A stretch of 64,000 nt of DNA from Roseicella frigidaeris (GTDB taxonomy: Bacteria; Pseudomonadota; Alphaproteobacteria; Acetobacterales; Acetobacteraceae), in contig NZ_QLIX01000009.1 of assembly GCF_003258945.1 (NCBI RefSeq), positions 82,399-146,398 of the forward strand, written 5' to 3'. This document shows, piece after piece, positions 1 to 64,000 of this stretch. Position 1 is the stretch's first letter, and each line of letters starts with the position of its first letter. The position numbers and the translations under genes are program-made. The notes beneath the pieces were generated by a model. It ran no database searches, was not told where the DNA came from, and saw nothing but the letters and a program-made list of their open reading frames with translations.

Positions 1-840
1 CACGGCGCCGCCGAAGCCTGCCTGGTGCAGGGCGATGACATCCATATAGCCCTCGACCACCAGGACCGTCGCGCCGCGGAAGGCCGCCTCCCGCGCCAGG
101 TCCAGCCCGTAGAGGCCCCGCCGTTTCTGGAAGAGCTCGGTTTCCGGTCCATTGACATATTTCGGCTGGCCGTCGCCGAGGATACGCCCACCGAAGGAAA
201 TAATGCGGCCGCGCCGGTCGCGGATCGGGAACATCACCCGGCCGAAGAACATGTCGACCAGGCCGGCTTCGGGCCGCTCCGGGTCGCGCGGCTTCATCAG
301 CCCGGCGGCGACGAGCTGCGCCGGCTCGATCCCCTCGGGCTTCAGCTCGGCGGCGAGCGCCCCCCGCCCCTCGCCCGACCAGCCGAGGCCGAAGCGGGCG
401 ATGGTCGCCTCGGTGAGGCCGCGGCGGTGCAGGTAGTCGCGCGCCGCCGCCCCCTCCGGCTGGGCGAGGCGGCGCTGATAGGCCGCGGCCGCGGCGGCCA
501 GCACCTCGTGCAGGTCGCGCGCCCGCCGCTCCCGCGCCGCGGCCTGGGGCGTCGGCCTCGGCACCTGCATCCCCGCCTCGGCGGCGAGCCGCTCCACCGC
601 CTCGGGGAAGCTCGCCCCCTCGGCGCGCATCAGGAAGGTGATGGCATCCCCATGCGCGCCGCAGCCGAAGCAATGGAAATGGTCGTCATAGACGTAGAAG
701 GAGGGGGACTTCTCGTTGTGGAAGGGGCAGCAGCCCTTCCACTGCCGGCCGTTGCGGACCAGCCGCGCCTTGCGGCCGATCAGCCCGTGCAACGGGGTCC
801 GGGCGCGCAGCTCATCGAGGAAGGCGGGCGGGAGGGCCAT
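1..840 (-). CDS. dnaG: DNA primase DnaG, N-terminal part (runs off the left edge)
   Basis: Makes RNA primers for lagging-strand replication at the fork. The visible 280 residues begin MALPPAFLDELRART and hold the CHC2 zinc finger, with ligands at about C38, H41, C57 and C60 (PFHNEKSPSF, then HCFGCGAHGDA). The catalytic core follows, including YVNGPET. The start of the TOPRIM domain (VVEGYMDVIALHQAGF) lies at the window edge. The ATG at 840 gives the expected distance to the zinc finger. yqeY lies upstream on the same strand, a common alphaproteobacterial order in which rpoD often follows dnaG. The C-terminal two thirds are outside the window. Confidence 0.96.
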   Translation of the reverse strand, partial: MALPPAFLDELRARTPLHGLIGRKARLVRNGRQWKGCCPFHNEKSPSFYVYDDHFHCFGCGAHGDAITFLMRAEGASFPEAVERLAAEAGMQVPRPTPQAAARERRARDLHEVLAAAAAAYQRRLAQPEGAAARDYLHRRGLTEATIARFGLGWSGEGRGALAAELKPEGIEPAQLVAAGLMKPRDPERPEAGLVDMFFGRVMFPIRDRRGRIISFGGRILGDGQPKYVNGPETELFQKRRGLYGLDLAREAAFRGATVLVVEGYMDVIALHQAGFGGAV

Positions 841-879
841 CGCTGCGGCACAGTGTAGCGGCGGCGGGACCGCCGCGCA

Positions 880-1344
880 TCAGCCGCCGAGCGCCGCCTT
901 CACCAGCGGGCCGGCCTTGCCAAGATCCATGCTTGCGGCGTGCTTCGCGCGCAACACCGCCATCACCTTGCCCATCTCCTTCACGCCCGTCGCGCCGGTC
1001 TCGGCGATGGCGGCCGCGATGGCGGCGCGGGTCGCGGCCTCATCCATCTGCTGCGGCAGGAAGCCCTCGATGACGGCGATCTCCGCCTCCTCCTTGGCGG
1101 CGAGCTCCTCGCGGCCGCCCTGGCGGTAAAGCTCGACGCTCTCCCGGCGGGACTTGGCCATGCCGCGCAGCATGGCCACGATCTGCTCCTCCGGCACCTG
1201 CTCGATGCCCGAGGGCCGGGCGGCGATGTCGGTGTCCTTCAGCTTGGCGAGGATCATGCGCAGCGTCGATGTCCGCGCCGTGTCCTTGGCCAGCATGGCG
1301 GCTTTGAGCGCCGCGGTGAAACGGCTGCGGAGGTCCTCGGCCAT
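880..1344 (-). CDS. GatB/YqeY domain-containing protein
   Basis: Small cytosolic protein of the YqeY family, related to the tail domain of the GatB amidotransferase subunit; its role is poorly defined, possibly tRNA-linked. The product is 154 residues, the usual length, beginning MAEDLRSRFTAALKAAML. The helical signatures LRMILAKLKDTDIA and EEIAVIEGFLPQQM-type segments are visible, ending in VKAALGG. I chose the ATG at 1344 because family homology starts there; the frame stays open for 30 more codons upstream. It precedes dnaG by 39 bp on the same strand, so co-transcription is likely. It is divergent from the HTH-carA unit. Confidence 0.93.
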   Translation of the reverse strand: MAEDLRSRFTAALKAAMLAKDTARTSTLRMILAKLKDTDIAARPSGIEQVPEEQIVAMLRGMAKSRRESVELYRQGGREELAAKEEAEIAVIEGFLPQQMDEAATRAAIAAAIAETGATGVKEMGKVMAVLRAKHAASMDLGKAGPLVKAALGG

Positions 1345-1417
1345 GGCGTTCCTCGCTGGATGGGCGGTGGGGGCGCGGCTGTAGCATGCCGGGCGGCGGC
1401 TCGGGAGACCGGGCTCC

Positions 1418-1432
1418 GGGAATCGTTTTCCC
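1418..1432. promoter_or_regulatory. Operator-like palindrome 1 upstream of HTH-carA
   Basis: GGGAATCGTTTTCCC is a 15-bp inverted repeat with arms GGGAA/TTCCC. Its centre lies 39 bp from that of a second, near-identical palindrome. Both lie in the divergent region between yqeY and the HTH-carA reading frame, so a regulator bound here could act on either side. The binding protein is inferred, not shown. Confidence 0.5.
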
Positions 1433-1456
1433 ATTTTCCATCATCACCATTGATCT

Positions 1457-1471
1457 GGGAAATACTTTCCC
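1457..1471. promoter_or_regulatory. Operator-like palindrome 2 upstream of HTH-carA
   Basis: GGGAAATACTTTCCC is a perfect inverted repeat that extends one more base on each side (T/A). It lies 13 bp before the ATG at 1485. It shares the GGGAA-N5-TTCCC pattern with palindrome 1. The position suggests a repressor site overlapping the promoter or transcription start, possibly for autoregulation by the HTH segment encoded next. Confidence 0.55.
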
Positions 1472-1484
1472 ACATACCTGTGCC

Positions 1485-1712
1485 ATGCGGACGGTCGAAG
1501 ACATCATCGCTCTCCTCGGCGGCCCGGACGCCGCCGCGCAGCGTTGCGGCATCGGGACCGAGGCGGTGCGCAAATGGCGCCAGGCCCGGGCTATCCCGCC
1601 CCGCCATTGGCCGGCCATCCTGGCCGCCACCGGCCTGTCCCTGTCCGAGCTTCCCGGCGCGCCGCCCCCCGGCGCCCCGGAGGCCGGCCCTGCTTCCCGT
1701 GCGGAGACCCCC
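1485..1712 (+). CDS. HTH-like N-terminal segment in frame with CarA
   Basis: This 76-residue segment starts MRTVEDIIALLGGPDAAAQR, continues with KWRQARAIPPRHW, and reaches GLSLSELPG before a Pro/Ala-rich linker. The pattern (hydrophobic helix, a second helix with a KW motif, then IPxxxW) resembles small Cro/YdaS-type helix-turn-helix proteins of alphaproteobacteria, often called carph-isopro proteins. There is no stop codon between it and CarA, so a ribosome starting at 1485 must make an HTH-CarA fusion. Two palindromes just upstream are candidate binding sites. A sequencing error or recently lost stop cannot be excluded. Autoregulation or control of carA is inference. Confidence 0.55.
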
Positions 1713-2903
1713 ATGCCCCAGACCGAGACCGCCCCCGACGCCATCCCCGAAGGCGCGACGGCCTGCCTCGTGCTCGGCGACGGCAGCGTCTTCTGGGGCC
1801 GCGGCTTCGGCGCCCATAGCCGCCCCGGCCAGCCGCCGGTCGCCGAGGTCTGCTTCAACACCGGCCTGACCGGCTACCAGGAGACGCTGACCGACCCCTC
1901 CTATGCCGGGCAGATCATCACCTTCACCTTCCCCCATATCGGCAATGTCGGCACCAATGCCGAGGATCTGGAGGCGGCGACGCCGGTCGCCCGCGGCCTC
2001 GTCGTCAAGCAGGACGTGACCGAGCCGGCGAATTACCGCTCCACCCGCCATCTCGACCTCTGGCTGAAAAGCCACGACGTGCCCGGCATCGCCGGCCTCG
2101 ACACCCGGGCGCTCACCATCCGCATCCGCGACGGCGGGGCGCCGAACGGCGTGCTCTGCCATCCCGCGGATGGCCGCTTCGACCTGCCGGCGCTGCGGGC
2201 CCAGGCCGCGGCCTGGCCGGGGCTCGAGGGCATGGACCTGGCGAAGGAGGTCTCCTGCCGCCAGGCCTATCGCTGGGACGAGACGGAATGGGCCTGGCCC
2301 GCCGGCTTCGGCAAGCAGGCTGCGCCGCGGCACAAGGTGGTCGCGGTGGATTACGGCGCCAAGCGCAACATCCTCCGCTGCCTCGCCTCGGCCGGGCTGG
2401 AGGTGACGGTGGTGCCGGCGACCGCGACGGCGGAGGAGATCCTGCGCCACGCCCCGGACGGCGTCTTCCTCTCGAACGGCCCGGGCGACCCGGCGGCGAC
2501 CGCCGACTACGCCGTGCCGGCGATCCGCGGCGTGCTGGAGAGCAAGGTGCCGGTCTTCGGCATCTGCCTCGGCCATCAGCTTCTCGGCCTCGCCCTCGGC
2601 GGCCGGACCTACAAGCTCGAGCGCGGCCATCGCGGCGCCAACCAGCCGGTGAAGGACCTCACCACCGGCAAGGTCGAGATCACCAGCCAGAACCACGGCT
2701 TCGCCATCGACCCGAAAAGCCTGCCCTCGAGCGTGCGGGTGACGCATGTCTCGCTCTTCGACGGCTCGAATGAGGGCCTCGCCGCCACCGACCGGCCGGC
2801 CTTCTCGGTGCAGTACCATCCCGAGGCCTCGCCAGGGCCGAGCGACAGCCATCACCTGTTCCACCGCTTCGTCGACATGATCGAGAAGCACAAGGGAGGA
2901 TAA
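1713..2903 (+). CDS. carA: Carbamoyl-phosphate synthase small (glutaminase) subunit
   Basis: Hydrolyses glutamine and passes ammonia to CarB to make carbamoyl phosphate for arginine and pyrimidine synthesis. From the ATG at 1713 the protein has 396 residues, the normal CarA length. An N-terminal CPSase_sm domain is followed by a class I glutamine amidotransferase domain. FLSNGPGDP, the nucleophile C285 in FGICLGHQ, and H369/E371 in YHPEASPGPSD are visible. A GGAG lies 7 nt before this ATG, so the normal-length protein could be made from an internal start. The same frame is open back to 1386, including the HTH-like segment from 1485. carB is separated from it by four unrelated genes. Confidence 0.96.
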   Translation: MPQTETAPDAIPEGATACLVLGDGSVFWGRGFGAHSRPGQPPVAEVCFNTGLTGYQETLTDPSYAGQIITFTFPHIGNVGTNAEDLEAATPVARGLVVKQDVTEPANYRSTRHLDLWLKSHDVPGIAGLDTRALTIRIRDGGAPNGVLCHPADGRFDLPALRAQAAAWPGLEGMDLAKEVSCRQAYRWDETEWAWPAGFGKQAAPRHKVVAVDYGAKRNILRCLASAGLEVTVVPATATAEEILRHAPDGVFLSNGPGDPAATADYAVPAIRGVLESKVPVFGICLGHQLLGLALGGRTYKLERGHRGANQPVKDLTTGKVEITSQNHGFAIDPKSLPSSVRVTHVSLFDGSNEGLAATDRPAFSVQYHPEASPGPSDSHHLFHRFVDMIEKHKGG

Positions 2904-2906
2904 GGC

Positions 2907-3665
2907 ATGTTCGAGCTGCAGGGCCGCGTCGGCCTGGTCACCGGCGGCAATGGCGGCATCGGCCTCGGCCTCGCCCGCGGCCTGGCGAAGGCCGGCGCCG
3001 CGGTGATGGTGGCCGGGCGGAACGAGGCGAAGAACGCCGAGGCCGTGGCGGCGCTGCGCTCGCTCGGCGCCGAGGCCGAGGCGGTGGTCGTCGACGTCAC
3101 CGAGGAGGCGAGCGTGAACGCCATGGTGGCGCGCTGCGTCGAGCGCTTCGGCCGGCTCGACATCCTGGTGAACAATGCCGGCATCAACATCCGCAACCGG
3201 CCGGAGGTCTATGAGCTCGCCGACTGGCACAAGGTGATCGCCACCAACCTGACCAGCGCCATGCTGGCGAGCAAGGCGGCGCATCCGCATCTGAAGGCGG
3301 GCGGCCATGGGCGCGTCATCAACAACGGCTCCATGCTCTCGATCTTCGGCCTGCCCTTCCATGCCGCCTATGGCGCGAGCAAGGGCGGCGTGGTGCAGAT
3401 GACGCGCTCCATGGCGGTGGCCTGGGGGCCGGACGGCATCACGGTGAACTGCCTGCTGCCCGGCTGGATCGACACCGACCTGACGCGCAAGGCGCGCTCG
3501 GACATGCCGGCGCTGAACGACAACGTCCTCGCCCGCACGCCGCGCGGCCGCTGGGGCGACCCCCGGGATTTCGAGGGCATCGCCGCCTTCCTCGCCAGCG
3601 ACGCGGCGAGCTTCATCACCGGCACCGCCATCCCGGTGGATGGCGGCTTCTCGGTCAACGGCTGA
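2907..3665 (+). CDS. SDR family oxidoreductase
   Basis: Short-chain dehydrogenase of the classical type, 252 residues, NAD(P)-dependent, substrate unknown. The cofactor motif TGGNGGIG is at residues 12-19, NNAG at 89-92, and the catalytic Ser142, Tyr155 and Lys159 (YGASK) are present. It resembles glucose 1-dehydrogenase and gluconate 5-dehydrogenase relatives. It starts 3 nt after the carA stop and is followed 3 nt later by a LysE-type exporter, so it belongs to one transcription unit with carA. It is the first of four genes inserted between carA and carB. Confidence 0.88.
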   Translation: MFELQGRVGLVTGGNGGIGLGLARGLAKAGAAVMVAGRNEAKNAEAVAALRSLGAEAEAVVVDVTEEASVNAMVARCVERFGRLDILVNNAGINIRNRPEVYELADWHKVIATNLTSAMLASKAAHPHLKAGGHGRVINNGSMLSIFGLPFHAAYGASKGGVVQMTRSMAVAWGPDGITVNCLLPGWIDTDLTRKARSDMPALNDNVLARTPRGRWGDPRDFEGIAAFLASDAASFITGTAIPVDGGFSVNG

Positions 3666-3668
3666 GCC

Positions 3669-4304
3669 GTGCCGAGCCCCGAGGCCCTGCTGGTCTTCGC
3701 CGCGCTCTCGCTCGGCCTCGCGCTGACGCCGGGGCCGAACATGCTCTACCTCGTCTCCCGCTCGCTGGCGCAGGGGACGGGGGCGGGCCTGGTCTCGCTG
3801 CTCGGCTGCCAGGCGGGCTCGCTCGTCATCATGCTCTGCGCCGCCGCCGGCATCACCGCCGCGCTGCTTGCCATCCCCTATGCCTGGGAGGTGCTGCGGC
3901 TCGGCGGCGCGGCCTATCTGCTCTGGCTCGCCTGGCAGAGCCTGCGGCCGGGCGGCCAGCCGCTCTTCGCGCCGCGGGCACTGCCGCGCGAGCCGGCGGC
4001 GCGGCTGTTCGGCATCGGCGCCGCGACGGCCGCGCTCAACCCGAAGGTGGCGCTGTTCTACATGGCGGTGCTGCCGCCCTTCATCGACCCGGCGCGCGGC
4101 CATGTGCTGCTGCAAGGGGCGATGCTCGGCGGCGTGCAGATCGCCGTCTGCACCCTGTTCGATGCGTTGCTCGTCCTCGGCGCGGCCGGCACCGCCCGCC
4201 TGCTCGGCGCGCATCCCGGCTGGATGGCGGCGCAGCGCTGGCTGCTCGGCGGCGCGCTCGGCCTGCTGGCGGTGAAGCTGGCGACGACGGAGCGGGCGCC
4301 GTGA
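3669..4304 (+). CDS. LysE/RhtB family amino-acid exporter
   Basis: Inner-membrane translocator of 211 residues starting at a GTG. It has the family N-terminus with LGLALTPGPNMLYLVSRSL, followed by about five or six hydrophobic segments and NPKVALFYMAVLPPFI, the conserved middle motif. Members export amino acids or homoserine lactones; the substrate here cannot be told. It starts 3 nt after the SDR stop and overlaps the next gene by 4 nt (GTGA). Confidence 0.9.
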   Translation: MPSPEALLVFAALSLGLALTPGPNMLYLVSRSLAQGTGAGLVSLLGCQAGSLVIMLCAAAGITAALLAIPYAWEVLRLGGAAYLLWLAWQSLRPGGQPLFAPRALPREPAARLFGIGAATAALNPKVALFYMAVLPPFIDPARGHVLLQGAMLGGVQIAVCTLFDALLVLGAAGTARLLGAHPGWMAAQRWLLGGALGLLAVKLATTERAP

Positions 4305-4573
4305 CGCTCGTCTTCATCGCGCTGCTCGCCCTCTCCTGGACCGGCCTCTCTCTCGCCGTGCTGGCGATGCTGCTGAAGCGGCTCGGCCCGCCGCGGCAGG
4401 CGGCTTGGCGCGCCTTCGGCCTCAGCCTCGGCATCAACACGGTGAGCGCCGCCTATGCCACGCCGGGCGAGCCGCTCTCGGCCGTCCTGCTGATCCTGCT
4501 CTGCCACGCCCTGCTGCTGCCGCCGCTGCTGCTGGCGGCCCGGCGGGAAGAGCGGCGGGAGGAGCGGCGATGA
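4301..4573 (+). CDS. Small two-helix membrane protein
   Basis: A 90-residue protein beginning with a GTG that overlaps the exporter stop. Residues 3-24 (LVFIALLALSWTGLSLAVLA) and about 59-80 (LSAVLLILLCHALLLPPLLL) look like membrane helices. The tail is very basic and acidic (RREERREERR). I do not recognise the family. The overlap with LysE upstream and the lipoprotein downstream indicates translational coupling. Confidence 0.6.
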   Translation: MTLVFIALLALSWTGLSLAVLAMLLKRLGPPRQAAWRAFGLSLGINTVSAAYATPGEPLSAVLLILLCHALLLPPLLLAARREERREERR

Positions 4574-4782
4574 CCCGTGCGCCCCTGCTGCCATCCCTGT
4601 TGCCGCCCCTGCTGGCCATGCTGGCGCTGCTCGCCGCCTGCACCGCCGCACCGCCCACGCCGGAGCAGCGGCGCGCGCAATGCGAGGCCGACCGCACCCG
4701 CCGCGGCATCGGCCGGCTGCTGCCGCCCGAGGCGCGGCAACGGCCGGACTGCCTGCCCCCCGCCGATCCCACCGCCCGCTAG
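4570..4782 (+). CDS. Small predicted lipoprotein
   Basis: A 70-residue protein whose ATG overlaps the preceding stop (ATGA). A hydrophobic signal peptide ends in a lipobox LLAAC with the lipidated Cys at about residue 24. The mature part is short, with CEADRTRRGIGRLLPPEARQRPDC, so two further cysteines may form a disulfide. Function is unknown. It is the last of the four genes lying between carA and carB. Confidence 0.6.
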   Translation: MTRAPLLPSLLPPLLAMLALLAACTAAPPTPEQRRAQCEADRTRRGIGRLLPPEARQRPDCLPPADPTAR

Positions 4783-4863
4783 CCCCCATGCTTGACCGCG
4801 TGACGCAGGCTCCCCACTGAGCCCACCGCAAGCGGCCACGCCCCAGACGACCGGAACGCCCCC

Positions 4864-8109
<3,246 letters not shown>

Positions 8110-8351
8110 GCGGACGGCGCGGAACCCGGCGCGGCCCGACGGACGGCAATTGCGGTGCGCATCGGCTCGGATGCGGCATCGTCGGCGGCCCTCCGGGTGC
8201 CAGGGAACTTCGCTTCGGCCGCTCTGTTTCCCGCCGTCGCCAGCCCCGCCGCGCCTGCCATCCGGCGGGCGGGGGGTGGCAGCCGCCGGTCGCGTTCCCG
8301 CGGGCGAAGCCACCGAACTCGCCCGCCACCGCTCGTAAGGAAGGGCTTGCC

Positions 8352-8825
8352 GTGCAGAAGTTCCCCATGACCGCGGAAGGTCTGGCGAAGTTGGAGGAGG
8401 AACTGAAGCAGCTGAAGGTCGAGGAGCGCCCGGCCGTCATCCGCGCCATCTCCGAGGCGCGGGCGCATGGCGACCTGTCCGAGAATGCCGAGTACCACGC
8501 GGCCCGCGAGAAGCAGTCCTTCATCGAGGGCCGCATCGCCGAGCTCGAGACCATCATCCCGGCCGCCGAGGTGATCGACGTCTCCAAGCTTTCCGGCGAC
8601 CAGGTGAAATTCGGCGCCCGCGTCACCGTCGTCGACGAGGAGACGGAGGAGGAGAAAACCTACCGCATCGTCGGCCAGTACGAGGCGGACATGAAGCTGG
8701 GCTCGATCTCCATCTCCTCGCCGCTGGCCAAGGCGCTGATCGGCAAGAAGGTCGGCGACAATGTCGAGGTGCCGGCGCCGGGCGGCGCCCGCGCTTATGA
8801 GATCACGGCGGTCGCCTTCCGCTGA
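8352..8825 (+). CDS. greA: Transcription elongation factor GreA
   Basis: Rescues backtracked RNA polymerase by stimulating transcript cleavage. The product is 157 residues, matching the family. An N-terminal coiled coil ([18 protein letters not shown]) carries the acidic tip [15 protein letters not shown], and the C-terminal globular domain is complete, ending [11 protein letters not shown] chose the GTG at 8352 ([10 protein letters not shown]) because AAGGAAGGG lies just upstream and the family usually begins a few residues before MT. The 242 bp between carB and this gene hold no ORF I can support. Two Rnk-like relatives of its C-terminal domain occur at about 40 kb. Confidence 0.96.
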
Positions 8826-8997
8826 GCCGGCCGGGTCCGGCGGCCTCGGGGCGCCCCGCCGCCCGGGTGGTTCGATGACTGGATGGAACGTGTTGCCGCT
8901 TCGCGGCGAACTGCGTCGCTCCCGCCCGGGGATCGGCGTATAGGGCGCTGCCCGCCATCGGCCCCTGCCCGTCCCGGCCGGTGGCGGATCGAGAGAC

Positions 8998-10299
8998 TTG
9001 CCGCGAAGGACCCCGCCCTTGCCCCTGCGCGCCCTGGCCCTGGATGGCGACGCCGTGCCGCTGCCCGTCGCTCCCGCCCCCGTCACCCTGGCCGACATCC
9101 GGGCGGCCGCCCGGCGGATCGCGGGCGCCGTCCTCCGCACCCCGACCCTGCCCTCGCACGCCGTCTCCCGGGCGGTCGGCGCGCAGGTCTTCCTCAAGCT
9201 CGACAACCTGCAGGCCACCGGCGCCTTCAAGGAGCGCGGCGCGGCGAACCGCATCGCGCTGCTGACGGTGCGGGAGCGGGCGGCGGGCGTCGTCGCCATG
9301 TCGGCGGGCAACCATGCCCAGGCCGTCGCCCGGCATGCGGCGCTCGCCGGCATCGCCGCGACGATCGTCATGCCGCAATTCACCCCGGCCACCAAGGTGG
9401 TCCGCACCGAGGGCTGGGGCGCCCGGGTGGTGCTGCATGGCGAAACCCTGGCCGAGGCGGCGGCGCATGCGCATGAGCTGGCGCTGCGGGACGGCCTCAC
9501 CTTCATCCATCCCTATGACGATCCGGGCGTGATCGCCGGCCAGGGCACCATGGTGCTCGAGATGCTCGAGGATGCGCCGGCGCTCGATGCGCTGGTCTTC
9601 CCGGTCGGCGGCGGCGGCCTGCTGGCCGGCTGCGCCGCGGCGGCGCGGGAGCTGCGGCCGGGGCTGCCGGTCTATGGCGTCGAGGTGGCGGGCTACCCGG
9701 CCATGGCGCAGCGCCTCGCCGGCGGCCCGGTCGCGGTCGGCGGGCCGACCATCGCCGAGGGCATCGCCGTCCGCGATGTCGGCGAGGCGCCGCTCGCCCT
9801 GCTGCGGCAGATGGGCACCGAGGTGCTGGTGGTGCCGGAGCGCGCCGTGGAGCAGGCGATCGCCCTGCTCGCCGAGGGCGCCAAGCTGGTGGCCGAGGGC
9901 GCCGGCGCCGCCGGGCTCGCCGCCATCCTCGCCTTCCCCGAGCGCTTCGCCGGCAAGGCGGTGGGCACCGTGATCACCGGCGGCAACATCGATGCCCGCA
10001 TCCTGGCCAATGTCCTGCTGCGCAACCTGCTGCGCGACGGCCGGATCCTGCGGCTGCACCTCGACATCCCCGACCGGCCGGGCGTGCTGGCCGATATCGC
10101 CGCCCGGGTCGCCGCCGCCGGCGGCAACGTCATCGAGGTGAGCCACCAGCGCCTCTTCGCGGCGCCGAGCGTGCAGAGCGCCGAGCTCGAACTGATGGTC
10201 GAGGTCCGGGACACGGCGCAGGGCAATGCCATCGTCGCGGCGCTGGAGGCCGGGCGCTACGTGGTCCGGCGGGGCTGCAGCGCGCCGGTCCAGGGCTAG
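8998..10299 (+). CDS. Threonine ammonia-lyase with C-terminal ACT domain
   Basis: PLP enzyme converting threonine to 2-oxobutanoate, the entry to isoleucine synthesis or threonine breakdown. The PLP lysine is at about K78 in TGAFKERGA, SAGNHAQ follows near residue 103, and the phosphate-binding glycine loop GGGGLLAG lies near 203. Residues 350-433 form an ACT domain (HLDIPDRPGVLADIAARVA). The length of 433 aa fits the ilvA/tdcB-type short form with one ACT domain. The TTG at 8998 is a guess; a GTG at 9055 is an alternative. It converges on an Lrp/AsnC regulator, fitting amino-acid control. Its TAG stop opens a TAGAGCAG repeat fragment. Confidence 0.9.
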   Translation: MPRRTPPLPLRALALDGDAVPLPVAPAPVTLADIRAAARRIAGAVLRTPTLPSHAVSRAVGAQVFLKLDNLQATGAFKERGAANRIALLTVRERAAGVVAMSAGNHAQAVARHAALAGIAATIVMPQFTPATKVVRTEGWGARVVLHGETLAEAAAHAHELALRDGLTFIHPYDDPGVIAGQGTMVLEMLEDAPALDALVFPVGGGGLLAGCAAAARELRPGLPVYGVEVAGYPAMAQRLAGGPVAVGGPTIAEGIAVRDVGEAPLALLRQMGTEVLVVPERAVEQAIALLAEGAKLVAEGAGAAGLAAILAFPERFAGKAVGTVITGGNIDARILANVLLRNLLRDGRILRLHLDIPDRPGVLADIAARVAAAGGNVIEVSHQRLFAAPSVQSAELELMVEVRDTAQGNAIVAALEAGRYVVRRGCSAPVQG

Positions 10300-10319
10300 A
10301 GCAGCCTCAGGCGATCACG
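10297..10319. repeat. Fragment of dispersed element (module D) at the ilvA-type gene stop
   Basis: The stop codon starts TAGAGCAG, the same eight bases that open both module B copies at 19679 and, as TTAGAGCAG, at 35781. It is followed at 10305-10319 by CCTCAGGCGATCACG, which matches the reverse complement of 42535-42549 exactly over 15 bp. It lies between two convergent genes. Confidence 0.55.
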
Positions 10320-10330
10320 CCCCGGCCGGG

Positions 10331-10810
10331 TCAGCGGGCGATCGGCACCCCGGCCTCGTCCTTCGAGGTGCGGATGGTCTGCAGGGTCTGCACCCGCGCC
10401 ACCTCCTCGGCCGCGGTGAGCTGCGCCGTCAGCGCATTCTCATGTGCGGTGTCGCGCGCGACGAGGCGCAGCAGGAAATCGCCGCCGCCGCGGATCATGT
10501 GGCACTCGCGCACCTCGGGCCAGCGGCGCATGCGCGACTCGAAGGCGGTGAGCACCGTCTCCTTCTGGCTCTCCAGCCCGACCAGGGCGAAGAAGGTGAT
10601 CTCGTAGCCGAGCGCGACGGGGTCGAGATCGGCATGGTAGCCGCGGATGATCCGCTCCTCCTCCAGCCGCCGCACCCGGCGCAGGCAGGGCGGCGCCGAG
10701 AGCCCGACCCGCCGGGCGAGCTCCACATTGGTCATCCGGCCATCGGCCTGCAATTCGGCGAGGATCTGACGATCGACATCGTCGAGGGAGGGATCTGGGA
10801 CTGCACTCAT
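10331..10810 (-). CDS. Lrp/AsnC family transcriptional regulator
   Basis: Feast/famine regulator of 159 residues with an N-terminal winged HTH (DRQILAELQADGRMTNVELARRVGLS, residues about 12-37) and a C-terminal RAM/ACT-like ligand-binding domain (VALGYEITFFALVGLE onward). The family senses amino acids and forms octamers. It converges on threonine ammonia-lyase and diverges from thioredoxin reductase. A perfect small palindrome lies 37 bp upstream of its start and could be its own operator. Confidence 0.93.
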   Translation of the reverse strand: MSAVPDPSLDDVDRQILAELQADGRMTNVELARRVGLSAPPCLRRVRRLEEERIIRGYHADLDPVALGYEITFFALVGLESQKETVLTAFESRMRRWPEVRECHMIRGGGDFLLRLVARDTAHENALTAQLTAAEEVARVQTLQTIRTSKDEAGVPIAR

Positions 10811-10846
10811 GCTTTCAGGATTCGTTGCCGTGATCTGGCTTCGGGC

Positions 10847-10859
10847 GCAATATCATTGC
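10847..10859. promoter_or_regulatory. Palindrome between Lrp-type gene and trxB
   Basis: GCAATATCATTGC is an inverted repeat (GCAAT-ATC-ATTGC) in the divergent intergenic region, in a locally AT-richer stretch. Lrp/AsnC proteins bind short AT-centred palindromes and often autoregulate, so it is a plausible site for the neighbouring regulator. This is inference from position and symmetry. Confidence 0.4.
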
Positions 10860-10948
10860 TCACTGCATCGGCCGCAAGGCTTGCGCTTGTGGCCGCCCCG
10901 CCGATGCCAAATTATGGTCGTTTCGCGCCGACCGTCGGGAATCGCACC

Positions 10949-11926
10949 TTGCCCAAGACCTATCGCACCCGCCTCCTCATCCTCGGTGCCGGGCCCGCCG
11001 GCTACACCGCCGCGATCTATGCCGCCCGCGCCGGGCTGAAGCCGATCCTCGTCGCCGGACTGCAACCCGGCGGGCAGCTCACCATCACCACGGATGTCGA
11101 GAATTATCCGGGCTTCGCCGAGCCGATCCAGGGTCCCTGGCTGATGGAGCAGTTCAAGGCCCAGGCCGAGCATTGCGGGACGGAGATCGTGCAGGACGTG
11201 ATCACCCGCATCGACCTCGCCGACCGCCCCGTCCGCGCCGAGGGCGATTCGGGCGATGCCTATCTGGCGCAGAGCCTGATCATCGCCACCGGCGCGCAGG
11301 CCCGCTGGCTCGGCGTGCCGGGCGAGAAGGAGCTCGGCGGCTTCGGCGTCTCCGCCTGCGCCACCTGCGACGGCTTCTTCTTCCGCGGCAGGGACGTCGC
11401 CGTGATCGGCGGCGGCAACACCGCGATGGAGGAGGCGCTCTACCTCGCCAACCTGGCGAAGTCCGTCACCCTCATCCACCGGCGCGACGCCTTCCGCGGC
11501 GAGCGCATCCTGCAGGAGCGGGTGCGGGCCAAGCCGAACATCACGGTGGTCTGGGACACGGTGGTGGAGGCGATGCTGGCGGGCGAGGGCCGCTTCCCGG
11601 CGCTGCGCGCGCTCCGCACCCGCAACCTGAGGAGCGGGGCGGTCGAGGACCGGGCCTTCGACGGCGTCTTCGTCGCCATCGGCCACGACCCGGCGACGGC
11701 CCTCTTCCGCGGCCAGATCGGGATGGATGCCGAGGGGTATATCCTCACCGAGCCGGGCAGCACCCGCACCTCCCTCCCCGGCATCTTCGCCGCCGGCGAC
11801 GTGCAGGACCGGATCTACCGCCAGGCCGTCACCGCCGCCGGCACCGGCTGCATGGCGGCGCTGGAGGCGGAGAAGTGGCTGGCGCACCTGCCGGACTCGG
11901 TGCCCGCCCTGGAAGCCTGGACCTGA
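10949..11926 (+). CDS. trxB: Thioredoxin-disulfide reductase
   Basis: FAD/NADPH flavoprotein that reduces thioredoxin in the cytosol. The FAD motif ILGAGPAGYTAA is near the N-terminus, the redox pair is C137-A-T-C140 in SACATCDGFFFRG, and the NADPH motif GGGNTAMEEA follows. AAGDVQD near the end binds FAD. From the TTG at 10949 the protein is 325 residues and begins MPKTYRTRLLILG, matching the family start; the in-frame ATG at 10904 would add 15 residues (MPNYGRFAPTVGNRT) that look non-conserved. It is followed 7 bp later by a LysR gene. Confidence 0.95.
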   Translation: MPKTYRTRLLILGAGPAGYTAAIYAARAGLKPILVAGLQPGGQLTITTDVENYPGFAEPIQGPWLMEQFKAQAEHCGTEIVQDVITRIDLADRPVRAEGDSGDAYLAQSLIIATGAQARWLGVPGEKELGGFGVSACATCDGFFFRGRDVAVIGGGNTAMEEALYLANLAKSVTLIHRRDAFRGERILQERVRAKPNITVVWDTVVEAMLAGEGRFPALRALRTRNLRSGAVEDRAFDGVFVAIGHDPATALFRGQIGMDAEGYILTEPGSTRTSLPGIFAAGDVQDRIYRQAVTAAGTGCMAALEAEKWLAHLPDSVPALEAWT

Positions 11927-11933
11927 CACGCCG

Positions 11934-12824
11934 ATGCCGCTCGATTGGGACAAGCTGCGTGTCTTCCACGCGGTCGCCGAAGCCGGCTCCTTCACCCATG
12001 CGGGGGAGACGCTGAACCTCAGCCAATCCGCCGTCTCCCGCCAGATCCAGGCGCTGGAGGAGGCGCTGCAGGTGCCGCTCTTCCACCGGCATGCCCGCGG
12101 CCTGATCCTGACCGAGCCGGGAGAGACGCTGAACCGGACGGTGCGGGAGGTCTTCGCCAAGCTGGCGATGACCGAGGCGCTGCTGACCGAGAGCCGCGAG
12201 CGGCCCGCCGGGCGGCTGAAGGTGACCAGCACCACCGGCTTCGGCAGCACTTGGCTGGCGCCGCGGCTGGCGCGCTTCCTGCAGCTCTATCCCGAGGTCA
12301 GCGTCACCCTGCTGATGGATGACAGCGACCTCGACCTGGCGATGCGCGAGGCGGATGTCGCCATCCGCATGCATCCGCCCCGCCAGCCGGACCTGATCCA
12401 GCGGCACCTGGCGAGCTTCGGCTGGCGGGTCTGCGGCGCCCCCTCCTACCTGAAGCAGGCCGGCATGCCGCAGCGGGCCGAGGATCTCGATGCCCACCGC
12501 CTCGTCGTCTGGGGCGACCACCGGCCGCCGATCGACGAGGTGAACTGGCTGAGCGAGGCCGGCCGCCGCCCCGGCGCGCCGCGGCGCGCCGCCGTCGAGG
12601 TGAACAGCCTCACCGGGATGCTGCGGGCGGTGCAGAGCGGCCTCGGCCTCGCTGCCCTGCCGGACTACATGGGCAGCGAGTTGGACGGGCTGCTGCAGGT
12701 GCTGCCCGAGCTGAAGGCGCCGCGGTTGGATGCCTATTTCGTCTACCCCGAGGAGATGCGCCACTCCAAGCGCGTCTCTGTCTTCCGCGATTTTCTCATC
12801 TCGGAATTGGCCACGCACGGTTGA
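11934..12824 (+). CDS. LysR family transcriptional regulator
   Basis: A 296-residue LTTR with an N-terminal winged HTH (WDKLRVFHAVAEAGSFTHAGETLNLSQ region, residues 5-60) and a C-terminal substrate-binding domain from about residue 90 (GRLKVTSTTGFG). It starts 7 bp after trxB on the same strand, so the two may share a transcript; the target genes are not evident. The terminator at 12984 lies downstream. Confidence 0.92.
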   Translation: MPLDWDKLRVFHAVAEAGSFTHAGETLNLSQSAVSRQIQALEEALQVPLFHRHARGLILTEPGETLNRTVREVFAKLAMTEALLTESRERPAGRLKVTSTTGFGSTWLAPRLARFLQLYPEVSVTLLMDDSDLDLAMREADVAIRMHPPRQPDLIQRHLASFGWRVCGAPSYLKQAGMPQRAEDLDAHRLVVWGDHRPPIDEVNWLSEAGRRPGAPRRAAVEVNSLTGMLRAVQSGLGLAALPDYMGSELDGLLQVLPELKAPRLDAYFVYPEEMRHSKRVSVFRDFLISELATHG

Positions 12825-12892
12825 TATGCCATTTTCGCATGGGTGGTGGCAGCATTGACCGGACCTGCATGGCAACGAGCGCGCTAGGCTCC

Positions 12893-13021
12893 CGGATGTC
12901 CGACCTACCCGGTCGGGCAGGGTAACTCGGGGCCTGCCCCGAACCCCTTCGTCTCCCAGACGTGAAGCCTCCCTGTTGACTTCGGGCGCCTTCCCCCAAG
13001 GGTTGGCGCCCGCCTTTTTTT
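12893..13021 (+). ncRNA. Possible structured RNA or 3' leader with several stem-loops
   Basis: The 316 bp between the LysR gene and the next ORF contain four consecutive hairpins: CCGACC/GGTCGG (12900-12916), TCGGGG/CCCCGA (12927-12942), GTCT/AGAC (12951-12961) and the terminator stem at 12984-13011. This density of good stems ending in a terminator suggests a small RNA or structured 3' UTR. I cannot assign a family; a 6S-type RNA was considered without positive evidence. Confidence 0.3.
12984..13021 (+). terminator. Intrinsic terminator
   Basis: Stem GGGCGCC/GGCGCCC with loop TTCCCCCAAGGGTT-type sequence, followed by CGCC and then TTTTTTT. It is the longest T-run in the window and would end transcripts from the trxB-lysR side or from the possible small RNA. 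Confidence 0.85.
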
Positions 13022-13140
13022 GCGCCCCGTCTTCACGCCCGCCGCCATTCGTCGCGCTGCCGTGATCGATGGCTTGACGTATCGCAAGGCAGGCCGCTCG
13101 CGCGCCCGGGATCCTGGTCCATCCAGGGAGGGTCCCCGCC

Positions 13141-13452
13141 ATGCGCCTGCAGCGACTCCGCGACTTCATCCGCCAGCACGTCGTCGCGCCCGTCCCGGAC
13201 GCCATGAACATGTGCCTGAGCTGCAGCCAGGTGGACTGCTCGGCCGAGGAATACGCCGCCTGCGGCCCGCGCAAGGCGCGGGCCGAGCGCCTGCGCCAGG
13301 CGCGGGAGGCGGCGGCTCAGGCGCCGAGCACCGCCTCCGCCTCCGCCACCACGTCGCGCAGCGCCCCCGGCACGAAGGGCGAGGCGAGCCCGGCCGAGGC
13401 GACGAGCGTGGTGAAGGGCGCCGAGCCGCCGCGGCCGCAGAGCGCGATGTAG
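13141..13452 (+). CDS. Small cysteine-rich hypothetical protein
   Basis: A 103-residue ORF preceded by GGAGGG 8 nt before the ATG. The N-terminal half is patterned: MNMCLSCSQVDCSAEEYAAC contains four cysteines in C-x2-C-x4-C-x7-C spacing, which could bind metal or form disulfides, followed by a basic helix (RKARAERLRQAREAAAQ). The last 45 residues are read antisense to the end of the M3 peptidase gene and look like low-complexity shadow sequence. Either the gene truly overlaps or it has lost an earlier stop. I do not recognise the family. Confidence 0.45.
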   Translation: MRLQRLRDFIRQHVVAPVPDAMNMCLSCSQVDCSAEEYAACGPRKARAERLRQAREAAAQAPSTASASATTSRSAPGTKGEASPAEATSVVKGAEPPRPQSAM

Positions 13453-14996
13453 TCGGCGAGCGCCCCCCGGGGATCGCGCCGCGCCCGCGTCCAGAATTGC
13501 AGGGCGCAGCACAGGGCCAGGGTGTAGTCGATGTAGTAGAAGGGCGAGCGGTAGATATGCGGCTTCGCCTGCCAGCGCCCGCCCTTCGCGGGATGGGCGA
13601 GGTCGCCGTAATCCGTCCAGGGCATGTAGCGGCGCTCCAGCCGCTGCCAGATCGCATGCCGCTCCGCCGGCGTCGCCTCGGGATGCGCATAGACCTCGTG
13701 CTGGAAGTGGTCGACGCAGACGCCATAAGGCAGGAAGGCGAGCGAGACCTCGAGATGCATGCGGCGGAACCGCTCGGCCTCCGCCTCGCCGACCAGCAGG
13801 CCGATCTCGGGATGCGTCAGGAACTCCAGTGACATGGAATGGATCTCGGCCGCCTCCATGGTCGGCCGGAGATAGTCGATCCCCGGCAGGCCGCGGCTTT
13901 CCCAGTTCTGGAAGGCGTGCCCCATCTCATGCGTGAAGACGCCGATATCGTGATGGGTGCCGTTGAAATTGGCGAAGATGAAGGGCGCCCCGACGCTCGG
14001 GAAGCTGGTGCAGAAGCCGCCGCCCGCCTTGCCCGGACGGTTGCGCAGATCGGTGAAGCCGCCGGCATGGAGCTGCCGCCAGAAATCGCCGAGCCGCGGA
14101 TCCATGCGGTCGAACATGCTCTGCGCCCGGGCGCAGAGCATGTCGTGGTCGCCGACCGGGCCGGGATTGCCGCGCGGATCGACCAGCGCCTCGTCCCAGA
14201 AGCGCAGCCGGTCCCAGCCCTGCCCCTGGCGGCGGCGCTCCAGCAGCCGGGCGACCAGCGGCACGACATGCGCGGCGACCTCGTCGCGGTAGCGGGCGAC
14301 ATCGGCGGCGTCGTAATCGGTGCGGCGCATGCGCCGGTAGCCGAGCGGGATGTAATTCTCGTAGCCGAGCTTCCGCGCCATGCCGTGCCGCAGGCGGACG
14401 AGGTCGTCGTAGAAGCCGTCGAGCGCCTCGCCCTGCGCCGCAAAGAAGCCCCAGCGGAGCGCCTCCGCCTGGTGCCGCGTGGCGCGGTCGGGCGCCTCGG
14501 CATAGGGGGCGAGGCCGGAGAGGTTCACCTCCGTGCCGCCGATCGGAAGCCTGGCGCTGGCCAGCAGCTCGGTATAGCGGGCGCCGAGGCGGGACTCCTC
14601 CTCGAGGTCGTCGGCGATCGCGGGCTCGAAGGTGGTGACGTCCATCTCCCAAAGCCGGAGCGCGAAGCCGCCCGCCGCCGCCTCCAGCGCCGCGCGGTCC
14701 GGCCAGGCGAGCAGGCGCCGCTTCAGCGCCGTGTCATGCGCCTCCGCGACCGGGGCCAGGGCATCGGCATATTCGCGCGCCGCCTTCGCCGCCGCATCCG
14801 TCGTGTCCTGGGCGAAGCGCAGATGCGCCAGCGAGGACCAGCTCTCGTGGTCGCGGCGAAGCCGGTCCCAGGCGGCGAGCGCCGGGACGAGCGCGCCGGA
14901 ATCGAGATGCGCGGCGATGCCGGCATGCGCCTCCGCCAGGCTTTCGCGCGTCGGGCGTGGGAAGGACAGCCCGGAGAATTTCGGGATCGCGTTCAT
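13317..14996 (-). CDS. M3 family oligoendopeptidase (PepF-like)
   Basis: Cytosolic zinc metallopeptidase cleaving short peptides, 559 residues. The zinc motif H356-E-M-G-H360 is followed about 25-30 residues later by the third ligand Glu in MEAAEIHSMSLEF. An upstream GTHHDIGVFTHEMGH context and the C-terminal helical bundle match oligoendopeptidase F relatives. The ATG at 14996 gives the typical short N-terminus (MNAIPKFSGLSFPRP). Its 3' end overlaps the tail of a convergent small ORF. Confidence 0.93.
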   Translation of the reverse strand: MNAIPKFSGLSFPRPTRESLAEAHAGIAAHLDSGALVPALAAWDRLRRDHESWSSLAHLRFAQDTTDAAAKAAREYADALAPVAEAHDTALKRRLLAWPDRAALEAAAGGFALRLWEMDVTTFEPAIADDLEEESRLGARYTELLASARLPIGGTEVNLSGLAPYAEAPDRATRHQAEALRWGFFAAQGEALDGFYDDLVRLRHGMARKLGYENYIPLGYRRMRRTDYDAADVARYRDEVAAHVVPLVARLLERRRQGQGWDRLRFWDEALVDPRGNPGPVGDHDMLCARAQSMFDRMDPRLGDFWRQLHAGGFTDLRNRPGKAGGGFCTSFPSVGAPFIFANFNGTHHDIGVFTHEMGHAFQNWESRGLPGIDYLRPTMEAAEIHSMSLEFLTHPEIGLLVGEAEAERFRRMHLEVSLAFLPYGVCVDHFQHEVYAHPEATPAERHAIWQRLERRYMPWTDYGDLAHPAKGGRWQAKPHIYRSPFYYIDYTLALCCALQFWTRARRDPRGALADYIALCGRGGSAPFTTLVASAGLASPFVPGALRDVVAEAEAVLGA

Positions 14997-15161
14997 GCCG
15001 CCGCCATTGCCTCCACCGTCCAGGGATCGGACGTAGCACGGCGCGGTCCGTCCTGCCGAGGCGCCGCATCCCGCGTGTCGACGATGGCACTTTGGGGGGT
15101 GGACAAAGCGTCAGCGAACGCTAAAACCCCCCTCCCGGACGCGGCCCTGGCCGACGCCCGC

Positions 15162-15237
<76 letters not shown>

Positions 15238-15390
15238 CCCTTTCCCCGATCCGACGCCTGGCCGCCCGGATCGACCAATCCCCCGACCGCGTCATCCCGG
15301 CCGCTCCCGCTCGAACCCGCGGCGCCGCGCGACGTTCTGTCCACGGATCGGAGACAGCCACATCCGATCCCTGCGATCACTGATCCCCTC

Positions 15391-15422
15391 AGGGTGCCCG
15401 ATCCGTTCGGGCACCCTTTTTC
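15391..15422 (+). terminator. Intrinsic terminator downstream of tRNA-Lys
   Basis: A perfect 10-bp stem AGGGTGCCCG/CGGGCACCCT with a 7-nt loop (ATCCGTT), followed by TTTTTC. It ends the tRNA transcript before the convergent Bug receptor gene, whose stop is at 15438. Confidence 0.9.
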
Positions 15423-15437
15423 TTGCGGGCCAGGCCG

Positions 15438-16445
15438 CTACTCGGCGCGGATGCCCTCCTCGCGGATGAAGGCGCCAAGACGCCGGCGCTCGGCGGCGAG
15501 GAAGCCGGCGAAGGCCTCCGGCCCCTCCCCGACCGGCTCGGCACCGAGCAGGGTCAGGCGCTGCCGCACCTCCTCCTGCCGCAGCGCCGTCGCCGCCGCC
15601 GCCGCCATGGTCCCGATCATGCCGCCCGGCGTCCCGGCCGGGGCGAGCAGCCCGTGCCAGTCGGCGATGGCGAAGCCCGGGAAGCCCTGCTCGGCCACCG
15701 GCACCGTTTCGGGGAAGGCCGGCGTCCGCCGCGCCGTGGAGATCCCGAGCACGCGCAGCTGGCCGTCGCGGATCAGCGGCGCCGGCGTCGGGATGGTCGA
15801 GAAGGTGAAGAGCGTTTCGCCCGTCAGCACCGACTGGATCTGCTGCGCCCCGCCGCGATAGGGCACATGCGTCGCCGCCAGCCCGGCCCGCTTGAGCAGC
15901 AGGGCCGAGGCGAGATGCGAGCCGGTGCCGATGCCGCTGCTGCCATAGCTCTCCAGCCCGGGACGGGCCTTGAGATGCGCCAGCAGCGCCTCGAGGCTCC
16001 GGATGGGCGCCTCGCTGCGGACCAGCAGCAGCGCCGGCAGGAGGGTGAGCTGCGTCACCGGTGCGAAGGCGGTGGCGTAGTCGAAGCCGAGGCCGGTCAT
16101 CAGGGCCTGGTTCACCGCTTGGCCGGAGGCGTCGATCAACCAGGTGTAGCCATCCGGCGCGGCCTGGACGACGACGCCGGAGCCGACCGCGCCGGTCGCG
16201 CCGCCGCGGTTCTCGATGACGATCGGCTGGCGCAGCAGCGGCTGCATCGGCGCGGTGACGAGCCGCGCCGCCGTATCGGTGCTGCCGCCCGGCGGCCAGG
16301 CGACGACGACGCGGAGCGGACGGCTCGGCCAGACCTCCTGGGCCCGGGCCCGGCTGGGCAAGACGAGGGCGGGCAAGGCCAGGGCGGGCAGGGCGAGGGC
16401 CGGAAGAACGAGGGCCGGCAGGGCCCGGCGACGCGGCATCCTCAT
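15438..16445 (-). CDS. Bug/TctC family tripartite tricarboxylate transporter substrate-binding protein
   Basis: Periplasmic solute receptor of 335 residues. The signal peptide starts MRMPRRRALPALVLPALALP and is built from five-residue LPAL(A/V) repeats up to an ARAQ cleavage region. The mature part has the family landmarks RPLRVVVAWPPGGSTDTAARL, PIVIENRGGATGAVG, YGSSGIGTGSHLA and THVPYRGGAQQIQSVL. Ligand unknown; family members bind carboxylates. No TctA/TctB permease genes are nearby, as is usual for orphan Bug proteins. An in-frame ATG at 16487 is possible, but 16445 places the signal peptide correctly. Confidence 0.9.
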   Translation of the reverse strand: MRMPRRRALPALVLPALALPALALPALVLPSRARAQEVWPSRPLRVVVAWPPGGSTDTAARLVTAPMQPLLRQPIVIENRGGATGAVGSGVVVQAAPDGYTWLIDASGQAVNQALMTGLGFDYATAFAPVTQLTLLPALLLVRSEAPIRSLEALLAHLKARPGLESYGSSGIGTGSHLASALLLKRAGLAATHVPYRGGAQQIQSVLTGETLFTFSTIPTPAPLIRDGQLRVLGISTARRTPAFPETVPVAEQGFPGFAIADWHGLLAPAGTPGGMIGTMAAAAATALRQEEVRQRLTLLGAEPVGEGPEAFAGFLAAERRRLGAFIREEGIRAE

Positions 16446-16521
16446 GGCGTATCCTCCGATCGTTCCCGCCCTCATGCCGCGAAACACCGGCGGTCGGAAG
16501 CCGGAACCGGCCGGCCCGCCC

Positions 16522-17094
16522 TCAGGCGGAGGCGCCGAGCACCCGCGCCGCCTCGGCCACGCAGCGGGTGAAGGCGGTCAGGTCGTGCCAGCGCCGGTCG
16601 GGCGGAACCGCCTCGACCTCGAAGCGGCCGCCGGAGGCGACGATGCCGCCCTCGAGCATCAGGTTGTCGTGGCGGTCGAACTCCTCCACCGCCATGCCCT
16701 CGGCATCCTCCCAGGCGCCGTCCGCCCGGCGCCGCGCCGCCGGGCCGAGCGCCGCCAGGCTCCGCGCCCCGAAGCGCCGCGCCACATGCGTGTAGCCGAA
16801 GACCGGCCGGCCGAGGGCGCGCATGAAGCCGAGCTCGTAGACCGTGCCGACATCGGCCGAGGGGCCGCGGAAGGGCGTGAGGTTGGCGATCAGCGCGTCG
16901 CAGCTGCGGATATGCGCCTCGTTCGCCTGGGAGATGCGCAGCCAGTCCGGCCAGGCCGCATCGGGCGCCTGCGGCGGCGGGTCGAGCGGGAAGACGCCGG
17001 TCAGGCCATGCGCGGCGCAGAGGCCGCGCTTCGCGGCCGCCAGGGCCTCGACATCGGCCAGGAAAACCTCCGGCCCCGCCAGATAGATTCGCAT
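16522..17094 (-). CDS. Nucleoside 2-deoxyribosyltransferase family protein
   Basis: A 190-residue protein beginning MRIYLAGPEVFLADV, the YLAGP-type motif of this family. ANLTPFRGPSADVGTVYELGFM contains the substrate-binding Asp and the likely catalytic Glu in the DxGTxxE pattern. Members transfer deoxyribose between bases or hydrolyse nucleoside monophosphates (nucleotide salvage). It lies 76 bp from the Bug gene on the same strand and is divergent from the acyltransferase. Confidence 0.88.
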   Translation of the reverse strand: MRIYLAGPEVFLADVEALAAAKRGLCAAHGLTGVFPLDPPPQAPDAAWPDWLRISQANEAHIRSCDALIANLTPFRGPSADVGTVYELGFMRALGRPVFGYTHVARRFGARSLAALGPAARRRADGAWEDAEGMAVEEFDRHDNLMLEGGIVASGGRFEVEAVPPDRRWHDLTAFTRCVAEAARVLGASA

Positions 17095-17245
17095 CGAGCC
17101 ATGCTGCCTGCGAAGCGGCGTTGGCGGAATCGGGAGGATGCGCCGCGGCCATCACGGCATCGCCATGCCGCTCCGGGCCGCTGGCGCCGGTCGTTCCCAG
17201 CGGGGCGCCACCTGCTCTATAGGCGGTCGCCGGAGAGGGGACGGC

Positions 17246-18343
17246 ATGGCGCAGGACAGACAGGGGTTGCTGCCGGGGCTGCATGGGCTCCGCGCCATGG
17301 CCGCCATGATGGTCCTGCTGTTTCACCTGCACGCGATCCCGCATCTCGCGGTGCCGGCCGCCCTGCCCTGGATCGCCAGCCATTTCGGCTTGGGCGTGCA
17401 TCTCTTCTTCGCGCTCTCGGCCTTCTCGCTCGCCTGGGCCAACCCGCAGGCGGCGCGGCAGCCGGGGCCCTATCTCGTCAAGCGGGTCTTCCGGATCGCG
17501 CCGCTCTACTGGCTGATGACGCTGCTGATCCTCGGGATCGGCGCCTGGCCGGGCCTAGCGCGGGTGGCGGCCGAGTTCGCCTTCGTCTTCAACTTCGTCC
17601 CGGGCTGGCAGGGCGGGCTGGTGCCGGCGGGCTGGACGGTCGGGGTGGAGATGCCCTTCTACCTGCTCCTGCCGCTGCTGCTGCGCCTGCGCAGCGTCGC
17701 CGGGATGGCCGGCGCCACCCTGCTGGCCACGCTGATCTCCTGGGCGGCGCGCCTCTGGCTGGAAGCCGCGATGCCGGGCAGCGACTATCCGCAGACCGCG
17801 CTCGTCACCAACCTCTTCGCCTTCGTCCTCGCCCTGCTCGCCTTCCGCCTCTTCGAGCGCGTCCGCGGCTCGGCCCGGGAGGGGATGGCCGCGGGGCTGG
17901 CCGCCGGGCTGGCCCTCGGCCTCGGGGCCTATCTGCTCTCGCCGCTCGCCGCGCCCCTGGCAGGGCCCGGCAATCCGGACCTGCTGCTCTTCGGCGTGGT
18001 CTTCGCGGCGCTCTGCCTGTGGCAGGCGCTGCGGCCCTCCTGGCTGCTGCGCTGCCGCGCCGCCCTCTGGCTGGGCGAGCGCAGCTACAGCATCTACCTC
18101 TTCCACTTCCTGCTGATCCTGGCCCTGCGCCCGGCCTATGCCCGGATCGTCGGGACCTTCGGCCAGGGCGGGGCGGCCTATCTCGCGGCCCTGGCCATCA
18201 CCCTGCCGCCGCTGCTGGTCCTCGCCGCCCTCGGCTACCGGCTGGTGGAGCGGCCGGGCATGGCGCTCGGGCGGCGGCTGATCGCCTGGCGCGCCGCCCG
18301 CCGGCCGGCGCCCCTCGGGCCCGGCCTCCGCCCTGGACCATGA
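17246..18343 (+). CDS. Acyltransferase family 3 membrane protein
   Basis: Integral membrane O-acyltransferase (OafA-like), 365 residues and about 10 membrane segments. The N-terminal GLHGLRAMAAMMVLLFHLHA contains the family RxxA and H motif, VHLFFALSAFSL follows, and YLVKRVFRIAPLYW is the conserved R-x10 region. LGERSYSIYLFHF appears near the end. Such proteins acylate cell-envelope sugars. The ATG at 17246 has GGAGAGGGG upstream. The last codons and the TGA stop fall inside a copy of the dispersed CCATGATCCGC module. Confidence 0.9.
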   Translation: MAQDRQGLLPGLHGLRAMAAMMVLLFHLHAIPHLAVPAALPWIASHFGLGVHLFFALSAFSLAWANPQAARQPGPYLVKRVFRIAPLYWLMTLLILGIGAWPGLARVAAEFAFVFNFVPGWQGGLVPAGWTVGVEMPFYLLLPLLLRLRSVAGMAGATLLATLISWAARLWLEAAMPGSDYPQTALVTNLFAFVLALLAFRLFERVRGSAREGMAAGLAAGLALGLGAYLLSPLAAPLAGPGNPDLLLFGVVFAALCLWQALRPSWLLRCRAALWLGERSYSIYLFHFLLILALRPAYARIVGTFGQGGAAYLAALAITLPPLLVLAALGYRLVERPGMALGRRLIAWRAARRPAPLGPGLRPGP

Positions 18344-18348
18344 TCCGC
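18335..18348. repeat. Half-copy of module C at the acyltransferase stop
   Basis: GGACCATGATCCGC is identical to 42593-42606. The TGA stop of the acyltransferase is the TGA inside this sequence. About 45 bp on, TGATTCACGC (near 18392) matches the reverse complement of part of the 42.56-kb element. It lies between convergent genes. Confidence 0.45.
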
Positions 18349-18429
18349 CCGCAGAGGGTCGCGGATTGGCGTCCCGGCCATTCGACCGCCTGATTCACGC
18401 TCGGCCGGCGCCGGGCCGGCCGGGCCGCG

Positions 18430-19215
18430 TCAGCCTTCCGGCCTCCGGCGCTGCCGGAAGGCGCCCAGCATCCGGCGCGGCTCCTCGCTCTCCCAGGAGG
18501 CCGCGAAGGCCGGGATGCCGGCGGCGATCGCCTCGCGCATCGGCAGGTCCTCCCATTGCCGGATCAGCCGCTTCTGCCGCCGCAGCGCCTGCCGCCCGGC
18601 GGCGCCGAGATGGCCGAGCCATTCCGCCAACGCCGCGTCCAGCCCCTCCGCCGGCACCACCGCCTCGACCAGCCCCCAGGCGAGCGCCTCGGCGGCGCCG
18701 ATCGTCTCGGCCAGCAGCAGCAGGCGGCGGGTACGGCCCCAGCCGATCAGCCCCGGCAGCAGCGCCGCCTCCACCACCGAGGGGATGCCGACCCGCACCT
18801 CGGGCATGCCGAATTGCGCATGCTCGGCGGCGATCCGCAGGTCGCAGGCCGCGGCGAGCTCCAGCCCCGCCCCCAGCGTCCAGCCGTTGAGCCGGCCGAT
18901 CACCGGCACCGGACAGTCCCGGACGGCGCGGCAGCAGCCATGCACCAGGGTGATGAAGTCGCGCGCCGCGGCGCCATCGGCGAGGCCGGCCATGACGGTG
19001 ATGTCCGCGCCGCCGACGAAGGCCTTCCCGCCCGCCCCGGTCAGCACCGCGGCCTGCAGCCCGTCATCCGCCGAGAGCCGCTCCATGGCGGCGATGAAGG
19101 CCTGCATCAGCGGCGGATTCAGGGTGTTGAGCTTCGCCTCGTGCGCGATGGTCACGACGGCGACGCGGCCGGTCGCCGGCGCCTCGCGGATGTCGACGCG
19201 GATATCCCCCGGCAT
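18430..19215 (-). CDS. Enoyl-CoA hydratase/isomerase family protein
   Basis: Crotonase-fold protein of 261 residues. KAFVGGADITVMAGL forms one side of the oxyanion hole, and NGWTLGAGLELAAACDLRIA contains the second glycine and the region of the first catalytic acid. FGMPEVRVGIPSVVEAALLP gives the second catalytic region with PEV in place of the PE(I/V) motif. It acts on acyl-CoA thioesters; the exact substrate is unknown. It stands alone and is convergent with the acyltransferase. Confidence 0.9.
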   Translation of the reverse strand: MPGDIRVDIREAPATGRVAVVTIAHEAKLNTLNPPLMQAFIAAMERLSADDGLQAAVLTGAGGKAFVGGADITVMAGLADGAAARDFITLVHGCCRAVRDCPVPVIGRLNGWTLGAGLELAAACDLRIAAEHAQFGMPEVRVGIPSVVEAALLPGLIGWGRTRRLLLLAETIGAAEALAWGLVEAVVPAEGLDAALAEWLGHLGAAGRQALRRQKRLIRQWEDLPMREAIAAGIPAFAASWESEEPRRMLGAFRQRRRPEG

Positions 19216-19390
19216 ATGGCCCTCCCCCTTTGCACCGGCCGCTGTAGAGCAGATCGACGCCGGGGCGGGAAGCCGGCGGCCGGTCGATCCGGACGCATCA
19301 CGTTCCGCCCAGCCCCGCCGGCGTGAATGGACGGCGGCACGGCGCCAGGACGAGGCTGCCGCGAGGCAGGATCGAGGCGCGGGAGGCTGG

Positions 19391-19681
19391 ATGGGAGGCG
19401 ACGCAACCGCCGCGGGGCAGCCCGCGGCCCAAGGGGTCCAGGCCCCGTCCCTGCCCGACGAGGCGGCGCTCGCGGCGCACCTCGCGCATCGCCGGCGGCG
19501 CGCCTTCGATGCAGGGCTTTCCGCTGCCTGCTACTCGCAGGGCGTCAGGCTCGGCCTGATCGGCACGGCCCTGCCGCCCTGGCTGCCGACCGCGCCGCCC
19601 TGGGCGCGGCAGGCGATGCGGGCCGGCCATGCCAGCGGCCTCGCCATCGCCGGCGAGGGCGAGGCCCGCCCCGGCCGCTAG
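19391..19681 (+). CDS. Hypothetical protein, 96 aa
   Basis: Preceded by GGGAGG 4 nt before the ATG, a good ribosome binding site. The sequence is Ala-rich with a helical middle (LPDEAALAAHLAHRRRR) and ARQAMRAGHASGLAIAGEG near the end. No family recognised and no signal peptide. The stop TAG is the first three bases of repeat module B (TAGAGCAG), which supports this reading frame as the one adjusted to the element. Confidence 0.5.
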   Translation: MGGDATAAGQPAAQGVQAPSLPDEAALAAHLAHRRRRAFDAGLSAACYSQGVRLGLIGTALPPWLPTAPPWARQAMRAGHASGLAIAGEGEARPGR

Positions 19682-19745
19682 AGCAGGTCCCGATCAGGCG
19701 GACTCGCCTGATCGGGTGAAGGTGCTCTGAATACAGGAACCTAGG
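19679..19745. repeat. Dispersed palindromic module B, copy 1
   Basis: A 67-bp unit from TAGAGCAG to CCTAGG. The core stem CCCGATCAGGCG / CGCCTGATCGGG (19689-19716) has loop GACT, and an outer stem AGAGCA/TGCTCT (19680-19685 with 19723-19728) encloses it. The second copy at 35782-35848 has the same length and differs in the core stem by one paired change (CG to TA). It lies between convergent genes and its TAG is the stop of the gene to the left. Confidence 0.8.
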
Positions 19746-19819
19746 GCGCTTCCCGTGAACGCCGGTTCGCGGGAAGCGCCCCAGGCCATGATCCGTTCAG
19801 TCGGGTTCGCGGACCATGG
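19744..19819. repeat. Long hairpin and module C copy 1
   Basis: A hairpin with a 12-bp perfect stem GGGCGCTTCCCG/CGGGAAGCGCCC (19744-19755 and 19770-19781) has an inner GAAC/GTTC stem. It is followed by module C: CCATGATCCG (19786-19795) pairing with CGGACCATGG (19810-19819). Module C resembles the elements at 42596-42629 and 59001-59040. Confidence 0.65.
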
Positions 19820-19831
19820 TCCAGTCGGAAC

Positions 19832-19948
19832 CGTCGCCCGTTGCCCTGCCGCGGCTTCGCCGCGGCAGGCTGTGACGCCCCCCTGGGCAGGAGGGGACTC
19901 CCTGGGGTCCCCGCAACGCCGCGACGCGGTTTCGGGGGGAGTCCTAAA
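19832..19948. repeat. Dispersed palindromic module A, copy 1
   Basis: Opens with GTCGCCCGTTGCCCTGCCG. An 11-bp perfect stem with loop TTC spans 19845-19869, then CTGTGACG, a GGGACTC-containing spacer, and a second, degenerate GGGTCCCC...GGTTTCGGGGGG hairpin. The far end abuts the TAG stop of the minus-strand gene at 19944. Related copies are at 31.1, 42.4 and 48.9 kb. Confidence 0.75.
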
Positions 19949-20201
19949 TCGGGTTCATCGGCTGCAGCGCCTCACCCTCGTCGGGCAGGTCCGGCAGCGT
20001 GTCCTCGGGCTCGTCGCGCCAGCCGGAGCGCCGCCCCATCGCCTTGCGCGCCAGCATCGCGCCGCCGACGATACCGGCGCCGACGCCGATGCCGGCCAGG
20101 AAGGGCCCGATGCCGGCGAGCACCGCCATGCCGCCCATGGCCGTGCCGGCCACGGTCATCGGTCCTGGGAGACCAAGGGGATTGCAACGCGGCAGGAACA
20201 T
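19944..20201 (-). CDS. Hypothetical small membrane protein, 85 aa
   Basis: Starts MFLPRCNPLGLPGPMTVAGT, with AGGAGAAGG 7 nt upstream of the ATG. Residues about 20-52 form a glycine/alanine-rich hydrophobic stretch (MGGMAVLAGIGPFLAGIGVG) that could span the membrane once or twice. The tail is acidic (EPEDTLPDLPDEGEALQP). Family unknown. It lies 65 bp downstream of pqqE on the same strand and could be read from the pqq transcript, but nothing else links it to PQQ. Confidence 0.55.
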   Translation of the reverse strand: MFLPRCNPLGLPGPMTVAGTAMGGMAVLAGIGPFLAGIGVGAGIVGGAMLARKAMGRRSGWRDEPEDTLPDLPDEGEALQPMNPI

Positions 20202-20266
20202 GGGACGGCCTTCTCCTGATCGATCGGATGCATAGTGGCGTGCCGGACCGGCACCGCAACCCGTGC

Positions 20267-21385
20267 TCAGCCCGGGACCTTCTGCGGTTCGCGGTATGTG
20301 AACTCGAACCCCGCCTCGACCGCGGCCTCCACCGCGAGGGAGAGCACGCCGTGATGCGGCGAGAGGGCGCAGGCGGGGTCGGTCGCCGCGGCATCGCCGG
20401 CGAGCGCGAAGGCCTGGCAGCGGCAGCCGCCCCAGTCGATCTCGGCCCGCTCGCAGCCGCGGCAGGGCGCCGGCATCCAGCCCGTGCCGCGGAAGCGGTT
20501 GAAGGCCTCCGATGCCTCCCACGCCCATCGCAGCGAGACCTGCCGCACATTCGGGAAGTCGAAGCCCGGCAGGCTCTCCGCGGCATGGCAGGGCAGCACC
20601 CGCCCGGCCGGCGAGACGGCGAGGAATTGCCGCCCCCAGCCGCCCATGCAGGATTTCGGCCGCTTGGCGTAGTAGTCCGGCACGACGTAGTCGATGACCA
20701 GCCGCCCCTTCAACGCGCGCCGCGCCGCCTCCACCGTCGCCGTCGCCGCCTCGAGCTGCGCCCGGGTCGGCAGCAGCGCGTCGCGGTTGGCGAGCGCCCA
20801 GCCGTAATACTGCACATGCGCCACCTCCAGCCGGCCGGCGCCGAGCTCGAGCGCCAGCGCGACGAGCTGCGGCAGGCGATCGAGGTTCTGCCGGTGCACC
20901 ACGGCGTTCAGCGTCAGCGGCAGGCCGGAGGCCTGCACCAGCCGGGCGAATTCCAGCTTCTTCGCATGGCCGCCGCGATAGCCGCCGATGCGGTCGGCCG
21001 AGGCGGGCTCGGCATCCTGCACCGAGAGCTGCACGTGATCGAGCCCGGCCTCGGCCAGCGCCTGCAGCTTGGCGCCGCCGGTCAGCACGCCCGAGGTGAT
21101 GAGGTTGGTGTAGAGCCCGGCCTCGCTCGCCGCCCGCACCAGGTCGAGGATGTCGCGCCGCGCGGTCGGCTCGCCGCCCGAGAGATGCACCTGCAGGCAG
21201 CCGAGCGCCGCCGCCTCCTGGAAGACGCGGGCCCAGATGGCGGTGTCGAGCTCCTCGCCCGGCCGGGTGAGCGCGGTCGGGTTCGAGCAATAGGGGCAGC
21301 GCAGCGGGCAGCGATGCGTCAGCTCGGCCAGCAGCGCCAAGGGAGCGGCGGGGGAAGCGGCGGGCGGGACGGCGGGAGCGGTCAT
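20267..21385 (-). CDS. pqqE: PQQ biosynthesis radical SAM protein PqqE
   Basis: Forms the Glu-Tyr C-C crosslink in PqqA, the first step of pyrroloquinoline quinone synthesis. The product is 372 residues with the radical-SAM cysteines C26, C30 and C33 (CPLRCPYC). The C-terminal SPASM region has cysteines in [18 protein letters not shown] and [18 protein letters not shown] for auxiliary Fe-S clusters. [11 protein letters not shown] is the GGE motif. The ATG at 21385 is 28 bp after the pqqD stop. It is the last gene of the pqqB-C-D-E block. Confidence 0.97.
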
Positions 21386-21413
21386 GCTGCCCCTCCATAT
21401 GGGGACGCGCCCC

Positions 21414-21689
21414 TCATGTGGCGACCACGCCCTTCGCGGCGAGATCCTCCAGCATGGCGAGGACGTCGCCGAGGATCTCCGCCCGCGGCGCGGCGAAGCG
21501 GGTGGCGAGGTCGTCGACGATGGCATCGACGGGGCGGGCGCCATCCACCAGCCGCAGCACCTCGAGCGCGATCTCGTCGGGCACGAACATCCGCTCCGGC
21601 CCCAGCACCACCCATTGGCCGCGCGCCTTGTCCTCGCGCAGCTTCATGCCGCGGCCGAGCCGCGGCACGCTGGCGCCCGAGAGGGTCAT
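21414..21689 (-). CDS. pqqD: PQQ biosynthesis peptide chaperone PqqD
   Basis: RiPP recognition element that binds the PqqA leader and presents it to PqqE. The product is 91 residues and contains [42 protein letters not shown]-type winged-helix features, split here as [20 protein letters not shown] and [16 protein letters not shown]. The ATG at 21689 has normal length; the frame is open upstream inside pqqC. It overlaps no gene and starts 10 bp after pqqC. Confidence 0.95.
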
Positions 21690-21699
21690 GCCCGGCCGC

Positions 21700-22446
21700 T
21701 CACGCCGCCGCTTCCCCGGGGCGCCAGGCGCCGGGCGGGATGTGGCCCGGCTCGACATAGGCATGGTGCAGCGCATCGAGCTGCGCCCAGAGCAGGTCGC
21801 ATTTGAAGCGCAGCGCCGCCATCACCTGCTCCTGCTGCTCGCGCGTGCGGGCATGTTGCTTCACATAGGCCAGGGCGAAGGCGACGTCCTGCGGCGCCTG
21901 GGTGAGGCGCGGGGTGAAATAGGCGAGGGTCTCCTCGGAGACGAAGTCGTAGTTGCGCAGCATGCCGGAGACCCGCTGCGAGATGATGTCGGGGGAGAAC
22001 ATCTCGGTCAGCGAGGAGGCGACGGCCTCGAGCAGGCTGCGCTCCTTGACGAACTGCACATAGGCATCGACGGCATAGCGGGTGCCCGGCAGCAGCCCGG
22101 CGAGCGAGGTGACGTAGCCGCGCTCGAGGCCGAGCCCGTCGGTCAGCTTCAGCCAGCGCTCGACGCCGCCCGGCTTCACCCCGTCGCCGTCGTGGTCGAC
22201 GATGCGGCGGCGCCATTCGCGCCGCAGCTCGGGCGTCGGCAGGCGGCCGAGCACGGCCGCGTCCTTCGCCGGGATGCTCGCCTGGTAGTAGTAGCGGTTG
22301 AGCGCCCAGGCCTGCACCTGCGGCTTGCTCAGCTTGCCGCCATGCAGCAGGTGATGGAAGGGGTGGTGGACATGGTAGCGCTCCGCCCCGATGGCGCGGA
22401 GCCGCCGCTCCAGCTCCTCTGGCGGCAGCAGATCCGTCTCGCTCAC
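21700..22446 (-). CDS. pqqC: Pyrroloquinoline-quinone synthase PqqC
   Basis: Cofactor-free oxidase that performs the final ring closure and eight-electron oxidation to PQQ. The product is 248 residues, the usual size, with the helical TENA/PqqC fold. RYHVHHPFHHLLHGGKLS carries active-site histidines, ALNRYYYQASIPAKDA and RRIVDHDGDG follow. The GTG at 22446 overlaps the pqqB stop (GTGA), indicating translational coupling. Confidence 0.97.
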   Translation of the reverse strand: MSETDLLPPEELERRLRAIGAERYHVHHPFHHLLHGGKLSKPQVQAWALNRYYYQASIPAKDAAVLGRLPTPELRREWRRRIVDHDGDGVKPGGVERWLKLTDGLGLERGYVTSLAGLLPGTRYAVDAYVQFVKERSLLEAVASSLTEMFSPDIISQRVSGMLRNYDFVSEETLAYFTPRLTQAPQDVAFALAYVKQHARTREQQEQVMAALRFKCDLLWAQLDALHHAYVEPGHIPPGAWRPGEAAA

Positions 22447-23378
22447 AGCGTCACCTCCATGCCGTCTTCCGCGACCTCCCAGCCCGCCGCCACGGCCGCG
22501 GCGCGCTCCGGACTGTCTGCCAGCAGGACGGGATTGGTGTTGTTGATATGGATCAGGATGCGCCGCCGCACGCCGAGCCGGGCGAAGGCGGCGATCACGC
22601 CGTCCGGCCCGTCGATGCTCATATGACCCATGCGGGCGCCGGTCTTCGGCCCGGCGCCGGCGCGCAGCATCTCGTCGTCGCGCCAGAGCGTGCCGTCGAA
22701 GAAGACGCAGTCCGCGCCCTCCAGCCGCGCCGCCAGCGCCGGCGGCAGGGCGGCGCAGCCGGGGATGAAGAACAGCGCCCGGCTGCCGGCCGCGATCCGG
22801 AGCCCGATGGTCTCGCCCGCCTCCGCCCGGCCGGGATCGGCGCCCGAGGCATCCTCGAGAAAGAGCGGCACCTTGCCCGGCACGGCGAAGGCCTCGACGG
22901 TGAGGCCGAGCGGCGCGCCGGCCGCGTCCCGCAGCGGCAGCGGCGCATCGAGCGGCAGGGCGCGGCGCGGCACGATGGCGGGGTTCACCGCCTGGAAGAT
23001 CGGGTTGGCGGCCAGCACGTCGAGCGCCTGCGGCGCGCCATAGAGGGCGAAGGCGTGCCGCTCGCGCAGGGTCAGCAGCCCGGCGATGGTGTCCACCTCC
23101 GCCCCCGTCAGCACCACCGCGGCGATCGGCGAATGCCGGATCGCGCCCGGCGCGGGGCGCGGATGCAGGGCCGGGGTGGCGAGGATCTGCTGGCGGAGAT
23201 CGGGCGAGGCGTTGAGCAGCACCCAGCGCTCGCCATCGGCGGAGACGGCGAGCGAGGCCTGCGAGCGGGCCGGCGCCGCGGGATCGCCGGCCAGCGCCCG
23301 GCGGCAGCCGGGCCCGGCCGAGTTCCATTGCGGGAAGCCGCCGCCGGCGGCGGCGCCGAGGACGATGGCGCGCAGCAT
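22443..23378 (-). CDS. pqqB: PQQ biosynthesis protein PqqB
   Basis: Metallo-hydrolase-fold oxygenase acting on the processed Glu-Tyr intermediate. The product is 311 residues, beginning MLRAIVLGAAAGGGFPQWN. Landmarks include PARSQASLAVSADGERW, SPIAAVVLTGAEVDTIAGLL (degenerate HxHxDH region typical of PqqB), FFDGTLWRDDEML, and the C-terminal HINNTNPVL. It is separated from pqqA by a 362-bp structured gap, so its expression may depend on readthrough past the terminator there. Confidence 0.97.
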   Translation of the reverse strand: MLRAIVLGAAAGGGFPQWNSAGPGCRRALAGDPAAPARSQASLAVSADGERWVLLNASPDLRQQILATPALHPRPAPGAIRHSPIAAVVLTGAEVDTIAGLLTLRERHAFALYGAPQALDVLAANPIFQAVNPAIVPRRALPLDAPLPLRDAAGAPLGLTVEAFAVPGKVPLFLEDASGADPGRAEAGETIGLRIAAGSRALFFIPGCAALPPALAARLEGADCVFFDGTLWRDDEMLRAGAGPKTGARMGHMSIDGPDGVIAAFARLGVRRRILIHINNTNPVLLADSPERAAAVAAGWEVAEDGMEVTL

Positions 23379-23740
23379 GGCGGCCGCTCAGCCGGCCGGC
23401 GCGATGGGCGTGATGGGACGGGTCATTCTGGACGTTCTCCCTGGACCTTCCCGGCCTGGCCTGCTGGCCCGCCCGGCGCTCCGCCCCCCTCCTCCCGGGG
23501 GCGACCTCCTGCCCTCGACCGCGCCGTCCTCACCCCCGGGCCGCCGCCCAAGAAAAAGGCCCCGCACATGGGGTGCGAGGCCTGGATTGGCCATTCATCG
23601 GCAGATCCTTGCGGGCCGCCTGCCAAGCACGTCTGGCAAATCCCCCTCCGCAGGCGTACCAGGGCCCCTGGGTCGAACCCGGGGCCTGGCGGCATCCGCG
23701 GCGGCCGAGGCGTCAGGCCAGCCGGAGGCCGGCCCGGGCT
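23379..23740 (-). other. Structured pqqA-pqqB intergenic region
   Basis: These 362 bp have no gene I can support. On the minus strand, just after pqqA, there is a long hairpin (23659-23689) with stems CCAGG/CCTGG, CCCC/GGGG and GGGT/ACCC. A terminator-like hairpin with a T-tract follows at 23553-23583. This would favour a short, abundant pqqA transcript with reduced readthrough into pqqBCDE. Confidence 0.55.
23553..23583 (-). terminator. Intrinsic terminator between pqqA and pqqB
   Basis: On the minus strand AGGCC-T-CGCA pairs across a 7-nt loop with TGCG-G-GGCCT (10 positions including one U-G wobble) and runs directly into TTTTTC. It lies 158 bp after the pqqA stop and 175 bp before pqqB, so it probably attenuates the operon. 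Confidence 0.65.
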
Positions 23741-23821
23741 TCAGCCGATTTCGGCGCAGGCGTAGCTGTTGATCTCGAGCGCGAGGGAGACCTCGGTCAC
23801 GCGGGGCTTCTTCCAGGCCAT
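23741..23821 (-). CDS. pqqA: PQQ precursor peptide PqqA
   Basis: Ribosomally made peptide whose Glu and Tyr side chains become PQQ. It encodes 26 residues: MAWKKPRVTEVSLALEIN followed by SYACAEIG. The crosslinked residues are E16 and Y20 in the E-I-N-S-Y (Glu-x3-Tyr) motif. GGAGGA lies 7 nt upstream of the ATG. It is the first gene of the pqq locus and is divergent from asd. Confidence 0.96.
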   Translation of the reverse strand: MAWKKPRVTEVSLALEINSYACAEIG

Positions 23822-23842
23822 GATTTCCTCCATCGAGGCGGT

Positions 23843-23874
23843 GATCGCCTGCCCGTATTGTGGGCAAGTGCCCA
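23843..23874 (-). promoter_or_regulatory. Two overlapping hairpins upstream of pqqA
   Basis: TGGGCA-AG-TGCCCA (23861-23874) is a perfect palindrome about 40 bp before pqqA. On the minus strand its TGCCC half can instead pair with GGGCA further on (TGCCC-ACAATAC-GGGCA), so the two stems exclude each other. It may be an operator or a leader switch; the rest of the 330-bp pqqA-asd gap shows only AT-richer sequence near 23960-24010. Confidence 0.35.
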
Positions 23875-24151
23875 GGCCAGATCAAGTGATGTCGCGGCCA
23901 GGGAGGGCGGCGGAGGCGACGGGGCGCGCGGCCGGCCTCGCGGCACGATCGGCAACGACTTGAAATTGCGGGTCGAAAGGCAATCCTCTGCGAAGGGTTA
24001 AATGTATACCATGCGCGCCGCGCCGGGACCGCCCTGGAAGCGGTCCGGCGGCGGCGCGTGGAGGCCCCCCTGCGGCGCCCGGCGCCGGGGCCGGCCAGGC
24101 CCGGCCGGAGCGCCATCCGCCCCCCACATCATCTTTGGCAGGAGTCACCAC

Positions 24152-25186
24152 ATGAGCTACCGGGTTGCGGTCGTCGGCGCCACCGGCGCGGTGGGGCGCG
24201 AGATCCTGAAGACCCTCGCCGAGCGGGACTTCCCGGTGCGCGAGGTGATCGCCCTCGCCTCCGGCCGTTCCACCGGGCTCGAGGTCTCCTTCGGCGAGAA
24301 GGCGGTGCTGAAGGTCCAGGCGCTCGAACGCTTCGACTTCAAGGGCACGGAGATCGCGCTCTTCTCGCCCGGCGCCAGCGTCTCGGCGGTGCATGCGCCG
24401 CGCGCCGCCGCGGCCGGCTGCGTCGTCATCGACAACACCAGCCAGTTCCGCATGGAGCCGGAGGTGCCGCTGGTGGTGCCCGAGGTCAACCCGAAGGCGC
24501 TGAAGGGCTTCGCGCGGCGGAACATCATCGCCAACCCGAATTGCTCGACCATCCAGATGGTGGTCGCGCTCAAGCCGCTGCACGACATCGCCCGCATCCG
24601 CCGCGTGGTCGTCGCCACCTACCAGTCCGTCTCCGGCGCGGGGAAGGAGGCGATGGACGAGCTCTTCAACCAGACCCGCGCCGTCTACGTGAACGACCCG
24701 ACGGTGCCCGAGCAGTTCAGCAAGCCCATCGCCTTCAACTGCATCCCGCAGATCGACCGCTTCATGGAGGAGGGCGAGACCAAGGAGGAGTGGAAGATGG
24801 CGGTGGAGACGCGGAAGATCCTCGACCCGGACATCGCCGTCCTCGCCACCTGCGTGCGCGTGCCGGTCTTCATCGGCCATGCCGAGGCGGTGCATGTCGA
24901 GTTCGAGGGGCCGATCGACGAGGAACAGGCGGCCGAGGCGCTGCGCGAGGCGCCGGGGGTGCAGCTCGTCGACAAGCGCGAGGATGGCGGCTACGTCACC
25001 CAGGTCGACGCCGCCGGCGAGGATGCGGTCTTCGTCAGCCGACTGCGCCGCGACCCGACGGTGCCGCACGGCCTCGCCTTCTGGTGCGTCTCCGACAACC
25101 TGCGCAAGGGCGCGGCGCTGAACGCGGTGCAGATCGCCGAGGCCCTGCATGCCGAGGGGCTGATCCGGCCGCGCCGGGGAGGCTGA
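24152..25186 (+). CDS. asd: Aspartate-semialdehyde dehydrogenase
   Basis: Reduces aspartyl phosphate to aspartate semialdehyde with NADPH, the branch to lysine, diaminopimelate, threonine and methionine. The product is 344 residues. The nucleotide motif VVGATGAVGREIL is at the N-terminus, the catalytic C131 lies in NPNCSTIQM, and SVSGAGKEAMDEL, CIPQID and RVPVFIGHAEAVH follow. AGGAG lies 8 nt upstream of the ATG. The single gene is divergent from pqqA and convergent with a receiver-domain gene. Confidence 0.97.
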   Translation: MSYRVAVVGATGAVGREILKTLAERDFPVREVIALASGRSTGLEVSFGEKAVLKVQALERFDFKGTEIALFSPGASVSAVHAPRAAAAGCVVIDNTSQFRMEPEVPLVVPEVNPKALKGFARRNIIANPNCSTIQMVVALKPLHDIARIRRVVVATYQSVSGAGKEAMDELFNQTRAVYVNDPTVPEQFSKPIAFNCIPQIDRFMEEGETKEEWKMAVETRKILDPDIAVLATCVRVPVFIGHAEAVHVEFEGPIDEEQAAEALREAPGVQLVDKREDGGYVTQVDAAGEDAVFVSRLRRDPTVPHGLAFWCVSDNLRKGAALNAVQIAEALHAEGLIRPRRGG

Positions 25187-25218
25187 CCGCCCAGGCCGCC
25201 TCCGGCCCACCGGGGCGG

Positions 25219-25232
25219 GCGGATCGCGGTCC
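25219..25232. repeat. Half-copy of module C between asd and the receiver gene
   Basis: GCGGATCGCGGTCC is the exact reverse complement of 59002-59015 in the 59-kb element. It again lies in a convergent intergenic space (60 bp). Confidence 0.4.
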
Positions 25233-25246
25233 AGCCGCGGGCAGCG

Positions 25247-25612
25247 TCAGGGGGCGCGCGCGGCCCCCGCCTCGCGGATCATGCTGGCCAGCCGGTCGGG
25301 CGCGAAGGGCTTCTGCAGGAAATGCTCGCGCCGCCCGCCGGCCCATCGCGCCGGCTCCGGCGCGCTGCCGCTGATCAGGATCACCTCGACATCCGGATGC
25401 CGCGCCCGCGCCATCTCGGCGAGGTCGAAGCCGTTCAGCCCGGCGCCGAGATTGACGTCGGCGACCAGCACGTCCGGCACCTGCCCGGCGCCGAGCAGGA
25501 TCAGCGCATCCTCGGCATTGGCCAGCCCGTCCACCTCGAAGCCGTCGCCGTCCAGCGTCTCGGACAGCATGTTGCGCACCAGCGCGTCGTCCTCGATCAG
25601 CAAGACCCGCAT
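25247..25612 (-). CDS. Single-domain response regulator (receiver)
   Basis: A CheY-like receiver of 121 residues with no output domain. The acidic pair is E7/D8-D9 (LIEDDALV), the phosphoacceptor is D52 (LVADVN), S81 replaces the Thr/Ser switch position (LISGS), and K101 is in FLQKPF. GGAGGA lies just upstream of the ATG at 25612. No histidine kinase is adjacent. A similar stand-alone receiver occurs at 55.4 kb. Confidence 0.9.
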   Translation of the reverse strand: MRVLLIEDDALVRNMLSETLDGDGFEVDGLANAEDALILLGAGQVPDVLVADVNLGAGLNGFDLAEMARARHPDVEVILISGSAPEPARWAGGRREHFLQKPFAPDRLASMIREAGAARAP

Positions 25613-25765
25613 CGGTCCTCCTTCCCGGCGACCGGGCCGCGCGCGGCATCGCGCCGGCCGGCCCGTCAGCCCCTGTCGCCGGGGCAACGCATCAGGCGGC
25701 GGTTGGATCGCCCTGGCCATGGATCATTCCGCCCGGCCCCGGCCCCCGATCCCCCGCCGCGGCGG

Positions 25766-26239
25766 TCACAGCCCGCAGGCCGCCTCCAGGAAGACGGCGA
25801 TGAGGGTGCCCTGCCGCACCCCGCGCTCGCCGGGGTCGCGCGGCCGCTCCTCGAGCTCGAGCCCCTCAGCATCGGCGTTGCGGTACCAATTGCCCTCGAT
25901 CGGGTTCCAGCTCTGCTCGGCGCAGCGGTAATCGGCGAGGAAGGCGACGCTGCGGGCCTGGCCGCCGGTCTCGGGCAGGCGGATCGGCGTCGCCAGGTTC
26001 AGCACGATCCAGACCCGCCGCAGCCCCTCCTGCCAATGCGCCACCTCGGAGGCGGCGAAGGCGGCGGCGATCCCGCCGCGGCGGTCGAGCGGGATCGGCT
26101 GCCAGGCCGCGCGCGGCGCCAGGGTGAGCGCGGGCGGCGCGGGCGGCGGCGGGGCGGCGGGCGGCGGCGGCACGCATCCGGGCAGGAGCAGCAGGACGAG
26201 CAGGCCGAGGCAGGACGGGGTCAGGCCGGGTGGACGCAT
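25766..26239 (-). CDS. Predicted lipoprotein of unknown function
   Basis: A 157-residue protein whose signal peptide ends LLLLPGC (lipidated Cys at about 22), followed by a proline/alanine-rich linker (PPPPAAPPPPAPP). The folded part, from about residue 45 (WQPIPLDRRGG), resembles small surface or adhesin-type lipoproteins: RVWIVLNLATPIRLPETGGQ, then FLADYRCAEQSWNPIEGNWY. Family not assigned. It lies 149 bp after the L,D-transpeptidase gene on the same strand, which hints at an envelope role. Confidence 0.75.
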   Translation of the reverse strand: MRPPGLTPSCLGLLVLLLLPGCVPPPPAAPPPPAPPALTLAPRAAWQPIPLDRRGGIAAAFAASEVAHWQEGLRRVWIVLNLATPIRLPETGGQARSVAFLADYRCAEQSWNPIEGNWYRNADAEGLELEERPRDPGERGVRQGTLIAVFLEAACGL

Positions 26240-26388
26240 GCCAGGGGCTCCGGAGGCGGCGGCGCGCCCGGCCGCGACCTGCCGCCGGACTCGGCCATGC
26301 GCGGCGGCACGGCCCGACGCATCTGCACCGCCGCGCCCGCCCGCGCCACCCCCTCCCGGCGAGGCGGCCGCGCGCGGCGCCGCCCGGA

Positions 26389-27969
26389 TCAGGGCGTCCG
26401 CAGCTCGGCCAGGCGCGGCAGGCGCGGCGCGTCGAGGGCGCGGGCATAGGCCTCGTCGAGGCCGTAGAGATCGGGGCGCAGCCGCGCCTCGCCGCCCTCG
26501 ATCGTCGCCGTCGTGTAGTGCAGCCGCACCGGGATGGGGCGGCCGACCGGCATGACCGCCGTCTGCCGGCTGGCGAGCACCTGCTCGATCCGCGCCTGGT
26601 CCCAGCCGGGCGTGCCCTGCAGCGCCACCCCGAGCAGTTCCATCGGCCGCTCCAGCCGGATGCAGCCGGAGGAGAAGGCCCGCTCGGCCCGCCGGAACAG
26701 GCCCCGGTCCGGCGTGTCGTGCATGAAGATGTCCTCGCCGTTCGGGATCACGAACTTGATCCGGCCGAGGGCATTGGCCTCGCCCGCATCCTGGCGGATG
26801 AGGTAGGGGAAGCGGTCCTTCTGCACCGCGCGCCAGTCGATCGCGGCGGGGTCGAGCTCGACCCGTTGGCCATCGGCGAAGCCGTAGACGCGGAAGCCCT
26901 TCTCCATCATGGCGCGCGGGTTGGCGCGGAATTTCGGCAGCAGGTCCTCGCGCGCGTTGCGCTCCGGCACCCCCCAGGGCGGGTTGAACATCACCGAGGT
27001 GAGGCGCACCCGCATCACCGGCGTCGGCCGCGCCGGCTTGCCGACGATCACCGCCATCTCCAGCGTGACGCGGCCCGCCTCGACCACCTGCAGGCGCTGG
27101 TAGGGGATGTTGACCTCGATCCGCCGCTCGGCGCCGGGCGGCGCGGCGGCGCGGCGCATGTCGAGGGCGACGCGGAGCTGCCGGACCGCGACCTCCGCCG
27201 GGCGGTTGAGCGCGGCGAAGGTCATGCGGCCGATCCGCCCATCCGGCTCCAGCCCCTCCGCCGCCTGGAAGCGCTGCACGGCGGCGACCAGCGCCGGGTC
27301 GTAGACCAGCGGGTCCTCGGGCGGCGCCGCGGCCAGGGCCAGGGCCAGCGCCGGGTCGCCCGCGGCGAGGCGCGCCCGGAGCGCCAGCACCCGTTCCGCA
27401 TCGGCCATGCCCGGCTCGAGCGCCTCGATCCCCGGCATGGGGGGCACGGGCGGCCAGCCGCCGGCGGCGACGCGGGCGCGGGCCGCGGCCAGCGCCCGCT
27501 TCAGCACCGCCGCGCCCGGCGGCAGCAGCGCCGCCCGGTCGATCACCGCGGCGGGCTCGGCCGCGGCCGCCAGCTCCGCCGCCCAGGGGCCGAGCGGCAG
27601 GGCGGCGGTGTCGCGGCGGAGATCCGGGCGGTTTGGCAGCTCCCGCACCCGGCCGTGCAGCAGGTCGGCCAGCGCCGCCACCGCCGCCTGCCGCAGCGCC
27701 GCGGCGAAGACGGCCGGCTCGGAGCGGGCGAGGCCCTCCGACGGGATGCCGTAGTCGCGCGGCTCGAGCCCGTCCTCGGCCAGGCGTTGCAGGCGTTGCG
27801 CCAGGCGCTGCAGGGCCTCGGCGCCCTGGACGCCGATGGCCGGGGCGGCCGGCCGCTCGGGCGGCGAGGCATGGGCGGCCGGCACCACGAGCGCGGCGGC
27901 GGCGAGCAGGGCGAGGGCCGGGAGGGAACGCACGGCACAGTGATACAGGGCGGCGGCCGGCATCGCCAA
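26389..27969 (-). CDS. L,D-transpeptidase (YcbB/LdtD type)
   Basis: Makes 3-3 crosslinks in peptidoglycan or attaches proteins to it. The product is 526 residues with a Sec signal peptide (SLPALALLAAAALVVPAAHA). A peptidoglycan-binding domain (AAVQRFQAAEGLEPDGRIG) is followed by a YkuD domain with H417 in FMHDTPD and the catalytic C436 in FSSGCIRLERP. The long N-terminal helical part and the capping insert fit the YcbB subgroup. The exact start is uncertain; an in-frame ATG at 27963 or a GTG before SLPALALL would shorten the N-terminus. Confidence 0.92.
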   Translation of the reverse strand: MAMPAAALYHCAVRSLPALALLAAAALVVPAAHASPPERPAAPAIGVQGAEALQRLAQRLQRLAEDGLEPRDYGIPSEGLARSEPAVFAAALRQAAVAALADLLHGRVRELPNRPDLRRDTAALPLGPWAAELAAAAEPAAVIDRAALLPPGAAVLKRALAAARARVAAGGWPPVPPMPGIEALEPGMADAERVLALRARLAAGDPALALALAAAPPEDPLVYDPALVAAVQRFQAAEGLEPDGRIGRMTFAALNRPAEVAVRQLRVALDMRRAAAPPGAERRIEVNIPYQRLQVVEAGRVTLEMAVIVGKPARPTPVMRVRLTSVMFNPPWGVPERNAREDLLPKFRANPRAMMEKGFRVYGFADGQRVELDPAAIDWRAVQKDRFPYLIRQDAGEANALGRIKFVIPNGEDIFMHDTPDRGLFRRAERAFSSGCIRLERPMELLGVALQGTPGWDQARIEQVLASRQTAVMPVGRPIPVRLHYTTATIEGGEARLRPDLYGLDEAYARALDAPRLPRLAELRTP

Positions 27970-28049
27970 GCAGAAGCCGCAACGAGTCGCCCCGCGTTGA
28001 CGCCGCCCCCGGCCCGCGGGAGCCTCGGCCGCCTTCCGGGAGACCCGCC

Positions 28050-29426
28050 ATGCCTCCGCTCGATCCGCTCGCCACTCCCCACCCGACCGGGCCCGGCCGC
28101 AACAGCGACCTCGACGCCGCCCTCGCCGAGGCGCGGGAGAGCTATGCCGCGGCCCGGCCGCGGAGCGCGGCCCTCCATGCCCGGGCGCGCGAGGTGATGC
28201 CCGGCGGCAACACCCGCAGCGTGCTGTTCTACGCCCCCTTCCCCACCGCCATGCAGCGCGGCGCGGGCGCCCGGCTCTGGGACGCCGATGGCCGCGCGTA
28301 TCTCGACCTGCTCGGCGAATACAGCGCCGGGCTGTTCGGCCATTCCGAGGGCCGGATCCTGGCGGCGGTGAAAGCCGCCCTCGATTCCGGGATCAATCTC
28401 GGCGCGGTCGGCGAGAGGGAGTCGGAGCTCGCCGGCCTCATCGCCGGCCGCTTCCCCTCGGTCGAGCAGGTGCGCTTCACCAACAGCGGCACCGAGGCGA
28501 ATCTGATGGCGCTGGCCGCCGCCCGCGCCTTCACCGGCCGGCCGAAGACCCTGGTGATGCGCGGCGGCTACCATGGCGGCGTGCTGACCTTCGCCAGCGA
28601 GCGCAACCCGGTGAACCTGCCGATCCCGCTCGCCTTCACCGACTACAACGATCCGGAGGCGGCGACCCGCGACATCCTGGCCGAGGGGGATGGGCTCGCC
28701 GCCGTGCTGGTCGAGCCGATGCTCGGCTCCGGCGGCTGCATCCCGGCGAGCGACGCCTTCCTGCGGGCGCTGCGGGAGGCGACGCGGCGGACCGGCGCGG
28801 TGCTGGTCTTCGACGAGGTGATGACCAGCCGGCACGGCCCCGCCGGGCTGCAGGGGCTGACCGGCGTCACCCCGGACATGACGACGCTCGGCAAGTACAT
28901 GGCCGGCGGGATGAGCTTCGGCGCCTTCGGCGGCCGGCGCGAGATCATGGCGGTCTTCGACGGCCACCGGCCGGGGACGCTGCCGCATGCCGGCACCTTC
29001 AACAACAATGTCTGGTCCATGGCGGCCGGCTGCGTCGCCATGGGCGAGATCTTCACCCCCGCGGTCGCCGCGGCGCATTACGCGCGCGGCGAGGCGCTGC
29101 GGGCGGCGCTGAACACCGCCTGCGCGCGCTCGGGCCGCGCCATGCAGTTCACCGGCCGCGGCTCCATGATGACGGCGCATTTCCGCGCCGGCCCGATCAC
29201 CGCCCCCTATGCCGCCACGGCGGCCGAGGACGGGCTGCGGGAGCTCTTCTTCTTCGACATGCTGGCGGCCGGGATCTACCTCGCCCGGCGCGGCATGACG
29301 GCGCTCTCCCTGGCGGTGACGGAGGCGGACGGCGCCCGCTTCCTCGCCGCCGTGGAGGAGTTCCTGGCGGCGCGCGGCCCGCTGCTGGCCGCCGCCGCGC
29401 CGGGGGCGGGCCCGTCGCCCGGGTGA
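28050..29426 (+). CDS. Class III aminotransferase (GSA-like)
   Basis: PLP-dependent enzyme of 458 residues related to glutamate-1-semialdehyde aminomutase. MPGGNTRSVLFYAPFP opens the fold, SGTEANLMALAAARA binds PLP phosphate, VFDEVMTSRHG gives the cofactor Asp, and the Schiff-base lysine is K282 in TTLGKYMAGGMSFGAFGGR. Because hemL-specific context is lacking, it is probably a catabolic or secondary aminotransferase. GGGAGA precedes the ATG at 28050. An SDR follows 70 bp later in the same direction. Confidence 0.9.
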   Translation: MPPLDPLATPHPTGPGRNSDLDAALAEARESYAAARPRSAALHARAREVMPGGNTRSVLFYAPFPTAMQRGAGARLWDADGRAYLDLLGEYSAGLFGHSEGRILAAVKAALDSGINLGAVGERESELAGLIAGRFPSVEQVRFTNSGTEANLMALAAARAFTGRPKTLVMRGGYHGGVLTFASERNPVNLPIPLAFTDYNDPEAATRDILAEGDGLAAVLVEPMLGSGGCIPASDAFLRALREATRRTGAVLVFDEVMTSRHGPAGLQGLTGVTPDMTTLGKYMAGGMSFGAFGGRREIMAVFDGHRPGTLPHAGTFNNNVWSMAAGCVAMGEIFTPAVAAAHYARGEALRAALNTACARSGRAMQFTGRGSMMTAHFRAGPITAPYAATAAEDGLRELFFFDMLAAGIYLARRGMTALSLAVTEADGARFLAAVEEFLAARGPLLAAAAPGAGPSPG

Positions 29427-29496
29427 ATTCGCCCATCCGGGCGTATCCGGGCCCGGGGCATCTGCTCTACCCTGAGGGTCGACCGAGGAGACTCCC

Positions 29497-30276
29497 ATGT
29501 CGACGTCCATCGCCGGCCAGCACCGCCTGCCCAACCAGGCGCGCCGGGTCCTGCTGCTCACCGGCGCCTCGCGCGGGATCGGTCATGCCACGGTGAAGGT
29601 GTTCTCCGCCGCCGGCTGGCGGGTCATCACCGTCTCGCGCCAGCCCTTCCCGGAGGAATGCCCCTGGGCCATGGGGCCCGAGGACCACATCCAGTGCGAC
29701 CTGGCGAGCCCGGAGGACACCGAGCGCGCCATCGACGAGATCCGGCAGCGGCTGGAGCCCGAGGGCGGCAGGCTGGACGCGCTGGTGAACAATGCCGGCA
29801 TCTCGCCGAAGGGGGCGGGCGGCGCCCGGCTCGGCACCATCCAGACCGCGCTCGACGACTGGAAATGGGTGTTCCAGGTGAATTTCTTCTCCTCGATCAT
29901 GCTCGCCCGCGGGCTGATCGAGGAGCTGCAGCGCACCCGCGGCGCGGTGGTGAACGTCACCAGCATCGCCGGCAGCCGGGTGCATCCCTTCGCCGGCGCC
30001 GCCTATGCCACCTCCAAGGCGGCGCTGATGGCGCTGACGCGGGAGATGGCGCATGATTTCGGCCCGCTCGGCATCCGGGTGAACGCGCTCAGCCCGGGCG
30101 AGATCGACACCTCCATCCTCTCGCCGGGGACGGAGAAGATCGTCGAGGAGCAGATCCCGATGCGCCGCCTCGGCAAGCCGGCCGAGGTGGCGAAGGCGAT
30201 CTACTTCCTCTGCACCGAGGCCTCCTCCTATGTGAACGGGGCGGAGATCCACGTGAATGGCGGCCAGCACGTCTGA
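29497..30276 (+). CDS. SDR family oxidoreductase
   Basis: Classical short-chain dehydrogenase, 259 residues, NAD(P)-dependent. TGASRGIG is at residues 22-29, NNAGIS at 98-103, and the catalytic Ser156, Tyr170 and Lys174 (YATSK) are present. It resembles 3-oxoacyl-ACP-reductase-like proteins; the substrate is unknown. The last 20 nt overlap the start of mlaA in another frame, so the two are translationally close. It may act with the aminotransferase upstream. Confidence 0.9.
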   Translation: MSTSIAGQHRLPNQARRVLLLTGASRGIGHATVKVFSAAGWRVITVSRQPFPEECPWAMGPEDHIQCDLASPEDTERAIDEIRQRLEPEGGRLDALVNNAGISPKGAGGARLGTIQTALDDWKWVFQVNFFSSIMLARGLIEELQRTRGAVVNVTSIAGSRVHPFAGAAYATSKAALMALTREMAHDFGPLGIRVNALSPGEIDTSILSPGTEKIVEEQIPMRRLGKPAEVAKAIYFLCTEASSYVNGAEIHVNGGQHV

Positions 30277-31078
30277 TCCGGGCCGGCGCGGCCTGGCGGT
30301 CCTCGCCCTCGGCCTCTTCCTCGCCGGCTGCGCCACGCCGCCGCCGGCCTCCGACCCGGAGGCGCTGGCCGAGTTCCGCGCCAACAACGACCCCTTCGAG
30401 CCGGCGAACCGCACGCTCTACGCCGCCAATGAGTGGCTCGACCGCGCGGTGACGCGGCCGGTCGCGGTGGAGTACCGCCGCGCCGTGCCGCGCCCGGTGC
30501 GGAGCGGCATCCGCAACCTGCTGAACAACATCCGCAGCCCGGTGATCCTGTTCAACGACATGCTGCAGGGCGAGCCGCGCCGCGCCGGCGACACGCTGGG
30601 CCGCTTCCTCATCAACACCACGGTCGGCGTCGCCGGCCTCTTCGACGTCGCCGACAGCTGGTTCGGCGTGCCGCGCCATACGGAGGATTTCGGCCAGACC
30701 CTGGCGGTCTGGGGCCTCGGCGAGGGCCCCTACCTCTTCCTCCCCCTCTTCGGGCCGACCAATCCGCGCGACCTCGGCGGCTCCGCCGTCGACGGCTCGG
30801 CCAACCTGATCACCTGGTTCGGCCAGGGCGCGGTGGTGGACGCGCTGCGCACGACGCGCGGCGCGATGAGCCTGGTCGATACCCGCGAGGCGCTGATCGA
30901 CCCGGTGGACGAGCTGCGCCGCACCTCGCTCGACCCCTATGTCACCTATCGCAGCGCCTACCGGCAGCGGCGGCAGGCGGATATCGAGAACCGGCTCGGC
31001 CCGGCGGTGACCAGCAGCACCGGCGCCTTCCTGCCGACGCCGGCGCCGAAGGAACCGCCCGGCGCCACGCCGCCCTGA
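30257..31078 (+). CDS. mlaA: MlaA/VacJ family outer-membrane lipoprotein
   Basis: Removes misplaced phospholipids from the outer leaflet of the outer membrane with the Mla system. The product is 273 residues with lipobox LAGC (Cys at about 25). NDPFEPANRTLYAANEWLD is the family N-terminal signature, RNLLNNIRSPVILFNDMLQG follows, and EDFGQTLAVWGLGEGPYLFLP is diagnostic. It stands apart from the mlaBCDEF genes, as often seen. Its ATG lies inside the end of the SDR gene. Confidence 0.94.
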   Translation: MAASTSDPGRRGLAVLALGLFLAGCATPPPASDPEALAEFRANNDPFEPANRTLYAANEWLDRAVTRPVAVEYRRAVPRPVRSGIRNLLNNIRSPVILFNDMLQGEPRRAGDTLGRFLINTTVGVAGLFDVADSWFGVPRHTEDFGQTLAVWGLGEGPYLFLPLFGPTNPRDLGGSAVDGSANLITWFGQGAVVDALRTTRGAMSLVDTREALIDPVDELRRTSLDPYVTYRSAYRQRRQADIENRLGPAVTSSTGAFLPTPAPKEPPGATPP

Positions 31079-31089
31079 AGATCCCCGTC

Positions 31090-31211
31090 GGACCCGTCGC
31101 GGCCCGTCGTCCTGCCGCGGCTTCGCCGCGGCAGGCTGTGACGATCCCTGGGCAGAAGGGGACTCATGGGGCCCCACGAAGCCGCGAAGCGGTTTCGTGG
31201 GGAATATCCTA
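31090..31211. repeat. Dispersed palindromic module A, copy 2
   Basis: An 11-bp stem with loop TTC at 31111-31135 is identical to copy 1, followed by CTGTGACGATCCCTGGGCAG, a GGGACTCATGGGG spacer and a second hairpin at 31172-31202 (CCCCACGAA...TTCGTGGGG). It ends GAATATC at the TAG stop of the minus-strand SDR gene. It fills the gap between convergent genes. Confidence 0.8.
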
Positions 31212-31961
31212 CCGTCCGCCGCCCACCGGCAGCAGCGCGCCGCTGACATAGCTCGCCGCGTCGGAGAGCAGCCAGAGCACCGCCTCCGCCACCTCCTCGG
31301 CGCTGCCGCCGCGCCCGAGCGGCACGCCGGAGGCCATGCGTTCCACCCGGTCCGGCATGCCGGCATTGGCGTGCAGCTCGGTGTCGATCAGCCCGGGATT
31401 GACCGCGTTCACCCGGATGTTCCGCGGCCCGACCTCCCTGGCGAGGCCGATGGTGAGCGTGTCCACCGCGCCCTTGGTGGCGGCGTAGTGGATCCACTCG
31501 CCGGCGCCGCCGAGCGTCGAGGCGCGCGAGGAGACGTTCACGATCGACCCGCCCGGCGGCAGATGCGCCAGCGCCGCGCGGCAGCAGGCGGCGAGGCCGA
31601 GCACATTGGTGCGGAACACGCGCTCCCAGACAGCGTCCGTGCTCTCGCTGAGCAGCGCCTTCGGCCCGGTGATGCCGGCATTGTTCACCAGTGCGTCGAG
31701 CCGGCCGAAGCGGCCGAGCACCGCCGCGAAGCTGGCCGCGACCGCCTGCGGATCGCCGACATCGGCCTGCATCGCCAGCGCCGCCGCCCCGGCCGCCCGC
31801 ACCGCCGCCTCGGTCTCCGCCGCCCGCGCCGCGTTGCCGGCATGGGTGAAGGCGACGTCGTAGCCCCGCGCCGCCGCCAGCCGCACCACCGCGGCGCCGA
31901 TGCCGCGCCCGCCGCCGGTCACCAGCAGCACCTTCCGCGACGCTCCCTCCTGGTCTGGCAT
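31209..31961 (-). CDS. SDR family oxidoreductase
   Basis: Classical short-chain dehydrogenase of 250 residues. TGGGRGIG is at residues 15-22, NNAGIT at 93-98, Tyr159 and Lys163 in YAATK, with Ser144/145 upstream. The C-terminus ends SGALLPVGGGR. It resembles glucose 1-dehydrogenase relatives; the substrate is unknown. The ATG at 31961 has a purine-rich ribosome site (GGGAGGGG-like). It diverges from a Bug receptor gene 73 bp away. Confidence 0.9.
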   Translation of the reverse strand: MPDQEGASRKVLLVTGGGRGIGAAVVRLAAARGYDVAFTHAGNAARAAETEAAVRAAGAAALAMQADVGDPQAVAASFAAVLGRFGRLDALVNNAGITGPKALLSESTDAVWERVFRTNVLGLAACCRAALAHLPPGGSIVNVSSRASTLGGAGEWIHYAATKGAVDTLTIGLAREVGPRNIRVNAVNPGLIDTELHANAGMPDRVERMASGVPLGRGGSAEEVAEAVLWLLSDAASYVSGALLPVGGGR

Positions 31962-32034
31962 GCCCCTCCCCTTCCCGCGGTTTTGCGGGCAGCATAGGCC
32001 GGACACGAGACCCGAGGGAGGGGATGGGCAGGCC

Positions 32035-33057
32035 ATGCCGATGATCGGAGGCGGGGCATCCGCCGGGCTGCGCCGGCGCGCCCTGCTCGCCGCCGCGCCG
32101 GGCCTTGTCGCACCGGGCCTTGTCACGTCGGGCCTGGCCGCATCGGGCGGCGCGGCGGCGCAGGGCCGCATCATCCGCCTCGTGCTCGGCTTCCCGCCCG
32201 GCCGCTCGGCGGATTTCCTCGGCCGCGCCATGGCCGAGCCCCTCGGCCAGGCCCTCGGCGCCACCCTCCTCATCGACAACCGGCCCGGCGCCGGCTCCAA
32301 CCTCGCCACCGAGCATGTCGCCCATGCCGCGCCGGATGGCGCGACGCTGCTGCTCGGCGGCAATTTCAGCCATGCGGTCAACCTGGTGCTGTATCGCCGC
32401 GTCGCCTTCGACCCGATCGCCGACTTCACCGCCATCGGCCGGGTCTGCGACCTGCCGACCGTCATCGCGGTGAGCGCGGCGAGCGGCATCACGAGCCTCG
32501 CCGACCTCCTCGCCCGCATGCGCGCCCAGCCGGGGCGCTGGAATTACGGCACCCCCGGCATCGGCACGCCGAGCCACCTGGCCGGGGCGCGGCTCGCCCG
32601 GGTGACGGGGCTCGACTGGACGCATGTGCCCTTCCGCGGCGGCGCCCCCTCGCTCACCGCCCTGCTCGCCGGCGATATCGAGGTGATCATCGCCACGCCG
32701 CCGGTGATCCTGCCGCATGTGCGGGCCGGCAAGGCGGTGGCGCTCTGCCTCACCACGGCCGCGCCCTCGGCGGCGATCCCCGGCGTGCCCGGCGCGGCGG
32801 AGGCCGGTCTGCCCGGGCTCGACATCGCCGGCTGGTACGGGGTCTGGGCGCCGGCGCGCCTGCCCGCGGCGCAGCGCGACGGCGTCTTCGCGGCGCTCGG
32901 CGCGGCGCTCGCCGACCCCGCGGTGCAGGCGCGCCTCGCCGGCGAGGGGCTGCGCGCCTGGCCGAGCGAGAGCCCGGCCGCCTTCGACGCCTTCATCCGC
33001 CAGCAAATGCCCTTCTGGGCCGAGGTCGTGCGCGACGCAGGAGCGACAGCCGAATGA
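32035..33057 (+). CDS. Bug/TctC family substrate-binding protein
   Basis: Periplasmic receptor, 340 residues. The signal region LRRRALLAAAPGLVAPGLVT has a repeated APGLV/SGL pattern and ends near GGAAAQG. The mature part has IIRLVLGFPPGRSADFLGR, TLLIDNRPGAGSNLATE, YGTPGIGTPSHLAGARLA and THVPFRGGAPSLTALLAG. The ligand is unknown. Its stop overlaps the start of the next gene (ATGA), so it is translationally coupled to the maleylacetate-reductase-like enzyme and is likely to supply its pathway substrate. Confidence 0.92.
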   Translation: MPMIGGGASAGLRRRALLAAAPGLVAPGLVTSGLAASGGAAAQGRIIRLVLGFPPGRSADFLGRAMAEPLGQALGATLLIDNRPGAGSNLATEHVAHAAPDGATLLLGGNFSHAVNLVLYRRVAFDPIADFTAIGRVCDLPTVIAVSAASGITSLADLLARMRAQPGRWNYGTPGIGTPSHLAGARLARVTGLDWTHVPFRGGAPSLTALLAGDIEVIIATPPVILPHVRAGKAVALCLTTAAPSAAIPGVPGAAEAGLPGLDIAGWYGVWAPARLPAAQRDGVFAALGAALADPAVQARLAGEGLRAWPSESPAAFDAFIRQQMPFWAEVVRDAGATAE

Positions 33058-34199
33058 GCAACAAGGTCCATCGCTGGCCGGCGCAGCAGCGCGTGCGCAC
33101 CGGCCCCATCGCCGAGGCGCTGCCGCCGGAGCTGGCCGATTGCGCCCGGGTGCTGCTGGTCACCACCCGATCGCTCGCCGGCAGCCGCATCGCCGCCGCG
33201 GCGCGGGCCGCGATCGGCGAGCGGCTGGCGGGCGAGTTCGCCGCCATGCGCGCCCATTCCCCGGTGGAGGACGTGCTGGCGCTGGCCGCGATGCTGCGCG
33301 AGAGCGGCGCCGAGCGGGTGGTGGCGCTCGGCGGCGGCAGCGTCATCGACGGCAGCAAGGTGGCCTGCCGCGCCCTCTGGGCCGGCGTCGCCGACCGGGC
33401 GGGGCTGCTCGGCCTCGCCGTCTCGCGCGGCGCCGAGGCGGAGGGCTGGGATGCCAGCGAGCCGAGCCCGCGCATCGTGGCGGTGCCGACCACGCTCTCG
33501 GCCGCCGAATTCGCCCCGCATGCCGGCTACACCGATCTCGAGGCCGGGCGGAAGCTGCGGGCGGTGCAGGCGAGCCAGGTGCCGCGGGCGGTGATCCTCG
33601 ATCCGGTGGCGACGCTGGAGACGCCGGCCGAGCTGCTGCTCTCCTCCGGCATCCGCGCCGTCGACCATGCGGTGGAGCGGCTCTGCGCCCGCCTCCGCGC
33701 GCCCTTCTCGGATGCCGTCTCGCGCCAGGCGCTGGCCATGCTGGCCGAGGCGCTGCCGGCGATCCGCCGCGAGCCGGGGGACCTGGCGGCGCGGGCGGCG
33801 GCGCAGCAGGCGATGTGGCTCTCGGTGATGGGCGGCTGGGCGGGCGTGCCGACCGGGGCCAGCCATGGCATCGGCTACATCCTCGGCGGCGCCCGCGGCG
33901 TGCCGCACGGCATCACCTCCTGCCTCGGCCTGCCGGCGGTGATGCAGTGGAACGAGCCGGTGAATGCCGAGCAGCAGCGGGAGGTGGCCGCGATCCTCGG
34001 CGGCGGCAGCGGGCATGAGGCGTTGCGGCGCTTCATCCGCGGCCTCGGCCTGCCGACCACCCTCGCCGAGATGGGCATCGCCGAGAGCGAGATCGAGGGC
34101 CTTGCCGCCCGCTGGGATGGCGGCCCGCCCATCGCCACCAATCCGCGGCCGGTGCAGGGCACGGAGGATGTGGCGGCGATCCTGCGCCTGATGCGGTAG
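33054..34199 (+). CDS. Iron-containing alcohol dehydrogenase, maleylacetate reductase-like
   Basis: A group III (Fe-dependent) dehydrogenase of 381 residues. The NAD-binding region is VVALGGGSVIDGSKVACRAL, the metal-ligand segments are RAVDHAVE and GASHGIGYILGGARGVPHG, with the usual histidines. Length and motifs fit maleylacetate reductases of aromatic degradation. It overlaps the Bug receptor upstream and is followed 100 bp later by an LLM flavoprotein. The specific substrate is inference. Confidence 0.85.
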   Translation: MSNKVHRWPAQQRVRTGPIAEALPPELADCARVLLVTTRSLAGSRIAAAARAAIGERLAGEFAAMRAHSPVEDVLALAAMLRESGAERVVALGGGSVIDGSKVACRALWAGVADRAGLLGLAVSRGAEAEGWDASEPSPRIVAVPTTLSAAEFAPHAGYTDLEAGRKLRAVQASQVPRAVILDPVATLETPAELLLSSGIRAVDHAVERLCARLRAPFSDAVSRQALAMLAEALPAIRREPGDLAARAAAQQAMWLSVMGGWAGVPTGASHGIGYILGGARGVPHGITSCLGLPAVMQWNEPVNAEQQREVAAILGGGSGHEALRRFIRGLGLPTTLAEMGIAESEIEGLAARWDGGPPIATNPRPVQGTEDVAAILRLMR

Positions 34200-34299
34200 C
34201 GGCGGCGGCCGGCGCGGCATGCCCCTTGCGCGCCGGCCGCAAGCGGCGCGAGCATTGCGGGCAACCGGGGCCAGACCCCGGCAGAGGAGGACGGACCCA

Positions 34300-35415
34300 A
34301 TGGAATTCGGCTATTTCTCCATGCCCTCCCACCCGCCGGAGCGGGGGCTGAAGGAGGGGCATGACTGGGACCTCCAGACCATCCGCTGGCTCGACGCGCT
34401 CGGCTTCTCCGAGGTCTGGATCGGCGAGCACCACACCGCGCCCTGGGAGCCGCATCCGGCGCCCGACCTGCTGCTGGCCCAGGCGATGCTGGAGACCAGC
34501 CGCATCCGCCTCGGCCCCGGCGGCTTCCTGCTGCCCTACCACCACCCGGCCGAGCTGGCGAACCGCGTCGCCATGCTCGACCACCTCTCGAAAGGCCGGC
34601 TGAATTTCGGCATCGCGGCGAGCGGGTTGCCGAGCGACTGGGCGATGTTCAACGTGGATGGCATGTCCGGCACCAACCGCGAGATGACGCGCGAGGCGCT
34701 CGACATCATCCTCAAGCTCTGGACCTCGGAGGTGCCCTTCCATTTCGAGGGCAAGTACTGGAAGGTCGACAAGCCGGACACGATGTTCGGCTTCCTCAAG
34801 CCGCATCTGAAGCCGCTGCAGGCGCCGCATCCGCCGATCGGCGTGGCCGGCCTGTCGAAGAACTCCGACACGCTGAAGATGGCGGGCGAGCACGGCTTCC
34901 TGCCGATGAGCCTCAACCTCAACCCCGGCTACGTGAAGAGCCACTGGGAGAGCGTCGAGGCCGGGGCGCGCAAGGGCGGCCGCACCGCCGACCGCCGCGA
35001 CTGGCGGCTGGTGCGCGAGATCTTCGTCGCCGACACGGACGAGGAGGCCTGGCGGCTCTCGGTCGGCGGCATGATGGGGCGGATGATGGGCGAGTACTTC
35101 CTGCCGCTGCTGTCGAATTTCGGCTTCAAGGAATACCTCAAGCACAGCCCCGAGGTGCCGGACAGCGACGTGACGGTGGAGTATTGCGCCAGGCGCAACT
35201 GGCTGATCGGCTCGCCGGCGACGGTCGCCGAGAAGATCGAGCGGATCTACGAGGATGTCGGCGGCTTCGGCCAGCTTCTCGTCTTCGGCTTCGACTACCT
35301 GGAGAATCCGGGCGCCTGGCAGAACTCGTTGCGGCTGATCCAGGAGGAGGTGGCGCCGCGGGTGAAGCACCTGGTGCCGCAATCGCCGCCGGGCGCGCTG
35401 GCCGCGGCGCAGTAG
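34300..35415 (+). CDS. LLM class flavin-dependent oxidoreductase
   Basis: A luciferase-like monooxygenase of 371 residues, FMN-dependent, needing a partner reductase. It begins MEFGYFSMPSHPPERG. Landmarks are EVWIGEHHTAPWEPHPAPDL, RLGPGGFLLPYHHPAELA, GRLNFGIAASGLPSDW and PPIGVAGLSKNSDT, as in the bacterial luciferase/alkanal monooxygenase alpha-chain group. GGAGG lies 12 nt before the ATG. It follows the maleylacetate reductase-like gene and may initiate oxygenation in the same pathway. Confidence 0.9.
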   Translation: MEFGYFSMPSHPPERGLKEGHDWDLQTIRWLDALGFSEVWIGEHHTAPWEPHPAPDLLLAQAMLETSRIRLGPGGFLLPYHHPAELANRVAMLDHLSKGRLNFGIAASGLPSDWAMFNVDGMSGTNREMTREALDIILKLWTSEVPFHFEGKYWKVDKPDTMFGFLKPHLKPLQAPHPPIGVAGLSKNSDTLKMAGEHGFLPMSLNLNPGYVKSHWESVEAGARKGGRTADRRDWRLVREIFVADTDEEAWRLSVGGMMGRMMGEYFLPLLSNFGFKEYLKHSPEVPDSDVTVEYCARRNWLIGSPATVAEKIERIYEDVGGFGQLLVFGFDYLENPGAWQNSLRLIQEEVAPRVKHLVPQSPPGALAAAQ

Positions 35416-35461
35416 GCCGGCCCGGCGACGCCTTGCCTTGCCGGAATTCTTCAACCATAGA

Positions 35462-35671
35462 ATGAGCATGCGCCTGACCAGCCTCTGCCTCCTGCTCCTC
35501 GCCCTCAGCGCCTGCGGCCCTGGCGGGCTGCAGCCCGGCGCCCGCTATTCCGGCGTGCCGGACACCATCATCGGCGATGCCCAGCGCAACCGCGCCATGG
35601 GGACGATCAGCAGCGAAGGGACCATGTGGTCCAAGCAACAGGGCTACCTGACCACGCCCAGCCCGCGGTAG
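35462..35671 (+). CDS. Small predicted lipoprotein, 69 aa
   Basis: Signal peptide MSMRLTSLCLLLLALSAC with the lipidated Cys at about 18, then a short mature part with ARYSGVPDTIIGDAQRNRAM and ending QGYLTTPSPR. Two ATGs (35462 and 35468) are possible. Function and family unknown. It lies 47 bp after the LLM gene and is convergent with a Bug receptor gene across a module B repeat. Confidence 0.6.
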   Translation: MSMRLTSLCLLLLALSACGPGGLQPGARYSGVPDTIIGDAQRNRAMGTISSEGTMWSKQQGYLTTPSPR

Positions 35672-35781
35672 CGCCGGGCCCCGTGGCGCGGAGGCCCCAG
35701 GCAAACCGGAGGCTTCCGCCCGGCGCCAAGGGGACTGCCGATGGGGGCCGTTGATGGGGCACCAGCAACGGCCGTTGGCAT

Positions 35782-35848
35782 TAGAGCAGATCCCGATCAG
35801 GTGAACTCACCTGATCGGGTGAAGATGCCCTGAAAACAATAGCCTAGG
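35782..35848. repeat. Dispersed palindromic module B, copy 2
   Basis: A 67-bp unit like copy 1, opening TAGAGCAG and closing CCTAGG. The core stem is CCCGATCAGGTG / CACCTGATCGGG (35792-35819) with loop AACT. The stop codon of the minus-strand Bug gene (CTA at 35844-35846) lies within the closing CCTAGG. Compared with copy 1, one C-G pair of the stem has become T-A. Confidence 0.8.
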
Positions 35849-36803
35849 TCGGCTGCACGCCGGCGCGCCCGGCGATCCACAGCCAGCGCGCCTGCTCCGC
35901 CGCGATGAAGGCGCGCGCCGCCCCGGCCTCCGCGCCGACCGGCTCCAGCCCCCGCTCGCGGAAGGCCTCCGCCAGCCCCTCCCGCATCGCCGCCTGCACC
36001 GTCGCGCCGATCCGGACCTGCATCGCCTCCGGCAGGCGCGCCGGCGCGACCAGCGTCGCCCAGGTGCTGCCGGCGAGGAAGGGAAAGCCCGCCTCCGCGG
36101 TGGTGGGCACCGCCGGCAGCACGGCGCTGCGCCCCGCCCGGCAGAGCGCCAGGGCCCGGATGCGCCCGGCCTGGAGCTGCGGCAGGGCCGAGGGGATCAC
36201 GTCCAGCAGCAGCGGCACCTGCCCGGCGACGAGGTCGGTCATCGCCGGCCCGCCGCCGCGATAGGGCACATGGGTGAGCGTGAGGCCGGTCTCCACCCGC
36301 AGCCATTCCGTCAGCAGGTGGTTGGCGGCGCCGGTGCCGTGCGAGGCGTAGTCGAGGCCGCCCGGCCGGGCCCGCGCCAGCGCCACCAGCTCCCCGAGGC
36401 TCCGCACCGGCAGATCGGCATTCACCAGCACCAGGAAGGGCTGCTCGGTGAGCCAGGCGAGCGGCGCGAAATCCTCCGGCCGGTAGGGGATGGTGCGCAT
36501 CACGGCGCGCGCCACCGCCAGCTCGGCCGAGGCGCCGACCAGCAGCACCGAGCCATCCGGCGGCGCCTTGGCCACCAGATCGGCGCCGAGGATGCCGGCC
36601 GCGCCCGGCCGGTTCTCGACCACCACCGGCTGGCCCCAGGCGCGGCCGAGCCGCTCGGCCAGCAGCCGGGCGACGAGGTCGGTGCTGCCGCCGGGGGGAT
36701 AGCCGACCACCAGCCGCAGGGCGCGGCCGGCCGGCTCCTCGGCGCGGCCGAGGGCCGGCAGGGTGAGCCCGGATCCCAGCATCGCCCGCCGCCCGAACCG
36801 CAT
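35844..36803 (-). CDS. Bug/TctC family substrate-binding protein
   Basis: Periplasmic receptor, 319 residues, with a short N-terminal signal (MRFGRRAMLGSGLTLPALGR). The family signatures LRLVVGYPPGGSTDLVARLL, PVVVENRPGAAGILGADLVA and THVPYRGGGPAMTDLVAG are present. The ligand is unknown. It diverges from the TauD-FAH-Bug cassette, so two Bug receptors flank the same catabolic genes. Its stop lies in repeat module B. Confidence 0.92.
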   Translation of the reverse strand: MRFGRRAMLGSGLTLPALGRAEEPAGRALRLVVGYPPGGSTDLVARLLAERLGRAWGQPVVVENRPGAAGILGADLVAKAPPDGSVLLVGASAELAVARAVMRTIPYRPEDFAPLAWLTEQPFLVLVNADLPVRSLGELVALARARPGGLDYASHGTGAANHLLTEWLRVETGLTLTHVPYRGGGPAMTDLVAGQVPLLLDVIPSALPQLQAGRIRALALCRAGRSAVLPAVPTTAEAGFPFLAGSTWATLVAPARLPEAMQVRIGATVQAAMREGLAEAFRERGLEPVGAEAGAARAFIAAEQARWLWIAGRAGVQPT

Positions 36804-36913
36804 CGCCCCGCCCCGGTCGTTTCCCCCGCGCGATGCTGCGGCGGCCCGGCGCCGGGCGCAAGCTTGACCCGGTGCGGACCCTGGCCGAGTCTGCGTCGCC
36901 GGAGGAAGCGAGC

Positions 36914-37795
36914 ATGCGGATCACACCCAACAATGCCGGGCTCGGCGCGCGGATCGAGGGCATCGACCTCGCGCAGCCGCTTGGAGAGGACGGCTTCCGC
37001 ACCCTGCTGCGCGCCCTCGGTCAGTACGGCGTGCTCTGCTTCCCCGACCAGGAGCTGGACGCGCCGCAGCTCTCGGCCTTCGGCAGCCGCTTCGGCGAGC
37101 TGGAGGTGAACGTCGCCAACATGTTCCACGCCCCCGGCCATCCGGAGGTGATGATCCTCTCGAACATGAAGGACGCCGCCGGCAAGCCGGTCGGCCTGCA
37201 CGATGCCGGCCAGGGCTGGCACACCGACATGTCCTATTCGCGCGAGATCGCGCTGGCCAACGCGCTGCACGCGAAGCAGGTGCCGATGCGCGACGGCGTG
37301 CCGCTCGGCGACACGCAGTTCCGCAACATGCACGCCGCCTATGACGACCTGCCGGCCGAGATCGTGCAGCGGCTGGAAGGCCGGGTGGCGATCCACGACT
37401 TCGAGAAATTCTGGGAGGTCATGCGCACCCGCCCGGGCAGCATCCGCAAGCCGCTGACGCCGGAGCAGCGGGCGAAGAAGCCGCCGGTGCCGCAGCCGAT
37501 CTTCCGCACCCACCCGATCACCGGGCGGCGCGTGCTCTACTGCAACCCCGGCTATGCGATGCGCATCGAGGGGCTGGAGCCGGCCGAGAGCGACGCCATG
37601 CTGGAATACCTGTTCCGCCACCAGGCGCAGGCGAAATACCTCTACAGCCATGCCTGGCGGCCGGGCGACCTGCTGATCTGGGACAATATCGGCACCGTCC
37701 ACAACGCCAAGGCCGATTACGGGCCGGAGGAGCACCGCTACATCCTGCGGGTGCAGGTGATGGCGACGCGCGACTACGCGGCGCTGGCGGCCTGA
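36914..37795 (+). CDS. TauD/TfdA family Fe(II)/2-oxoglutarate dioxygenase
   Basis: A 293-residue dioxygenase. The iron triad is H103 and D105 in WHTDMSY and H263 in GTVHNAK, with the 2-oxoglutarate arginine in HRYILRVQVM. Family members hydroxylate taurine, 2,4-D, or other sulfonates and aromatic ethers. It starts MRITPNNAGLGARIEGIDL and is followed after 1 nt by an FAH-family hydrolase and then an overlapping Bug receptor. The cassette suggests uptake and oxidation of one carboxylated compound; its identity is not shown. Confidence 0.92.
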   Translation: MRITPNNAGLGARIEGIDLAQPLGEDGFRTLLRALGQYGVLCFPDQELDAPQLSAFGSRFGELEVNVANMFHAPGHPEVMILSNMKDAAGKPVGLHDAGQGWHTDMSYSREIALANALHAKQVPMRDGVPLGDTQFRNMHAAYDDLPAEIVQRLEGRVAIHDFEKFWEVMRTRPGSIRKPLTPEQRAKKPPVPQPIFRTHPITGRRVLYCNPGYAMRIEGLEPAESDAMLEYLFRHQAQAKYLYSHAWRPGDLLIWDNIGTVHNAKADYGPEEHRYILRVQVMATRDYAALAA

Positions 37796-37796
37796 G

Positions 37797-38708
37797 ATGA
37801 AGCTGGCGAGCTTCGAGGCCGAGGGCGCCTCGCGGATCGGCGCCGTGCTCGGCGATGCGGTGGTCGAGTTCCAGCCGGCGCTGGATGCGGCGCGGCAGGC
37901 GGCGGGCGAGCCGCCGGAGCGGCTGCCCGGCGAGATGCGCGGGCTGCTCGCCGCCGGCGAGGCGGCGATGGCCGCGGCGGCCCGGGCGCTGGCCTTCGCC
38001 GCCCGGCCGGAGAATGCCGCGCTGCGCCGCCCGCTCGCCGCGGTGCGGCTGCTGGCGCCGCTGCAGCCGGGCAAGATCCTCGGCGTCGGCCGCAATTACG
38101 CCGACCACGCGAAGGAGGTGGGCGGGCCGAAGCTCGCCGCGCCGCGCATCTTCCTCAAGCCGACCTCCTCGGTCAGCGGCCCGGGCGAGGTGGTGCGCCT
38201 CCCCGCCGCGGCGCTGAAGCCGGATTGGGAGGTGGAGCTCGGCGTCGTCATCGGCCGCCCCGCCTGGCAGGTGGAGGAGGGCGCGGCGCTCGACCATGTC
38301 GCCGGCTACACGGTGCTGAACGACCTCACCGACCGGGCGCTGCAATTCGACCACCCGATCGGCATGACCAGCTTCGGCAAGGGGCTGGACGGCTTCTGCC
38401 CCATGGGCCCCTGGATCGCCACGCCGGAGGAGGTGGGCGAGCCCTGGGCGCTCGAGCTCCGCTGCACGCTGAACGGCGAGGCGGTGCAGCATGGCAACAC
38501 GCGCGACCTGATCTTCCCGGTCGCCACGCTGATCGCCTGGCTCAGCCGCTTCGTCACCTTGCAGCCGGGCGACGTGATCGCCACCGGCACGCCCGCCGGG
38601 GTCGGGCATTTCCGCGACCCGCCGCGCTACCTGAAGCCCGGCGACCGGCTGCGGCTGGAGGTGGAGAAGGTCGGCGTGCTCGAGCACGGCATCGGGGGCG
38701 CGGCGTGA
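37797..38708 (+). CDS. Fumarylacetoacetate hydrolase (FAH) family protein
   Basis: A 303-residue metal-dependent hydrolase or decarboxylase. The signature LGVGRNYADHAKEVGGPK is followed by FLKPTSSVSGPGEVV. The divalent-metal Glu/Asp ligands lie in DWEVELGVVIGRPAW and VLNDLTDRALQ. VIATGTPAGVGHFRDPPRYL closes the active site. Such enzymes cleave C-C bonds in acylpyruvates or hydrate dienoates in catabolic pathways. It starts 1 nt after the TauD gene and its stop overlaps the following Bug start. Confidence 0.93.
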   Translation: MKLASFEAEGASRIGAVLGDAVVEFQPALDAARQAAGEPPERLPGEMRGLLAAGEAAMAAAARALAFAARPENAALRRPLAAVRLLAPLQPGKILGVGRNYADHAKEVGGPKLAAPRIFLKPTSSVSGPGEVVRLPAAALKPDWEVELGVVIGRPAWQVEEGAALDHVAGYTVLNDLTDRALQFDHPIGMTSFGKGLDGFCPMGPWIATPEEVGEPWALELRCTLNGEAVQHGNTRDLIFPVATLIAWLSRFVTLQPGDVIATGTPAGVGHFRDPPRYLKPGDRLRLEVEKVGVLEHGIGGAA

Positions 38709-39685
38709 TCCGTCGCGCCCTCCTCCTGCTGCTGGCGCTCGCCGGCACCGCCGCGGCCGAGCCGCGCGCGCCGGGCACCGACTACCCGAACCGGCCGGTG
38801 CGGATCGTCGTGGCGCTCGCCCCGGGCGGCAATGCCGATCTCAACGCGCGGCTGGTGGCCGGCCAGCTCTCGGCCCAGCTCGGCCAGCAATTCGTGGTCG
38901 AGAACCGGCCGAGCGGCGGCGGCACCGTCGCCTTCGAGACGGTGGCGGCGACGCCGCCCGATGGCTACACGCTGCTGGTTGGCGCGCTCGGCTCGCATGC
39001 GCTGAATATCGGCCTCTATGGCGACCGGCTGCGGGTGCATCCGCTGACCGGCGTCGACCACGTCACCATCAGCAGCCATTCGCCGATCGCGGTCGCGGTG
39101 CATCCCTCGCTCGGCGTGACGACGCTGGCCGAGTTCCGGGCGCTGCTCGCCGCCAACCCCGGCAAGTACGACTACGGCTCCTCCGGCAACGGCACCACCG
39201 GGCATATCGCCGGCGCCATGCTGGTGCAGCTCCTCGGCGTGCAGGCGCAGCACGTGCCCTATCGCGGCTCGGCCGCGGCCTTCGCCGACCTCGCCGCCGG
39301 CCGCACCGCCTTCCAGGCCGACACCCTCTCCTTCCTCGCCGAGCCCATCCGCAGCGGCGCGGTGCGCGGCCTCGTCATCGCCACGCCGGAGCGCTCGCCC
39401 ATGGCGCCCGAGGTGCCGACCAGCGCCGAGGCCGGGCTGCCCGCCTACCAGGCGACGACCTGGACGCCCTGGAGCGCCACGCTCGGCACGCCCCTGCCGA
39501 TCCGGCAATTCCTCTACGAGCAGATCGCCGCGGCGCTGCGCGTGCCGGCGGTGCGCGAGCGGCTGCTGCAGCTCGGCAACACCATCCCCGAGGGGATGAC
39601 GCCGGAGCGGACCCGCGCCTTCATCGCCAGCGAGATCGCGCGCTGGGTGCCGATCGTGCAGGCGAGCGGCGCGCGGGTGGATTGA
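38705..39685 (+). CDS. Bug/TctC family substrate-binding protein
   Basis: Periplasmic receptor, 326 residues, starting at a GTG that overlaps the FAH stop. The signal peptide IRRALLLLLALAGTAAAE is followed by PVRIVVALAPGGNADLNARL, QFVVENRPSGGGTVAFETV, YDYGSSGNGTTGHIAGAML and QHVPYRGSAAAFADLAAG. The overlap makes it the last gene of the TauD-FAH-Bug transcript. A GC-rich hairpin (39699-39718) follows the stop. Confidence 0.92.
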   Translation: MIRRALLLLLALAGTAAAEPRAPGTDYPNRPVRIVVALAPGGNADLNARLVAGQLSAQLGQQFVVENRPSGGGTVAFETVAATPPDGYTLLVGALGSHALNIGLYGDRLRVHPLTGVDHVTISSHSPIAVAVHPSLGVTTLAEFRALLAANPGKYDYGSSGNGTTGHIAGAMLVQLLGVQAQHVPYRGSAAAFADLAAGRTAFQADTLSFLAEPIRSGAVRGLVIATPERSPMAPEVPTSAEAGLPAYQATTWTPWSATLGTPLPIRQFLYEQIAAALRVPAVRERLLQLGNTIPEGMTPERTRAFIASEIARWVPIVQASGARVD

Positions 39686-39739
39686 GGCGCCCCCCGGCGG
39701 CGGCCGGGGGTGGCCGCCTTCGCCACACGACGATGTCCC

Positions 39740-39768
39740 TTGACGTCTCGTGAACGAAATGCAATCTT
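39740..39768 (+). promoter_or_regulatory. Possible sigma-70-type promoter upstream of the Rnk-like pair
   Basis: TTGACG is followed by a 17-nt spacer and AATCTT, a weak match to the -10 box, in a locally AT-richer stretch about 200 bp before the first Rnk-like gene. The match is poor at -10 and untested. Confidence 0.3.
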
Positions 39769-39964
39769 TCCTCCATCATGTGGCTCAGCGCGACCTTCCG
39801 ACGCCGCCTCGCTCACGCGGGATGTCTGCTCGCGGGCACTTAGCCCCGGGCCGTCAGCGGCGCTCGGCCGCCCGGTCGGACCCGGGGCATCCCCTTCCGG
39901 AAACCGCAGCCGCAGCCTGCCCGCCCCTCCCGGTGCGGCGGCGCGGCGCCTTGAGCGCCCCAGC

Positions 39965-40567
39965 ATGTCCGCACGCCGCCACGACCCGCAGCCTCCTCCG
40001 CCTTCGCCCCCGGCCGGCTTCGCCCTGCCCGCCGGCACGCCCGTCCCCTCGGACGCCCCATCGGATGCCCCTTGGGACGAGCCCTGGGACGATTCCTGGG
40101 AGGGGCCCGATCCGGATGCCGTGCCGCTCCTCGCCTCCCACGACTATTCGCGCCTGAAGGCCCTGGCGCATCACCGGCTCGGGCTGGCGCATCCGGTCGG
40201 CCGGCTGCTCGCCGACAAGCTCGGCGCCTGCCGCGTGGTGCCGCCGGATGCCCTGCCGGGCTCGGTGGCGGCGCTGGGCACCCGGATCATCCTCGCCGTC
40301 CCCGGCCGCGCGGCGGAGTCCCGCGTCCTGGTGATGCCGGAAGACCATGTGGCCAGCGGCTGGACCCTGCCCGTCTCAGCCCCGCTCGGGGCCGCCCTGC
40401 TCGGCGCCTGCGCGGGCGCGTGGGTGGCGGTTCCGGCGCGCGACGGCGGGCGCCTGGCCGTGCATCTCCGCGTGGTGCATCGCCCGTCCGGCCTGCCGCG
40501 GCGGCCGGTGCCGCCCTGGCCCGGCCTCCGCCGGGCGGTGGCCGGCGGCGCGGGAGCCCGCGCATGA
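39965..40567 (+). CDS. Rnk/GreA C-terminal-domain-like protein with proline/acid-rich N-terminus
   Basis: A 200-residue protein. Residues 1-50 are low complexity (PPPPSPPAGF, then DAPWDEPWDDSWEGPD). From about residue 55 it resembles nucleoside diphosphate kinase regulators: DYSRLKALAHH, LADKLGACRVVPPDALPGSV, VLVMPEDHVASGWTLPVSAP, and LGAALLGACAGAWVAVPA, the FKBP-like domain shared with GreA. It overlaps the next gene (ATGA), which is a shorter Rnk-like protein. The pair probably arose by duplication. Confidence 0.6.
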   Translation: MSARRHDPQPPPPSPPAGFALPAGTPVPSDAPSDAPWDEPWDDSWEGPDPDAVPLLASHDYSRLKALAHHRLGLAHPVGRLLADKLGACRVVPPDALPGSVAALGTRIILAVPGRAAESRVLVMPEDHVASGWTLPVSAPLGAALLGACAGAWVAVPARDGGRLAVHLRVVHRPSGLPRRPVPPWPGLRRAVAGGAGARA

Positions 40568-40977
40568 CGATGGATGCAGCGGCCCGCCGCCCGCCCGTGG
40601 TGATGTCGGAGGCGGATCACGAGAAGCTCGTCGCGCTGACCGCCGTCATGACGCGGCGCAACCCGTTGCTGTCCCGCCTGCTGCTGGAGGAGACCGACCG
40701 CGCGGAGGTGGTCCCGGCCGCCGAGCTGCCCGCCGGCACCGTGGCGCTGAACTCGATGGTCGAGTTCCACGACACGGCGACGGGCGAGACACGGCAGGTG
40801 CGGATCGTGCTGCCGGGCGAGGCCGATATCGCCGCGGCGCGCGTCTCGATCCTCTCGCTGGTCGGCGCCGGCCTGATCGGCCTGTCCGAGGGGCAGGGCA
40901 TCGAATGGCCGACCCAGGACGGGCGCCTCCGCCGCCTCACCGTCCGCCGCGTCGAGATGGCCAGGCCGGGCGCCTGA
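40564..40977 (+). CDS. Rnk-like nucleoside diphosphate kinase regulator
   Basis: A 137-residue protein of the Rnk/GreA C-terminal-domain family. VMSEADHEKLVALTAVM is the N-terminal helix, LLLEETDRAEVVPAAELPAG leads into the beta domain, TVALNSMVEFHDTATGETRQ, VRIVLPGEADIAAARVSILS and LVGAGLIGLSEGQGIEWPTQ follow. Rnk binds RNA polymerase and affects nucleoside diphosphate kinase levels in other bacteria. Its ATG overlaps the stop of the longer relative just upstream. Confidence 0.8.
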   Translation: MTMDAAARRPPVVMSEADHEKLVALTAVMTRRNPLLSRLLLEETDRAEVVPAAELPAGTVALNSMVEFHDTATGETRQVRIVLPGEADIAAARVSILSLVGAGLIGLSEGQGIEWPTQDGRLRRLTVRRVEMARPGA

Positions 40978-41016
40978 GACCGGGCGCGGGACGGTTTCAC
41001 CGTCCTGCCCCACGTC

Positions 41017-41087
41017 TTCGCGGCGTCGTGCGAACAGCGCGCCTTCGCATCGTCGTGCGGATAGCGCGCCTTCGCGGTGTCATGCGG
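41017..41087. repeat. Imperfect 27-bp tandem repeat
   Basis: Units 41017-41043 and 41044-41070 share TTCG(C)...GTCGTGCG.A.AGCGCGCC, with a third partial unit 41071-41087 (TTCGCGGTGTCATGCGG). They lie in the 263-bp gap between the Rnk-like pair and the Ldh-type gene. No ORF is supported there. Confidence 0.6.
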
Positions 41088-41240
41088 CGGGCACGAGCGG
41101 CGGGACGACCGCGACGCCGCGTCGCGCCGTCCGCCGCCGATTTCGCTCCTGGCCGGGCAGCCCTAAAATGGCCGGGAACGGAAGGCCGCTCCGGCCCGGC
41201 AGGCGCCCGGGCGCGGCGCCGGCCACAGGAGGAACGCAGC

Positions 41241-42356
41241 ATGGCGAAGAACGTCACCACCGGCCGGCCGGTGCCGGCGGAGAGCATCCGGGCGCAGATC
41301 CACGCCATCCTCACCGCCTGGGGCATGCCGGAGGAGCATGCGGCCACCACCGCCGGGGTGATGGTCGAGACCGACCTGATGGGTGTCGACAGCCACGGCC
41401 TCTCGATGCTGATGACCTACGAGGAGGGCGTGCGCGCCGGCCGGCTGCAGATGCAGGCGCGGCCGCGCGTCGCCCGCGACACCGGGCCGACGGCGCTGCT
41501 CGATGCCGGGAATGGCCTCGGCCATCCCGTCTCGGCGCTCGCCATGGGCATGGCGGTGGACAAGGCGCTGCAATACGGCATCGGCGTGGTCGGGGTGGTG
41601 AACAGCCACCATTTCGGCGCCGCCGGCGCCTATGCCCGGATGGCGGCGGCGCGCGGCGTCATCGGCCTCGTCACCAGCTCGGCCCAGGGCATCACCATGG
41701 TGCCGACCCGCGCCGCCATGCCGGTGCTCGGCACCAACCCCCTCGCCTTCGCCGCGCCGGCCGGGCGCAACAAGCCCTTCGTGCTGGACATGGCGACGAC
41801 CACCGTCGCCGCCGGCAAGGTGAAGGTGCACCACCTGAACGACGCCTCCCTGCCGCCGGGCTGGGTGGTGGACGGCACCGGGCAGACCGTCACCGACCCG
41901 CATGAGGGCAATGCCTATGTCTTCCAGCGCAAGGAGGGCGGCATCACCCCGCTCGGCGGCACGGAGAGCCAGGGCAGCGCCAAGGGCTACGGCCTCGCCA
42001 TGATGGTGCACATCCTCGGCGGCGCGCTGACCGGCGCCGCCTTCTCGCCGATCCACAAGCGGACATGGACGCCGGACAAGCCGCAGAATATCGGCCATTT
42101 CTTCCTCGCCCTCGATCCGCGCGCCTTCCGCGAGGAGGGCGAGTTCGAGGCCGAGCTCGACAGCATCCTCGACGTGCTGCACGCGACGCCGCCGGCCGAT
42201 CCGGCCGAGCCGGTGCTGGTGCCGGGCGAGCCGGAGGACGTCATGCGCGCCAGGCGCCTGGCCGAGGGCGTGCCGGTGCCGGACTCGCTCGATGCGCTGA
42301 TCCGCGGCATCTGCGAGCGCAGCGGCGCGCCCTATCTGCTGCGGCCGAATGGATAG
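41241..42356 (+). CDS. Ldh family (malate/L-lactate/ureidoglycolate-type) oxidoreductase
   Basis: NAD(P)-dependent 2-hydroxyacid dehydrogenase of the type II malate/lactate dehydrogenase family, 371 residues. The catalytic His is at about 52 in MGVDSHGLSM, NSHHFGAAGAYARMA binds cofactor, and LGTNPLAFAAPAG and LDMATTTVAAGKV are family motifs. QGSAKGYGLAMMVHILGG lies near the end. AGGAGG is 8 nt upstream. It stands alone, followed by repeat modules A, D and C. Confidence 0.93.
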   Translation: MAKNVTTGRPVPAESIRAQIHAILTAWGMPEEHAATTAGVMVETDLMGVDSHGLSMLMTYEEGVRAGRLQMQARPRVARDTGPTALLDAGNGLGHPVSALAMGMAVDKALQYGIGVVGVVNSHHFGAAGAYARMAAARGVIGLVTSSAQGITMVPTRAAMPVLGTNPLAFAAPAGRNKPFVLDMATTTVAAGKVKVHHLNDASLPPGWVVDGTGQTVTDPHEGNAYVFQRKEGGITPLGGTESQGSAKGYGLAMMVHILGGALTGAAFSPIHKRTWTPDKPQNIGHFFLALDPRAFREEGEFEAELDSILDVLHATPPADPAEPVLVPGEPEDVMRARRLAEGVPVPDSLDALIRGICERSGAPYLLRPNG

Positions 42357-42357
42357 T

Positions 42358-42520
42358 GTTCCCCACGAAGCCGCTGCGCGCCGTCGCGGGGGCCCCGGAT
42401 TCATCCCCACGAAGCCGCTGCGCGTCTTCGTGGGGGCCCCGGGATTCGCAGCAGGGGTGAGGCGCGTCACAGCCTGCCGCGACGAAGCCGCGGCAGGGCA
42501 ACGGGCGGCGACGGTTTCGG
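42358..42520. repeat. Dispersed palindromic module A, copy 3 (inverted, with doubled end hairpin)
   Basis: Two consecutive CCCCACGAAGCCGCTGCGCG hairpins (near 42361 and 42408) are followed by a CCTGCCGCG...CGCGGCAGG stem (near 42472-42497, loop region GACGAAGC). The element begins 1-5 nt after the TAG stop of the Ldh-type gene. The doubling of the end hairpin is unique to this copy. Confidence 0.75.
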
Positions 42521-42530
42521 CAGGCGGCCT

Positions 42531-42633
42531 GGAGCGTGATCGCCTGAGGCGGAATTACCGAAGGCGTGAATCACGCGATCAAACAAGGGCCAGGACCATG
42601 ATCCGCGACGCTGTGTGAGCGGATCGTGGCCTA
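42531..42633. repeat. Modules D and C between the Ldh-type gene and the HD gene
   Basis: Module D: CGTGATCGCCTGAGG (42535-42549) matches 10305-10319 inverted; TGATCGC also pairs with GCGATCA about 35 nt on. Module C: CCATGATCCGC (42596-42606) pairs with GCGGATCGTGG (42619-42629), one mismatch. The CTA at 42631-42633, directly after module C, is the stop of the minus-strand HD gene. Confidence 0.65.
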
Positions 42634-43203
42634 CGACGCCAGGGGCCGCAGGCAGCGGGCGACGGCGGGCAGGAAATGCCCGACCGGCGGGGTGGCGAGG
42701 TCCTTCACCTTGGCCTGCTCGTCGAAGCGCCGCAGCCGCACGGCCTCCCGCGCGCCTGGCGCGGCGATGAAGGCCGCGGCCTCCGCCTCCGACATCGGGC
42801 CGCCCTGCAGGGCGAGGCTCAGCACCGAATCCGGCGCCAGCCGCGCCGCGTAATCCGCCTCGGTGGCGACGAGGTAGCGCTTGGCCGCGACATGCAGCCG
42901 CACCGGCTCCGTCACCTCCGGCCCGAACCAGGCGCGGAGAAAGGCGTCGCCGCGCTCCTCGTGCCGGTCGTCCACCCCCTCGGCCGCCGGGTCCGCGCCG
43001 AGGTCATGGACCAGATGGCCGATATCGTGCAGCAGGCTGGCGGCGACGAGCGCATCGTCGCAGCCCGCCTGCTCGGCGAGCCAGGCGGCCTGCAGCGCGT
43101 GCTGCCGCTGGTTGATCTCGGCCAGGCCGTAGCGGCCCTCCGCCCGCAGCGTCAGCAACCCGGCGATGTGCCGCAGCCGCGGATCGGCGGGCGGCGCGCT
43201 CAT
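42631..43203 (-). CDS. HD-domain protein resembling PhnZ-type phosphonate oxygenases
   Basis: A 190-residue HD-fold protein. QRQHALQAAWLAEQAGCDDA supplies a His, LLHDIGHLVHDLG is the HD motif, DDRHEERGDAFLRAWFGPEV another metal-binding segment, and VRLHVAAKRYLVATE, SLALQGGPMSEAEA follow. This pattern matches mixed-valent di-iron oxygenases of phosphonate breakdown rather than HD phosphohydrolases; the assignment rests on pattern memory. Its start overlaps the upstream NTF2-like gene (ATGA). Confidence 0.75.
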   Translation of the reverse strand: MSAPPADPRLRHIAGLLTLRAEGRYGLAEINQRQHALQAAWLAEQAGCDDALVAASLLHDIGHLVHDLGADPAAEGVDDRHEERGDAFLRAWFGPEVTEPVRLHVAAKRYLVATEADYAARLAPDSVLSLALQGGPMSEAEAAAFIAAPGAREAVRLRRFDEQAKVKDLATPPVGHFLPAVARCLRPLAS

Positions 43204-43601
43204 CCGCGCGTCTCGGCCCGGTAGACCTTGCTGACGATCTTCCAGCCCGCCGCCGTGCGGTTCAGCACCAGGTAGTCGGTGAAGTAGCGCGGCGGAATCT
43301 GGCAGGCGACCTTCACGAAGGCGGTCTCCGGCCCGCTGATGTCGAGCATCAGGATGCGGTCGTCGCGGGCGAGGCCCTTGCTGGCCGCGCTCTCGCGCTG
43401 CCGCACCGCCTCGAACCACTGCGCCCGCGGCACGTCCAGCACCTCGCCGTCCTTCTCGCAATAGAGATGGCTGACCGGGTGGAAGGCCGCGGCGAGCTTC
43501 TCGACATCGCCCTCGTAGAGCCCGTCGAAATAGGTCTGGATCACCGCCTCGATCTCGGCGACGGCGCTCGCCGCCATGGGGCGGCCGCTGGCATCCGGCA
43601 T
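43200..43601 (-). CDS. NTF2-like (nuclear transport factor 2/Lumazine_bd-type) protein
   Basis: A 133-residue SnoaL/NTF2-fold protein. AVAEIEAVIQTYFDGLYEGD is the N-terminal helix, KLAAAFHPVSHLYCEKDGEV the central region, and DISGPETAFVKVACQIPPRY, FTDYLVLNRTAAGWKIVSKV the sheet. It may be an isomerase, hydrolase or binding protein. The start at 43601 has AGGAGAG upstream; 43577 is an alternative. It is translationally coupled to the HD-domain gene and divergent from a Bug receptor. Confidence 0.75.
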   Translation of the reverse strand: MPDASGRPMAASAVAEIEAVIQTYFDGLYEGDVEKLAAAFHPVSHLYCEKDGEVLDVPRAQWFEAVRQRESAASKGLARDDRILMLDISGPETAFVKVACQIPPRYFTDYLVLNRTAAGWKIVSKVYRAETRG

Positions 43602-43719
43602 GGGCGCTCTCCTGTCTCTCCCGCGCCCATCCTGGCATGGTCGGCGGGGCCTTGCATCCCTGCCCTGCCGCCGGATACTCGCCCGGCCGGGCGCCGCGCC
43701 CGGGGGGAGAACGCCGTCC

Positions 43720-44694
43720 ATGCCCATCGGCCGCCGCCGGCTGCTCGCCGCCTCGCTGGCCTCCGCCGCCATCCTGCCCGCGGCCGCGCCGGGTGCCGAG
43801 GCCTGGCCGGCGCGGCCCATCCGCCTCGTCGTCCCCTATGCGACGGGCGGCGGCACCGACCTGCTGGCCCGCGCCCTGGCCGAGGCGCTGCGCCCGTCCC
43901 TGCCGCAGCCCATCGTGGTGGAGAACCGCGCCGGCGGCGCCGGGGTGATCGGCTCCGAGATCGTCGCCCGCGCCGAGCCGGACGGCCACACGCTGATGGC
44001 CGTGGTCTCGACGCATGTCGCCAACCGCTACGTCCTCGCCTCCCTCCCCTATGACCCGGTGCGCGACTTCACCCCGGTGGCGCTGCTGAGCCGCAACACC
44101 ATGGCGCTGGTGACCGGCGCCGCGCAGCCCCATGCCGACCTGCCGGCGATGATGGCCCAGGCCAGGCAGCATCCCGGCCGGATCGGCACCGGCAGCACTG
44201 AGAGCCTTTCCTCCTTCATCGGCCAGGAGCTGGCGCGGCGGGCGGGGGTGGAGATGCCGGACGTGCAGTACCGCTCCGGCGGCCAGCTGATGAACGACAT
44301 CGTCGCCGGCCACCTGCCGGTCGGCTGGACTAGCACCGCGAGCGTCATGCCGCACATGCAGACCGGCCGGGTGCGCCCGCTCGCCGTCTCCACCGCGACG
44401 CGCACGCCCTTCTTCCCCGATGTGCCGACCGTGCAGGAGCAGGGCATCGCCGGGTTCGACCTCGCCGGCTGGGTCGGGCTCTACGGGCCCGCCGGCCTGC
44501 CCGGGGCGATCGTCCAGCGCCTGCAAGCCTCGCTCGAACGCGCCTTCGCCGATGCCACGCTGCAACAGCGCTTCACCATGATGGGGATCGAGCCCGATCT
44601 CCGCCCGGCCGCCGGGCTGGCCGCCATGGCGGAGCGCGAGGACCGTCTCTGGGCCGCGGCCGCCGCCGCCGGCCATATCAAGCGCGAGCAATAG
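43720..44694 (+). CDS. Bug/TctC family substrate-binding protein
   Basis: Periplasmic receptor, 324 residues. The signal peptide MPIGRRRLLAASLASAAILP ends near PGAEA; the mature part has PIRLVVPYATGGGTDLLARA, PIVVENRAGGAGVIGSEIVA, GTGSTESLSSFIGQELARRA and VQYRSGGQLMNDIVAGH. It is followed 12 bp later by an isocitrate-lyase-superfamily gene, and the pair with the HAD gene forms one unit. The ligand is probably a carboxylate acted on by that enzyme (inference). Confidence 0.92.
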   Translation: MPIGRRRLLAASLASAAILPAAAPGAEAWPARPIRLVVPYATGGGTDLLARALAEALRPSLPQPIVVENRAGGAGVIGSEIVARAEPDGHTLMAVVSTHVANRYVLASLPYDPVRDFTPVALLSRNTMALVTGAAQPHADLPAMMAQARQHPGRIGTGSTESLSSFIGQELARRAGVEMPDVQYRSGGQLMNDIVAGHLPVGWTSTASVMPHMQTGRVRPLAVSTATRTPFFPDVPTVQEQGIAGFDLAGWVGLYGPAGLPGAIVQRLQASLERAFADATLQQRFTMMGIEPDLRPAAGLAAMAEREDRLWAAAAAAGHIKREQ

Positions 44695-44706
44695 GACCCC
44701 GCACAC

Positions 44707-45588
44707 ATGGCCGATCCCCGCCTGAAGGCCGCCTTCGCCGAGCGCCGCTTCGTCACCGCCCCCGGCATCTTCGACATGATCTCGGCCCGCATCGCCGACG
44801 CCATGGGCTTCGCCTGCCTCTACGTCACCGGCTTCGGCACCGTCGCCTCGCATCTCGGCCTGGCCGATGCCGGCATCGCCACCTACAGCGACATGGTGGC
44901 GCGCGTCGGCACCATGGCGCGCGGCTGCCGCACGCCGGTCATCGCCGATGCCGATACCGGCTATGGCGGGCTGCTCAACGTCCGCCACACGGTGATGGGC
45001 TACGAGGCGGCGGGCGTCTCCGGCATCCAGCTCGAAGACCAGGAGATGCCGAAGAAATGCGGCCACACGCCGGGCCGCCGCGTCATCCCGGCCGAGGAGA
45101 TGGCGCTGAAGGTCCGGGTCGCCGCCGAGGCGCGCCGGGACCCGGATTTCCTCATCGTCGCCCGCACCGATGCGCGCACCACGCTCGGCCTCGAGGAGGC
45201 GATCCGCCGCGGCCGGATCTATGCGGAGGCCGGGGCCGACATCATCTTCGTCGAGAGCCCGGAGAGCGAGGCGGAGATGCAGGCGATCGGCCGCGCCATC
45301 GACCGGCCGCTGCTCGCCAACATGGTCGAGGGCGGCCGCACGCCGATCCTGCCGGCGGCGCGGCTGCAGGCGCTCGGCTACGCCATGGCGATCTATCCGG
45401 CGATCGGCTTCCTCGCCGCCGCGGCGGCGCTGGAGCGGGCCTATGCGCATCTGAAGGAGGCCGGCGACAGCACGGCGATCGGCGAGAGCTACGGCTTCGC
45501 CCGCATGACCGCGCTGATGGGCTTTCCCGAGGTCTGGGAATTCGAGCGGCGCTGGGCCGAGGCCGCGGCAACGGGAGACAAGGCATGA
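44707..45588 (+). CDS. Isocitrate lyase/PEP mutase superfamily protein
   Basis: TIM-barrel lyase or carboxylase-type enzyme, 293 residues. Mg-binding acids lie in ADADTGYGG (about D81, D83), and KKCGH with C118 at residues 116-120 is the superfamily lyase signature (2-methylisocitrate lyase, isocitrate lyase, related C-C lyases). ARTDARTTLGLEEAIRR and AGADIIFVESPES follow. Prior candidates are 2-methylisocitrate, dimethylmalate or oxaloacetate; sequence alone does not decide. It overlaps the HAD gene by 4 nt. Confidence 0.9.
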   Translation: MADPRLKAAFAERRFVTAPGIFDMISARIADAMGFACLYVTGFGTVASHLGLADAGIATYSDMVARVGTMARGCRTPVIADADTGYGGLLNVRHTVMGYEAAGVSGIQLEDQEMPKKCGHTPGRRVIPAEEMALKVRVAAEARRDPDFLIVARTDARTTLGLEEAIRRGRIYAEAGADIIFVESPESEAEMQAIGRAIDRPLLANMVEGGRTPILPAARLQALGYAMAIYPAIGFLAAAAALERAYAHLKEAGDSTAIGESYGFARMTALMGFPEVWEFERRWAEAAATGDKA

Positions 45589-46310
45589 GCCGCTTCGACA
45601 GCGTGAAGGCGCTGGTCTTCGACGTCTTCGGCACGGTGGTGGACTGGCGCGAGGGCGTGGCGCGGGACGCCGCGCCGGTGCTGGCGAAGCTCGGCCGGCG
45701 GGACATCGACCCGCGCGCCTTCGCCGATGCCTGGCGCCGCCGCTACCAGCCGGCGATGGAGGCATGCCGCAGCGGCCGCCGCGCCTTCACCCGGCTCGAC
45801 GTGCTGCACCGGGAGAACCTGGAGGGCGTGCTGCAGGACCATGGCATCGATCCGGCGACGCTCGGCGAGGCGGGGCTCGACGACCTCAACCGCGCCTGGC
45901 ACCGGCTCGATCCCTGGCCGGAGGCGGTGGCGGGGCTGACCCGGCTGAAGCGGAAGTTCATCATCGCGCCGCTCTCCAACGGCAACATCGCGCTGATGAC
46001 CAACATGGCCAAGCGCGCCGGCATCCCCTGGGACGCCATCCTCGGCGCCGAGGTGGCGCAGGCCTACAAGCCGCAGCCCGAGGCCTATCTGCGCACCGCC
46101 GAGATCCTCGGCATCGAGCCCGGCGAGCTCTGCCTGGTCGCCGCCCATAACGGCGACCTGAAGGCGGCGCGCGGCTGCGGCCTGGCCACCGCCTTCGTCC
46201 CCCGCCCGACCGAGCACGGGCCGGACCAGGCGACCGACCTGGCGCCGAGCGAGCCCTGGGATGCGGTGGCGCGGGATTTCCAGGACCTGGCGCAGACGCT
46301 CGGCTGCTGA
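45585..46310 (+). CDS. Haloacid dehalogenase type II
   Basis: HAD-superfamily hydrolase, 241 residues. The nucleophile D13 lies in LVFDVFGTVVDW. FIIAPLSNGNIALM is the motif II region (Ser), AYKPQPEAYLRTAEILG holds the Lys, and LVAAHNGDLKAARGCGLATA is the motif IV region with HNxD typical of L-2-haloacid dehalogenases. It removes halide from 2-haloacids or is a related phosphatase. It is the last gene of the Bug-lyase-HAD unit (ATGA overlap). Confidence 0.92.
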   Translation: MSRFDSVKALVFDVFGTVVDWREGVARDAAPVLAKLGRRDIDPRAFADAWRRRYQPAMEACRSGRRAFTRLDVLHRENLEGVLQDHGIDPATLGEAGLDDLNRAWHRLDPWPEAVAGLTRLKRKFIIAPLSNGNIALMTNMAKRAGIPWDAILGAEVAQAYKPQPEAYLRTAEILGIEPGELCLVAAHNGDLKAARGCGLATAFVPRPTEHGPDQATDLAPSEPWDAVARDFQDLAQTLGC

Positions 46311-46438
46311 GGTGGCGGCCAGGGGGGTGGCCTGGGTGGCGGCCCGCCGCCTCCCCCGCCGCTCCCCCCCTCGGCCAAAACCCTTGAAGCCCCGCAACCA
46401 AACGACGAAATTGCCCGATCGGAGCCGATCGGACGCGC

Positions 46439-47689
46439 ATGAGCCTCAACCAGACCCGCCATATCCGCCTGACCTCGCATCCCGAGCCCCAGGCCCATCG
46501 CTGGCAGATCACCTGGGGGGCGGCGACGCCGGCGGCGCGCGGGCCGGTCATCGGCTCGGTCACCCGGCCGGGCGACCGCAACGTCATCGGCACCCATGGC
46601 GGCTCCTATTCCCTCTACCGGGCGCTGGCCGTCTCGGCCGGCGCGCTCTCGCCGCTGCAGCGGCCGGACCTCGCCAACACCCATCCGGTGACGGCCATCG
46701 GCCCCCATCCGCAATGGAGCGAGGCGGGGCGCATCGTCTCCCTCGACCCCTGGGGGCATGTGGTGGGCGAGGCCTTCGGGGAGGCCATCGGCGAGGGCAT
46801 CGACATCCGCCCGACCATCGCCATCACCCGGGCGCGGCTGAACATGGCCGAGCTGAACGCCCTGCTGGCGACGGGCGCGCTGAAGCCGGATGGCCGCGTG
46901 CTGCATCCGGGCGGCGACGTCTCGGTCACCAAGGCGGCGATCGACCCGGTCTGGTGGCTGCCCGGCATCGCCGAGCGCTTCGGCACCGCCGAGCACGACC
47001 TGCGCCGCGTCCTCTTCGAGCAGACCGGGGGGATGTATCCCGAGCTGGTGACGCGGCCCGACCTCTCGGTCTTCCTGCCGCCCATCGGCGGCATCAGCGT
47101 CTACATCTTCGGCGACCCGGCGCATCTGGCGGACCGGCGGGTGCCGCTGACCTGCCGCGTGCATGACGAGTGCAACGGCTCCGACGTCTTCGGCTCCGAC
47201 ATCTGCACCTGCCGCCCCTATCTCATCCACGGCATCGAGGAGAGCCTGCGCGCGGCGCAGGAGGGCGGGGTCGGCCTCGTCGTCTACAACCGCAAGGAAG
47301 GCAGGGCGCTCGGCGAGGTCACGAAATTCCTCGTCTACAACGCCCGCAAGCGGCAGCAGGGCGGCGACCAGGCCGCCACCTATTTCGAGCGCACGGAATG
47401 CGTCGCCGGGGTGCAGGATGCGCGCTTCCAGCAGCTCATGCCGGATGTGCTGCACTGGCTCGGCATCACCCGCATCCACCGCCTCGTCTCCATGTCCAAC
47501 ATGAAGCACGACGCCATGGTCGAGCAGGGCATCGAGATCGGCGAGCGGGTACCGATCCCGCCCGACCGCATCCCGCCCGATGCCTCGGTCGAGATCGAGG
47601 CCAAGAAGGCGGCCGGCTACTACGCGCCGGAGGTGCCGGACGAGGCCGCCCTGAAGCGCACCATCGGCCGCGCCCTGGGGGAGATGTGA
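46439..47689 (+). CDS. GTP cyclohydrolase II homolog, uracil-catabolism (URC1) type
   Basis: A 416-residue protein with a RibA-like catalytic domain from about residue 235. The zinc cysteines are C245, C256 and C258, spaced as in RibA, followed by VGLVVYNRKEGRALGEVTKF. The extra N-terminal domain (about 200 residues, from SHPEPQAHRWQITWGAATPA) and the immediately following URC4/urg3-type gene point to URC1 of the uracil catabolism pathway known from yeast and bacteria, rather than riboflavin synthesis. GTGA overlap with the next gene. Pathway assignment rests on the gene pair. Confidence 0.85.
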   Translation: MSLNQTRHIRLTSHPEPQAHRWQITWGAATPAARGPVIGSVTRPGDRNVIGTHGGSYSLYRALAVSAGALSPLQRPDLANTHPVTAIGPHPQWSEAGRIVSLDPWGHVVGEAFGEAIGEGIDIRPTIAITRARLNMAELNALLATGALKPDGRVLHPGGDVSVTKAAIDPVWWLPGIAERFGTAEHDLRRVLFEQTGGMYPELVTRPDLSVFLPPIGGISVYIFGDPAHLADRRVPLTCRVHDECNGSDVFGSDICTCRPYLIHGIEESLRAAQEGGVGLVVYNRKEGRALGEVTKFLVYNARKRQQGGDQAATYFERTECVAGVQDARFQQLMPDVLHWLGITRIHRLVSMSNMKHDAMVEQGIEIGERVPIPPDRIPPDASVEIEAKKAAGYYAPEVPDEAALKRTIGRALGEM

Positions 47690-48915
47690 CGCCGGCGCAG
47701 GCGGCCGCCGCGGCGCTGCTGACGCCGGAGGCGGTGCGCGAACGCGCCGCCGAGCTGTATGCGCTCGGCCTGGAGGATGGGCTGCAGGCCTGGCATCTGC
47801 GGCCGGAGCGCCTCGATGCGGCGGCCGATCTGGTGGCGGCGGTGGTGCGGGACCGCTATCCCGACCTGCGGGTGCCGCCGCACACCCGCTGGCGGCACCT
47901 GCTGCCGGACGGGCTCAGCACCCTCGCCCTGATCGCCGCGCGGCTCGACCAGGATCCGGCGGCGCTGCTGCGGGCGCGGATGGACCTCATCACCCTCTCC
48001 GTCCTGCTCGATGCCGGCGCGGGGATGGGCTGGCGCTACATCGACCTCGAGACGGGCCACTGCCACACGCGCTCCGAGGGCCTCGCCATGGCGAGCCTCG
48101 CCATGTTCGCCCGCGGCGACTTCGCCGATGACGGCCATTCCCTGCGGGCCGACGCGGCCCGGCTCGCCGGCATGACGGAGGAGGCGCTGGGCCGCGGCTT
48201 CCAGGCCGGGCCGGACAACCCGCTGGCCGGGCTGGAGGGCCGGGCGGCGCTGCTCCGCCGCCTCGGCGAGACCATGGCGGCGGCGCCCGCGGTGTTCGGC
48301 CAGGTCTATCCGCCGCGGCCGAGCGGGCTGATCGACGGGCTCACCGCGGAGATCGCCGAGGGCGCCCTCCCGGCGCGCGCGATCCTCATCGCCCTGCTGC
48401 GGCATCTCGGCCCGATCTGGCCCGGGCGCGCGGTGCTGGAGGGCGTCGAGCTCGGCGATTGCTGGCGGCATCCGGGCATCCGCCGGGCCGATGCGACCAA
48501 TGGCCTCATCCCCTTCCACAAGCTCTCGCAATGGCTGGCCTATTCCCTGATCGAGACGCTGGAGGACAGCGGCATCCGGGTCACCGGCCTCGAGGCGCTG
48601 ACCGGCCTGGCGGAATACCGCAATGGCGGGCTTTTCCTCGATATGGGGGTGATCGAGCCGCGCGATCCGGCGCTGCTCGAGGCCGAGCATGCGCCGGGCG
48701 ATGTCGCCATCGTCGAATGGCGGGCGCTGACCGTCGCGCTGCTCGATGCCATCGCGCCGCGGGTGCGGGCGCGGCTCGGGCTGGACGAGGCGGCCTTCCC
48801 GCTGGTCCGCGTGCTGGAGGGCGGCACCTGGTGGGCCGGCCGCCGCCTCGCCCGCGAGCGGCGCGCCGATGGCGGCCCGCCCTTGCGCATCGTCAGCGAC
48901 GGCACGGTCTTCTAG
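47686..48915 (+). CDS. URC4/urg3 family protein (DUF1688)
   Basis: A 409-residue protein starting at a GTG that overlaps the URC1-type stop. Distinctive segments are VPPHTRWRHLLPDGL, ARMDLITLSVLLDAGAGMGW, YIDLETGHCHTRSEGLAMAS, DCWRHPGIRRADATNGLIPF and TGLAEYRNGGLFLDMGVIEP, typical of DUF1688. In the yeast URC pathway it is required for uracil use as nitrogen source; its reaction is not settled. A URC6-type phosphoribosyltransferase was not seen in the window. The stop TAG touches repeat module A. Confidence 0.9.
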   Translation: MTPAQAAAAALLTPEAVRERAAELYALGLEDGLQAWHLRPERLDAAADLVAAVVRDRYPDLRVPPHTRWRHLLPDGLSTLALIAARLDQDPAALLRARMDLITLSVLLDAGAGMGWRYIDLETGHCHTRSEGLAMASLAMFARGDFADDGHSLRADAARLAGMTEEALGRGFQAGPDNPLAGLEGRAALLRRLGETMAAAPAVFGQVYPPRPSGLIDGLTAEIAEGALPARAILIALLRHLGPIWPGRAVLEGVELGDCWRHPGIRRADATNGLIPFHKLSQWLAYSLIETLEDSGIRVTGLEALTGLAEYRNGGLFLDMGVIEPRDPALLEAEHAPGDVAIVEWRALTVALLDAIAPRVRARLGLDEAAFPLVRVLEGGTWWAGRRLARERRADGGPPLRIVSDGTVF

Positions 48916-49045
48916 TATTCCCCACGACGTCGCTGCGCGCCGTCGCGGGGGCCCCGGGATTCGCTTCTGACCCTTGGTCCGTCACGGCCTGCCGCGGCCA
49001 AGCCGCGGCGGGCAACGGGGGGCGACGGTATCGAGGCGTGCCGCG
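48916..49045. repeat. Dispersed palindromic module A, copy 4 (inverted)
   Basis: TATTCCCCACGACGTCGCTG follows the TAG stop of the URC4-type gene directly. GCGGGGGCCCCGGG, a CCTGCCGCGGCCAAGCCGCGG-type stem (near 48987-49009; written here in two pieces, CCTGCCGCGG and CCGCGGCGGG), and GGGGGGCGACGG follow, as in the other copies. It lies between convergent genes. Confidence 0.7.
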
Positions 49046-49053
49046 ATGCTGCC

Positions 49054-49965
49054 TCAGCGCTCCGATCGCAGCACCGGCAGGGCGGCGAGGCGGGGGGCGG
49101 CGAAGTCGAGGAAGGCGCGCACCCGCGCCGGCAGCAGCCGCGCCGAGGGGAATACCAGCGAGACCGGCAGCACCGGCGGCTCGACCGCGCGCAGCAGCCG
49201 CACCAGCGCGCCGGATGCGAGTTCCGCCTCCATCTGATAGGAGAGCGCGCTCAGGATGCCATGGCCCGCCACCGCCGCGGCGACCGCGGCCCGCGCCTCG
49301 TTCACCGCGAAGCGCCCGGGCAGGCGCAACGTCACCGCCTCCCCGCCCTGCCCGCGGAAGCGCCATTCCGCCGGCGTCGCGCGGCTGTGGAAGAGGATGA
49401 CGTCATGCGCCGCGAGATCCTCGGGCCGCGCCGGCACGCCGCGCCGCGCCAGGTAGTCCGGGCTCGCCACGACCAGCCGCCGCACGCTGCCGACCCGCCG
49501 CGCCATCAGCCCGCCCTCGGTGAGGGCGCCGATGCGCAGCGCGACATCGATCCCCTCCTCCAGCAGGTCGAGAGTGCGGTCGCTGAGCTGCAGCGCCGCC
49601 GTCACCGCCGGCTGCTCGCCGAGGAAGGCGGTGACGACCGGCGCCACGTGCAGCCGGCCGAAGACCAGCGGCGCGGTGAGGCGCAGGCGGCCACGCGGCG
49701 CCGCCGCCTCGCCGGCCGCCGCCGAGACCGCCTCGGCATAGTCGGCCAGCAGCCGCCGGGCCCGGTCCGCCAGCTGGCGCCCCGCCTCGGTCGGCGCCAG
49801 GCGGCGGGTGCTGCGCTCGAGCAGCCGGACGCCGAGCCGCTCCTCCAGCCCTGCCAGCATGCGCGACATGGCGGGCGGCGAGTGGCCATGCCGCCGCCCC
49901 GCGGCGGCCAGGCTGCCCGCCTCGATCGCCGCCAGGAAGAGGCGCAGTTCCTCCAGCCGGTCCAT
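49054..49965 (-). CDS. LysR family transcriptional regulator
   Basis: A 303-residue LTTR. The HTH covers residues 4-60 (LEELRLFLAAIEAGSLAAAG, RRHGHSPPAMSRMLAGLEER), and the effector-binding domain starts near residue 88 (PRGRLRLTAPLVFGRLHVAP). It is divergent from the PNPOx-like gene (96 bp between starts), so that gene is its likely target. The shared region has no clear palindrome but an attCCt-N-rich stretch could be a T-N11-A site. Confidence 0.93.
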   Translation of the reverse strand: MDRLEELRLFLAAIEAGSLAAAGRRHGHSPPAMSRMLAGLEERLGVRLLERSTRRLAPTEAGRQLADRARRLLADYAEAVSAAAGEAAAPRGRLRLTAPLVFGRLHVAPVVTAFLGEQPAVTAALQLSDRTLDLLEEGIDVALRIGALTEGGLMARRVGSVRRLVVASPDYLARRGVPARPEDLAAHDVILFHSRATPAEWRFRGQGGEAVTLRLPGRFAVNEARAAVAAAVAGHGILSALSYQMEAELASGALVRLLRAVEPPVLPVSLVFPSARLLPARVRAFLDFAAPRLAALPVLRSER

Positions 49966-50061
49966 TCTTCCGCCACCTGGAATGCTGACTTGCGATCAGG
50001 CCGTATTCCTGGGCGTCGATGCAATGCCCATCCTTGCCGGCGACGCAGCAGGAGGACGGAT

Positions 50062-50628
50062 ATGGGCCGGCACTACGCACGCATCGCCTTCACGCCCGCC
50101 GTGCGGGCCGAGCAGCAGCGGATCGGCTCGCTGGCGCATTACGCCCGGATGGCCGAGGCGGGCCGCGAGGACGATGCCCTCACCGGCGCGGAGGCGGGCT
50201 TCATCGCGGCGCGCGACAGCCTCACCATGGCGAGCGTCTCGGAGACCGGCTGGCCCTATCTGCAGCACCGCGGCGGGCCGCCCGGCTTCGTCAGGGTGCT
50301 GGATGCGCGGCACATCGCCTTCGCCGAGCTCGGCGGCAACCGGCAGCACGTCTCGCGCGGCAACCTCGCGGGGAATGACCGGGTGGCGCTGTTCTTCATG
50401 GATTATCCGAACCGGCGGCGCCTGAAGCTGCTCGGCCATGCGCGGGTCGTCGAGGACGAGCCGGCGCTGCTGGCCCGGCTCGCGCCGCCCGGCGAGGCGG
50501 GGCAGGCCGAGGTGGGGCGGGCCGAGGCGGCGATCGTGATCGAGGTCGCGGGCTTCGAGTGGAACTGCCCGCAGCACATCACGCCGCGCTACACCGCCGC
50601 GGAATGGGCCGCGCTGGCGCAGGGCTGA
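50062..50628 (+). CDS. Pyridoxamine 5'-phosphate oxidase family protein
   Basis: A flavin-binding split-barrel protein, 188 residues. DSLTMASVSETGWPYLQHRG, GPPGFVRVLDARHIAFAELG, GNRQHVSRGNLAGNDRVALF and DYPNRRRLKLLGHARVVEDE are the characteristic strands. Proteins of this group reduce or bind flavins and are often near LysR genes. GGAGGA precedes the ATG. The substrate is unknown. Confidence 0.88.
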   Translation: MGRHYARIAFTPAVRAEQQRIGSLAHYARMAEAGREDDALTGAEAGFIAARDSLTMASVSETGWPYLQHRGGPPGFVRVLDARHIAFAELGGNRQHVSRGNLAGNDRVALFFMDYPNRRRLKLLGHARVVEDEPALLARLAPPGEAGQAEVGRAEAAIVIEVAGFEWNCPQHITPRYTAAEWAALAQG

Positions 50629-50639
50629 CCGCGCCGCGC

Positions 50640-51443
50640 CTATACGGGCCCGGCCGAGGTCAGCCCGCCATCCACGACGATCTCGGTCGCGGTGACGTAT
50701 TTCGCCTCCTCGCTGGCGAGGAAGAGCACCGCATGCGCGATGTCCCAGCCCGTGCCCATATGCCCGATCGGCACGCTGGCATGGCGCTTGGCGATCAGCG
50801 CCTCGGCATCGTTGGCGCCGAGCTGGCGGACCAGCCGGTGCTCGACCAGCGGCGTGTGCATCAGCCCCGGCACCACGGTGTTGCAGCGGATGCCCTTCTT
50901 CGCATAGCCGAGCGCGACGGATTTCGAGAAGGCGATGATGCCGGCCTTGCTCGCCGAATAGGCGCTGTGCACGCGCGCCGTCGACATGCGCAGCCCGGCG
51001 ACGGAGGAGATGTTCACCACCACGCCGCTGCCTTGCCGCTCCATCACCGGCAGCACGTATTTGCAGCCGAGGAAGGCGGTCTTGAGGTTCGTGTCGATCT
51101 GCCGGTCCCAGACCTCCTCCGGCATGTCGGCCGGCCCGCCGGGATGCGAGCCGCCGACATTGTTCACCAGCACGTCGATGCGGCCGAAGCGGTCGAGGCA
51201 GGCGGCGACCGCGGCCTCCACCTCCTCGGCCGCGAGCATGTCGCAGCGATGCGCGACGGCGTCGCCGCCCTCGCCCAGGATGATGTCGCGCGTCTCCGCC
51301 GCCGCCGCCTCGTTGACGTCGATGCCGAAGAGCCGCGCCCCGGCGCGCGCCAGCACCACCGCCGTCGCCTTGCCGTTGCCCCAGCCCGGCCCGACCGAGC
51401 CCGCGCCCGTGACCAGCGCCACCTTGCCGTCCAGCCTGAACAC
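50640..51443 (-). CDS. SDR family oxidoreductase
   Basis: A 267-residue short-chain dehydrogenase starting at a GTG with GGGAGGA upstream. The glycine motif is atypical, TGAGSVGPGWGNGKA, with an insertion relative to the usual TGxxxGxG. NNVGGSHPGGPADM follows, and the catalytic Tyr/Lys are in YSASKAG, with NISSVAG before it. The C-terminus has VTATEIVVDGGLTSAG. The substrate is unknown. It forms a minus-strand run with the GST and MFS genes. Confidence 0.9.
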   Translation of the reverse strand: MFRLDGKVALVTGAGSVGPGWGNGKATAVVLARAGARLFGIDVNEAAAAETRDIILGEGGDAVAHRCDMLAAEEVEAAVAACLDRFGRIDVLVNNVGGSHPGGPADMPEEVWDRQIDTNLKTAFLGCKYVLPVMERQGSGVVVNISSVAGLRMSTARVHSAYSASKAGIIAFSKSVALGYAKKGIRCNTVVPGLMHTPLVEHRLVRQLGANDAEALIAKRHASVPIGHMGTGWDIAHAVLFLASEEAKYVTATEIVVDGGLTSAGPV

Positions 51444-51513
51444 GGCGTCCTCCCTGCCTGCTTGATGCCGGACTATCCGGGGCACCGGCGGGCGCCGCAA
51501 GGCCCGCCGGGGA

Positions 51514-52185
51514 TCAGGCCGCGGTGTGGCGGAACATGAACCTGCGCGCCTCCTCGTCCATCTCGGTCTTGAAGGCGTGCCGATCCTTGATCGCCGCCGC
51601 GCGCTGCGCCGCCGGGCGGGCGCTGATCGCCTCGAAATGCCGCCGCACATGCGGCAGCGCGGCCCAGCCCGCCTCGCCGAGGACGAAGGGCGCGGCGCGC
51701 TCCCAGCCCCAGGCCGCCATGTCGACGATGGAATAGGCATCGCCGACCAGCCAGTCGCGCCCGGCCAGACGGTCGTTCAGGATGCCCCAATGGCGCTTCG
51801 CCTCGAACGCGTAGCGCGTCACGGCATAGTCGTTGCCCGGCGGCGCGAAATGCCGGAAGTGCACGCATTGGCCGGAATAGGGGCCGATGCCGGTGGCGAT
51901 GAACATCAGCCAGGACAGCGTCTCCCCGGCATGCGCGCCCTCGGGCAGGAATTGCCCGGTCTTCTCGGCGAGATAGAGCAGGATGGCGTTGGAATCGAAG
52001 ACCGGCACGCCGTCATCGACGATGGCGGGCGCCTTGGAGTTCGGGTTGATGGCGACGTAGTCGGGCGCGAATTGCTCGCCCTTGCGCGTGTCGAGCGGCA
52101 CGGCCTCGTAGGGCAGGCCGCTCTCCTCGAGGAAGAGCGCGACCTTCATCGGGTTCGGCGCGGTGTTGTAGTAGAATTGCAGCAC
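51514..52185 (-). CDS. Glutathione S-transferase family protein
   Basis: A 223-residue GST. The N-terminal thioredoxin-like domain begins MLQFYYNTAPNPMKVALFLE, with NPNSKAPAIVDDGVPVFDSN as the glutathione-binding turn (the cis-Pro in SKAPAI and the Ser/Asn in FDSNAI). The helical C-terminal domain follows, DWLVGDAYSIVDMAAWGW containing the N-capping box. It resembles YghU/YfcG-type nu-class enzymes. The GTG at 52185 matches the family start. It lies between an SDR and an MFS gene on the same strand. Confidence 0.93.
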   Translation of the reverse strand: MLQFYYNTAPNPMKVALFLEESGLPYEAVPLDTRKGEQFAPDYVAINPNSKAPAIVDDGVPVFDSNAILLYLAEKTGQFLPEGAHAGETLSWLMFIATGIGPYSGQCVHFRHFAPPGNDYAVTRYAFEAKRHWGILNDRLAGRDWLVGDAYSIVDMAAWGWERAAPFVLGEAGWAALPHVRRHFEAISARPAAQRAAAIKDRHAFKTEMDEEARRFMFRHTAA

Positions 52186-52247
52186 GAGGCCCTCCTCGGT
52201 CGGTGGCCGCGGATGGGAGCGCAGATGGCGCGCCGCCGCAAGCGCGC

Positions 52248-53654
52248 CTATTCCCCGGCCGCTGGCAGCGGCCGCGGCGCGGGCTCCGGCGTATGCAACT
52301 CGCGGTCGATCGCCTCGATCGAGCGCCCCTTCGTCTCGATGCCAAGGAGGAGGTAGACCGCGCCGGCGAGCACGAACCAGGCGGCGAGGTAGAGGAAGGC
52401 CGGGAGGATGTTCTCGACCGTCGCCTCCGGCTTGATGACGTTGTCGCTGCCGACGACGAGCGCCAGGCCGAGCGGCCCGATCACCTTGCCGATGCCGCCG
52501 AAGCCATAGGCCGAGCCCATGCCGGAGGTGCGCAGATGCGCCGGCCAGACCTCCGCCGCATAGGGGCCGACCACCGCGAAGCCGCCATCGGCGAAGAAGA
52601 AGGCGGCGATCAGCAGCAGCCAGAGCGCCGAATAGCCGAACCACATCTGATCGTGATAGAGGCCCGCCAGCGCGATCATCAGCGCCGCGCCGAAGCCGAG
52701 CAGGCCGCCGGCGCGGCGCCGGCCGATGCCCTCCGACAGCAGCGCGAAGCTGATGCGGCCGACCAGGCCGCCGAGCGTCAGGCCGATCATCAGCTTCGAG
52801 GCCTGGGCCGGCGGCACGTGCAGGATCAGCATGAAGAGCGTCGGCGCCCAGAGCGTGACGCCATAGACGCCGGTCTGCGCGCCGAGATTGCCGAACCAGG
52901 AGACGACCAGGCTGCGCGGGTAGCGGAACAGGTCGGTCCAGCGCGTCGGCGTCTCGGCCACCTCCTCCGGTCGCGGCAAGGGCAGGCTCTCCGGCGGCAC
53001 CTCCAGCGCCCAGGCGAGGGCGCGGCGCGCCTCCTCGGCACGGCCCTGGCGGGCCAGCCAGCGCGGCGATTCCGGCACCCAGAGCCGCACCAGGAAGACC
53101 AGCAGCCCGGGCAGCACGCCGGCAGCGAAGAGGCCGCGCCAGCCGATGCTCGGCGTCAGATAGGCGCCGAAGAGCGAGCCGAGCAGCACGCCGACGGGGA
53201 TGAACACCGTCACCAGCCCGCCGATCAGCCCGCGCTTGCGGGAGGGCATGAACTCTTGCACCAGCGGCAGGTCGACGCAGTAGAGCCCGCCCACGCCGAA
53301 GCCGACGACGAAGCGCAGCACCGTCAGGTAGACCCACCCCCCATCGGGCGTGAAGGCGAGCAGGCCGGTGGCGAGCGAGAAATTCAGGATGGTCAGGGTG
53401 AAGACCGGCCGCCGGCCGATGCGGTCCGCCATCCAGCCCCAGAGATAGGCGCCGGCGATCGCGCCGAAGCCGGAGGAGAGCAGGATGATGGCCGACTGGC
53501 CGAAGGTCAGCCCCCAGGGGCCGACCACGAAGGCCAGCACGAAGCCGATCAGGAAGTAGTCGAAGAATTCCAGCATGTCGCCAAGCACGGCGGCCAGGAC
53601 GATGCGCTTCTGGTTGCCGGTCAGGCGCGAGCGGCGGTCGAGTTCCTCGAACAT
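52248..53654 (-). CDS. MFS transporter
   Basis: A 12-helix major facilitator, about 468 residues from the ATG at 53654 (GGAGG 8 nt upstream; the ATG at 53684 would add 10 residues). GDMLEFFDYFLIGFVLAFVV opens helix 1, WGWMADRIGRRPVFTLTILN is the loop 2-3 signature, and PESPRWLARQGRAEEARRAL appears after helix 6 as in sugar-porter and aromatic-acid/H+ symporter groups. The substrate is unknown; the neighbouring GST and SDR point to an organic compound. Confidence 0.9.
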   Translation of the reverse strand: MFEELDRRSRLTGNQKRIVLAAVLGDMLEFFDYFLIGFVLAFVVGPWGLTFGQSAIILLSSGFGAIAGAYLWGWMADRIGRRPVFTLTILNFSLATGLLAFTPDGGWVYLTVLRFVVGFGVGGLYCVDLPLVQEFMPSRKRGLIGGLVTVFIPVGVLLGSLFGAYLTPSIGWRGLFAAGVLPGLLVFLVRLWVPESPRWLARQGRAEEARRALAWALEVPPESLPLPRPEEVAETPTRWTDLFRYPRSLVVSWFGNLGAQTGVYGVTLWAPTLFMLILHVPPAQASKLMIGLTLGGLVGRISFALLSEGIGRRRAGGLLGFGAALMIALAGLYHDQMWFGYSALWLLLIAAFFFADGGFAVVGPYAAEVWPAHLRTSGMGSAYGFGGIGKVIGPLGLALVVGSDNVIKPEATVENILPAFLYLAAWFVLAGAVYLLLGIETKGRSIEAIDRELHTPEPAPRPLPAAGE

Positions 53655-53805
53655 GGACATGTCCTCCGCGACCGGGCCCGACATCCCGCATCGCTGATGG
53701 GGCGGGCCGTCTGCGCGGCCCTGGCATCAGCGTCGGACGACCGACCACATACCGTCAACCATGAGCTGGGCCGGGCGTTGGCGGCCGGTCGATGGGAGAG
53801 GCGGG

Positions 53806-55083
53806 ATGGCCGAGGGCAAGACACGGCGCGGGATCATGCAGGCGGGCGGGATCGCCGCCGCCGGGCTGGCCACCGGGGGCGCCGGCGCGCCGGGCTATCC
53901 ACCTCCCTCGCCGCTCGATACCGGCGGCGTGCGGGAGGGGCGCGTCGCCTTCCCGCCCTGGCGCGGCGAGGCGGACCCGCCGGGCGAGCCGCCGCCGGCG
54001 CCGCTGCCGCCCGGGGAGCGGGTCGGCTTCGCCATCATCGGCCTCGGCCGCATCAGCCTCGAGCAGGTGCTGCCCGCCTTCGCCGAATGCCGCCTGGCGC
54101 GGCCGGTGGCGCTGGTCAGCGGCTCGCCGGAGAAGGCGGCGCTGGTGGCGCGGCAATGCGGCATCCGGCCCGAGGCGGTGCACCCTTACGCGCAATTCGA
54201 GCGTCTGCGCGACGATGCGGCGGTGCAGGCGGTCTACATCGCGCTCCCCAATGCCATGCACCGGGAGTTCGCCGAGCGCGCCGCGGCCATCGGCCGCCAT
54301 GTGCTGACCGAGAAGCCGATGGCGACGAACAGCGAGGATTGCGCGGCGATGATCGCCGCCTGCGCCCGCGCCGATGTCCGGCTGATGGTCGCCTATCGCT
54401 GCCAGTACGAGCTCGTGAACCGCGCCGCCATCCGCCTCGCCCAGTCGGGCGAGCTCGGGCGGCTGCGCTTCCTGCAGGCGATGAACCTGCAATCCAACGG
54501 CCCCGGGCCGCAATGGCGCTACAGCCGGCAGCTCGCCGGCGGCGGGGCGCTGCCGGATATCGGCCTCTACTGCCTCAACGCCGCCCGCTACCTCAGCGGC
54601 GAGGAGCCGGTCGAGGTGGTGGCGCAGGCCTGGAGCCCGCCCGGCGATGCCCGCTTCGCCGAGGTGGAGGAGAGCATGAGCTTCACGCTCCGCTTCGCCT
54701 CCGGCTTCCTGGCGCAGGCGCAGTCGAGCTACGGCGCCTATCAGGAGAAATCCTGCCGCCTTGCCGGCGAGCGCGGCAGCCTGCTGCTCGAGGACGCCTT
54801 CGCCTATCGCGGCCAGCGCCTGCGCCTGTTCCGGCGCGAGGGCGAGTCCGGCATCGACCAACGGGTGCAGATCCAGCCGCGCAACCAGTTCGCGCTCGAG
54901 CTCGATCACATGGCGCGGTGCGTGCGCGAGGCGCGGCGGCCGCACACGCCCGGCGAGGAAGGGCTGCGCGACCAGCAGATCATGGAGGCGATCGGCCGCT
55001 CGGCGCTGCATGGCCGGCCGGAGGCGATCCTGCCCCTGCCGGCGGACAGGCCGGTGCGGGGCCCCGCGCCCGATCCGGTATGA
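53806..55083 (+). CDS. Gfo/Idh/MocA family oxidoreductase with Tat-like signal
   Basis: A 425-residue NAD(P)-dependent enzyme with an N-terminal twin-arginine-like segment (KTRRGIMQAGGIAAAGLA), so probably exported folded, as in glucose-fructose oxidoreductase. VGFAIIGLGRISLEQVLPAF is the Rossmann motif, LTEKPMATNSEDCAAMIAAC the family EKP motif, and GGGALPDIGLYCLNAARYLS the catalytic region. GGCGGG lies just before the ATG at 53806. It is divergent from the MFS gene and followed by a small lipoprotein. Confidence 0.92.
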   Translation: MAEGKTRRGIMQAGGIAAAGLATGGAGAPGYPPPSPLDTGGVREGRVAFPPWRGEADPPGEPPPAPLPPGERVGFAIIGLGRISLEQVLPAFAECRLARPVALVSGSPEKAALVARQCGIRPEAVHPYAQFERLRDDAAVQAVYIALPNAMHREFAERAAAIGRHVLTEKPMATNSEDCAAMIAACARADVRLMVAYRCQYELVNRAAIRLAQSGELGRLRFLQAMNLQSNGPGPQWRYSRQLAGGGALPDIGLYCLNAARYLSGEEPVEVVAQAWSPPGDARFAEVEESMSFTLRFASGFLAQAQSSYGAYQEKSCRLAGERGSLLLEDAFAYRGQRLRLFRREGESGIDQRVQIQPRNQFALELDHMARCVREARRPHTPGEEGLRDQQIMEAIGRSALHGRPEAILPLPADRPVRGPAPDPV

Positions 55084-55159
55084 GACGGTGCTCGTGATGA
55101 CGCTTCAGGCGAACTCTCGCGCGCCTCGCACGCTTTCCCGCCAACGCAACGTGACGGAG

Positions 55160-55354
55160 ATGATGATGCGTGCGCTTACCCTCGTCCTGCCGGCCCTGCT
55201 GATGCTCGGCCTCGCCGCCTGCCAGCGGGAAGGCCCGGCCGAGCGCGCCGGCCGCAACCTCGACAAGGCAGGGCAGTCGGTGCGCGACGCCGTGGATCCG
55301 CCGAAGGGCCCGGTCGAGCGCCTCGGCCGCTCGGTGGACCGCGCGGTCAACTGA
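55160..55354 (+). CDS. Entericidin-like small lipoprotein
   Basis: A 64-residue protein with signal peptide MMMRALTLVLPALLMLGLAAC (in two parts MMMRALTLVLPALL and MLGLAAC, lipidated Cys at about 21). The mature part is short and amphipathic: QREGPAERAGRNLDKAGQSV and KGPVERLGRSVDRAVN repeat an ER-G-R-D pattern, similar to entericidins of toxin/antitoxin type lipoproteins. Three consecutive ATGs make the start uncertain; GGAG lies before the last. Role unknown. Confidence 0.65.
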   Translation: MMMRALTLVLPALLMLGLAACQREGPAERAGRNLDKAGQSVRDAVDPPKGPVERLGRSVDRAVN

Positions 55355-55359
55355 TCCGG

Positions 55360-55397
55360 CCGCCCGTCCGGTCCGGGTGCCGGCACCCGGATGGGCG
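55360..55397. terminator. Bidirectional terminator-like palindrome
   Basis: CCGGGTGC-CGGCACCCGG forms a perfect 18-bp palindrome (55373-55390) with outer CCGCCC/GGGCGG pairing. It lies between the entericidin-like gene and the convergent receiver gene. There is no T-run, so it may slow rather than end transcription. It differs from modules A-D. Confidence 0.4.
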
Positions 55398-55426
55398 GGC
55401 TACCGGGGCGGCGACCGGCACGTCAG

Positions 55427-55849
55427 TCAGACATGCCGGTCCGCATCGCCGGCCCGCAGCAGCGGCTCATGTCCGGCATCCGGGCCGATCATGTCGTGCA
55501 GCACCGCCGCGGCGAGGGACGGCGTGAAGGGCTTGGCGAGGAAGCGGGAGCCATCCACCGCCTGCCCCTCCTCCGCGCCGCCATAGCGGCCGGAGGCGTA
55601 GACGACGGGCAGCTGCGGCCGGATCACCCGCGCCGCCCGGGCCAGCGCGAAGCCGTCCGAGCCGCCTGGCAGGTTGATGTCGGTCAGCATGGCGGCGATG
55701 TCGCCTCGGTCGCAGACCAGCGTCAGCGCCTCCTTCGCATCGGCCGCCTCCAGCACCTCGAAGCCGCCATCGCTCAGCGCATCCACCAGTGTAAGGCGAA
55801 CAAGAAAATCATCCTCGACCACGAGCAGCACGGGTGGTTCGGCCTGCAT
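55427..55849 (-). CDS. Single-domain response regulator (receiver)
   Basis: A CheY-like receiver of 140 residues with no output domain. The acidic pair is E12-D13-D14 (VVEDDFLV), the phosphoacceptor D57 in LTDINLPG, S86 in YASGR, and K106 in FLAKPF. It resembles the receiver at 25.2 kb. No kinase is adjacent. Confidence 0.9.
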   Translation of the reverse strand: MQAEPPVLLVVEDDFLVRLTLVDALSDGGFEVLEAADAKEALTLVCDRGDIAAMLTDINLPGGSDGFALARAARVIRPQLPVVYASGRYGGAEEGQAVDGSRFLAKPFTPSLAAAVLHDMIGPDAGHEPLLRAGDADRHV

Positions 55850-56403
55850 TCCCTGGGTTCCCCCTGCCTCGCCCTAGGCAAGCGCCGTTATCCGGCTCCG
55901 TTGCCCTTCGGCGGTGTGACGAGCGCGTGACTGCGCCGCCACCTCTGCGTCCATTGCATGATCGAAAAATCGGCTCCGAAGGCTATCCGCTGCCAGGCCG
56001 AAGGCGACATGTCGCCGCTTTTCAGCCTCTCTTCAGCAAACTTACGGATAACTTTCTATGGCATGAGCGCGTCGCGTGCATCCTCACGCTCGTGTACTCT
56101 TAAGAAGATGTGATCCTGCCGCTCTTCCCGCATGTGTGGTGCATGCCGCGCGACGATTGCAGTGCATCAATTCGGGACGAGCGCGTCACCGCATGAGATC
56201 GCGCCCCTCCCCGCGCCGCCGCCCCGATCCCTCCGGCGTCCGCGGTGACGATGGCGAGACAATGCGTTTTTAGGTATAAATTCGCTCTCGAACCTGGTGC
56301 GGTACCGGATGATGCGACCAGCAGGCGCGTCGCGCTGGGGTGCCGCACGCGGACCAACCCCCGGCCATCCCAGCTCAGCTTCCACGGGCCGCGCGCGCCC
56401 GGG
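55850..56403. other. 554-bp region without a supported gene
   Basis: AT-richer than the surroundings, particularly 55940-56110 and 56255-56290. A TATAAAT-like box in AGGTATAAATTCGC near 56271-56284 could be a promoter -10 for the + strand. Short ORFs on both strands are not convincing. It may hold the promoters of the receiver gene and of the genes beyond. Confidence 0.4.
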
Positions 56404-56883
56404 TCAGCCGGTCTCGCGGCGATGCAACTGCACGCAGAGGGGCACGGCCGGCGCCGCCGGCCCGCGCGGCCGCGCCGCGACGCGGCGCCGGCCGGCGGCA
56501 GGCGCCGCGTCCCGGCGCAGGCCGGTCAGGCAGGGCTGGCGCGGCGCCTGCACCACCGGCGCCAGTCGGAAGGCATGGGTGATGCGCGGCACCGCCGCCG
56601 GCTCCTCTGGGAGACTGGGCGGCAGGCTGGGCAGCAGCCGTGGGGCCGCCCGTCGCGCCGGCGGGCGGTGCGGCGTGGCCTTGACCAGCACCGGGGCCCC
56701 GGCGGCCTGCGCTCCGCCGCCCAGCGGCAGGAGGGGCAGCAGCAGCGCCGCCGCGGCGAGCAGCAGCACCCCGGCCCCGCGCGCGCCGGGCTTCGGGCGC
56801 GGGGGCGCCGCAGCGGAACGCCGGGCCCCGTTCTCCGCCCCGTTCGCCGCCCCGTTCTCTGGCCAGGCCATGGCAGACGTCAT
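56404..56883 (-). CDS. Hypothetical membrane-anchored protein, proline/alanine-rich
   Basis: A 159-residue ORF with an N-terminal AENGARRSAAAPPRPKPGAR segment and one hydrophobic stretch (GVLLLAAAALLLPLLPLGG, about residues 38-56) that could be an anchor. The rest is proline- and arginine-rich (PSLPPSLPEEPAAVPR). Composition is not typical of a folded domain, so it may not be a gene; several overlapping frames are also open. It is divergent from the Bug gene at 57014. Confidence 0.35.
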   Translation of the reverse strand: MTSAMAWPENGAANGAENGARRSAAAPPRPKPGARGAGVLLLAAAALLLPLLPLGGGAQAAGAPVLVKATPHRPPARRAAPRLLPSLPPSLPEEPAAVPRITHAFRLAPVVQAPRQPCLTGLRRDAAPAAGRRRVAARPRGPAAPAVPLCVQLHRRETG

Positions 56884-57013
56884 CGCCGCCGGCTATCACG
56901 CGGGCCGGCCAGGGGCAATCGCGGCGTTCCGCCCGGCGGGGGCGCCGCCATCCCGGCCGCCGCAAATCCGACCAGATGCGCCGGCACCCTGCCGCGGAGT
57001 TCGGAGTGAAGCC

Positions 57014-58009
57014 ATGCGCCGCCTGTCCCGCCGCGCCCTCGCCGCGACCCTGCCGGGCCTCGCCGCCTCGCCGGGCCGGGCACAGCCGGTGGCGGCGGCC
57101 TATCCGGCGGCGCCGATCACCCTGGTCTCCCCCTTCTCGCCCGGCGGCGCGGCCGACCTGGCGGCCCGGCTGCTCGCCCGCCACGCCCCGCCCCACCTGC
57201 CGAATCGGCAGGCGCTGCTGCTGGTCGAGAACCGGGCCGGCGCCTCGGGCGCCGTCGGCACGCAATTCGTCCACCGGGCGAAGCCCGACGGGCTGACCCT
57301 GCTGCTGGCGCGGGTCGCCTCCGCCGCCATCCTGCCGGCCATCGATATCCGCACGCCCTATGCCTGGGACGAGTTCACCATGCTCGGCCTGCTGGAGGAC
57401 ACGCCCTTCGTCGTCTGCGTCCGCGCCGACGCGCCCTGGGACCGGCTGCAGGACCTGCTGATCGTGCTGCGCGAGCAGCCGGGGCGGATCGCCTTCTCCA
57501 CCACCGGGCCGGCGACGATCCAGGATCTCGGCATGCGCCACCTCTTCGCCACCGCCGGCCTGCCGATCGATGCCGGGCTCGCCATGCCCTTCCGCGGCGG
57601 CGGCGAGGCGGTGGCCGCGCTGCTGGACGGCCGGGTGCAGCTGCTCGGCACCAATCTGAACGAGGCCTTGCCGGCGCTGCAGGATGGCCGGCTGCGCGGC
57701 CTCGTCATCGGCACCCCGGAGCGGCTGCGGGTCCTGCCGGCCGTGCCCACGGCGCGGGAGGTCGAGCTGCCCGCCCTGGTCGGCGTGACCGGCTGGAGCG
57801 CGCTCTTCGCCCCGCCGGCGCTGGCGGAGCCGGCGAGCCAGGCCTGGGTCGCCGCCCTCGCCGCCCTGCGCGGCGACGCCGCCTGGCAGGCGGCGGTGCG
57901 GACCACCGGCGGCATCCCGCGGCTGCTGCCGCCCGAGGCCACCCGCGACTATGTCCGCAGCCAGGTCGCGCTCTACCGCGAGCTCGGCCGGCGGCTCGGG
58001 CTCATCTGA
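57014..58009 (+). CDS. Bug/TctC family substrate-binding protein
   Basis: Periplasmic receptor, 331 residues. The signal peptide MRRLSRRALAATLPGLAASP leads to GRAQ. PITLVSPFSPGGAADLAARL, ALLLVENRAGASGAVGTQFV, RIAFSTTGPATIQDLGMRHL and AMPFRGGGEAVAALLDG are the family landmarks. It is the last of the six Bug receptors in the window and is followed by a nitroreductase 102 bp later in the same direction. Ligand unknown. Confidence 0.9.
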   Translation: MRRLSRRALAATLPGLAASPGRAQPVAAAYPAAPITLVSPFSPGGAADLAARLLARHAPPHLPNRQALLLVENRAGASGAVGTQFVHRAKPDGLTLLLARVASAAILPAIDIRTPYAWDEFTMLGLLEDTPFVVCVRADAPWDRLQDLLIVLREQPGRIAFSTTGPATIQDLGMRHLFATAGLPIDAGLAMPFRGGGEAVAALLDGRVQLLGTNLNEALPALQDGRLRGLVIGTPERLRVLPAVPTAREVELPALVGVTGWSALFAPPALAEPASQAWVAALAALRGDAAWQAAVRTTGGIPRLLPPEATRDYVRSQVALYRELGRRLGLI

Positions 58010-58111
58010 CCGCGCCGCGCCGGGGGGGGGCGTTCAGCCGCCGGCGCAACCGCGATAGGCTGCGGCGACGGGCGCCCGGCGGATGGGCGCGGGCGGAGAG
58101 GAGTGCGGGCG

Positions 58112-58948
58112 ATGGATGGAACGACCGGGGCGGAGACCCTGCAGGCTTCGGCGCTCGCGGCGCGCTACGGCGCGGCGGCGCCGCCCGCCGGCCCCTGGAA
58201 CGCCACCATCGCCGGGCTGCTCGGGCACCGCTCGGTGCGCGGCTACCGCCCCGACCCGCTGCCCGCCGGCACGCTGGAGACGCTGGTCGCGGCGGCGCAA
58301 TCCGCCGCCACCTCCTCCAACCTGCAGACCTGGTCGGTGGTGACGGTCGAGGATCCGGCGACGCGCGCGGCGATGGCCGAGATCGCCGGCGGCCAGGCGC
58401 ATATCGCCGAATGCCCGCTCTTCCTCGTATTCCTCGCCGATGTCTCGCGCAACCAGCGCCTGGGCGAGGCCGAGGCGCGGGCGCTGGAGGGCCTCCCCTA
58501 TCTCGAGACCTTCCTCGTCGCCGCCATCGACGCGGCGCTGGCGGCGCAGAACGCCGTGGTCGCGGCGGAGAGCCTCGGCCTGGCGACGGTCTATATCGGG
58601 GCGCTGCGCAACGACCCGGCCCGGGTCGCCGCGTTGCTCGGCCTGCCGCCCGGCGCGGCCGGCGTCTTCGGCCTCTGCGTCGGCTATCCGAAGCCCGGGG
58701 CGGAGGGCGAGGTGAAGCCGCGCCTGCCGCAGGCCGTGGTGCTGCATCGCGGCCGCTACGACGCCGCGGCGGAGCCGGCGGCGCGCCGGGCCTACGATGC
58801 CGAGATGACCGGCTTCTCGCGGCGGAACGAGATGGCGGCGGATAGCTGGACGCAGCGGGTGATCGCCCGGATCGGCACCGTCCGGGCGCTGCGCGGCCGC
58901 GACCGCCTCGCCGCCACGCTGCGCAGCCTCGGCTTCCCGCTGCGCTGA
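58112..58948 (+). CDS. NfsA-type nitroreductase/NADPH-dependent oxidoreductase
   Basis: FMN protein of 278 residues. LLGHRSVRGYRPDPLPAGTL is the N-terminal signature, AAQSAATSSNLQTWSVVTVE binds FMN, NAVVAAESLGLATVYIGALR and GVFGLCVGYPKPGAEGEVKP follow, with RAYDAEMTGFSRRNEMAADS near the end. The product reduces nitroaromatics, quinones or flavins. The ATG at 58112 has GAGGAG upstream; a GTG at 58103 is possible. It follows a Bug receptor and is convergent with a DUF3072 gene. Confidence 0.92.
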   Translation: MDGTTGAETLQASALAARYGAAAPPAGPWNATIAGLLGHRSVRGYRPDPLPAGTLETLVAAAQSAATSSNLQTWSVVTVEDPATRAAMAEIAGGQAHIAECPLFLVFLADVSRNQRLGEAEARALEGLPYLETFLVAAIDAALAAQNAVVAAESLGLATVYIGALRNDPARVAALLGLPPGAAGVFGLCVGYPKPGAEGEVKPRLPQAVVLHRGRYDAAAEPAARRAYDAEMTGFSRRNEMAADSWTQRVIARIGTVRALRGRDRLAATLRSLGFPLR

Positions 58949-58959
58949 GCCGGCCGGGC

Positions 58960-59042
58960 CGCTTCCCGGTCGAGCGTTTCCACCCGGCCGGGATCGGCTC
59001 TGGACCGCGATCCGCTCACGCGGGTTCGCGGGCCATGGCCTA
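58960..59042. repeat. Module C-type element between the nitroreductase and DUF3072 genes
   Basis: GGACCGCGATCCGC (59002-59015) pairs with GCGGGTTCGCGG-type sequence, and CCATGGCC follows. It shares TCCGCTCACGCGGGTTCGCG-like parts with the module at 19786-19819. The CTA at 59040-59042 is the stop of the minus-strand gene, next to GGCCATGGCC. Confidence 0.55.
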
Positions 59043-59282
59043 ACGGCCGCGCCCGGTCTTCTCCTGCAGCGCGTCGATGCGGCGGGAGGCCTCGGCCTTG
59101 GTGAGCTCGGGGTCGAAGGCCTCGCCCGCCTCCTCGCTCAGCGTCTTCAGGTAGCTCGCCTGGGCGCCGGTCATGCGCTCCTCCCCGGTGGTCCAGTCCG
59201 CCGGGTCCTTGATGGTGTTGGAGCCGGGCTCCGGATCGCGCTTCGGGTTCTCGTCCTGTTGCGGCTGCGGCTGCTTCGCCAT
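59040..59282 (-). CDS. DUF3072 domain-containing protein
   Basis: An 80-residue protein: NTIKDPADWTTGEERMTGAQ, ASYLKTLSEEAGEAFDPELT and KAEASRRIDALQEKTGRGR are the DUF3072 signature. Small acidic/basic helical protein of unknown function. The N-terminal PQPQQDENPKRDPEPGSN is probably disordered. It stands alone and its stop lies next to repeat module C. Confidence 0.9.
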   Translation of the reverse strand: MAKQPQPQQDENPKRDPEPGSNTIKDPADWTTGEERMTGAQASYLKTLSEEAGEAFDPELTKAEASRRIDALQEKTGRGR

Positions 59283-59486
59283 GTCGGATCTCCTGCCATG
59301 GGCGGTCTGTTCGCTTAACGTTCACGCAGACACCCTGGTTCCGACCCGGCCGCGCCGCCATATGCTGCAATGCAGCATGACATTTGCCGCATTGCAGCGA
59401 ACCCCTCGGCCCATCGGCACGCTGAGGCCCGCGGCTGCTCCCCTAGCCCCATGCCCCGGGCCGCGGCCCCTGGAAGGACCTCGACC

Positions 59487-60614
59487 TTGTCCCAGCCCCG
59501 ATTCGACCTTGCCGACCTGGTCCGGCGCAGCCAGGCGATGGCGCGCGGCGCCGGCCTCGGCGGCTTCGCCGGCCCGCCGGATGTCGGCGCCCTGCGGGAG
59601 GTGCCGGAATTCGGCAGCAATCCCGGGCAGCTCCGCATGCTGGATTACGTGCCCGATGGCCTGCCGCCCGGGGCGCCCCTCGTCCTGGTCCTGCATGGCT
59701 GCGGCCAGACCGCCGCCGGCTACGACCGCGGCAGCGGCTGGTCGCAGCTGGCGGCACGGCACGGCTTCGCCCTGCTCTTCCCCGAGCAGCGCCCGGCCAA
59801 CAACCCCAATCGCTGCTTCAACTGGTTCGAGCCGGGCGACACCCGGCGCGAGGGCGGCGAGGCGGCCTCGATCGCGCAGATGCTGGAGGCGATGCTGGCG
59901 CGGCACCGGCTGGACCCGGCCCGGGTCTTCGTCACCGGCCTCTCGGCCGGCGGCGCCATGGCCTCGGCGATGCTCGCCACCCATCCCGAGCGCTTCGCCG
60001 CCGGCGCCATCATCGCCGGCCTGCCCTATGGCGCGGCGCAGTCCATCCCGGAGGCCTTCGAGGCCATGGCCACCGGCCGCCCCCGCCCGGCCGCGGCCTG
60101 GGCCGAGGCGGTGCGGCACGCCTCGCCGCATCGCGGCCCCTGGCCGCGCCTCTCCATCTGGCAGGGCAGCGCCGATGCCACGGTGCGGCCGGTCAATGCC
60201 GAGCAGATCCTGGCGCAGTGGCTCGGCCTGCACGGCCCGGCCATCGCCGCCGAGGCCGAGTCCGCGCCCGGGCCGGGGCACCGCCTCCGCCTCTGGCGCG
60301 GCCCGGATGGCAGGCCGCTGCTCGAGCTGCACCTGATCGAGGGCATGGGGCATGGCGTGCCGATCGCGCCGGGGACCGCGGCGCCCGCCTCGGGCGAGCC
60401 GCCGCTCGGCGAGGCCGGGCCCTACATGCTCGATGTCGGCATCGCCTCGACCGCGGCGATCGCCGGCTTCTTCGGCCTGGTCGGCGCGACGCCGGCCGCG
60501 GGCGGGGCCGCCGGCCCGGCGCCCGGGCCCGCCGCCCCGGGGCTGCTCGGCCGGCTCGATCCGCGGCCGCTTCTGCACCGCCTGTTGCGGGCGACGGGGC
60601 TGCTGGACCGCTGA
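59487..60614 (+). CDS. PHB depolymerase family esterase
   Basis: Alpha/beta hydrolase of 375 residues. LVLVLHGCGQTAAGYDRGSG is the oxyanion region, the nucleophile S153 is in VTGLSAGGAM, and ADATVRPVNAEQIL and HLIEGMGHGVPI carry the acid and His. These enzymes cleave short-chain polyhydroxybutyrate or feruloyl esters; there is no signal peptide, so it is probably intracellular. I chose the TTG at 59487 because of GGAAGG 8 nt upstream; an ATG at 59451 would add 12 residues. Confidence 0.9.
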   Translation: MSQPRFDLADLVRRSQAMARGAGLGGFAGPPDVGALREVPEFGSNPGQLRMLDYVPDGLPPGAPLVLVLHGCGQTAAGYDRGSGWSQLAARHGFALLFPEQRPANNPNRCFNWFEPGDTRREGGEAASIAQMLEAMLARHRLDPARVFVTGLSAGGAMASAMLATHPERFAAGAIIAGLPYGAAQSIPEAFEAMATGRPRPAAAWAEAVRHASPHRGPWPRLSIWQGSADATVRPVNAEQILAQWLGLHGPAIAAEAESAPGPGHRLRLWRGPDGRPLLELHLIEGMGHGVPIAPGTAAPASGEPPLGEAGPYMLDVGIASTAAIAGFFGLVGATPAAGGAAGPAPGPAAPGLLGRLDPRPLLHRLLRATGLLDR

Positions 60615-60657
60615 CGCGGCCCCGCGCATCCTGCGCGGCATCCTCGGAGGCAGACCC

Positions 60658-61605
60658 ATGGAGCACCGCACCCTCGGCCGCAGCGGCCTCACCGTCCCGC
60701 CCATCGTCTTCGGCGGCAACGTCTTCGGCTGGACGCTCGACAAGGCGGCCTCGCACCGCATCCTCGACCAGCTCGTCGAGGTCGGGCTCACCGCGATCGA
60801 CACCGCCGACATGTACTCCGTCTGGGCGCCGGGGAATCAGGGCGGCGAGAGCGAGAGCATCATCGGCGAGTGGCTCGCCGCGCGCGGCAACCGCAGCAAG
60901 GTCACGATCTTCACCAAGGTCGGCATGAAGATGGGCAGCGGCGAGGAGGGGCTGTCGCCGGCCTGGATCAGGAAGGAGGTCGAAGCCTCCCTCAAGCGTC
61001 TCAGGACCGACGTGATCGATCTCTACCAGGCGCACAGGGACGATCCGGAAACGCCGCTCGAGGACACGCTCGGCGCCTTCGCCGAGCTGGTGAAGGCCGG
61101 CAAGGTGCGGGCGATCGGCGCCTCCAACTACACCGCGCCGCGGCTGCGGCAGGCGCTCGAGACCAGCGCCCGGCTCGGCCTGCCGCGCTACGAATCGCTG
61201 CAGCCGCACTACAACCTGATGGAGCGCGCCGGCTTCGAGGCGGAGCTCGGCCCGCTCTGCGAGAAGGAGGGGCTCGGCGTCATCAATTACTACGCGCTGG
61301 CCTCCGGCTTCCTCTCGGGCAAGTACCGGTCGGAGGCGGATTTCGGCAAGAGCGCCCGCGGCGGCGGCATGGCGAAATACCTGACGCCGCGCGGCAAGGC
61401 GGTGCTGGGCGCGCTCGACGCCATCGCCGGCGAGCTCTCGGCGACGCCGGCGCAGGTGGCGCTCGCCTGGCTGCGCGCCAAGCCCGCCGTCACCGCGCCG
61501 ATCGCCAGCGCGACCAGCGCCGAACAGGTGGCGGATCTGGTCAAGGCGGCGACGCTGGTGCTGCCGGCCGAGGCGGTGGCGCGGCTCGACGAGGCGAGCG
61601 CCTGA
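60658..61605 (+). CDS. Aldo/keto reductase
   Basis: NADPH-dependent TIM-barrel enzyme, 315 residues. LGRSGLTVPPIVFGGNVFGW opens the barrel, the catalytic Tyr is in AIDTADMYSVW and the Asp before it, VDLYQAHRDDP-type sequence appears as IDLYQAHRDDPETP, and the cofactor-binding region is NYYALASGFLSGKYR. It resembles YghZ/Tas-type reductases. GGAGG lies 9 nt upstream of the ATG. It is followed by a perfect hairpin. Confidence 0.93.
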   Translation: MEHRTLGRSGLTVPPIVFGGNVFGWTLDKAASHRILDQLVEVGLTAIDTADMYSVWAPGNQGGESESIIGEWLAARGNRSKVTIFTKVGMKMGSGEEGLSPAWIRKEVEASLKRLRTDVIDLYQAHRDDPETPLEDTLGAFAELVKAGKVRAIGASNYTAPRLRQALETSARLGLPRYESLQPHYNLMERAGFEAELGPLCEKEGLGVINYYALASGFLSGKYRSEADFGKSARGGGMAKYLTPRGKAVLGALDAIAGELSATPAQVALAWLRAKPAVTAPIASATSAEQVADLVKAATLVLPAEAVARLDEASA

Positions 61606-61625
61606 CCCTCCCGATGCCGACGCTC

Positions 61626-61651
61626 CCGATCCGGCGGCAGCGCCGGATCGG
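61626..61651 (+). terminator. Perfect hairpin after the aldo/keto reductase
   Basis: An 11-bp stem CCGATCCGGCG / CGCCGGATCGG with loop GCAG, 20 bp after the stop. No T-run follows, so its terminator strength is uncertain. Confidence 0.45.
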
Positions 61652-61716
61652 ATGACGATGCGGACCACGTGGCCGCGTCACGCGCATCACCACGCGGCCG
61701 CGCGACGTTCTTGACC

Positions 61717-61824
61717 GCGCGGCCAAGCCGCTTTTCTCCGCGCGGCCGAGCCGCTTTTCTCCGCGCGGCCGAGCTATTTTTCTCCCGCGCGGCCGAGCCA
61801 TTTTTCTCCCGCGCGGCCGAGCCG
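61717..61824 (+). repeat. Tandem array of terminator-like hairpin units
   Basis: Four units of 23-24 bp plus a partial fifth: 61717-61739, 61740-61762, 61763-61786, 61787-61810 and 61811-61824. Each begins GCGCGGCC(G/A)AGC. Units 1 and 2 contain GCGGC-NNN-GCCGC followed by TTTTC, a minimal terminator. Units 3 and 4 have a longer T-run (ATTTTTC) but a shorter stem, and the last has the stem without T's. The 405-bp gap holding the array has no gene I can support. Confidence 0.7.
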
Positions 61825-62010
61825 CGACGCAAGCCGCCGGCAGCGGCGCCGGCATCGCGGACGCGTCGCCGCACGGCGCGCGGCACGGCGGCGAAAGCGC
61901 GAGCGATGCCGCACGCTTTCGGGAGAAGCCGGCGTCATTGCCGCGTCGCGCCCGAACTGCCTCCCCGTCCGGCCTGTTGGCACGCGGTCACCCGCATCCA
62001 GGACGCCCGC

Positions 62011-62898
62011 ATGTTCTACACCGATGGCAAGCTGCAATACCCCGTCCGCGTCGAGACGCCCAATCCGATCTTCGCCCGCGCCCTGCAGCAGGCGATCGGC
62101 GGCGTGGAGGGCGAGATCCGCGTCATGATGCAGTATCTCTTCCAGGGCTGGGGCAGCCGCGGCCCAACGAAATACCGCGACATGCTGATCAACACCGGCA
62201 CGGAGGAGATCGGCCATATCGAGATGCTCTCGACCGCCGTCGCGCTGAACCTCGAAGGCGCGCCGCTGTCGATGCAGGAGGACGCGGCGAAGGATGGCGT
62301 CGCCGGCGCCGTGCTCGGCGGGATGAACCTGCGGCACATCCTCTCGACCGGCCTCGCCGCGACGCCGGAGAACTGCAACGGCGTGCCCTTCAACGCCAGC
62401 CATGTCTATGCCAGCGGCAACATCGCCGCCGACATGTACGCCAACGTCGCCGCCGAGGCGACCGGCCGCGCCCTGGCGGTGCGCCTCTACGGCATGACCG
62501 ACGATCCCGGCATGCGCGACATGCTCTCCTTCCTCATCGCGCGCGACACCATGCATCAGCAGCAATGGCTCGCGGTCATCGAGGAGCTGGGCGGCGACAC
62601 GGCGCAGCTGCCGATCCCGAACAGCTTCCCGCAGAGCCAGGAGGCGAACCGCTTCTCCTACGCCTATTTCGGGCACCGCACCGACAAGCGCTTCCCGATG
62701 GGGCGGTGGACGGAGGGCGCCTCGCTCGACGGCAAGGGCCAGTTCGAGCCGATGATCTCCGAGCCGCTCGGCGAGGCGCCGTCGCTGGCGCCGCCGCGGC
62801 CGGATGGCGGCGCGCAGCGGGAGCAGCTCCAGGGCGGCCCGGCGAACCCGGCCGCGGCGAACGACGCGACGCGCGGCGGCGCCCCGAACCTCGCCTGA
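62011..62898 (+). CDS. Manganese catalase
   Basis: Non-haem catalase with a di-Mn site, 295 residues. The four-helix bundle ligands are visible as E33/E35 in GGVEGEIRVMMQYLFQGW, E66 and H69 in NTGTEEIGHIEMLS, and the C-terminal pair in AAEATGRALAVRLYGMTD and ARDTMHQQQWLAVIEELG. The tail PRPDGGAQREQLQGGPANPA is probably disordered. It breaks down peroxide under oxidative stress. The start at 62011 is preceded by only a weak AGGA. An array of terminator-like repeats lies upstream. Confidence 0.95.
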   Translation: MFYTDGKLQYPVRVETPNPIFARALQQAIGGVEGEIRVMMQYLFQGWGSRGPTKYRDMLINTGTEEIGHIEMLSTAVALNLEGAPLSMQEDAAKDGVAGAVLGGMNLRHILSTGLAATPENCNGVPFNASHVYASGNIAADMYANVAAEATGRALAVRLYGMTDDPGMRDMLSFLIARDTMHQQQWLAVIEELGGDTAQLPIPNSFPQSQEANRFSYAYFGHRTDKRFPMGRWTEGASLDGKGQFEPMISEPLGEAPSLAPPRPDGGAQREQLQGGPANPAAANDATRGGAPNLA

Positions 62899-63047
62899 TA
62901 TCCGGCGCAGGTGCCGGGCAGCCGCGGAGGGACGGCGCCCGGCCGCGCCCTGCCATCGGGACAGGCCAGCGGGACAGGCCAGCGGGACAGGATCACCGGC
63001 GGCCGGTATGACACGCCCCCGCAGCGTCAGGGCAGAAGGGGGACAGC

Positions 63048-63089
63048 ATGATCCGGCCGGCAACCACGGCAACCGGCGCGGCGGCGTGA
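63048..63089 (+). other. 13-codon leader ORF overlapping the chromate transporter start
   Basis: ATG at 63048 has a strong site (AAGGGGGACAGC) and reads MIRPATTATGAAA before a TGA at 63087-63089, which overlaps the GTG start at 63086. A short coupled leader would raise or gate translation of the transporter. It may equally be chance; no homology can be checked for 13 residues. Confidence 0.35.
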
Positions 63090-64000
63090 GCAGCGCCCCG
63101 GCGCCCGTGCCCATGCCCGTGCCCCTGGCCACGGCGGCGCGGCTCTGGCTGCGGGCCGGCGGCCTCGCCTTCGGCGGCCCGGCGGCGCAGGTCGCGCTGT
63201 TGCACCGCGTGGTGGTCGAGGAGCGGCGCTGGCTCTCCGAGGCCCGCTTCCTGCAGGCGCTCGGCGTCTGCCGGCTGCTGCCGGGCCCGGAGGCCCCGCA
63301 GCTCGCCATCTGGCTCGGCTGGCTGCTGCACGGCGTCCCGGGTGGCCTTGCGGCCGGGCTGCTCGTCCTGCTGCCCGGGGCGCTGGCGATGCTGGCGCTC
63401 GCCGCCCTCCATCTCGGGCTTGGCGCGGTGCCGGCCGTCGCAGGCCTGGTCTACGGCCTGCAATGCGCCGCGCTGGTGCTGGTGGCCGAGGCGCTGCTAC
63501 GGCTGGCGCGCCGCAGCCTGCGGCGCCCGCCGGCCCGGGCGCTCGCCCTCGCCGCCTTCCTCGCGCTCGGCCTCTTCGGCCTGCCCTTCCCGCTCGTCAT
63601 CCTCGCGGCCGCGCTGGCCGGCCTGGCTTGGCCGGCGGGCTTCGTCGCCAGCGGGCCGCCAACCTCGCTCGACCGGCTGCTGGCTGCGGCGCCGGACCGC
63701 GGCCTGCGCGCCGCCGGCCCGGCGCGGTGGATGGGCCTCGGCGTGCTGCTGCTCTGGCTCGGGCCGGTGCTGCTGCTGGCCGGGCATCCGCCCTGGGGCG
63801 ACCTCGCCTGGTTCTTCGCCAGGCTGGCCGTCGTCAATTTCGGCGACGCCCATGCGGCGCTCGCCTATGTCGCGCAGGAGGCGGTCGATCGCCACCACTG
63901 GCTGAGCGGCCCGCAATTGCTGGCCAGGCTCGGCCTGGCCGCGGCCATGCCGGGGCCGCTGCTCCCGGTGCTGCAATTCGTCGGCACCCTCGCGGGCTAT
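63086..64000 (+). CDS. Chromate transporter (ChrA/CHR family), C-terminus beyond the window
   Basis: Membrane transporter of the CHR family; the visible 305 codons cover the first half and the beginning of the second. LRAGGLAFGGPAAQVALLHR, VVEERRWLSEARFLQALGVC and RLLPGPEAPQLAIWLGWLLH give the first CHR domain motif. AVVNFGDAHAALAYVAQEAV, DRHHWLSGPQLLARLGLAAA and MPGPLLPVLQFVGTLAGY start the second. Members export chromate with sulfate exchange or act on other oxyanions. The GTG start at 63086 is chosen; the ATG at 63113 is an alternative. Confidence 0.9.
   Translation, partial: MSSAPAPVPMPVPLATAARLWLRAGGLAFGGPAAQVALLHRVVVEERRWLSEARFLQALGVCRLLPGPEAPQLAIWLGWLLHGVPGGLAAGLLVLLPGALAMLALAALHLGLGAVPAVAGLVYGLQCAALVLVAEALLRLARRSLRRPPARALALAAFLALGLFGLPFPLVILAAALAGLAWPAGFVASGPPTSLDRLLAAAPDRGLRAAGPARWMGLGVLLLWLGPVLLLAGHPPWGDLAWFFARLAVVNFGDAHAALAYVAQEAVDRHHWLSGPQLLARLGLAAAMPGPLLPVLQFVGTLAGY

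Follow-up and report, generated by a model that had tools for sequence, protein, structure and literature searches.

The genome of Roseicella frigidaeris (G000, 5.82 Mb) carries a dispersed family of double-hairpin elements, confirmed as real and not due to chance, whose placement rule is a position directly past a stop codon; this rule is stronger than that of a location in gaps between convergent genes. The element is addressed to one gene end, where its second hairpin can be multiplied. With a likelihood somewhat short of even, it represents a lineage-specific REP-like dispersed repeat that acts as a 3'-end module for the gene with the adjacent stop.

The window, i.e., the whole stretch of 64,000 nt that was analysed, contains four copies at 19.8, 31.1, 42.4, and 48.9 kb. 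All four had been pointed out, in both orientations, by an earlier examination of the letters alone (the sequence-only reading), and two indeed lie on the plus strand and two on the minus strand. The element, about 110 nt long, consists of a first hairpin (H1), CTGTGACG, a variable linker, GGGGCCCC, and a second hairpin (H2). In the H1-to-H2 direction, the consensus is CCGTCGCCnCCCGTTGCCC, H1 (TGCCGCGGC TTC GCCGCGGCA), GGCTGTGACG, a variable linker of ~25 nt, GGGGCCCC, a 31-nt H2, and A, with a near-invariant GTTG ahead of H1. Element fragments with H2 at the standard place measure 113-116 nt (71 of 83 copies). The units found in the window are the following:

19825-19940, plus strand: copy 1, with H1 at 19845-19869 and a degenerate H2 at about 19909-19939; covariance model score 88.0 bits; 4 nt from its end to the stop codon (CTA, 19944-19946) of a minus-strand gene.
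31091-31203, plus strand: copy 2, the one named in the sequence-only reading, with H1 at 31111-31135 and H2 at 31172-31202; 112.2 bits; its end is 6 nt from the CTA (31209-31211) with which the minus-strand gene 31209-31961 stops.
42404-42517, minus strand: copy 3, with H1 at 42473-42497 and a first H2 at 42405-42435; 118.4 bits.
42361-42391, minus strand: additional H2 of copy 3 on the side of the stop, absent from the sequence-only reading; begins 4 nt past the TAG (42354-42356) that closes the plus-strand gene 41241-42356.
48919-49031, minus strand: copy 4, with H1 at about 48988-49011 and H2 at 48920-48950; 107.9 bits; H2 begins 4 nt past the TAG (48913-48915) at which the plus-strand gene 47686-48915 stops.

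The stem of H1 comprises 11 bp. A common first hairpin with a TTC loop, as initially proposed, is present in three of these copies, whereas the loop of the 48.9-kb copy is TTG; the latter also has CCGTGACG in place of the CTGTGACG found exactly in the three others. Similarly, the CCCCACGAA/TTCGTGGGG arms attributed to the second hairpin are exact only in the 31.1-kb copy and in the H1-proximal H2 of the 42.4-kb copy, while H2 is variant at 48.9 kb and degenerate at 19.8 kb. Near copy 3, at about 42532-42628, the window also contains a third palindrome (AGAGCGTGATCGC...CACGCGATCAAA), absent from the orthologous site of the sister species G003, the other rich carrier.

The description of the copies as dispersed REP-like palindromes is borne out by genome-wide counts. 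A 31-nt H1 core (up to 3 mismatches) gives 86 matches in G000 against 0 for the reversed-pattern control, and the covariance model gives at least 142 matches at E<=0.01 among 150 candidates scored. Applied to 1.59 Mb of sequence from other bacteria (80 loci), the same model gives no match at E<=0.01 and two at E values of 0.1 and 0.21. The CCCCACGAA pattern with one mismatch is not above chance in the window (9 matches for 15 expected), so that this short motif proves nothing by itself and it is the whole element that does. An Rfam scan of the window returned only a tRNA above the gathering threshold, with 14-bit sub-threshold matches at 42.3-42.6 kb. A 30-mer with one N found no exact match in viral contigs, one element copy used as query found none in plasmids, and literature searches, in which few subscription journals were covered, led to no described family recognisable as the double-hairpin element. 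Two other repeats were noticed in the window. A second, unrelated palindromic repeat (TAGAGCAGATCCCGATCAGGTGGACTCACCTGATCGGG) lies at 19679-19716 and 35782-35819, with 85 genome matches (up to 3 mismatches) versus 0 in the reversed control; in the copy at 19679, the upstream gene stops at the TAG of the repeat itself. At 61715-61809, a 23-24-nt unit (CCGCGCGGCCGAGCCGCTTTTCTCC) is repeated four times in tandem.

The relation to genes was established from calls made by a simple codon-model script on the examined stretches, which were chosen around copies; by these calls, all H2-scan matches in the stretches are intergenic. The gene context was examined for 83 copies of G000; the 71 whose GGGG end fell within the expected range were aligned and fold-tested. 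The gene on the H2 side is oriented into the element in 81 of the 83. That on the H1 side is convergent in 47 cases and tandem in 33; two copies are reversed in a tandem gap, both of which may be gene-calling errors, and one has no called neighbour. The expected orientation exceeds the reversed one by 33 to 2 in tandem gaps, and divergent gaps hold no copy. Stop distances were taken for 69 of the 71 aligned copies, those with the H2-side gene pointing in. The H2 end is directly 1-8 nt from the stop in 53 of them, and in a further 14 this position is occupied by the last of one or two extra H2 units or by the H2 of a second element, the number of H2 units at a gene end being sometimes two or three. 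Some H2, extra units included, is therefore found at 1-8 nt in 67 of the 69 copies; the remaining two stand 14 and 17 nt from the stop, with the second H2 arm only as remnants. As both orientation (81/83) and spacing (67/69) follow one gene, the unit is addressed to a single gene end. The spacer between stop and H2 is T-rich, with T frequencies of 0.35, 0.33, 0.25, 0.27, and 0.25 at +1 to +5, compared with 0.16, 0.05, 0.08, 0.09, and 0.10 at other gene ends.

The sequence-only reading placed all copies between convergent genes. This is correct for the four window copies but does not extend to the genome, in which 33 of the 80 copies that have both neighbours called and are either convergent or tandem belong to the tandem class, nor beyond the host, 11 of 12 copies in other genera being tandem, and a convergent-only placement is thereby ruled out. 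The lack of convergent enrichment that the same reading had named as contrary evidence was not observed either: in the examined stretches, themselves chosen around copies, convergent ends make up 52 of 84 gene ends with an adjacent H2 and 152 of 378 without one (odds ratio 2.4, p 0.0004). This enrichment and the stable stems speak for its idea of a hairpin-only or bidirectional terminator parting convergent transcripts, as does one convergent junction (L070:9870-10129) where two head-to-head copies each stand at their own stop. We nevertheless regard such a terminator as improbable, given the tandem copies and an orientation that tracks one gene only. Moreover, no U-tract or T-rich stretch follows H1 or H2 on either strand, hence the element is not a classical intrinsic terminator; the T-rich stretch is the stop-to-H2 spacer, ahead of the hairpin in the sense direction. 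Nor is it a general terminator, since only about 2-3% of genes have a copy.

A hairpin a few nucleotides past the stop is likewise found with some REPs of Escherichia coli. Those within 15 nt of a stop are reported to cause ribosome stalling (PMC12306157; PMC5082802), and the accounts consulted present them as a minority (446 of 4,072 in PMC12306157; 260 of 496 in an earlier study cited there), whereas here nearly all copies are concerned, 67 of 69 having a hairpin at 1-8 nt, well under the 15-nt limit of these accounts. By analogy, H2 might act as a translation brake that stalls the terminating ribosome and lowers gene output. This appears unlikely, as the abutting genes are very varied and H1 would be left without a role. 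An SDR-like C-terminal motif occurs in 6 of 80 abutting genes versus 21 of 699 others (p 0.049, uncorrected), and in combination with YxxxK in 5 versus 12 (p 0.023, uncorrected).

The pairing of the hairpins is demonstrably maintained through compensatory changes. In the 71-copy alignment, 98.5% of the cells are paired and 58 are double-change cells, compared with 15.9 in shuffles, none of 500 shuffles being as high; sliding the partner columns by 1 to 3 brings pairing down to 26-59%. H2 is both the most variable and the most compensating part. Read on the H1-to-H2 strand, 55 of the 71 copies have C(GNA)G as a triloop apex of H2 and 3 have C(GNRA)G as a tetraloop, the apex of the other 13 being of another kind; in G003, the C(GNA)G apex is found in 55 of 60 copies. 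Triloops of the C(GNA)G type form very stable DNA mini-hairpins.

Folding of H2 favours the H1-to-H2 strand, antisense with respect to the abutting gene: this strand gives the more stable H2 in 57 of the 71 copies and the less stable one in 3, with fold medians of -23.1 kcal/mol antisense versus -19.6 kcal/mol sense. In G003, the antisense strand is better in 51 of 60 copies and worse in 3, while H1 displays no clear strand preference. The preference of H2 is equal in convergent (41) and tandem (29) sites, which weakens the case for a terminator serving the far, convergent gene. It does not reveal selection on the antisense strand: the changes between orthologs, 33 G.U to 11 A.C over all pairs (p 0.001), lose this signal once four commonly G.U pairs are excluded (2 to 6 in H2 and 11 to 2 in H1, or 13 to 8 together, p 0.38). 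The asymmetry of H2 was mostly inherited from the founder, three H2 pairs being commonly G.U. Stability alone is no sign of function, since other gene ends of this GC-rich genome fold strongly too (median for the 50 nt past the stop, sense strand, of -22.25 kcal/mol versus -23.05 kcal/mol with the element). As regards replication, 25 of 48 copies are on the G-rich strand (p 0.89), and skew is uninformative here since the genes themselves are so in 353 of 740 cases.

The strand asymmetry of H2 is the strongest point in support of a process acting on a DNA strand. The main rival to the 3'-end module is a non-autonomous selfish element of REP- or MITE-like type, with hairpins that would be recognised as single-stranded DNA on one strand; its copies would survive past stops since insertion there is harmless. 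This explanation is possible, if rather doubtful. A preference of the same strength in convergent and tandem sites fits a DNA-strand process better than it does transcription from the far neighbour, but an asymmetry mostly derived from the founder weighs less in its favour, and mere tolerance fails to predict either the 1-8 nt spacing or the 33-to-2 orientation.

RIME elements of rhizobia, which are short and intergenic with two large palindromes, resemble the double-hairpin element in description. In E. coli, gyrase and IHF bind to dispersed palindromes, and a protein-binding or nucleoid role can be conceived by analogy; it is very improbable, as it leaves the stop-codon spacing unexplained. 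With REP/BIME sequences of gammaproteobacteria, the family shares more than 100 extragenic palindromes located 3' of genes, in which complementary changes keep pairing. The differences are two distinct hairpins in fixed order, a stop-codon-locked position, and a GTTG head instead of the GT(A/G)G given for REP palindromes (PMC2817692), although the resemblance of both heads is a point in favour of the selfish element. The REP-associated tyrosine transposase (RAYT) whose search had been suggested was not found: PF01797 (Y1/RAYT) has no match in G000 or G003, draft genomes 98% complete, while 5 of 14 control genomes gave matches. Without PF01797 in both rich carriers and with GTTG as head, the element is not classed as a RAYT-associated REP, for which RAYT genes flanked by repeats are a criterion along with many extragenic palindromic copies per genome, the latter alone being found here. 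The element-free G004, of the same genus, has a Y1 transposase (PF01797, 101.8 bits; L252, L253), and this combination likewise counts against the selfish element, as does the absence of PF01797 from the two rich carriers. As regards the terminal inverted repeats and target-site duplication typical of MITEs, each hairpin is internal, and no duplication is visible in the few empty-site alignments looked at. The nearest alphaproteobacterial analogues found are Br-REP1 and Br-REP2 of Bradyrhizobium, multi-palindrome 3'-UTR repeats limited to a lineage, one of which was first seen between convergent genes (PMC5082802); their sequence differs, and the description compared gives no stop-codon rule.

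CarB matches indicate Acetobacteraceae as the family of the host, the best being 80% to a MAG, with Acidocella aquatica at 77%. Among 39 genomes (G000 and relatives, 96 candidates scored in each), the covariance model recognises the element only in G000 and G003, with one weak match in G019. The congeners G001, G002, and G004 have no match among their 96 candidates, which makes two rich members out of five in the genus. A 30-nt core (up to 2 mismatches) finds responses in five of 397 genomes of the family, with counts of 63 in G000, 110 in G003, 6 in G082, 5 in G156, and 1 in G408. This patchy spread, with few copies in another genus, suits a selfish element. The stop-codon rule is found again in G003, for which 60 of at least 74 matches were sampled, best scores first among the matches listed: 59 of the 60 copies are 3' of a gene, and tandem gaps show the expected orientation by 21 to 1. 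Their distance to the stop is 1-8 nt in 45 and 9 nt in one, and five more reach the stop via extra H2 units; two show H2 remnants, and in three (L223, L244, L247), the third palindrome (AGAGCGTGATCGC...CACGCGATCAAA) separates H2 from the stop called for the abutting gene. The exceptions without stop-hugging are L205, L215, L217, and L219. In the two genera besides that of the host (G082, G156, G408), 12 of 16 distinct places at E below 1e-5 were taken, the others being upstream units (two in the L256 array, one in L264) and an H2-less copy in L263. All 12 are 3' of a gene. The stop is 2-6 nt away in seven; in three, where a second H2 can be seen, the distance is 48-50 nt; of the last two, one stands 20 nt from the stop and the other overlaps a gene call. 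The L256 array of G082 (1300-1732) is made of three head-to-tail H1 units with a spacing of ~158 nt, then two H2 units, at one gene end.

Of the 60 sampled G003 copies, 35 were matched to G000 sequence and 28 were aligned on both sides. G000 shares the copy at 24 of these 28 sites, including L223 paired with L034:6411, has it facing the opposite gene at two (L207, L217), and lacks it at two (L202, L222). At L207, the copy hugs its own stop in each species, and at L217, the full G003 copy is not stop-hugging and an H2-like relic is retained at the first stop. The G000 ortholog of L202 (C17, L034), devoid of the element, has an unrelated GC-rich palindrome directly after the stop of the upstream gene. 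We infer that the copies arose through dispersal in an ancestor common to G000 and G003. Across 29 ortholog pairs, with the ambiguous pair L235 set aside when changes were counted, identity reaches 92% in H1, 85% in H2, and 72% in the linker, compared with 82% in the nearby gene end, and nine double changes lead from one Watson-Crick pair to another. The gains, losses, and side switches agree with a selfish element, whereas compensatory change at orthologous sites argues against it, although gene conversion between copies could mimic this. At the 31.1-kb site of G003, the 5' arm of H1 is lost and H2 is kept with compensatory differences, and in the least-retained case, the G003 ortholog of L054:3157, only the stop-proximal H2 remains. 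At the element-free sites of G004 (48.9 kb) and G001 (L044:9963), the stop codon is in the identical place; protein ends are thus unchanged with or without the element.

For the 3'-end module, the mRNA of the abutting gene would present in order the stop, the short T-rich spacer, H2, the linker, and H1. Folding of the GC-rich stems would follow the departure of the terminating ribosome and put a barrier in the way of 3'-to-5' exonucleases; transcripts with ends further downstream, for instance through Rho action, would then be shortened as far as H2 or H1. Such proximity of a hairpin to the stop may, in addition, delay the ribosome at termination, an effect reported for REPs of E. coli within 15 nt of a stop. 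The antisense-stable H2 counts against a function in the sense mRNA because such a function does not predict an antisense bias. Alternatively, and with rather little likelihood, the stop-codon lock could be the signature of a mechanism and not of selection on random insertions. A process reading the ends of translation or transcription would then place or copy the element at the 3' ends of genes, or H2 and H1 would be landing sites of a factor controlling termination or 3'-end processing in a regulon of ~150 genes.

REP-like repeats are usually described merely as lying somewhere downstream of genes. The present family is large, its spacing and orientation are locked to stop codons, and it occurs in species of at least three genera, which raises the question of how such a placement arises. 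About a hundred natural orthologous pairs with and without the element offer a way to address the effect of a post-stop hairpin on ribosomes, RNA ends, and neighbouring transcription.
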